A program made the position numbers and the translations under genes. Under the pieces are notes generated by a model. That model was not told the DNA's origin. It saw only the letters and a list, made by a program, of their open reading frames with translations, and searched no databases. A stretch of 22,305 nucleotides of DNA from positions 1 through 22,305 of IMG/VR virus record IMGVR_UViG_3300020000_000062; one strand, written 5' to 3'. How positions within the stretch are numbered: the first letter of the stretch is position 1; every line of letters begins with the position of its first letter. This DNA comes from a virus. Positions 1-22,305 of this stretch are shown one piece after another.

Positions 1-265
1 CCCGGGTGGCCGCCAATAGCCAACCCGTCCCGTGTTCGTTGGTGGTATGCCGTAGTGAGGAATGCGCTTGGCATGGCGGGGACGCGTGAATAACGTCGAA
101 TAGGTGGCCGTATTCGGTTACGTATTCCAATGCATCCGCGTATTCAAATTCAAATGGGTAACGGGTTTGGTATTGGTTATCTATTCCCATTACCTCAAAT
201 CCCGCGGCCACATATCCGACGGATGCGCCACCCTGTCCGCAATACAAATCCAATAGGCGCGGCAT
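1..265 (-). CDS. C5 cytosine DNA methyltransferase, N-terminal part (runs off the window)
   Basis: Partial gene; about 88 codons are visible and the C-terminus lies beyond base 1. The visible protein begins MPRLLDLYCGQGGASVGY, which is motif I (S-adenosylmethionine binding, LDLYCGQGG) of the C5 cytosine methyltransferase family. About 60 residues later comes ASPPCQAHS, the motif IV PPCQ loop whose Cys attacks cytosine C6. The order and spacing fit this family, which transfers a methyl group to C5 of cytosine in a specific DNA sequence. I chose the ATG at 265-263 because it overlaps the TAA of the HNH gene (TAATG); another in-frame ATG lies at 271. In a phage such an enzyme usually guards against host restriction, or pairs with a nuclease. 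The target-recognition region is outside the window, so specificity cannot be read. Confidence 0.88.
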   Translation of the reverse strand, partial: MPRLLDLYCGQGGASVGYVAAGFEVMGIDNQYQTRYPFEFEYADALEYVTEYGHLFDVIHASPPCQAHSSLRHTTNEHGTGWLLAATR

Positions 266-564
266 TACCATTCCCGTGTTGAATAGGAATGGCCGGCCAA
301 CCTATTGCGGCGCTTATTGCCGTAAATAGCACCGGCCGCCCTATTGCATTTAGCGTGTTCAATTCGCAGTAATGCCCAATTGGTTATTCCGGTGCGGCTG
401 AATTCAATTGCGTGTCCCATATCCAATTCGTCGCCGATTCGCATTTGCATTCCGCAACGGGGACATGGGCCGGGAATTGTCGTGGCGATCAGGTGGCGTC
501 GGTAGCGCGCCCATTTCGGCGTTGTGGACGGGTGGGCCGGAATTGCCGTTGTCACGTTTCTCAC
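265..564 (-). CDS. HNH endonuclease
   Basis: 99 residues. A zinc-knuckle pair CPRC (Cys34, Cys37) is followed by DMGHA (Asp48, His51), Asn62 and EHAKCNRAAG (His70, Cys73, Asn74). This is the usual HNH pattern of a Cys pair, a central His and a terminal H-x2-CN-x3-G segment, so metal-dependent DNA cleavage is likely. The start is a GTG at 564; no strong ribosome binding site is seen. The stop overlaps the methyltransferase start by one base. Phage HNH proteins often sit near terminase and help packaging, but this one is far from terminase and joined to a methyltransferase. A nuclease-methylase pair or a homing-type nuclease are the alternatives. The upstream noncoding region holds putative operator sites. 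Confidence 0.8.
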   Translation of the reverse strand: MRNVTTAIPAHPSTTPKWARYRRHLIATTIPGPCPRCGMQMRIGDELDMGHAIEFSRTGITNWALLRIEHAKCNRAAGAIYGNKRRNRLAGHSYSTREW

Positions 565-614
565 CCGCCATTCGCCAACAGTTATCCCGGACGATAAACC
601 AACCCGGGCCTATT

Positions 615-637
615 GCGCTACACGTCGGCGTGTTGTT
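615..637 (+). promoter_or_regulatory. Degenerate operator-like site
   Basis: Matches the site at 5136-5158 in 20 of 23 bases, including GCGCTACACGTC and CGTG. The dyad core here is CACGTCGGCGTG. It lies about 50 to 75 bases upstream of the HNH start, a distance like that of the 5139 copy from the HTH gene. Function is inferred from recurrence and position. Confidence 0.4.
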
Positions 638-665
638 GTTTTCGCGCGCGCGTCTACTAGTGCCC

Positions 666-683
666 ACTTAGGGTGACCTAAGT
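666..683. promoter_or_regulatory. 7-bp dyad ACTTAGG/CCTAAGT
   Basis: Perfect 7-bp inverted repeat with a 4-base spacer (GTGA), just beside the operator-like site at 688-703. It could be a protein-binding half-site pair in the control region of the HNH gene. No family assignment is possible. Confidence 0.35.
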
Positions 684-687
684 TTCA

Positions 688-703
688 CACGTCTACGTGA
701 AGT
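688..703 (+). promoter_or_regulatory. Operator-like site, CACGTCTACGTG core
   Basis: Matches the sites at 987 and 5142 in 14 of 16 bases and keeps the dyad CACGTNNACGTG. The flanks add a second symmetry: TTCAC and GTGAA around an 8-base centre. It lies upstream of the HNH-methyltransferase genes in noncoding DNA. Confidence 0.5.
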
Positions 704-720
704 CTCAAGTGTTTATCGAG

Positions 721-778
721 ACAATGCGAACCCATGGCCGCGCGCTTTTCAGCGTGGCCGTTTATGGGTTTGCGTTGT
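721..778 (+). ncRNA. Candidate long RNA hairpin
   Basis: The arms at 721-735 and 764-778 are 15 bases each. They pair fully in a plus-strand RNA, with 13 Watson-Crick pairs and two G-U pairs. In a minus-strand RNA the same two positions become A-C mismatches. An inner hairpin follows: GGCC/GGCC, a 2-base bulge, GCGCT/AGCGT and a UUUC loop. The strand bias hints at selection on a plus-strand transcript. No promoter or RNA family was identified, so this is only a structural candidate. Confidence 0.35.
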
Positions 779-861
779 GTGCAGTAACGCTGTTGAGACC
801 CTGTTTACGCCAGTAAACCAACGGCCAGGAACACGCGTCGCGCGCGCGTTCATAGGTCTCG

Positions 862-895
862 CGTACGCGGGAAAGGTGAAAAGTACCCGCGTACG
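862..895. repeat. 10-bp inverted repeat CGTACGCGGG/CCCGCGTACG
   Basis: Perfect arms at 862-871 and 886-895 with a 14-base A-rich spacer. No U-tract follows on either strand, so it is not a classical terminator. It lies in the noncoding region downstream of RusA, and a binding site or a Rho-type end structure are possible. Confidence 0.45.
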
Positions 896-945
896 TGTGG
901 TAATTGCCGTACCGGGTAATTGCCGTCCCTAATAACGTGCTATTC

Positions 946-964
946 AAAACATCACGTGGACGTG
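946..964 (-). promoter_or_regulatory. Operator-like site, inverted copy
   Basis: Exact reverse complement of 987-1005; together they form a 19-bp perfect inverted repeat with a 22-base AT-rich spacer. The core is CACGTGGACGTG. On the plus strand, TTCAAA at 943-948 and TTATTT at 966-971 lie at promoter-like spacing across the site. Repressor binding is inferred. Confidence 0.6.
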
Positions 965-983
965 CTTATTTACGGGTTAGTAA

Positions 984-1005
984 CTACACGTCCACGTGAT
1001 GTTTT
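984..1005 (+). promoter_or_regulatory. Operator-like site within a putative leftward promoter
   Basis: An exact 22-base repeat of 5139-5160 with dyad core CACGTCCACGTG. On the minus strand, TTGAAA (1008-1003) and TAGTTA (986-981) stand 16 bases apart with the dyad between them, the geometry of a repressible promoter driving leftward transcription toward the HNH gene. The last base of the repeat touches the RusA stop codon. The promoter call is inference. Confidence 0.6.
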
Positions 1006-1460
1006 CAACGGCCGTTCACGGACCTTTCAGGCAAACTTAACCGTATCGCTACTCCCGGCATATGGTATGAACCGGCGAATTCCTTACTGGCGTAGACGGC
1101 CACGATTTGGGCATCGTCGGCCACACACGACAACGTGAGAGCGTCAAAGACGGCGCGTATGTACTTATCCAGGTCCGGACGACGCGCCGGGAATTCCACT
1201 CGCTTAGGCGCCGACGTAGGCCGTTTGACGCGGAACTTAAGCCGCGCCACGACGGGTATTCCGGGTGGCATAGGCCCATTTCCAGCCATGGCCACAATGG
1301 CCGCCTGGCGTACTGATTCCCGCCATTGCATTAGCGCTTCATAGTTGCTTGCGATCATTCTTTTCGGGCCTAGTGAACGCATTGAGCCCTGCGGAATAGG
1401 GTCGCCATAAACGCCGAATATCAGCGAATGCCACGGCTTGATTAACGGTTCGACGGACAT
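1005..1460 (-). CDS. rusA: RusA-like Holliday junction resolvase
   Basis: 151 residues, slightly longer than the roughly 120-residue E. coli RusA. The N-terminal YGDPIPQGSMR segment is typical of the family. RRPDLDKYIRAVFDAL (Asp96, Asp98, Lys99, Asp106) followed by VADDAQIV (Asp115, Asp116) matches the acidic cluster that binds metal in RusA enzymes. The family cuts four-way DNA junctions symmetrically and resolves recombination intermediates, often replacing host RuvC during phage recombination. The ATG at 1460 overlaps the preceding gene by 19 bases. It is the last gene of the early leftward operon, which also holds the YqaJ exonuclease and RecT-like protein, so a full end-resection, annealing and resolution set is present. 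Confidence 0.9.
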   Translation of the reverse strand: MSVEPLIKPWHSLIFGVYGDPIPQGSMRSLGPKRMIASNYEALMQWRESVRQAAIVAMAGNGPMPPGIPVVARLKFRVKRPTSAPKRVEFPARRPDLDKYIRAVFDALTLSCVADDAQIVAVYASKEFAGSYHMPGVAIRLSLPERSVNGR

Positions 1461-1696
1461 GTTAATTCATGGGTTGCATAGGCTTTAGTAGGCACTATTT
1501 CCCCGGCCGAATTCACCGGTACGGTTATCACGGGTTGGCATGTTCGGCAATGCGCCAAACGGTCGGCCGCATTAAGTAATTCCTTTGCCATTCGGCGAAT
1601 ACCGGCATTACTCACGGTTATGAGTTTATCGGCGTCAATGCGCATTTCGTCGGCGTCCCGGTAGTTCAATTCCGAACGCCGGATACGCGCCGTCAC
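1442..1696 (-). CDS. Hypothetical small protein with Cys pair
   Basis: 84 residues from a GTG at 1696, chosen because it forms a GTGA overlap with the stop of the gene before it. A longer reading from 1786 would overlap that gene heavily and is unlikely. The N-terminal half is rich in charged residues, and a helix (GIRRMAKELLNAADRL) leads to HCRTC with a further Cys near the end (HELTCPS), so a metal site is possible. I do not recognise a family. It is cotranscribed between the FDXHR-type protein and RusA. Confidence 0.65.
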   Translation of the reverse strand: MTARIRRSELNYRDADEMRIDADKLITVSNAGIRRMAKELLNAADRLAHCRTCQPVITVPVNSAGEIVPTKAYATHELTCPSNR

Positions 1697-1899
1697 GGCC
1701 ACGTCCAACCCGGCGCGGGTTTGCGCCAACGGGCGCGCGGGTCGGGTTCGTACCCGGCCGTTCGTAGTTCGTCGGCCGTTCGGCAACGCCGTAGGTCTTT
1801 GCGGCCGTCGTATCCGTCCATCGCGCCGAACCGATGAAACTCAAACCCGCTTAGGGACGTGAACGCCAACCCACACGCCGAACATAGGCACACGCTCAC
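1693..1899 (-). CDS. FDXHR-family putative zinc-binding protein
   Basis: 68 residues from a GTG at 1899 that overlaps the upstream stop (GTGA). The sequence begins with CLCSACGLAFTSLSGFEFHRF and ends with RRCRTADELRTAGYEPD and a Trp-rich tail. This matches the small actinophage zinc-binding proteins with a C-x2-C pair, an F-D-x-H-R-like segment (FEFHRF here) and a later Cys. Their role is unknown; binding one zinc ion and perhaps DNA or a host protein is assumed from the Cys/His pattern. The family is frequent in actinobacterial phages, which supports the host guess. Confidence 0.75.
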   Translation of the reverse strand: MSVCLCSACGLAFTSLSGFEFHRFGAMDGYDGRKDLRRCRTADELRTAGYEPDPRARWRKPAPGWTWP

Positions 1900-2099
1900 T
1901 GTTCTACCGCCAACATGTCACGCGCCGTTCTGGCAAGCATTCGCCCTATGACTCCCGGCGCCATGTCGTTGCGCCCAATCATTGCCATGTTGAATGCGTC
2001 CGGTCCGTCGTCCACGATGAACAGCGCGAACGCCATAGTTGGATTCTCGTTCATCCATTCGGCTAGGTAGGTACTCATTTCGGCGTCGTTGATACTCAT
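1896..2099 (-). CDS. Hypothetical small protein
   Basis: 67 residues, with an ATG at 2099 overlapping the previous stop (ATGA). It is acidic, with a hydrophobic centre (MAFALFIVDD) and a likely C-terminal helix (GVIGRMLARTARDMLAVEQ). There are no Cys residues, signal peptide or membrane segment. I do not recognise a family. Tight overlaps on both sides show it belongs to the early operon and is translationally coupled to its neighbours. Confidence 0.7.
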   Translation of the reverse strand: MSINDAEMSTYLAEWMNENPTMAFALFIVDDGPDAFNMAMIGRNDMAPGVIGRMLARTARDMLAVEQ

Positions 2100-2308
2100 T
2101 CGTCCCCGTCCTCAATCCCGGCCGCCCGCGCGGCATTGCACGGCCACGGCGTGTAACACACGGCGCATTCCCGGCGGCCGCAACATTCGGCGTGTTCGGT
2201 CCCTAGCTTGTGTTCGTCCAGAATGACGCCACGTAGTTTCATAATTTCGGCCGTTAGTCGGATTAACACGTCCGTTTCGACGTGTTGCATTTCGGCGTGT
2301 TCTGTCAT
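2096..2308 (-). CDS. Hypothetical small Cys-rich protein
   Basis: 70 residues from the ATG at 2308, chosen because it overlaps the RecT-like stop as ATGA; the longer reading from 2431 would run inside that gene. The N-terminal half is helical (ETDVLIRLTAEIMKLRGVIL) and the second half carries HAECCGRRECAVCYTPWPC, with five Cys and one His, a likely zinc knuckle. Function is unknown. Its place after the annealing protein suggests an early accessory role. Confidence 0.7.
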   Translation of the reverse strand: MTEHAEMQHVETDVLIRLTAEIMKLRGVILDEHKLGTEHAECCGRRECAVCYTPWPCNAARAAGIEDGDE

Positions 2309-3192
2309 TCGTCGTCCCCCGGTTCGGCCGGGTCGTCCATTGGGCTGTTCATTTCCGCTAGCCGTTCCAACACGGTCCCGGCTTCCAGGTAGGTAAGGTC
2401 TGACGCCGAACCCACGTCCCGGCCTATCCATTCGGACGTGAGCGCTAGCCGTTCGTCACGGTCCGGTATCCCGGCCGTCTTGAATCCCCCCTGCAGCGCT
2501 CTCATTTGCCATTTGGCGATTTCCCTTACATCGGTGGCCGGGTCGTCCGGTTCGGCCGTGTGCGTCGTTCCTGGCGCCGTGGCGGCCGGTTCTGGTAGTT
2601 CCACGTCCACGACGCGCGGGGGAGTCAAGTCCCTAGGGTCCGAACCGTAGGGCGCGGCCGACTGGCGTACCGGTTCGGACACGGCCGCGCGCGGGTCTAA
2701 CTCATCGTCGGCGAACACGTGAGGAAGGGTCACGGCAAACGCGCGCCGTAGCGCTCTACGTTCGGCGCGCGCTATCGCCATTTCCGGTCCGTTCCCGCCA
2801 ATGTCGGCGCGGCCGGGATAGATGAACGGGTGCGACATGTCTTTTCGGTAGACGGCTACTTGCGCCACCCATTCATTACCTTCCCGGCGCGGCCCATCGA
2901 CTACCTCAATCCCGTCTAACTGACCGGACCTATGGGCAATGTGTAGAAACCCGTCCCGGGTGACGTACGGCAACGACCCTTTAGGCAGAATCATTATGTG
3001 ACCTAGTACCGGGTCTAGGCCGTAGCGTTCGGCCACGGCCACGACGGCATGAGCTTTCGGGTCACGCGGGTTTAGCCCAATCAGGGACAACACGCGTTCC
3101 TTATCGACGGGACCGAATGCGGCCGTTGTCTGCTGTTCCACGGCCATGGCCGCGCCCCGCGTGTTCACCAATTCTCGTAGATCACTCATCAT
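2305..3192 (-). CDS. recT: RecT-family single-strand annealing protein
   Basis: 295 residues. The core GLNPRDPKAHAVVAVAERYG, then LPKGSLPYVTRDGFLHIAHR, and the region ending in MAIARAERRALRRAF, fit the RecT/Redbeta-type annealing family. The C-terminal third is a Pro/Glu-rich linker and an acidic tail (DDPAEPGDDE). The family coats single-stranded DNA and anneals complementary strands, working with an exonuclease, and the YqaJ gene two positions upstream supplies that partner. The start at 3192 overlaps the stop of the HTH gene as ATGA; the ATG at 3189 is an equally close alternative. A longer start at 3294 would overlap the HTH gene by about 100 bases. Confidence 0.85.
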   Translation of the reverse strand: MMSDLRELVNTRGAAMAVEQQTTAAFGPVDKERVLSLIGLNPRDPKAHAVVAVAERYGLDPVLGHIMILPKGSLPYVTRDGFLHIAHRSGQLDGIEVVDGPRREGNEWVAQVAVYRKDMSHPFIYPGRADIGGNGPEMAIARAERRALRRAFAVTLPHVFADDELDPRAAVSEPVRQSAAPYGSDPRDLTPPRVVDVELPEPAATAPGTTHTAEPDDPATDVREIAKWQMRALQGGFKTAGIPDRDERLALTSEWIGRDVGSASDLTYLEAGTVLERLAEMNSPMDDPAEPGDDE

Positions 3193-3404
3193 TTTCCCCC
3201 GCGTAAGATACGGTCGATTTCGGAATTCGGGATAAGTACCGTCCGACCCGTTGGGCCGAAACGTAGCGTGTCTATTAGGCCCCGTTCTATCCATGAATAA
3301 ACCGTGTAACGGGACACGCCTAGCCGTTTGGTTGCTTCCATTATCGGTACGGCGTCTAAATCGTCCCGGGACGTTAAACGTTTCCCTGTCATTTCCATAC
3401 TCAT
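3189..3404 (-). CDS. Excisionase-like HTH DNA-binding protein
   Basis: 71 residues from the ATG at 3404 (ATGA overlap with the YqaJ stop); ATG 3398 is an alternative. Residues 20-60, with PIMEATKRLGVSRYTVYSWIERG followed by a wing (LRFGPTGRTVLIPNSEIDRIL), match the MerR/excisionase-type winged helix-turn-helix. Such proteins bind DNA as directionality factors or small regulators. It sits between the exonuclease and annealing genes, an unusual place, so it may control this operon or act as a second excisionase beside the protein at 4623-4841. Confidence 0.8.
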   Translation of the reverse strand: MSMEMTGKRLTSRDDLDAVPIMEATKRLGVSRYTVYSWIERGLIDTLRFGPTGRTVLIPNSEIDRILRGGK

Positions 3405-4303
3405 TTCAGTAGGAACCGGCGCGATTGGTTGGCCGTCATGTATTGCGCGGCCGTGTCCGGGTTTTCCTCACGGAACCGGGTCACGTCGAAACGTTTGGTT
3501 GACGTGTTCTTCCACGTGATTACGTCCACGCCACCAATCGTCCCGGCCGTGGCGTCCCCCATTTGTTGCTTAATCATGTTTTCGACATGGGTTTGCGCTT
3601 CCGTCATTTCCTTGATTATCGCCTTGGTCTGTTCTAGCAACGTCAATTTTTCGGCCATGCCGGTAAGGTCTACGCGCTTATCCGGTTCGGCCGCCGGGAA
3701 CTGACGCGCCAGGGCTTCCGTTGTGGCGGCCGTCCCGTCCACGTCCGGAGGATTCATGCCTAAAACGTTGTGTTCCCAGAATCTCCCGGCCACGTCCAAC
3801 AGGGACGCGCCTAGTTCCTTATCCCGTTCCACGGACCATAGGGTGAGCTTCCGGCCGTTGTGTAGCGCGGCCACCCACCCATGATTTAGGTCGGCTACCT
3901 CAAGTTGCCATTGCACTTGTAGCGCGTAGTAATCCGGTACGGCGTCCCACGAATACGCGCTAGTCGTCTTGATTTCCAACACGCCGTCATGGGTGGGTTC
4001 GTCGTTTGATTCACTGTAGAACGCGTCTACCGTGGCGCGCGCCCAATCGTGGAAGCCGTGGACGCATAGGGACTGTTCGCCGAACACGCGTATCCCTAAC
4101 CGTTCGGCCGTTTCGTCGGCTATCGCGCGTTCCAGTCGGGTTCCCCATTGCATAGCTTCCGACCCACGGTCCGGACCGTCCCCCATGATTTTCGATTGCC
4201 ACACGGAATAGGGGGATGCCCACGGGGACACGCCGACTATCCCGGCAATGTCCGACCCGCCGATACCCTTCCGGCGCCAGTCGTGCCAAGCCTCATCAAT
4301 CAT
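3401..4303 (-). CDS. YqaJ-family phage recombination exonuclease
   Basis: 300 residues. It shows the YqaJ/lambda-exonuclease fold signature: IGGSDIAGIVGVSPWASPY near the N-terminus, GTRLE (Glu58), TVDAF (Asp93), LEIKTT (Glu110, Lys112) and YALQVQWQL (Gln129, Gln131). Glu, Asp and E-x-K are the metal-binding and catalytic residues of this PD-(D/E)xK nuclease group. The enzyme resects double-stranded DNA ends to give 3' single strands for the RecT-like annealing protein. The C-terminal third has a coiled coil (KLTLLEQTKAIIKEMTEAQ). The ATG at 4303 gives an ATGA overlap with the preceding gene and is preferred over 4315. Confidence 0.9.
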   Translation of the reverse strand: MIDEAWHDWRRKGIGGSDIAGIVGVSPWASPYSVWQSKIMGDGPDRGSEAMQWGTRLERAIADETAERLGIRVFGEQSLCVHGFHDWARATVDAFYSESNDEPTHDGVLEIKTTSAYSWDAVPDYYALQVQWQLEVADLNHGWVAALHNGRKLTLWSVERDKELGASLLDVAGRFWEHNVLGMNPPDVDGTAATTEALARQFPAAEPDKRVDLTGMAEKLTLLEQTKAIIKEMTEAQTHVENMIKQQMGDATAGTIGGVDVITWKNTSTKRFDVTRFREENPDTAAQYMTANQSRRFLLK

Positions 4304-4608
4304 GCTGTTATCCATGCGTATAGCTTTAGCGCGTCCCTACGACATTTTGCGCGGTCCCGTTCCGTTCTTCCCCATGGCCGGGACATGATGGATTCCAGGC
4401 AACGTAGCGCGTCCCCGTAAGACGTGTCGATTGGCGGGGGGGCTTTGCACCCACGGCACGACATGTCCGGGTCTACGTAACACCATTCGACGCATTCAAT
4501 GCACCATGCGCGTAGGGACCCGGCCGACCGATGATCGCCACACTCACGGAATGTGTGGCCGTTGAAATTGTCCTGCCTGGCCGGTTCGTGACGTTTGAAA
4601 AGTGACAT
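4300..4608 (-). CDS. Hypothetical Cys-rich protein
   Basis: 102 residues from the ATG at 4608, with an AGGTG ribosome binding site about six bases upstream. Cys and His residues cluster as FRECGDH, WCIECVEWCY and MSCRGCK, which could form one or two zinc sites. The C-terminal part is basic and helical (RDRAKCRRDALKLYAWI). I do not recognise a family. It lies between the excisionase-like gene and the exonuclease, whose start overlaps its stop, so it is probably early and coexpressed. Confidence 0.7.
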   Translation of the reverse strand: MSLFKRHEPARQDNFNGHTFRECGDHRSAGSLRAWCIECVEWCYVDPDMSCRGCKAPPPIDTSYGDALRCLESIMSRPWGRTERDRAKCRRDALKLYAWITA

Positions 4609-4622
4609 AGTGACACCTGTTC

Positions 4623-4841
4623 CTAGGCTATTGGGTAGGTCCGTTTTTTTGTTTTGGTGGGTTCGCCGGCGGGATTAGCGGCCGCATTTTCGACTATCTG
4701 CCGAATGTCGTCATCAGTGAATCTGATGGAACGGCCGACCCGTCTATGCGGCAAATCGTCAATGTGTCGGTAAACCCATTTGGTGGATTTCCCTAGGTAT
4801 CCGGCTACGTAATCGGCCGGGTGTAGCCGTGGTTCTGTCAT
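4623..4841 (-). CDS. Excisionase-like HTH protein
   Basis: 72 residues. The segment DYVAGYLGKSTKWVYRHIDDLPHRRVGRSIRFTDDDIRQIV matches the excisionase/MerR-type winged HTH used by phage directionality factors. The C-terminal tail is basic (TKTKKRTYP). Start ATG 4841 overlaps the stop of the Cro/C1-like gene (ATGA). An excisionase would bind near attP and turn the integrase toward excision. Placement as the second gene of the early operon, right after a repressor-like gene, suits that job. A plain transcription regulator is the alternative. Confidence 0.8.
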   Translation of the reverse strand: MTEPRLHPADYVAGYLGKSTKWVYRHIDDLPHRRVGRSIRFTDDDIRQIVENAAANPAGEPTKTKKRTYPIA

Positions 4842-5068
4842 GTTCCGTTCCCGTCGATGAATTCAAACAGCGCTTCTAACGGCATATCGAACGTGGCCGA
4901 TATGCGTCCCATTGTGGCGGCCGACACCGGCCGTTCGTGGAACATGGCGTTAAGTGTCTGTTGTGGCAACCCGCAATATGTGGCGATTGCCGTTGGATTG
5001 GGTTTAATACCTTTGTCTCGCGCGGCGCCTATTACAGCGTCGCGTCTCACACGAAAATACGATGTCAA
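4838..5068 (-). CDS. Cro/C1-like HTH regulator (repressor candidate)
   Basis: 76 residues from a TTG at 5068; no ribosome binding site is obvious, so a leaderless message or the in-frame GTG at 5050 are possible. The N-terminal FRVRRDAVIGAARDKG helix is followed by AIATYCGLPQQTLNAMFHERP, a lambda-repressor-type HTH, and a helical tail (MGRISATFDMPLEALFEFI). It has no C-terminal peptidase or dimerisation domain, so it resembles Cro or a short repressor. It is the first gene of the early operon and has an exact operator-like dyad about 70 to 90 bases upstream; this makes it the best candidate for the protein that binds the CACGTNNACGTG sites. That pairing is inferred. Confidence 0.75.
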   Translation of the reverse strand: MTSYFRVRRDAVIGAARDKGIKPNPTAIATYCGLPQQTLNAMFHERPVSAATMGRISATFDMPLEALFEFIDGNGT

Positions 5069-5138
5069 CGTTTCGGCCGCCCTGTCCGGTATGCCTGTCG
5101 TGTCCGTCTACACACTGACACGGACCGACTACGGCGCG

Positions 5139-5160
5139 CTACACGTCCACGTGATGTTTT
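5139..5160 (+). promoter_or_regulatory. Operator-like site upstream of the early operon
   Basis: Exact 22-base copy of 984-1005, with the dyad CACGTCCACGTG and the tail ATGTTTT. It lies upstream of the HTH gene, where early-promoter control is expected. A perfect 22-base match between two noncoding regions 4 kb apart is very unlikely by chance. Confidence 0.65.
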
Positions 5161-5481
5161 GGGATTATCCGGGGACGTTCGGCGTGTCATGGGTCCCGTT
5201 GTGGGACATAGGGGGACAGACCCGGCGCGGTCCCTGTTGGGTCCGTGTGAGCCGTTGGGACGTTCGTCCTGTCGTGGGTGACAGGTTCCGGTTACGGCCG
5301 TTAGGGTTCGTTCGTGGCGCCGGGAGTGGCCGCCTATGGGTTCGGTTCATTCGCATTGGCCGGGTCCGTAGTAAGTGGATTCTCCGGTTCCCGCGCTCTA
5401 CTCCCGGCGTCGCGCTACACGGACGGCCGCGTGTCGATGGGGATTGGTGCGCGGCCGTCCCGTAGACCTTCCAGAGACACG

Positions 5482-5515
5482 AAAAGCCGTCCCCCTGTCA
5501 GTAAGGGGGACGGCT
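5482..5515 (-). terminator. Intrinsic terminator after the integrase
   Basis: Arms AGCCGTCCCCC (5485-5495) and GGGGGACGGCT (5505-5515) pair perfectly, with one more T-A pair inside and a 7-base loop. Reading the minus strand, the stem is followed by CTTTT. It lies about 30 bases after the integrase stop and should end leftward integrase transcription before the early promoter region. Confidence 0.9.
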
Positions 5516-5546
5516 GTTCGTTGTGGCCGTGGCGGCCGTTCTGCGG

Positions 5547-6761
5547 CTATGCGACGACGGTAAGCCGGGGGCGCGCGCCAGACGGTAGGGACAGGGACGC
5601 CAGGGCGGCCATGGTGGCCGCGTCATCGGGCGCCAGGTGGGCATACGTGTTCGCGGTAATGCCTACGTCGGCGTGGCCTAGCCGCTTACTCACGGCCACT
5701 AGGGGGACTCCTGCGGCTAACAGCCACGACGCGTGGCTATGACGTAAGTCGTGGATACGCGGCCGGGTGGGTCCGTCCAACCCGGCGGCCACAATGGCGC
5801 GGTCCCACACGCGCCAAAAGGAACCATCGGACGGTAAGTCGAAAAGCGGGTCCGTCATCTTCCGGCCGCGCACGTGTTCGGCTAGCCGCGCCGTCAACGC
5901 CGAATCAATACCCACGGTCCGGGTCCCGGCTGCTGTTTTCGTCGCGCCGATTGTGTGGTTACCGTCCGGGGAATGCTTACGGCCGTGGAACACGGTAAGG
6001 GTCGGACCCGTGAACGCGCTTACCCGCAACGCCGACAGTTCCCCCCATCGGATACCGGTCCCGGCGAACGTTTCCACGACTAGCGCATATTCGGGCGCCA
6101 TGTTGTCCAGTAGCGCGGCATATTCGATGAGGGACAGGAAACGTGGCTTACGCGCCGTCGTCTTATCGGCGTGGATTCGGACGCCGGCACATGGGTTCAC
6201 TGTCGCCAACGGCCGCCCCTTGCTTGACGTTTCCAACAGGGCGCCACGCCGGTACGTGGACGAGACCAACCCGCGTAGGTTTTTGGCCGTCTTGTACACG
6301 TGACCCTTCCCCCCGTCCATACGGTCCGTCGTCAACCAATCCACCCATGACTGCATATCTTCCCGGGTTACATCTTCCACGGGTAGCGCGCCGATAGCGT
6401 GGCCGCGTATGTGGTCCCGTATCTGATTGCGGTACCTGGCGCGGGTCTGTTCCGACGCGCGGCAATCGTCGGACCCAATCCAACGCGTCATGTAGTCGGC
6501 CAACGTGTAACCGGACAGGTTGCGTCGTTGACTGTCGGCCGGTTCCCCCGCGTCCACCCGTGACGCCGTGTCCACGATTCCGGCCACCCACCCGACCCGG
6601 CGAACCCACCCGTTCGGCCAACGGTTCCCGGCCGACTCGACGGCGCCCCGGAACTTCCGCGCGTCTTTCATCGTGCCGAACGTTTCGGACTGGAAGCCGG
6701 GTAACCCGTCCTGGCGCCAACGGACCCGAATGGACGACGGCCGGGACTCGATGGACGCCAC
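5547..6761 (-). CDS. int: Tyrosine recombinase integrase
   Basis: 404 residues from a GTG at 6761, placed one base after the stop of the upstream gene; an ATG at 6836 would overlap that gene. The N-terminal region is an AP2-like arm-binding part (IRVRWRQDGLPGFQSETFG) and residues about 85-170 form a core-binding SAM-like domain. The catalytic domain shows Arg238 (GIRWGEL), Lys275 (TKTAAGTRTV), His337-x2-Arg340 (HDLRHSHAS), His363 (LGHAD) and Tyr373 (NTYAH), so all active-site residues are present. It inserts the phage at attB by strand exchange at attP. A strong terminator follows. The HTH protein at 4623-4841 is the likely directionality partner. Confidence 0.95.
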   Translation of the reverse strand: MASIESRPSSIRVRWRQDGLPGFQSETFGTMKDARKFRGAVESAGNRWPNGWVRRVGWVAGIVDTASRVDAGEPADSQRRNLSGYTLADYMTRWIGSDDCRASEQTRARYRNQIRDHIRGHAIGALPVEDVTREDMQSWVDWLTTDRMDGGKGHVYKTAKNLRGLVSSTYRRGALLETSSKGRPLATVNPCAGVRIHADKTTARKPRFLSLIEYAALLDNMAPEYALVVETFAGTGIRWGELSALRVSAFTGPTLTVFHGRKHSPDGNHTIGATKTAAGTRTVGIDSALTARLAEHVRGRKMTDPLFDLPSDGSFWRVWDRAIVAAGLDGPTRPRIHDLRHSHASWLLAAGVPLVAVSKRLGHADVGITANTYAHLAPDDAATMAALASLSLPSGARPRLTVVA

Positions 6762-6762
6762 G

Positions 6763-6954
6763 TCAGTACGCCAGTCCGTCAAACCGGAACACGACGGCGT
6801 GACCCATGGACAGATACTCAAGCGCGGACGCGTCACGGTCCGTCGTGTTGAGGAAGCACGAACGGGTCTGTCGGCCGTCCTTCCACGTAATGAGTAGTTC
6901 GTACGGGTAGCCGTAAACGGGCTCTAGCGATAGTTCCGGCGTCGTGTTTTCCAT
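6763..6954 (-). CDS. Hypothetical small protein before the integrase
   Basis: 63 residues from the ATG at 6954, which has an AGGGAC ribosome binding site five bases upstream. A longer reading to 7035 runs through the putative regulatory boxes and is less likely. The protein is acidic and beta-rich (YPYELLITWKDGRQTRSCFL) with no clear motif; the C-terminus is VVFRFDGLAY. I do not recognise it. It is the first gene of the leftward integrase transcript, one base from the integrase GTG, so it is coexpressed and may modulate integration. Confidence 0.7.
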   Translation of the reverse strand: MENTTPELSLEPVYGYPYELLITWKDGRQTRSCFLNTTDRDASALEYLSMGHAVVFRFDGLAY

Positions 6955-6994
6955 GTCTGTCCCTGTCTGTTGTGGCGCCGTCCCCGGCGCCCCC

Positions 6995-7023
6995 TGTTCC
7001 CAACCTGTTCCCGTTTGGGAACA
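6995..7023. promoter_or_regulatory. Three TGTTCCC-type boxes
   Basis: TGTTCCC at 6995-7001 and 7006-7012 (11-base period, one helical turn) and GGGAACA at 7017-7023, also 11 bases on. The last two form a 7-bp inverted repeat with a 4-base spacer. This spacing on one face of the helix suggests cooperative protein binding about 40 bases upstream of the leftward gene at 6954. Confidence 0.5.
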
Positions 7024-7047
7024 ACAGACTATCACGGGACTCTATTT

Positions 7048-7070
7048 TCCCCGGATTTACGGGGATTTTT
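7048..7070 (+). terminator. Short hairpin with T-tract (weak terminator or attenuator)
   Basis: Arms TCCCCG (7048-7053) and CGGGGA (7060-7065) enclose a 6-base loop and are followed by TTTTT on the plus strand. The stem is short. Lying in the divergent region, it could stop stray rightward transcription or attenuate a rightward promoter lying before 7048. Confidence 0.4.
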
Positions 7071-7074
7071 GTGT

Positions 7075-7093
7075 GTCCGGGGGGGGACTTGAA
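7075..7093 (-). other. Possible attP core resembling a tRNA 3' end
   Basis: On the minus strand this reads TTCAAGT followed by eight C and GGAC. TTCAAGT fits a T-loop, and the 12 bases CCCCC plus CCCGGAC would fit the 3' strands of a T-stem and acceptor stem. The 5' side does not pair, as expected for an attP that matches only the 3' part of a tRNA gene. It lies about 310 bases upstream of the integrase start. Speculative. Confidence 0.2.
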
Positions 7094-7159
7094 TTCTCCC
7101 CGTGTCCTAGTTTGTCCTATTTCGATATGGTTTCAAATCGTACTAAACCGGACACGCGC

Positions 7160-7173
7160 GGGAACATGTTCCC
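7160..7173. promoter_or_regulatory. Perfect palindrome GGGAACATGTTCCC
   Basis: A 14-bp perfect palindrome made from the same half-site (GGGAACA/TGTTCCC) as the boxes at 6995-7023. It lies about 150 bases before the rightward cassette. A dimeric regulator binding site is the likely reading. Confidence 0.55.
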
Positions 7174-7326
7174 AAAATTGGGTACGGCCGGGGACGTTCG
7201 ATACCCGGCCGGGGACGGTAGTTCGGGGACCCGGGAACGTGGCCGTATGTGCGTGGCTACTTCCCGTGTTTGGCATGTCCTGATTAGATGCACGTGACAG
7301 AAATCCTCGCAGACAGGGACGGACGG

Positions 7327-7665
7327 GTGAGAGTGACCAAAGCAGACAGGGACCTAGACGCGGCTATCGCGCATATGGACGTGACGCACGTTCATTGCCG
7401 GGACTACGGCCACGCGTGGCGGCCGCACACTGTGAGCGTTCTAGCCAAGCGCGCCGGGTACGAACAAGCGCTACGTTGCGGCCGTTGCGCCACCATCAGA
7501 CGGCGCGTGTTGGATCGCTACGGCTCGCAAGTGACGACGGCATACGACTATGCCGACGGCTACCTAGTGAACGGCCTAGGACGGCTTACGGGGTCGGACA
7601 GGGACCACATACGGCTAGCGTCCGTTCGCGCGCTACTGAAAGACGGGACGGACGATGGTTCGTGA
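7327..7665 (+). CDS. Hypothetical Cys/His protein, first gene of rightward cassette
   Basis: 112 residues from the GTG at 7327, chosen because CAGACAGGGAC ends six bases before it, the same leader as before the gene at 6954. An in-frame ATG at 7288 would add 13 residues but has no ribosome binding site. The protein has VHCRDYGHAWRP followed about 20 residues later by LRCGRCATIRRR, a likely single zinc site (Cys, His, Cys-x2-Cys), then a Tyr-rich segment (AYDYADGYL). Small actinophage proteins with a similar H-C-x-D-x-G-H-x-W pattern are familiar, but no function is known to me. The stop overlaps the zinc-finger gene by 11 bases. Confidence 0.7.
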   Translation: MRVTKADRDLDAAIAHMDVTHVHCRDYGHAWRPHTVSVLAKRAGYEQALRCGRCATIRRRVLDRYGSQVTTAYDYADGYLVNGLGRLTGSDRDHIRLASVRALLKDGTDDGS

Positions 7666-8200
7666 ACTGAAAACGATGGTTTGGTGCGACGGTTGCAACG
7701 CGCGCGAGACCTACACGGAAGCCACCTGGACGGCCGTCGTGTCCGTGGGTGACGTGTCCCGGCTGTTGGAACTATGCGCCGCGTGTCATGGCGAATACAT
7801 CGGGGACCTTGAAATAGACCTTAAGACGATAGGGACGCCAGTAGACGGACCCGCGCCGACCCGGCCGGGTGGCCGAACGGAATGCAGTCAATGCCACAAG
7901 CTCTATCAGACGCAAATCCTTCACGACTCCCACCTGCGACGCGCCCACCATGACACTTTGGCGACGGCGTTGATACTCCCGTACGCGTGTGAGTCATGTA
8001 CGGAACGGTTCCGGTCGGAAACGTCACTGGAACGTCACGAACGGTCCCCCGTCCATAACCCGCTTGCCAGTGACGAACGAACGAAATCCATTCGATGCCC
8101 GGAATGTGGGAAGTCATACGGGGGACCGCAGGGACTGTCGGCGCATCGTCGCATCGTCCACCCGGACGAATACCTAGCCGGTCGGACGGTAGGCGCGTGA
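7655..8200 (+). CDS. Zinc-finger protein with three C2H2 fingers
   Basis: 181 residues, ATG at 7655 with GGGAC just upstream. An N-terminal four-Cys unit (Cys11, Cys14, Cys41, Cys44) is followed by a Pro-rich linker and three C2H2 units: Cys77/Cys80/His93/His98, Cys112/Cys115/His128/His134 and Cys148/Cys151/His164/His169. All have C-x2-C-x12-H-x4-5-H spacing, with an aromatic residue four after the second Cys, and fingers 2 and 3 have the usual Leu before the first His. Classical fingers bind DNA or RNA, so a regulator or nucleic-acid-binding role is likely. The array is rare in bacteria, where Ros/MucR proteins have one finger with other spacing. The stop overlaps the next GTG start. Function not known. 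Confidence 0.85.
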   Translation: MVRELKTMVWCDGCNARETYTEATWTAVVSVGDVSRLLELCAACHGEYIGDLEIDLKTIGTPVDGPAPTRPGGRTECSQCHKLYQTQILHDSHLRRAHHDTLATALILPYACESCTERFRSETSLERHERSPVHNPLASDERTKSIRCPECGKSYGGPQGLSAHRRIVHPDEYLAGRTVGA

Positions 8201-8493
8201 TCGTTGACCTAGACCCGGACAACGACCCCCCGCTGTTGCGTGAAGTCGTCCTGTTGTGCCTGTCAGTTCTTAACGGGGACGACGACACGAACACGCGGGT
8301 ACTGGCGACGAACCTTGATAGGGGACCGAAACACGCGGCCGATTTCGTGAACATGACGGCCGGGTTGGCCGTGTCGGCGTTGGCGTCCCGTCACGCGGCC
8401 GCCGGGGACCGCGCGGCCATGTATCAGGCTCACCTATTGCTTGTGGAAATGCTGGAAGCGCTGGAAGCCATGATTGGGACCAGCGCCGGGTAA
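8197..8493 (+). CDS. Hypothetical helical protein, last gene of rightward cassette
   Basis: 98 residues from a GTG at 8197 that overlaps the zinc-finger stop as GTGA; a longer reading from 8095 would overlap that gene by about 100 bases. The sequence starts acidic (DLDPDNDPPLL), then a hydrophobic helix (REVVLLCLSVL), a loop, and two long Ala/Leu-rich helices (TAGLAVSALASRHAAAGD; HLLLVEMLEALEAM). It is probably a soluble all-helical, perhaps oligomeric, protein. No family is recognised. Tight coupling to the two genes before it suggests the three products work together. Confidence 0.7.
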   Translation: MIVDLDPDNDPPLLREVVLLCLSVLNGDDDTNTRVLATNLDRGPKHAADFVNMTAGLAVSALASRHAAAGDRAAMYQAHLLLVEMLEALEAMIGTSAG

Positions 8494-8604
8494 CTGGAAG
8501 TGGGAAGCGCTGTTACGGCTTACGGGTGGCGCGTGTCGGTAGATAGTGGCGGGTTGGGTGAGGAATCCATGCTTCCCCGTACGGGTTAGGCCGACGGGAA
8601 CGGA

Positions 8605-8648
8605 CGAACGGCGCCTAGGGCAGACAGGGAGTCACTAGGCGCCGTTCG
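8605..8648. terminator. 14-bp perfect hairpin between convergent genes
   Basis: Arms CGAACGGCGCCTAG (8605-8618) and its exact complement (8635-8648) with a 16-base loop. It lies between the rightward cassette (ending 8493) and the leftward late genes (ending 8687). No T-tract follows on either side. A bidirectional end structure that blocks read-through is the simplest role. Confidence 0.6.
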
Positions 8649-8686
8649 CGTTCACCCGGGGAACAGGGACCCGGACGTTTCAAAGC

Positions 8687-8824
8687 CTAGCCGTCATCAT
8701 CGAAATCCTCACGGACCCGGCGCCAGGTTTCATCCATACGGCTAGTGATGGACAGAATCAACAACAGGTTTATGACACTGACACCCAACGCCAGCGCGGC
8801 GCATATCAGCGCGGCCGTCATCAT
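8687..8824 (-). CDS. Small single-span membrane protein (holin candidate)
   Basis: 45 residues. The ATG at 8824 overlaps the TAA of the preceding gene (TAATG), and a second ATG follows at once. Residues 3-27 are strongly hydrophobic (ALICAALALGVSVINLLLIL), followed by an Arg and a highly charged tail (MDETWRRVREDFDDDG). This predicts one membrane helix with the charged C-terminus in the cytoplasm. It is the last late gene, two genes after the putative lysin, so a holin or a lysis accessory is plausible. Single-span holins exist, but a small anchor protein of other use cannot be excluded. Confidence 0.7.
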   Translation of the reverse strand: MMTAALICAALALGVSVINLLLILSITSRMDETWRRVREDFDDDG

Positions 8825-8997
8825 TAATCATCGTCCACGGTTGCGGCCACGTCGGCCAACATTTCGGCCACCCGGCGCGCGTGGCGCCCCTTCACGACTA
8901 GGTAAGAATCCGGCGCGACGAACAGCGCTATGCGCCTATGACCCGGGGGACCTATCACGGTTACCTCAATCCGCATTCCGTCGTCTGGCGCCGTCAT
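8824..8997 (-). CDS. Hypothetical small protein
   Basis: 57 residues from the ATG at 8997, which overlaps the stop of the lysin-like gene (ATGA); the reading from 9060 would run inside it. The first 35 residues look beta-rich (MRIEVTVIGPPGHRRIALFV) and the rest is a helix ending in acidic residues (ATVDDD). No membrane segment and no known family. It is coupled on both sides and belongs to the end of the late operon. Confidence 0.7.
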   Translation of the reverse strand: MTAPDDGMRIEVTVIGPPGHRRIALFVAPDSYLVVKGRHARRVAEMLADVAATVDDD

Positions 8998-9707
8998 GCT
9001 TGCAGTCCCCCCGTGGCCGCCCAACGGTTCGGGGGGATGCGCCGTGTGAGTTGATCCCAATGCGCCTCATCAATAACGACGGGTTGCGGGTCGGCACAAT
9101 CCGGTAGCGTCAACCAAATGGCCGCCTGATCGCTACTTGCCATTCCAATAGCCCAATCGGCGCCGATAGCCCATTGCCCGGGTGAGCGCGGGTCCTGATA
9201 AACACGGAATGCCATTTCGTCATCCTCTACTATCGGTGGCAATGGTGGCGCGATACCGCCCAGAATTGCCGTTGCTAATTCGTCCATTGCCGAATGGCTA
9301 TTGGCGTAAAGGCGATAGCTACTAATATGGCAGTGCCATAAATGGGAATCGTCGGACGTTATCGGCCGGTTATCCCTAACGTCCCGGCCGACGACATTCC
9401 ACCCGTCAACGGTTCCGAAGAATTCCCGCAATATTTGAATTCTAGGGTCGCCGGCGGCCGTTAGGTCTAACAAACGTTGCGTTATCCGTTGCATATCGGA
9501 CGGGTTGTGAAGCGTGATATCCAACCCGGCCGGGTCCCAATCGCTACCCGTTTGATCGTCCGGACGCTGGACGGAATAGTCCGACCCGGGAAGGTTCGCG
9601 CGTTGGTTGTGGTAACCCGGTTTATCCGCGTAAATGCCACCCATCAGCGCGGCCGGGTAACCCTCATTCCGTAGCCGATTGAATAAGTGTTCCAGCGCGG
9701 CCGTCAT
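8994..9707 (-). CDS. Putative endolysin / metallopeptidase-like protein
   Basis: 237 residues. Residues about 30-130 hold YHNQRANLPGSDYSV, DPAGLDITL and DDSHLWHCHISSYR. The G-x-D followed by an acidic residue and H-x2-H-x-H resembles the metal site of D-Ala-D-Ala peptidase-like (M15-type) folds, but I cannot confirm it. Pro-rich residues about 153-160 (APPLPPIVEDD) form a linker to a C-terminal domain with several Trp residues (GQWAIGADWAIGMAS), which could bind cell wall or serve a tail function. The position after the minor tail genes and before a small membrane protein fits a lysis enzyme. An uncharacterised tail protein is the alternative. Confidence 0.5.
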   Translation of the reverse strand: MTAALEHLFNRLRNEGYPAALMGGIYADKPGYHNQRANLPGSDYSVQRPDDQTGSDWDPAGLDITLHNPSDMQRITQRLLDLTAAGDPRIQILREFFGTVDGWNVVGRDVRDNRPITSDDSHLWHCHISSYRLYANSHSAMDELATAILGGIAPPLPPIVEDDEMAFRVYQDPRSPGQWAIGADWAIGMASSDQAAIWLTLPDCADPQPVVIDEAHWDQLTRRIPPNRWAATGGLQA

Positions 9708-9710
9708 GGC

Positions 9711-9998
9711 TTATACCGGCGCCATGTCCACATAGGCCGTACCGACCAACGGCCACACGAACTGGACGGCCGACAGAATATCGGCGTCCGTGGATTCGGC
9801 CGTGATACCCGGCCGGGTGGCCGTTGGCGCAACTAGGACGGCCGGGTTGACGCGCGCGCTGAGAATGCCTGATGCCAGTCCGGAGAATTCCGGCCGCCCA
9901 TCGGCCACGAACGTCTGCGACTGTTCCCACCCACACGCCGTGACCCGCGCGTTAAAAGACGCGTCACTAAGCAATGCGGCCGTGTCCGAATATGACAT
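9711..9998 (-). CDS. Hypothetical phage structural-region protein
   Basis: 95 residues, ATG at 9998 with a strong AAGGGAG ribosome binding site seven bases upstream. The N-terminal half is helical (SDTAALLSDASFNARVTACG) and the C-terminal half ends VQFVWPLVGTAYVDMAPV. No motif is recognised. It lies between a tail protein and the lysin-like gene. The strong ribosome site suggests it is made in quantity, in keeping with a virion part, but this is inference. Confidence 0.65.
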   Translation of the reverse strand: MSYSDTAALLSDASFNARVTACGWEQSQTFVADGRPEFSGLASGILSARVNPAVLVAPTATRPGITAESTDADILSAVQFVWPLVGTAYVDMAPV

Positions 9999-10010
9999 AT
10001 CAAATCTCCC

Positions 10011-10613
10011 TTATCCCGGTCCCAAGTCGTCTATTGCCATAAACGCCGGGTATGTGGTGGAACCTAACATGTTGACGAACCCGGCCGTACTCATCAGTGT
10101 GGCCGTAAACGCGCCGTTGATTCCGGCCGCCAACGTTGTGCGCGCTTCCATCGTTATGGCGTGAATCTGGTTAACGCCAATGTCCACGTTCTGCTGTTGA
10201 ATGGCCGAACCGTTCAAAAGGATTTGCGACACGGCGCCACTAGCCAAATCGGCGCCCCCCTTTTGGGCGAGGAAGGTCACTACGCAACGAACCCGGCGCG
10301 CGGCCGCAAACGTAATGGAACCCGTCAACCCGGATATGGCTATCGGTGTTTGGCCGAAACCGGACTGTCCAGCCACGTTCCACCCGAACGTCAATTCAGT
10401 GCGCGCTTGCAACCATTGGCCACCCACCCGATGCCAGTACGATTTACTGTCCGTCGTATAGGCCATGGCGCCGTCATGGGGACTAGGCCATTGACTGTCC
10501 CTGTCGGCCGGGGACGTGAACACGTTCACGGATTGGTCCCATACCGCATTCCCCCATTCAGACGTGATCGTCTGACCCGGCGCGACTACTTTTCTGCCTG
10601 TTGGGCTAGTCAT
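10011..10613 (-). CDS. Minor tail / fibre protein
   Basis: 200 residues. The N-terminus (APGQTITSEWGNAVWDQSV) is a common start of actinophage tail proteins. A short stretch (MAYTTDSKSYWHRVGGQW) leads to a beta-rich C-terminal domain (residues about 75-200) with many Gly, Thr and Ala, like a receptor-binding or complement-like jelly-roll head. No signal peptide or Cys pair. It lies one base after the upstream tail gene. Trimeric fibre tip is a reasonable guess from composition and place. Confidence 0.65.
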   Translation of the reverse strand: MTSPTGRKVVAPGQTITSEWGNAVWDQSVNVFTSPADRDSQWPSPHDGAMAYTTDSKSYWHRVGGQWLQARTELTFGWNVAGQSGFGQTPIAISGLTGSITFAAARRVRCVVTFLAQKGGADLASGAVSQILLNGSAIQQQNVDIGVNQIHAITMEARTTLAAGINGAFTATLMSTAGFVNMLGSTTYPAFMAIDDLGPG

Positions 10614-10614
10614 C

Positions 10615-11916
10615 TCAGAATCCCCATTTGTCGATATCCCATTGTGCGCCGTCCCATTCGCTACCGAACCAACGCGACACGTCGGTTAGAGTGATTTCCC
10701 CATACACACGGGCGCGGCTTAACGTCACCTTCCACCCGGCCGGTTCACATTGCCACGTGTCCACGCCGTCCGAAACGCCGATAGATATAGACGGTTCCAG
10801 CATCAGTAGGACGGCCGTGGCGTCGTAGTCGGCGCGGGAATCCAATGCCACCATATTTGGCGCCGTAGTCGGCCACGCCGATGAGGCTAGTACGGCGTCG
10901 GCTACCTTTTGGTTCCATGCGTCGTCCGTGTGCAGTAGGTCCGTCCGCGAGTACGCGTGTGTGAAGAAACGGGACACGGACGTTTCGTCGCGCGCCGTGA
11001 ACGTTGCCGGTTCGGTTCCGGCCACTTCCGATTTCTGCCGTGAGATGGATACGACATTGCGCGTGATCGTCGGCTGTTGGCCGGTTATGTCCATCGGCGT
11101 TACCGTCGTTTCCCCGGCGCGTTCCCGGGTGGCCGGAACGATTTCGACGGGTCCGGCTTTCACGGGCGCCCCGCATTGGATGACGGCCGTTAACTGGCGT
11201 TGTGGCGTGACCTTCCCCTGCGGCCGGTACGCTAACCGGCCGTCCCGGGTGACCCATAGCAACGCTAGGTCCGTGTCTGCCACGGCCAACAGTTCCGTCC
11301 ACGCCACTCCTGCCAGGGTTGTTTCCTTCACGGCTACGCCACCTGGCGTTATGTCTCGCAGATTGAGCGGCCACCCGGCGTTATCAGCTATCCGGGTGAC
11401 ACGTTGGGCGGCCGTTTCCCCGTACCCGGCCGGGGACTGTTCCACGCCGTCGAATGCGGCGAGGATTCGGGTCCCGTCCGTGGCCGCAACCGTGGCGCGC
11501 GGCCGGTTCCCCTTATGCGTGTAGGCAAAGCCTGAATCACCCACGGCGCCTAGGAACGCCGTCATCCAGGTGTCACTGCCTACCGGCCGCCAACGGACCC
11601 GTACGGGAAGGTTGGGCGCCAGTAAACCCGCGTAGGGACCGCTGTTCGGGTTCCATTGGTAGCCGACCAACGTAAACGAACAGGTAGCCGCTTCCCAACG
11701 GGTCACCACGCCGTCATCATTCGACGCGCCCGCCGTCATGTCCACGCCGTCCAACACGGAACACGACACGTCCACCCAATCGCCTAGGGACGTGTCAGAA
11801 GTCGTCCACGTGTTCACGTCGAAACGTCCCGTGTCCCACACTGCGGCCGTGTCGGTTCGGCCGACACCCAAACAGATTTCTACCTCAATCCCCGGGTCTG
11901 GGAGTACGGCCGTCAT
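10615..11916 (-). CDS. Minor tail protein, distal tail/hub region
   Basis: 433 residues, start ATG 11916 overlapping the tape measure stop (ATGA). It is beta-rich throughout, with an N-terminal part (DWVDVSCSVLDGVDMTAG; RVRWRPVG) and a middle with many short strands, typical of actinophage minor tail proteins encoded right after the tape measure. By position it should be the distal tail or baseplate hub subunit at the tail tip. Residues VTRWEAATCSFTLVGYQWNP are like known minor tail proteins of this class. No lysozyme or peptidase motif is seen. Confidence 0.75.
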   Translation of the reverse strand: MTAVLPDPGIEVEICLGVGRTDTAAVWDTGRFDVNTWTTSDTSLGDWVDVSCSVLDGVDMTAGASNDDGVVTRWEAATCSFTLVGYQWNPNSGPYAGLLAPNLPVRVRWRPVGSDTWMTAFLGAVGDSGFAYTHKGNRPRATVAATDGTRILAAFDGVEQSPAGYGETAAQRVTRIADNAGWPLNLRDITPGGVAVKETTLAGVAWTELLAVADTDLALLWVTRDGRLAYRPQGKVTPQRQLTAVIQCGAPVKAGPVEIVPATRERAGETTVTPMDITGQQPTITRNVVSISRQKSEVAGTEPATFTARDETSVSRFFTHAYSRTDLLHTDDAWNQKVADAVLASSAWPTTAPNMVALDSRADYDATAVLLMLEPSISIGVSDGVDTWQCEPAGWKVTLSRARVYGEITLTDVSRWFGSEWDGAQWDIDKWGF

Positions 11917-13949
11917 GTCGTCACGCCGGAAGCGCGCCGGAACGCGCGTAAATGGTTGTTGATAATCCGGCCTACTTCTACCGGGTTGGACGATTCGGGG
12001 ACGTTGATCGTGATGTACGTGTTCCCCCCGGACATGCCCATTCCGCGCCCTAGCGGTATCACGGCTTCCGGTCCCGCCTCCCCGATGAGCGCATACGTTG
12101 GCCGGGTGACGATTCCCCCGGCCGCTAGTTTGGGGATATCAGGAATGGTCGGAATGTTCGGCGCCAACGGGATTTTGTTGTAACCCTCAATTACTTTATT
12201 GAATGCGTGAATAAGGGTATTCAAAATGCCAATGGCGCCATTCACGGCGCCCTTAGCTCCGGACGTTATACCGTCCCAAATACCCGACAATGCGGTACCG
12301 ACCCGGCCGGGGATTCCCGTCAATGTGGTAATGAAATTCTCGACTAATGAGATGACGCCATTCTTGGCATTGTTAAATCCGTCTACCAGGAATTGCCACA
12401 TATTCGATAAGACCGCAACAATTCGTCCCGGCAATTGACGGAAGAATGAAACCATTCCATCGACGGCGCCCATTATCCACCCGACGACGGCTTTAAATGC
12501 GCCCCATAATGCTTGCGCGGCCTCAACAATTGCGTCGAATACAAACACGGCAATCTTCCACCATAGCTGGAAGTAATCAATCACCAATCCGATAACAAAC
12601 ATAATGGCGCCGAAAATAACCTTGATAACGGCCCAAGCGGCCGATATGACATTCTGAATAATTTCCCAAGCGGATTGGATTATGTTACGAACGGCCTCAT
12701 TCTTTTGGTACAGAATGACGATAATCGCGACCAATGCAATTATGGCGATAATGATGAGCGAAATCGGGTTGGCGTTCATTACCGCATTGAATGCGGCCGC
12801 CACGGCCGTGGCAACCCGCGTAACCAATGACCAAGCGTTAATAGCCAAGCCGAATAGCGCATACGCAATTGCGCCGGCATTAGCCACTAATACCATGGCG
12901 CCAATTGCCACGGTTACCGTACCGATTACCAGAATGTTGTCTTTGATGAATCGGGTGACATTCCCAAACGCTTTACCAACGTCGTCTAGGCTATTCACGG
13001 CCGACATTAGGATAGGCAATAGTTTCTCACCTACGGCCGTTTTAAAGTCCGCGAATTGCGCTTGCATTATCCGGGTCTTATTGGCCAACCCGTCCGACGT
13101 TTTGGAGAAATCGTCTTGGGCCTTTCCTGTCTGCTTAAAGATGAGCGAATTGGACGCCAACACTTTCTGTTGTGGCGTCAATGCTTCCGTGACACCTTCC
13201 ATGGATTTGGCCAGGGTATCTTGGGCTGTTCCTAGGCTGGCTTGGGCCTTTTGCGCTTCCAGGGAGTTGGCGCCGTACTTATGGGTGGCGTCATTGACGG
13301 CCTTTTGCGCGGCCGTGATCGCTACTTGCGCGGCCGTGATCTTAGCCTGATTAACAACGGGTTTCATCAACCCGAGCGTCATTGCTTCCGCTTTAAGGGA
13401 AGCGTCATCCAGCAGAACGCCGTACGCGCGCAACGGTTCGGATTCGCCGCGCAACCCGGCGCCCAACGCGTCGATAGCCTGTTGCGGCGTCGTGTTGCCG
13501 AATGACGCCATGTCGGACGCCAACCCGACCAATCCACCGGAGAATGCGGCTAGTTCCTTACCTGTCAACCCGGCCGCGCTACCGAACGTGCCGAACGTGG
13601 AAGCCGCGTCTAACGCCTGCTGTTGGGACTGACCTAGGGATTTGGCCGTGGTTTTCGACCAAGCAATTAGCGGCTTAGAAGCGTCCCCGAATATCTGTTC
13701 CGTCTTACTTATCGTTTCTTGCAAATCGGACGCGGCAGTAATGGCGCCCTTAATGAATTCGACGCCTTTATCGGCCGCGAATCCGGCCACGAATCCGGCG
13801 CCTATTTTCGCTAGGGACGAACCCATTCGTGACGCCGTACCGGACGTTTTGGATTCGGCTTCCTCAAGCTTCCCGCCAACGCTTTTCACGGCGTTATCCA
13901 GCGCTTTAGTGTCCCCGGCAAATACGACGGTTAACGTCCGGGTCGCCAT
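11913..13949 (-). CDS. Tail tape measure protein
   Basis: 678 residues. It begins with an Ala/Lys-rich helical region, has a phage tape-measure core (residues about 60-320, with TISKTEQIFGDASKPL), then hydrophobic segments near 339-370, 397-414 and 443-475, and ends with GEAGPEAVIPLGRG, a classic C-terminal motif of these proteins. It sets tail length and fills the tail lumen; at about 1.5 angstrom per residue the tail would be near 100 nm. The start is one base after the previous stop. DNA for residues about 320-600 is much AT-richer (near 40 percent G+C in places) than its surroundings. Confidence 0.95.
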   Translation of the reverse strand: MATRTLTVVFAGDTKALDNAVKSVGGKLEEAESKTSGTASRMGSSLAKIGAGFVAGFAADKGVEFIKGAITAASDLQETISKTEQIFGDASKPLIAWSKTTAKSLGQSQQQALDAASTFGTFGSAAGLTGKELAAFSGGLVGLASDMASFGNTTPQQAIDALGAGLRGESEPLRAYGVLLDDASLKAEAMTLGLMKPVVNQAKITAAQVAITAAQKAVNDATHKYGANSLEAQKAQASLGTAQDTLAKSMEGVTEALTPQQKVLASNSLIFKQTGKAQDDFSKTSDGLANKTRIMQAQFADFKTAVGEKLLPILMSAVNSLDDVGKAFGNVTRFIKDNILVIGTVTVAIGAMVLVANAGAIAYALFGLAINAWSLVTRVATAVAAAFNAVMNANPISLIIIAIIALVAIIVILYQKNEAVRNIIQSAWEIIQNVISAAWAVIKVIFGAIMFVIGLVIDYFQLWWKIAVFVFDAIVEAAQALWGAFKAVVGWIMGAVDGMVSFFRQLPGRIVAVLSNMWQFLVDGFNNAKNGVISLVENFITTLTGIPGRVGTALSGIWDGITSGAKGAVNGAIGILNTLIHAFNKVIEGYNKIPLAPNIPTIPDIPKLAAGGIVTRPTYALIGEAGPEAVIPLGRGMGMSGGNTYITINVPESSNPVEVGRIINNHLRAFRRASGVTT

Positions 13950-13950
13950 G

Positions 13951-14412
13951 CTATTCCCCTAGGTCCCGGACGACATTATCGAGCAATTCCGTGTATTCCC
14001 CTAATACGTCAATCTGACGAATAGCAGGCCAAAGGAAATGGCCACTTCCCGTATTGGCACCCGTCCATGGCTGGAATTGGTTATAGCCGTGATATTCGCC
14101 GGTTGACCGATGCCGTACCGCATTCTGTTTGGCGCCGAATTCGGCGCCTAATGCGTAGGGGACTCCCGTTGTGGCGCGTAGATTAACGCCACCCTGGACG
14201 GCCGATTTCATCGGCTTAAGGTTCCCGGCCGATTTGGATTCCATTCGGCCGCGCGCATTCCCCCGCGCTTGGCTAATAATGGTCGTCGCCATTTCGACGT
14301 TAATACGTTTTAGTTCGGTATCTATATCTTTGCCGGCGGCCTTAAGGTCTTTACGTAGCCTAGCCAATCCGTCGATATGCACTGATGCATCCGAAACGCT
14401 TTTCTTAGCCAT
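13951..14412 (-). CDS. HK97 gp10-like tail completion protein
   Basis: 153 residues from ATG 14412, which lies 11 bases after GGAAGG; ATG 14421 (three more residues) is only two bases from it. The sequence has an N-terminal helix (LARLRKDLKAAGKDIDTEL), then GVPYALGAEFGAKQ and GSGHFLWPAIR, which match the E-F-G and P-A patterns of the HK97 gp10 head-tail joining family. It probably closes the head-tail or tail end. It sits between the tail chaperones and the tape measure, whereas this family is usually encoded before the major tail gene. Confidence 0.65.
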   Translation of the reverse strand: MAKKSVSDASVHIDGLARLRKDLKAAGKDIDTELKRINVEMATTIISQARGNARGRMESKSAGNLKPMKSAVQGGVNLRATTGVPYALGAEFGAKQNAVRHRSTGEYHGYNQFQPWTGANTGSGHFLWPAIRQIDVLGEYTELLDNVVRDLGE

Positions 14413-14433
14413 TCGGCGCATATCCTTCCCGGC

Positions 14434-14903
14434 TTATCGACGCCTACGTGCAGCGCGTTCCTGTTGTTTAGCTTGTGAAATTAGTTCCAATTCCGTTTCG
14501 TGCAATAACGACATTGGCGCCGACAGGAGAATAACCGGGTCGCAATTGAGCGCTATCGCAATTCTGGCAATTCGGCGGTAATGGTCCCGTCTTTTGGGAC
14601 TGCATCACCTTCCGGCGTGTCGCGTTCCTCATCAATACGGAACGCCGATAGTGGCGTGGACGCGGCCGCTTCCTCAAGCGTCATGCCCGGGTGATCTTTA
14701 CGCTTGGTCACCCACACCATGGCCGCCATGATGCGACCCTTGGGTTTGTCGTCACTGTTCACGGCTTCCAGCATCATCCCCAATGGCATGTTGAGCGTTT
14801 CCTCAAGATCCATAACGTCTAGGACCGTGAGCGTGTCCAAATCGAACGTGAACGCTTCCGGGGGGGAACCCGGACGAATGGGGGACACGCTAGCGGCCGT
14901 CAT
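14434..14903 (-). CDS. Tail assembly chaperone, frameshifted long form (G-T type)
   Basis: Joint product of about 156 residues: 104 codons of the short chaperone, then a -1 shift at CCCAAAA (14598-14592) and 52 codons in the new frame to a TAA at 14436-14434. The extension begins RRDHYRRIARIAIALN and ends ERAARRRR, with a helix in between. Long-form extensions are required with the short form to load the tape measure in lambda (gpG and gpGT) and related phages. The second frame has no good start of its own, which favours frameshifting over a separate gene. Confidence 0.85.
14553..14903 (-). CDS. Tail assembly chaperone, short form
   Basis: 116 residues from the ATG at 14903, which overlaps the major tail stop (ATGA); the ATG at 14939 lies inside that gene. 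The first part is disordered, then FDLDTLTVLDVMDLEETLN and helices follow, like G-type chaperones of siphoviruses. It helps the tape measure fold and recruits tail tube subunits. The slippery CCCAAAA lies 13 codons before the stop, giving the long form listed separately. Position between major tail and tape measure genes is standard. Confidence 0.88.
   Translation of the reverse strand: MTAASVSPIRPGSPPEAFTFDLDTLTVLDVMDLEETLNMPLGMMLEAVNSDDKPKGRIMAAMVWVTKRKDHPGMTLEEAAASTPLSAFRIDEERDTPEGDAVPKDGTITAELPELR
14592..14598 (-). promoter_or_regulatory. Programmed -1 ribosomal frameshift site CCCAAAA
   Basis: In the chaperone frame the heptamer reads C CCA AAA, the X-XXY-YYZ pattern that lets both tRNAs slip back one base. 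Both downstream frames stay open as expected: the zero frame stops at 14553 and the -1 frame at 14434. This is the usual arrangement for tail assembly chaperones. Confidence 0.88.
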
Positions 14904-15517
14904 GCCGCGTCCCCGGCCGCGTACAACGCGCCGTCCCAATGGACGTGCGAGGAATCCCCTACCGTCACGTACTCACCCGTCGTCCACGCCGTAGGGGGGG
15001 ACGCCGGGTAATCGCTTAGCGTGGCGTTGGCGGCCGCCAACGTGGCAGGAACACGACCCGACCAACTCCCGGGAGTCCCGGCCGTGGCCGTGGACGGAAC
15101 CGTCCCGGCCGCGCTAGGCGCCCAAACCCACTTATCGCCGGATTCATCGAATTCCCAATCCGTCGTCAGTCGGCTGTTCACGTCCCCGCCGTATTCCACG
15201 GCCAGGACGACGACATGTCCGGTTACCGTTTCGGCGCCGTCCTGGTTCGGTTCCCACGTGAATGCGACTGTCTGCATAGCGTGTTTACGGCAGAACACGA
15301 CGAATCCCATAGGGTCGTCAAAATCCTGAATAGACGTTCCCCCGATAGACCAACGTTCCTTTTTCCCGGCGGCGATTTTGTCACCACAAAGGGTTTCTTC
15401 CGCGTCCCCGTCGTCGTCATAGTTCGGCGTCAAATGGACGTTGGTTGGCTGGCATGAGAATTCTTCCCCGTCCAACGTCAACACGCCGTTCTTAACGCGT
15501 GATTCAACAATCGTCAT
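14900..15517 (-). CDS. Major tail protein
   Basis: 205 residues. The N-terminal 140 residues (GVLTLDGEEFSCQPTNVHL; KKERWSIGGTSIQDF; WEFDESGDKWVW) fit the tube-forming beta fold of siphovirus major tail proteins. The last 35 residues (TGEYVTVGDSSHVHWDGALYAAGDAA) form a small Trp/His-rich extra domain like surface-exposed add-ons that decorate tail tubes and may bind sugars. The linker between is Ala/Pro/Thr-rich. It should form the hexameric tail tube around the tape measure. The following chaperone start overlaps its stop. Confidence 0.85.
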   Translation of the reverse strand: MTIVESRVKNGVLTLDGEEFSCQPTNVHLTPNYDDDGDAEETLCGDKIAAGKKERWSIGGTSIQDFDDPMGFVVFCRKHAMQTVAFTWEPNQDGAETVTGHVVVLAVEYGGDVNSRLTTDWEFDESGDKWVWAPSAAGTVPSTATAGTPGSWSGRVPATLAAANATLSDYPASPPTAWTTGEYVTVGDSSHVHWDGALYAAGDAA

Positions 15518-15522
15518 ATCAG

Positions 15523-15894
15523 TTATCCAATCACTACGGTAAACAGAATCGCCGGGATTCCGGCCGACTGTTCGTTAACGGCTAGCTGGACAGGTTCGGC
15601 ACGTTGGACGGTTGCGTTACGGACCGTGTTAAGCGCTTCCATGGTGATATGGGTAACCCGGCCGATGTTTTCGGTTGTGGACATAAGGTCACCACCCGGA
15701 ATGGCGACGAACACGTTATAGGTCACGGCGTCAAGACACGGCGTCGTCCATTCCGTGTTATTCCATACCGGCCACGCGTCCCCGTAACCGATGGTTCCCG
15801 GCTGTTGGGTGTAGCCGGTTAGGCCGTCCACGGTATCCAGGGCGGCCGCTATCGCCTGGCGTTGCGTCGTGAGTGGGTCGGTAAGGGTCGTCAT
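15523..15894 (-). CDS. Tail terminator / tail completion-like protein
   Basis: 123 residues from the ATG at 15894, one base after the stop of the connector gene; the longer start at 15951 overlaps it. N-terminal helix (TTQRQAIAAALDTVDGL), then beta strands (CLDAVTYNVFVAIPGGD) and a helix-strand end. The length and fold pattern and the location just before the major tail protein fit a tail terminator of the lambda gpU type. There is no strong motif, so the role rests on gene order. Confidence 0.6.
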   Translation of the reverse strand: MTTLTDPLTTQRQAIAAALDTVDGLTGYTQQPGTIGYGDAWPVWNNTEWTTPCLDAVTYNVFVAIPGGDLMSTTENIGRVTHITMEALNTVRNATVQRAEPVQLAVNEQSAGIPAILFTVVIG

Positions 15895-15895
15895 G

Positions 15896-16237
15896 TCACG
15901 CCACGGGAATGAGTCGGTAGGGGGATTCAAGCCGGTCAATCTCAGCGTCAAACGACGGGATACGCGCTATGCCCATTTCGTTATCCAACCCGGCGAGACC
16001 CAACGGGATACCTTTAGCCGCGCATACCCGGCCGACCCGCCGATATAGCGCCTGCTGAATAGGCGCCGGGTATGTGTCGGCGTCCCATGACATATAGATG
16101 AATTGGGACGTTAGTTCGGATTCGATGACTAGGGACAAATCCTCATCGCTAACCGACGTAACCGAAATGGCGCACCAACGCCGGGTCGCCGGGAGTAACG
16201 ACGCTACTTCCGGGAGATAACCGGCGTTGGTGCCCAT
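15896..16237 (-). CDS. Head-tail connector protein
   Basis: 113 residues, ATG at 16237 with AGGTAATAGGA just upstream. The protein is helical (DEDLSLVIESELTSQF; PIQQALYRRVGRVCAAKG) and ends with PSFDAEIDRLESPYRLIP, much like HK97 gp6-type connector subunits that bind under the portal ring. It is encoded directly after the capsid gene, the usual place for this family. The R-x-P-S-F-D end segment is typical of actinophage versions. Confidence 0.75.
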   Translation of the reverse strand: MGTNAGYLPEVASLLPATRRWCAISVTSVSDEDLSLVIESELTSQFIYMSWDADTYPAPIQQALYRRVGRVCAAKGIPLGLAGLDNEMGIARIPSFDAEIDRLESPYRLIPVA

Positions 16238-16250
16238 TCCTATTACCTAC

Positions 16251-17474
16251 TTACCGCGCGGCCGTACGGGCGGCCGGGGGAGTCGGCGCGACGCCAACGT
16301 CTACCTTTACCATTGCGGCCGGTTCCACGGGCGCAACCAACACGCGCTGTTCGGCGAGAATGACCAATTGGTTTCGGATAAAGAAATCGGCGTGGCTATC
16401 GCTAACGAAAACTGCCGTCTGGTTCCTATCGAACACGGTAACGGCCGTCTTAAAGTCGCCAACGATCACGTTCCCCGGCGTCAATTCCCGGACCGATACC
16501 GGCGTCAGTCCCCATGTCCCGGCCGGGTTGAGCGCGCCCAATGCGGCAATGTCCAGCGCGGCCCAATCGCTCGGATGCATAGCCACGCCGTTAGGGCTGT
16601 AACCGGCCGCTTGCAAATCGCCAATGGCCGCCCGGATACCGGAAACCATATCGCCAACGCCGGGGGACCCGGACGCCGTGGCCGCATTGAGAATGGCCGC
16701 AATGGCCGCGCTGATAGCGGCCGCCAATGACGTACGCAATTTCGACTCGATGATCGACTGAATGCGGGGGAAATCTTCCAACGTCTGGCGTGTTACCGCC
16801 TTCCAACCCGCGTAGGTGTCCAGCGTGTCCGACGTTTCCGTTGCCACGATATCGACGGGTGGCTTAAGGCCACCTTCCGGGACAATGGCGGCCGGGGGAA
16901 CCGGGTTAGGTCCCCACGTGATGAAATCGACGGCGTTGGTCGATACAACTTCCCGGGATACCAACCCGATAAGCGGGAATAGCTGCGACGGTCCCACGAT
17001 TTCGTGAACCTGATGAGGCAAATACTGATGGGGAATGTTGGCCAGCATGATGGGGTCGGCCGCTACGCGCTGTTCCAGAATGCCGGTAACCGTGAGTTTG
17101 TCCGACGTTCCGCGCCCCCGGTACTCCCGGAACGCGTCCGACTCGATGAACTGTTCACCCCATGAACGGGATTCCAGGGCTGGACGGCCGCCGGGGGACC
17201 CGCCACGGTCCCCGCCGGGGGATGACGCCGGGTCGGTACCAATGTCCTTCCGCAACGACGCAAAAGCGCGCTGTGAGGCTAGCTGTTCGTTGTACGTCTT
17301 AAGCTGCGAGTCGATTTCCCCGGCGCGCTTCTGCATTCCGGCCAACGTGGCGGATTCGGTATCGGTAAGGTCCCGGCCGGAATCCCCGTCGTGGGCGGCC
17401 GTGTCGGTAATGCTTGTGGCGGCCGTCGTTAGCTGTTCCCGTTCGGAAATCAGACGACGCAAATAGTCGTTCAT
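16251..17474 (-). CDS. Major capsid protein, HK97 fold
   Basis: 407 residues. Residues 1-75 form a coiled-coil scaffold (delta domain) with LRRLISEREQL and LAGMQKRAGEIDSQLK. A Gly/Pro-rich linker (SSPGGDRGGSPGGRP) follows, then the shell domain with GEQFIESDAFREYR. The C-terminal part (RELTPGNVIVGDFKTAVTVF; ADFFIRNQLVILAEQRV) is the conserved HK97 P-domain and A-domain signature. The protease upstream should remove the delta domain in assembly. The ATG has a strong AAAGGTGA ribosome site (17488-17481) and a 150-base spacer before it, which fits very high expression. Confidence 0.95.
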   Translation of the reverse strand: MNDYLRRLISEREQLTTAATSITDTAAHDGDSGRDLTDTESATLAGMQKRAGEIDSQLKTYNEQLASQRAFASLRKDIGTDPASSPGGDRGGSPGGRPALESRSWGEQFIESDAFREYRGRGTSDKLTVTGILEQRVAADPIMLANIPHQYLPHQVHEIVGPSQLFPLIGLVSREVVSTNAVDFITWGPNPVPPAAIVPEGGLKPPVDIVATETSDTLDTYAGWKAVTRQTLEDFPRIQSIIESKLRTSLAAAISAAIAAILNAATASGSPGVGDMVSGIRAAIGDLQAAGYSPNGVAMHPSDWAALDIAALGALNPAGTWGLTPVSVRELTPGNVIVGDFKTAVTVFDRNQTAVFVSDSHADFFIRNQLVILAEQRVLVAPVEPAAMVKVDVGVAPTPPAARTAAR

Positions 17475-17624
17475 AAGGTCTCACCTTTGGTAGTCGGAAC
17501 GCGCGGAATGTTCGTCGCGGGTTGCGTACCGGGTGATTCCCCCTATGTCGGGTGATTGGCTAGCTATGCGCCAGGTAATCGGCCGACAGGAACCGGCCGG
17601 ACGTGGCCGTTCTGTTTGCTGATA
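17475..17624. other. 150-base spacer between protease and capsid genes
   Basis: No gene seen. The right part abuts the protease stop; the left part carries the capsid ribosome site. CGGCCG repeated with an 8-base spacer near 17580-17600 may form a small hairpin. A local promoter or mRNA-stability element for the capsid gene is possible but not evident. Confidence 0.45.
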
Positions 17625-18173
17625 CTAACGCCATTCCATGTCAAATGGCGATAGGTCTACATTCGGCATTGCGCCGAATAGGTTCGCCACGTCGATAACG
17701 GGGGACGCGTGACGGGTTTCCAATACCCGCGCGTCGTCGTAAGCGGGAATCGTCACCAACGACACGCCACATAGTTTGGCGTCCCTAATGACGCGGGTCC
17801 CGTCCGAATCCCGGCCGCTAACCAATGGCTGGAAGTCGATGGACATTCCCGGTAGGTAACCTTCATGCGCGTCGATGAGAATACGGTCCCCGGCTTCCCC
17901 TTCACGGACCTTAAACCGGCCGATAAGCGCATTGGGTTGGTCATCCCATTCCGTAGACCAACCATGGATTTCCGTGTTCACGTGATTAAGGAATAGCGGA
18001 ATCTTTGTCGGCCGTTGCGCAATGGATTTGTTAAACGCGCCACGGGCAATTCGCTCGCCGGCGGGGTCCCTAACCAAATATGTCTTTGTGTCATAAGGAA
18101 CGACGACGCCGGTTATTTCCCGTTTAACCGGGTCGGCCGAGCGTAATTCCATTGGTACCGTTTGCCACGTCAT
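17625..18173 (-). CDS. Prohead protease, HK97 family
   Basis: 182 residues, start ATG 18173 overlapping the portal stop (ATGA). Pattern: EITGVVVPYDTKTYL, ERIARGAFNKSI, FLNHV (His64), YLPGMSIDF (Ser111) and LVTIPAYDDARV. His64 and Ser111 fit the catalytic residues of the herpes/HK97-like serine protease group. It matures the prohead by cutting the scaffold domain of the capsid protein, encoded next. Length is near the family norm. Confidence 0.93.
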   Translation of the reverse strand: MTWQTVPMELRSADPVKREITGVVVPYDTKTYLVRDPAGERIARGAFNKSIAQRPTKIPLFLNHVNTEIHGWSTEWDDQPNALIGRFKVREGEAGDRILIDAHEGYLPGMSIDFQPLVSGRDSDGTRVIRDAKLCGVSLVTIPAYDDARVLETRHASPVIDVANLFGAMPNVDLSPFDMEWR

Positions 18174-19498
18174 GCCGGTATCCCTTCCGTGTCGTCAATG
18201 GGCGCCGGGTCCGTGGGAACGGGGACGGGTGGCGCGGGTGGTTCCGGTTCCGGGTCCGGTTCTGGCAATGGTGGCAAATCTTCCAGGGCGCGCGCTTCAT
18301 TGGGAAGCATCCAACCCGCGCGTATGGCCGCCTCATATGCCGCGTACCGGGTCGTCGTGTCGCCACGTTCCAACCCGGCCGTCTTAACCTTTACGTCCGT
18401 CCCGAGCGGAAATTGCGCGTCCAGTGTTGATTCGACGCGGCGAATCCACGGAAGCAACGTGTAGGTCCGTAACTCAATGAACCGGGATTCGACGTTGCTA
18501 TACGTCGATGAGTCCCCGGGGATGCCTAGGAACCACGACGGGACGCCGAACGCTAACGCCACGTCACGTAGGGACCATTGCCGCGCGTCCGATAGTTGCG
18601 CGTCCAGGGGGGATAGCGCGATTGGCGTAAAGTCTGTCGTCGCATTCAGGACGGCTATCGAACGCCGACTATTGCCGTGGGCGCGCATCCAAGCCATTTT
18701 CAAGTCGTCGGCTTGTTTCTGCTGAATCTCCGGTTTGTTGACTTTCAGGAACCCGGCCGGGACGCCACTAGAGAACTGACCTAGCGCATAGGACCGGACC
18801 GTTTGGGCTAGCCCAAGTTCGGCGCCGTGGCAACTAATGACGCCGGTCCCGTGGCCGTCCGCGTATGGCGGGTTGCCGCGTAGGTGAATCAACGACGACG
18901 GGTCTATCTCGATTTCGTCGGACACGCCACCATTGACGTAATCGGGTTGGTTGCCTTTCAGGTAGTACCGGCCGTTGTCGATACTCACCCGATGGGGCGA
19001 TAGCTGCCACAACGGGGGAACCGGTTCCCCGGCCGCATTCCGGACGGGACAGAAAATGTAGCCGTCCCCGAACCACAAAGCCGACGTGATCCATTGCGTC
19101 CAGAATTCGACGGCCGACAGTCGGGACGGGTCTAGCAACCCGACGTTGCCTAGGCGCGGGTCGGGGCGCAAGAGTTGCGGGTCGGTTATCCATGTCGGCG
19201 TTCCTAGGGTGTCGTCCCCCTTCCCTACGACCCATGGCAACCCGGCCAACGTGGCCGCTATCAGGTTCGTACAACGGGTCACGGCCGGTAGGGACCAATG
19301 CCCGGTTACGTCATTGGCGCCAGGTGGCGGGTTCCCCCATGGGCCGCCGGTTCCGTCCCCCCCGGCCGGTCCCGTCCACCAAAGTTGGGGGGCGCCCACT
19401 TCCCACCCGTCGGGAGTGTTGTGCAGAATCTCCCGGCCGTCCGTGGCGTAAAGGAATTTGCCGCGCTGTTGCGGCCGGAACGCTTTCAACAAATCCAT
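18170..19498 (-). CDS. Portal protein, HK97 family
   Basis: 442 residues, ATG at 19498 sharing one base with the terminase stop (TGATG). HWSLPAVTRCTNLIAATLAGLPW, LWFGDGYIFCPVRN, SLIHLRGNPPYADGHGTG and VPSWFLGIPGDSSTYSNVESR are typical HK97 portal segments. The last 40 residues are a Pro/Glu-rich tail (PPLPEPDPEPEPPAPPVP), which is likely disordered. The portal forms the dodecamer at one vertex through which terminase packs DNA. Order terminase-portal-protease-capsid is classical. Confidence 0.94.
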   Translation of the reverse strand: MDLLKAFRPQQRGKFLYATDGREILHNTPDGWEVGAPQLWWTGPAGGDGTGGPWGNPPPGANDVTGHWSLPAVTRCTNLIAATLAGLPWVVGKGDDTLGTPTWITDPQLLRPDPRLGNVGLLDPSRLSAVEFWTQWITSALWFGDGYIFCPVRNAAGEPVPPLWQLSPHRVSIDNGRYYLKGNQPDYVNGGVSDEIEIDPSSLIHLRGNPPYADGHGTGVISCHGAELGLAQTVRSYALGQFSSGVPAGFLKVNKPEIQQKQADDLKMAWMRAHGNSRRSIAVLNATTDFTPIALSPLDAQLSDARQWSLRDVALAFGVPSWFLGIPGDSSTYSNVESRFIELRTYTLLPWIRRVESTLDAQFPLGTDVKVKTAGLERGDTTTRYAAYEAAIRAGWMLPNEARALEDLPPLPEPDPEPEPPAPPVPVPTDPAPIDDTEGIPA

Positions 19499-21018
19499 CA
19501 GTAAACCGCCGGTTCATCAGTTACTACCGTGTGTTCATTCGTCCACATTGCGGCCGTGGCGGCCACCAAAGCCACCCCAGACGGACCGGAAATGTCATCC
19601 CGGGCGAACGTCCGGGTTTGGCCGTACCGGCGCCACCTGGCGTTACACACGGCCGACTCCATCAACGGGTGATCAGTGAACGCCACCCGCGCCGGTTCGG
19701 ACATGATGCGATCAAACATTTGCCCGGACGCGGAAGCCATTTCCCGGCCGTTGAGGATGACAACCCGGGACGGGTCTAGGAACGCCAGAACGTCGGCCGC
19801 CACGGACGCGGCAGGACCGGACCCGTCTATCCCTACCGTCCATTCCCCCCCGTGGGAATCAACCCGCGCGGCGAACCAGTCACCCACCCACCCGACACCT
19901 TCCCCCGGTACCGGTTCGGTCCGGTTCGGGTCCCGGGACACGGCCACGATTTCGGCCACGCCGTCCCCGTACGCCACGATGCACGCGGCCGTTCTATCGG
20001 CCGCCAAATCGACGCCGAACGAAATCGCGCCAATGGGTCCGTCCACGGTCGCCAACGACGGCCAACGTTCGTAACCGATCAGTGAACGGGTAGCCGACGG
20101 GACCCATTGGTTGAGCCATTGTTGCCGAAATGATCGTTCGTTGCCGGTCGTCTTTTCGTATGCCGTCGTCATGCGCTCTAGCCGTCGTTCGTCCCAATGG
20201 GGGGAACACGCGCGCCAGGTGGCGGGGGAGTCGATGGGCAAATCCGGGTCCGGGGGCGCCGACCATTCGCATATCAGCGCGCGCGGGTTGTCGGCGTTCA
20301 TTCCGGCCAGGGCGGCCGTTCGGTTACTCATCATCAAATCGCTATCGGACGTTCCGGCCGTCGATACGATCCACGCTTGAGGGGACGCTGATTCGGCCAT
20401 GGTGGGTTCTAGCGCGTCGTCCAGCACCTGGCGCGGTACCCGCCACGCCTCATCAATCAACGCCATGGACAGACTGAATGCCACGCCGGAACCGTCGTTA
20501 GCGGCTTGGATCATCCAACGTGACCCGTCGTCCAGTTCTATCTGTTGTTCCCCGTTAGCCCAACGGACCTTGGCCACGGACGACAACGCGCGCGCGGCGG
20601 GGCGCCACACTTCTTGCGCGGCTAACAGTTTGTGCGCCACGTGCAACACGTTCTGTTCCTCGCCGAACAGTTCCGTTTGGTGGATACGCCACGCGCATAC
20701 CATGCGTTCCAGCCATGATTTACCCGTCTGCCGTGGCGCCGACACAATCACGGTTGACCAACAAAGCGCGCCCGTTGGGTCGTATTCCATTGCCCGGTTC
20801 AACACAAGCCGTTGCCACCAACGGGAACCCGTTGTTTTCTTCCCATGTAAATAAAGGGATTCTGCCCACTTGGCAACGTCCGGACCGTAGGACCCGACGG
20901 CGTTAGGGTGCGCCGGGTTCATCAGTCGTGGAACGGCAACGGTTTCCGGGGGATTCTCAAGTCCCCAAGTTTCACCAATAAAACTAAGGCGATTCTTCCC
21001 CGCCGGCGGGCGCCCCAT
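19498..21018 (-). CDS. Terminase large subunit
   Basis: 506 residues from ATG 21018, which shares one base with the TAA of the fibre gene (TAATG). ATPase domain: Walker A SAPRQTGKSW (Lys100) and Walker B ALIDEAW (Asp189, Glu190). Nuclease domain: SFGVDLAADRTAA (Asp337), GIDGSGPAA (Asp398) and FARDDISGPSGVALVAATAA near 471-490, giving the RNase H-like acidic triad. The motor cuts and packs phage DNA into the prohead. A small terminase subunit, usually just upstream, is not found there; it may be beyond the right edge or too diverged to see. Confidence 0.95.
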   Translation of the reverse strand: MGRPPAGKNRLSFIGETWGLENPPETVAVPRLMNPAHPNAVGSYGPDVAKWAESLYLHGKKTTGSRWWQRLVLNRAMEYDPTGALCWSTVIVSAPRQTGKSWLERMVCAWRIHQTELFGEEQNVLHVAHKLLAAQEVWRPAARALSSVAKVRWANGEQQIELDDGSRWMIQAANDGSGVAFSLSMALIDEAWRVPRQVLDDALEPTMAESASPQAWIVSTAGTSDSDLMMSNRTAALAGMNADNPRALICEWSAPPDPDLPIDSPATWRACSPHWDERRLERMTTAYEKTTGNERSFRQQWLNQWVPSATRSLIGYERWPSLATVDGPIGAISFGVDLAADRTAACIVAYGDGVAEIVAVSRDPNRTEPVPGEGVGWVGDWFAARVDSHGGEWTVGIDGSGPAASVAADVLAFLDPSRVVILNGREMASASGQMFDRIMSEPARVAFTDHPLMESAVCNARWRRYGQTRTFARDDISGPSGVALVAATAAMWTNEHTVVTDEPAVY

Positions 21019-21896
21019 TACGGAATACCCAATAACCAGTATTGCCGAAACCAATTGTCAACCCATGTCCCACCCCATGTAGCCGCGCCGGGGAACTGAC
21101 CCGCCGATGAACCGGCCATACCGGCGGCGAGACCCAATGCGGCCGAACCGGCATACATGCCCATGAAACTAGGTGTGGCATCCGAACCGACAGCTAGCCA
21201 ATCCCCGGCCACAACGTCCACGGCCGCGCTTAACGGAACGTCGGCCGTCACGTTAGCCGGGGGGCAGGGAACGGGACCGCTAGAACCTTTACGTGCGCCG
21301 GGTTTGGCATTCACGCCAACGCCAGTATTCGCATAGACGGCAACGACGATGTTACCGGCAGTGATCCCTGGACATAACCTGATTTTGGTGATCGTCCCCG
21401 GTTCTAGAACCCGATACGCGTACATTGTGTTGCCTACGACTTGACTAGCGTTAATGGGACGATCAATTGCGGTATGCACTATGCCTAGCTGAAATCCCCC
21501 CCCGCCACCCGAACCATCCGCGCCGGGGGGACCCTGCGGACCCGTTTCCCCGGGGGGACCCTGCGGACCCGGGACGGTTGAATCCGCGCCCGGGTCCCCC
21601 TTAGGTCCCGGCGCCCCGTCCTGTCCCGGTAAGCCGATGGGTCCCTGAATCCCCGGCGTCCCGTCCTGTCCTGGCGTTCCTGGCGCCCCGTCCAAGCCGT
21701 CCTGTCCGTCCGTACCCGGCGCCCCGTCCTGCCCATCTTCCCCGGGGGGACCCGGGGGACCAATCGGCCCGGGGGGACCTTCCGGACCCGGGACGCCGGT
21801 ACCAGTCCCACCCGGCCGGGTAACGCTCACGTTGGTCTTTCCCGGCGCCACAACGGCCACGACAGGCACGTTCACGGCTTCCCCCTTAACCGTCAT
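21018..21896 (-). CDS. Collagen-like fibre protein
   Basis: 292 residues from the ATG at 21896, chosen for the ATGA overlap with the upstream gene; the longer reading to 21980 lies inside that gene. Residues 1-33 are a beta-rich attachment domain. Residues 34-128 hold about 30 Gly-X-Y triplets (24 unbroken, a short STV break, then six), rich in Pro, Gln and Asp, so a collagen-type triple helix about 25-30 nm long is expected. A Gly-rich hinge leads to a beta-sandwich head (residues about 136-292, with [15 protein letters not shown] and [13 protein letters not shown]) for host contact. Such proteins form tail or head fibres. It is encoded right before terminase, which is an unusual place. Confidence 0.85.
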
Positions 21897-22237
21897 GGCC
21901 GGGTCACTTCCGGGCGCGTGGTGACGTTCCCGGCAACCAACGTCGAAACCACGCCGTCCGTGTCCGTCTGGCAGTCCCACACGGCCGAACCCGGTAAACC
22001 CGTCGCGTCCGTATGCGTCAAATGAAGATGGATCACGTTCCCCTCAACCGTCGCGCCGAATTCGGCCAAGATTTCCGTGTCCGTTGCTTTGGTCCGAATC
22101 TGCGACGCCACAACGGCGCCGGTAAGGTCCGTCGGATTCCCGTCCACGTCGGTAACCGTCACGTCCAAAAAGAAGTCATCACCCGCATAAAGACTCAAGT
22201 CGATAGCGGCCGGTAACGCGCTGATAGTTCGGTTCAT
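21893..22237 (-). CDS. Beta-rich structural protein, fibre partner
   Basis: 114 residues, ATG at 22237 with AAAGGGG eight bases upstream. The body ([47 protein letters not shown]) has the pattern of an immunoglobulin-like or BppU-type N-terminal domain found in phage proteins that anchor fibres. The stop overlaps the collagen-like gene, so the two are coupled and probably form one appendage. The ribosome site lies in a potential hairpin listed separately. Confidence 0.7.
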
Positions 22238-22243
22238 CGCTCA

Positions 22244-22273
22244 ATCCCCTTTGTTTATAAGGGGATTCTCCCC
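22244..22273 (-). promoter_or_regulatory. Overlapping hairpins at a ribosome binding site
   Basis: In the minus-strand mRNA, ATCCCCTT (22266-22259) can pair with AAGGGGAT (22251-22244), which contains the ribosome binding site of the gene starting at 22237. The CCCC of the same segment (TCCCC, 22265-22261) can instead pair with GGGGA just upstream (22273-22269). The two hairpins exclude each other, like a small translational switch. No ligand or known riboswitch class is seen. Confidence 0.4.
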
Positions 22274-22305
22274 ATTGTCTACCCGATAGAGAGAGATAGA
22301 AAGCA

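Follow-up and report, generated by a model that had tools for sequence, protein, structure and literature searches.

A phage protein family that couples C2H2 zinc fingers to a putative zinc-binding relative of the Lsr2 dimerisation domain

The window, by which we mean the whole stretch of 22,305 nucleotides that was analysed (IMG/VR record IMGVR_UViG_3300020000_000062), contains genes for an integrase, RecE/RecT-like proteins, a tape measure protein, capsid, protease, portal and terminase, a gene content that marks it as a genome fragment from a temperate, tailed phage. Relatives of the tape measure protein are found mostly in actinophages, from which we infer that the host is actinobacterial. 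The integrase as a query retrieved no relatives in viral_contigs, and the whole window gave no match among phages by megablast.

A first-pass annotation had described a phage protein in which C-x2-C-x12-H-x4-5-H units follow an N-terminal C-x2-C...C-x2-C unit. That reading frame is present with exactly this arrangement (Table 1), and its phage origin agrees with the tape measure, portal, capsid, terminase and integrase genes around it. The gene shares 11 bases with the upstream phrog_4480 gene and a GTGA with the downstream ORF, on which grounds the three genes probably form one operon, with the translationally coupled 98-aa ORF as its probable third gene; tblastn found no relatives of this ORF in the fetched loci. 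The GC content of positions 7000-7199 is 51.5% (59.5% for the whole window), and a GC dip upstream of phage lsr2 is reported (PMC8612146). We put no weight on this as an lsr2-like signature, because the stretch is not the lowest in the window and our ranking across loci is skewed by how long the upstream stretch is.

Table 1. Features at and near the C2H2 protein gene in the window
Feature	Position	Strand	Remarks
Integrase; context of a temperate phage	5547..6836	-	phrog_1, E 1.9e-59
Upstream gene, phrog_4480 family (function unknown)	7288..7665	+	E 6.3e-21; genomic marker of the C2H2 family
C2H2 protein gene (Lsr2-N-like putative zinc module and C2H2 fingers)	7655..8200	+	ATG start, 181 aa
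Zinc-ligand-bearing Lsr2-dimerisation-like domain, residues 1-63 (C11, C14, C41, C44)	7655..7843	+	Fold match to 4e1p, profile-profile comparison, ligand conservation
Finger 1, C-x2-C-x12-H-x4-H, residues 77-98	7883..7948	+	Window only; low model confidence
Finger 2, C-x2-C-x12-H-x5-H, residues 112-134	7988..8056	+	Ligands 19/19 in family
Finger 3, C-x2-C-x12-H-x4-H, residues 148-169	8096..8161	+	Ligands 17-18/19 in family
Downstream 98-aa ORF, GTG start	8197..8493	+	4-base overlap (GTGA) with the C2H2 stop

Searches of the named phages by tblastn gave no match to the window protein at E ≤ 0.01; relaxing the cut-off to E ≤ 10 brought up just 22 weak, partial matches, all to the C-terminal finger region; a 'zinc-finger domain protein' of Tunturi_5 was a weak match in the phage search. 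There were three weak matches among plasmids, no confirmed relative in scans of viral_contigs and genome_contigs, only phrog_9259 (at 0.031) among the PHROGs and nothing credible in NCBIfam. The family member L004 had no match among phages at E ≤ 1, and with three different members as tblastn queries nothing credible came up among 50,697 named phage records at E ≤ 10. All known members come from uncultivated phages, which may be why the family has been overlooked.

Relatives of the upstream phrog_4480 gene in Mycobacterium and Gordonia phages directly adjoin genes for Lsr2-like DNA-bridging proteins. A profile of this gene fetched 44 IMG/VR loci, and in 23 of them the same strand encodes, downstream, a similarly built protein with the N-terminal unit followed by one or two C2H2 fingers. 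Twelve others have Lsr2 upstream, one (L025) has the N-terminal module alone, three lie on contigs that end too early and five have neither protein. Five of the 23 loci were dropped as copies (L019, L022, L023, L031 and L037), leaving an alignment of 19 rows (18 distinct relatives and the window); the finger-less L025 was kept for a set of 20 N-terminal sequences. The start codon of five members was moved to an M-R/Q-E start before a WCD motif. The gap between phrog_4480 and the C2H2 gene behind it ranges from -11 to 665 bases; half of the distinct relatives (9 of 18), and the window too, have the two genes overlapping or at most 3 bases apart. At two loci we noted by eye that large terminase-like ORFs with an HNH-type zinc start lie directly before phrog_4480 (L024:770-2851 and L030:782-2809).

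Because this set was gathered through phrog_4480, we also sought members without it as the query. Scanning with the C2H2 proteins added two contigs, L064 (upstream sequence too short) and L065, and a DNA pattern for the conserved N-terminal stretch gave one more member, L079, with phrog_4480 directly upstream. The gene is thus present in both testable independent members (E 3.1e-22 in L065 and 3.1e-15 in L079). Other matches of the pattern were unrelated ORFs (L078 and L081) or the L047 contig again (L080). In a search that covered the window and the records for 34 of the 44 loci, none of 20 records with the C2H2 family has a separate Lsr2 over the cut-off and none of 10 Lsr2 records has a convincing C2H2 family member, a mutual exclusion that is weak because the contigs may all be fragments. 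Three further matches were discarded as chance: one to PF11774 in G001 (15.7 bits, on the strand opposite the C2H2 gene), one to the family profile in G028 (14.7 bits, with an internal stop) and one elsewhere in the L079 record (12.8 bits).

All three fingers of the window protein have the usual aromatic position filled, and fingers 2 and 3 also have the leucine, as the first-pass annotation had noted. In finger 1 the ligands are C77, C80, H93 and H98, with H99 following. When residues were shuffled, a single C-x2-C-x12-H-x(3-5)-H motif arose in 79 of 20,000 shuffles and two or more in none of 20,000. The protein passes the Pfam cut-offs of zf-C2H2_4 (34.1 bits, cut-off 27), zf-C2H2 (30.7, cut-off 25.2), zf-C2H2_jaz (29.5, cut-off 22.6) and zf-C2H2_6 (28.2, cut-off 25), and on profile score it belongs with the C2H2 zinc fingers (PF00096/PF13894). 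Throughout the 19-row alignment C112, C115, H128 and H134 of finger 2 are each kept (19/19); in finger 3, C151, H164 and H169 are kept in 18/19 and C148 in 17/19, the exceptions being L039, which lacks the finger, and L038, which has C-x-C. None of the 18 relatives aligned with the window protein has an equivalent of finger 1.

An AlphaFold2 model based on the 19-sequence alignment (mean pLDDT 79.3) gives fingers 2 and 3 the bba fold at pLDDT ~91-94, and it has no bba finger at finger 1 (pLDDT ~49). An earlier model from three sequences (mean pLDDT 49.7) was confident in fingers 2 and 3 only, with finger 1 in b-b-a order at pLDDT <50. The annotation had made its proposal depend on modelled finger folds and on homologues that keep the Cys and His residues; both are seen for fingers 2 and 3. 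Two of the three classical fingers it named can be taken as firm, and finger 1 is possible. The linkers between the fingers of the window protein are long (13 residues) and not canonical, so this is not a Krüppel-type array with short TGEKP-type linkers. Four of the 19 members (L018, L034, L038 and L042) have an AT-hook-like GRP in a linker (0.62 expected by shuffling, P 0.002), which is no more than suggestive; the linker of the window protein has none.

Solved C2H2 arrays that bind DNA, CTCF among them, are matched in the PDB by the family profile, and nucleic-acid binding, as the annotation had proposed with DNA or RNA as the target, is probable. The jaz score comes from finger 2, and as that model is described as 'zinc-finger double-stranded RNA-binding' the protein could be an RNA binder with jaz-type fingers. 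However, only 4 of 19 members match jaz at E ≤ 1, compared with 16 for zf-Di19 and 14 for zf-C2H2_4, and the neighbourhood, together with the Lsr2-like module described below, points to DNA; we regard RNA binding as very improbable. C2H2 fingers can also bind proteins, and the window protein is not basic (21 K+R against 24 D+E), a near-neutral charge that would suit a protein-binding zinc scaffold such as the anti-defence protein suggested by the annotation. PADLOC, however, gave no match for any of seven proteins (the window protein, two relatives and four neighbours) and no defence-island context was seen. Both results speak against an anti-defence protein, and we give a protein scaffold of any kind only a slim chance.

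C2H2 fingers usually read a specific sequence. The protein could therefore be a conventional dimeric regulator that represses or activates a few phage promoters at specific sites, without bridging or coating DNA, perhaps in the control of lysogeny: the phage is temperate and the C2H2 gene adjoins the integrase. In other phages, however, the gene lies elsewhere, for example before a portal-like gene, or after a terminase-like gene in L065, and where C2H2 fingers usually contact bases finger 3 has small residues, not long side chains. We consider such a regulator rather unlikely.

In the N-terminal unit, residues 11-60 are modelled from the 19 sequences at pLDDT 90-97 as a knuckle, a b-hairpin and a helix carrying C41 and C44, and over the 19 rows C11 and C41 are kept in all, position 44 is C or H in all and position 14 is C or H in 17. 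The four ligands of a zinc-bearing treble clef are thus present in the sequence, and zinc is predicted; a knuckle C-x2-C, a hairpin and a C-x2-C/H at the helix start is the pattern such a fold should have. In structural alignment the best PDB match among the 50 listed was 4e1p_A, the dimerisation domain of M. tuberculosis Lsr2 (Z 6.3, rmsd 3.6 Å, 55/55 residues, model residues 4-63), which we treat with caution because its Z lies below 8, the tool's safe level; the next-best match over the N-terminal part, among the same 50, had Z 4.5. Searches of BFVD (Foldseek E 0.025-0.05) placed Lsr2-like proteins of Microbacterium phage Kaijohn at rank 10 and of Gordonia phage Volt at rank 20. Independently, the Lsr2 structure 4E1P had already been classed as a treble clef without zinc (PMC4999995).

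Profile-profile comparison points the same way. Aligned with hhalign, the 20 N-termini match 13 phage Lsr2 proteins with a probability of 91.6 and P 8.2e-7, the signal lying in the N-terminal half of Lsr2 (P 3.5e-7) and not in the C-terminal half (P 0.48). The match persists when the start residues are trimmed (P 3e-5), and the best of 200 column-shuffled controls reached P 0.0053; with only three sequences per side the value was P 0.077. The member L047 scores 29.1 bits (E 7.7e-7) with Pfam Lsr2 (PF11774), for which the cut-off is 29.6, and matches phrog_1223, 'Lsr2-like', at E 6.9e-6. The N-terminus of the window protein had no Pfam Lsr2 match at E ≤ 10 and no BLASTP alignment to phage Lsr2, and the link to Lsr2 therefore runs through the family. 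A plain HMM of the N-termini ranked Lsr2 ORFs 3-5 of 995 ORFs at E values (0.6-1.6) that are not significant, and the N-terminal profile found nothing below E 0.71 among PDB sequences. Taken together, sequence and model support a kinship between the N-terminal unit, with its zinc ligands, and the Lsr2 dimerisation domain. The four-Cys unit of the annotation (C11-x2-C14...C41-x2-C44) is real, and its relation to Lsr2 had been missed.

The protein is nevertheless not an Lsr2 family member, because it lacks the C-terminal domain and the Pfam cut-off is missed. PF11774, the N-terminal dimerisation domain, is not matched by the window protein and is narrowly missed by its best relative, L047; PF23359, the DNA-binding domain at the C-terminus of Lsr2, is absent among the best 25 of 27 Pfam families at E ≤ 1, and fingers stand in its place.

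Variants of the module occur with other C-termini or with none. L025:3282-3518 encodes a 78-aa protein directly after phrog_4480 with a zinc-type Lsr2-like N-terminus and, in three forward frames, no fingers behind it; it is a natural finger-less form and possibly an antagonist. In L079, the gene after the C2H2 protein gene (L079:6414-6917) encodes a second C-x2-C...C-x2-C N-terminus with a weak DUF4258 match, so the zinc module may have been shuffled onto other ends. Streptomyces phage Lannister gp30 (L062:2980-3255), a 91-aa 'DNA binding protein' encoded beside an immunity repressor, is the top match of the N-terminal HMM (8.5e-7; PF11774, 18.9 bits) and has an Lsr2-like N-terminus and a K/R-rich tail without the Lsr2 DNA-binding domain.

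Such forms would suit a counter-silencer, whose Lsr2-like module would pair with host Lsr2 and poison its oligomers, leaving incoming phage DNA unsilenced. The module is Lsr2-like by profile and by fold, L025 has the module without fingers, gp30 does without the Lsr2 DNA-binding end, and PMC8612146 puts forward such interference for xenogeneic silencers of phages. Mixed dimers with host Lsr2 are, however, doubtful given the zinc-ligand core and the low sequence identity, and conservation of the finger 2 ligands in all 19 members argues that DNA or RNA binding matters. We think a counter-silencer improbable.

The explanation that we favour, with some reserve, is a dimeric DNA-binding protein with an Lsr2-like layout, in which C2H2 fingers would serve as the DNA head by analogy with MucR, an unrelated silencer with a zinc finger. 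As in the actinobacterial nucleoid protein Lsr2, a pairing module would come first and a DNA-binding end second; the pairing module would be the Lsr2 dimerisation domain in a treble-clef form that keeps zinc ligands, with two C2H2 fingers (perhaps three in the window) in place of the C-terminal Lsr2 DNA-binding domain. Dimerisation or oligomerisation through the N-terminal modules would bring several fingers into one complex and allow DNA to be bridged or coated, and in a temperate phage the protein would most likely silence or regulate promoters of the phage (or the host). The analysis shows that the N-terminus is related to Lsr2 in fold and in profile, that the ligands and the fingers are conserved and that the neighbourhood is common with Lsr2; that the protein binds zinc and DNA, dimerises, bridges and silences is predicted. 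We propose an oligomerising silencer or regulator because of the Lsr2 layout and neighbourhood, the proposals made for phage Lsr2 and the MucR precedent, and we hold back from greater confidence because of the near-neutral charge, the long linkers, the small contact residues of finger 3 and the jaz match of finger 2.

The likeness to Lsr2 and phage Lsr2-like proteins (PF11774 and PF23359; phrog_1223) extends to the N-terminal dimerisation-type fold, the small two-part layout and a phrog_4480 neighbour in actinophages. In contrast to Lsr2, the family keeps N-terminal zinc ligands and has C2H2 fingers without the Lsr2_DNA-bd domain, and its gene comes after phrog_4480 whereas the Lsr2 gene precedes it. 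With Ros/MucR of the alpha-proteobacteria the family would share, by analogy, a working principle of N-terminal oligomerisation and C-terminal zinc-finger DNA binding. Ros fingers have a spacing of x9, whereas the family has C-x2-C-x11/12-H-x4/5-H, two or three fingers and an Lsr2-type N-terminus. No common profile of Ros/MucR and the window protein was seen, and in the Pfam search, in which C2H2 models passed their cut-offs, ROS_MUCR was absent among the best 25 of 27 families at E ≤ 1. We therefore reject Ros/MucR membership on spacing (x11/x12), finger number and profile, in agreement with the annotation, which had set the protein apart from Ros/MucR by its spacing (x12 in the window). MucR is reported to be an oligomerising zinc-finger protein and an H-NS-like silencer (PMC9779718; PMC10746212), and Lsr2 is the xenogeneic silencer of actinobacteria, carried by many of their phages (PMC8612146). 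The latter paper also describes a Ku-Lsr2 fusion in cluster J phages, from which it follows that domain swaps around Lsr2 occur in actinophages; the fusion keeps the C-terminal part of Lsr2 and replaces the N-terminus, the reverse of what is seen here.

The fingers resemble those of eukaryotic C2H2 arrays (CTCF, the designed Aart) and of plant Di19 in fold and ligands, but the window protein differs in its long linkers, its two or three fingers, its Lsr2-like N-terminus and its origin in a phage gene. The annotation had called tandem C2H2 fingers a eukaryotic hallmark, which overstates the case: two other viral contigs encode four (L016:3619-4479, overlapping an excisionase-like HTH ORF) and two (L017:4974-5555) tandem fingers, with no Lsr2-like N-terminus in their translations, and the family profile matches PDB entry 2wbt (B-129), which we take to come from a Sulfolobus virus. 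In Gordonia phage Walrus an unannotated stretch (L010:3001-3117) encodes a single C2H2-like motif, with a long spacer, immediately ahead of a gene called 'DNA binding protein'.

C2H2 fingers, Lsr2 and phage Lsr2 were known already; what appears to be new is an Lsr2-type architecture with C2H2 fingers, of which we found no example in the literature searched. The zinc-ligand-bearing relatives lend sequence support to the published view of Lsr2 as a treble clef without zinc. If our reading is right, actinophages put eukaryotic-style fingers where Lsr2 has its DNA-reading end, and converge with MucR. Phage Lsr2 is postulated to maintain lysogeny, or as a foreign silencer to disturb host silencing (PMC8612146). 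More tentatively, the family may consist of phage-born nucleoid-bridging silencers that combine a zinc-bearing Lsr2 module with tandem C2H2 fingers, and its N-terminus may represent the state from which the zinc-free Lsr2 derives. If so, this would be another independent way to an H-NS/Lsr2-type silencer, and the sequence-reading heads could direct DNA looping, as a phage analogue of CTCF-like bridging.
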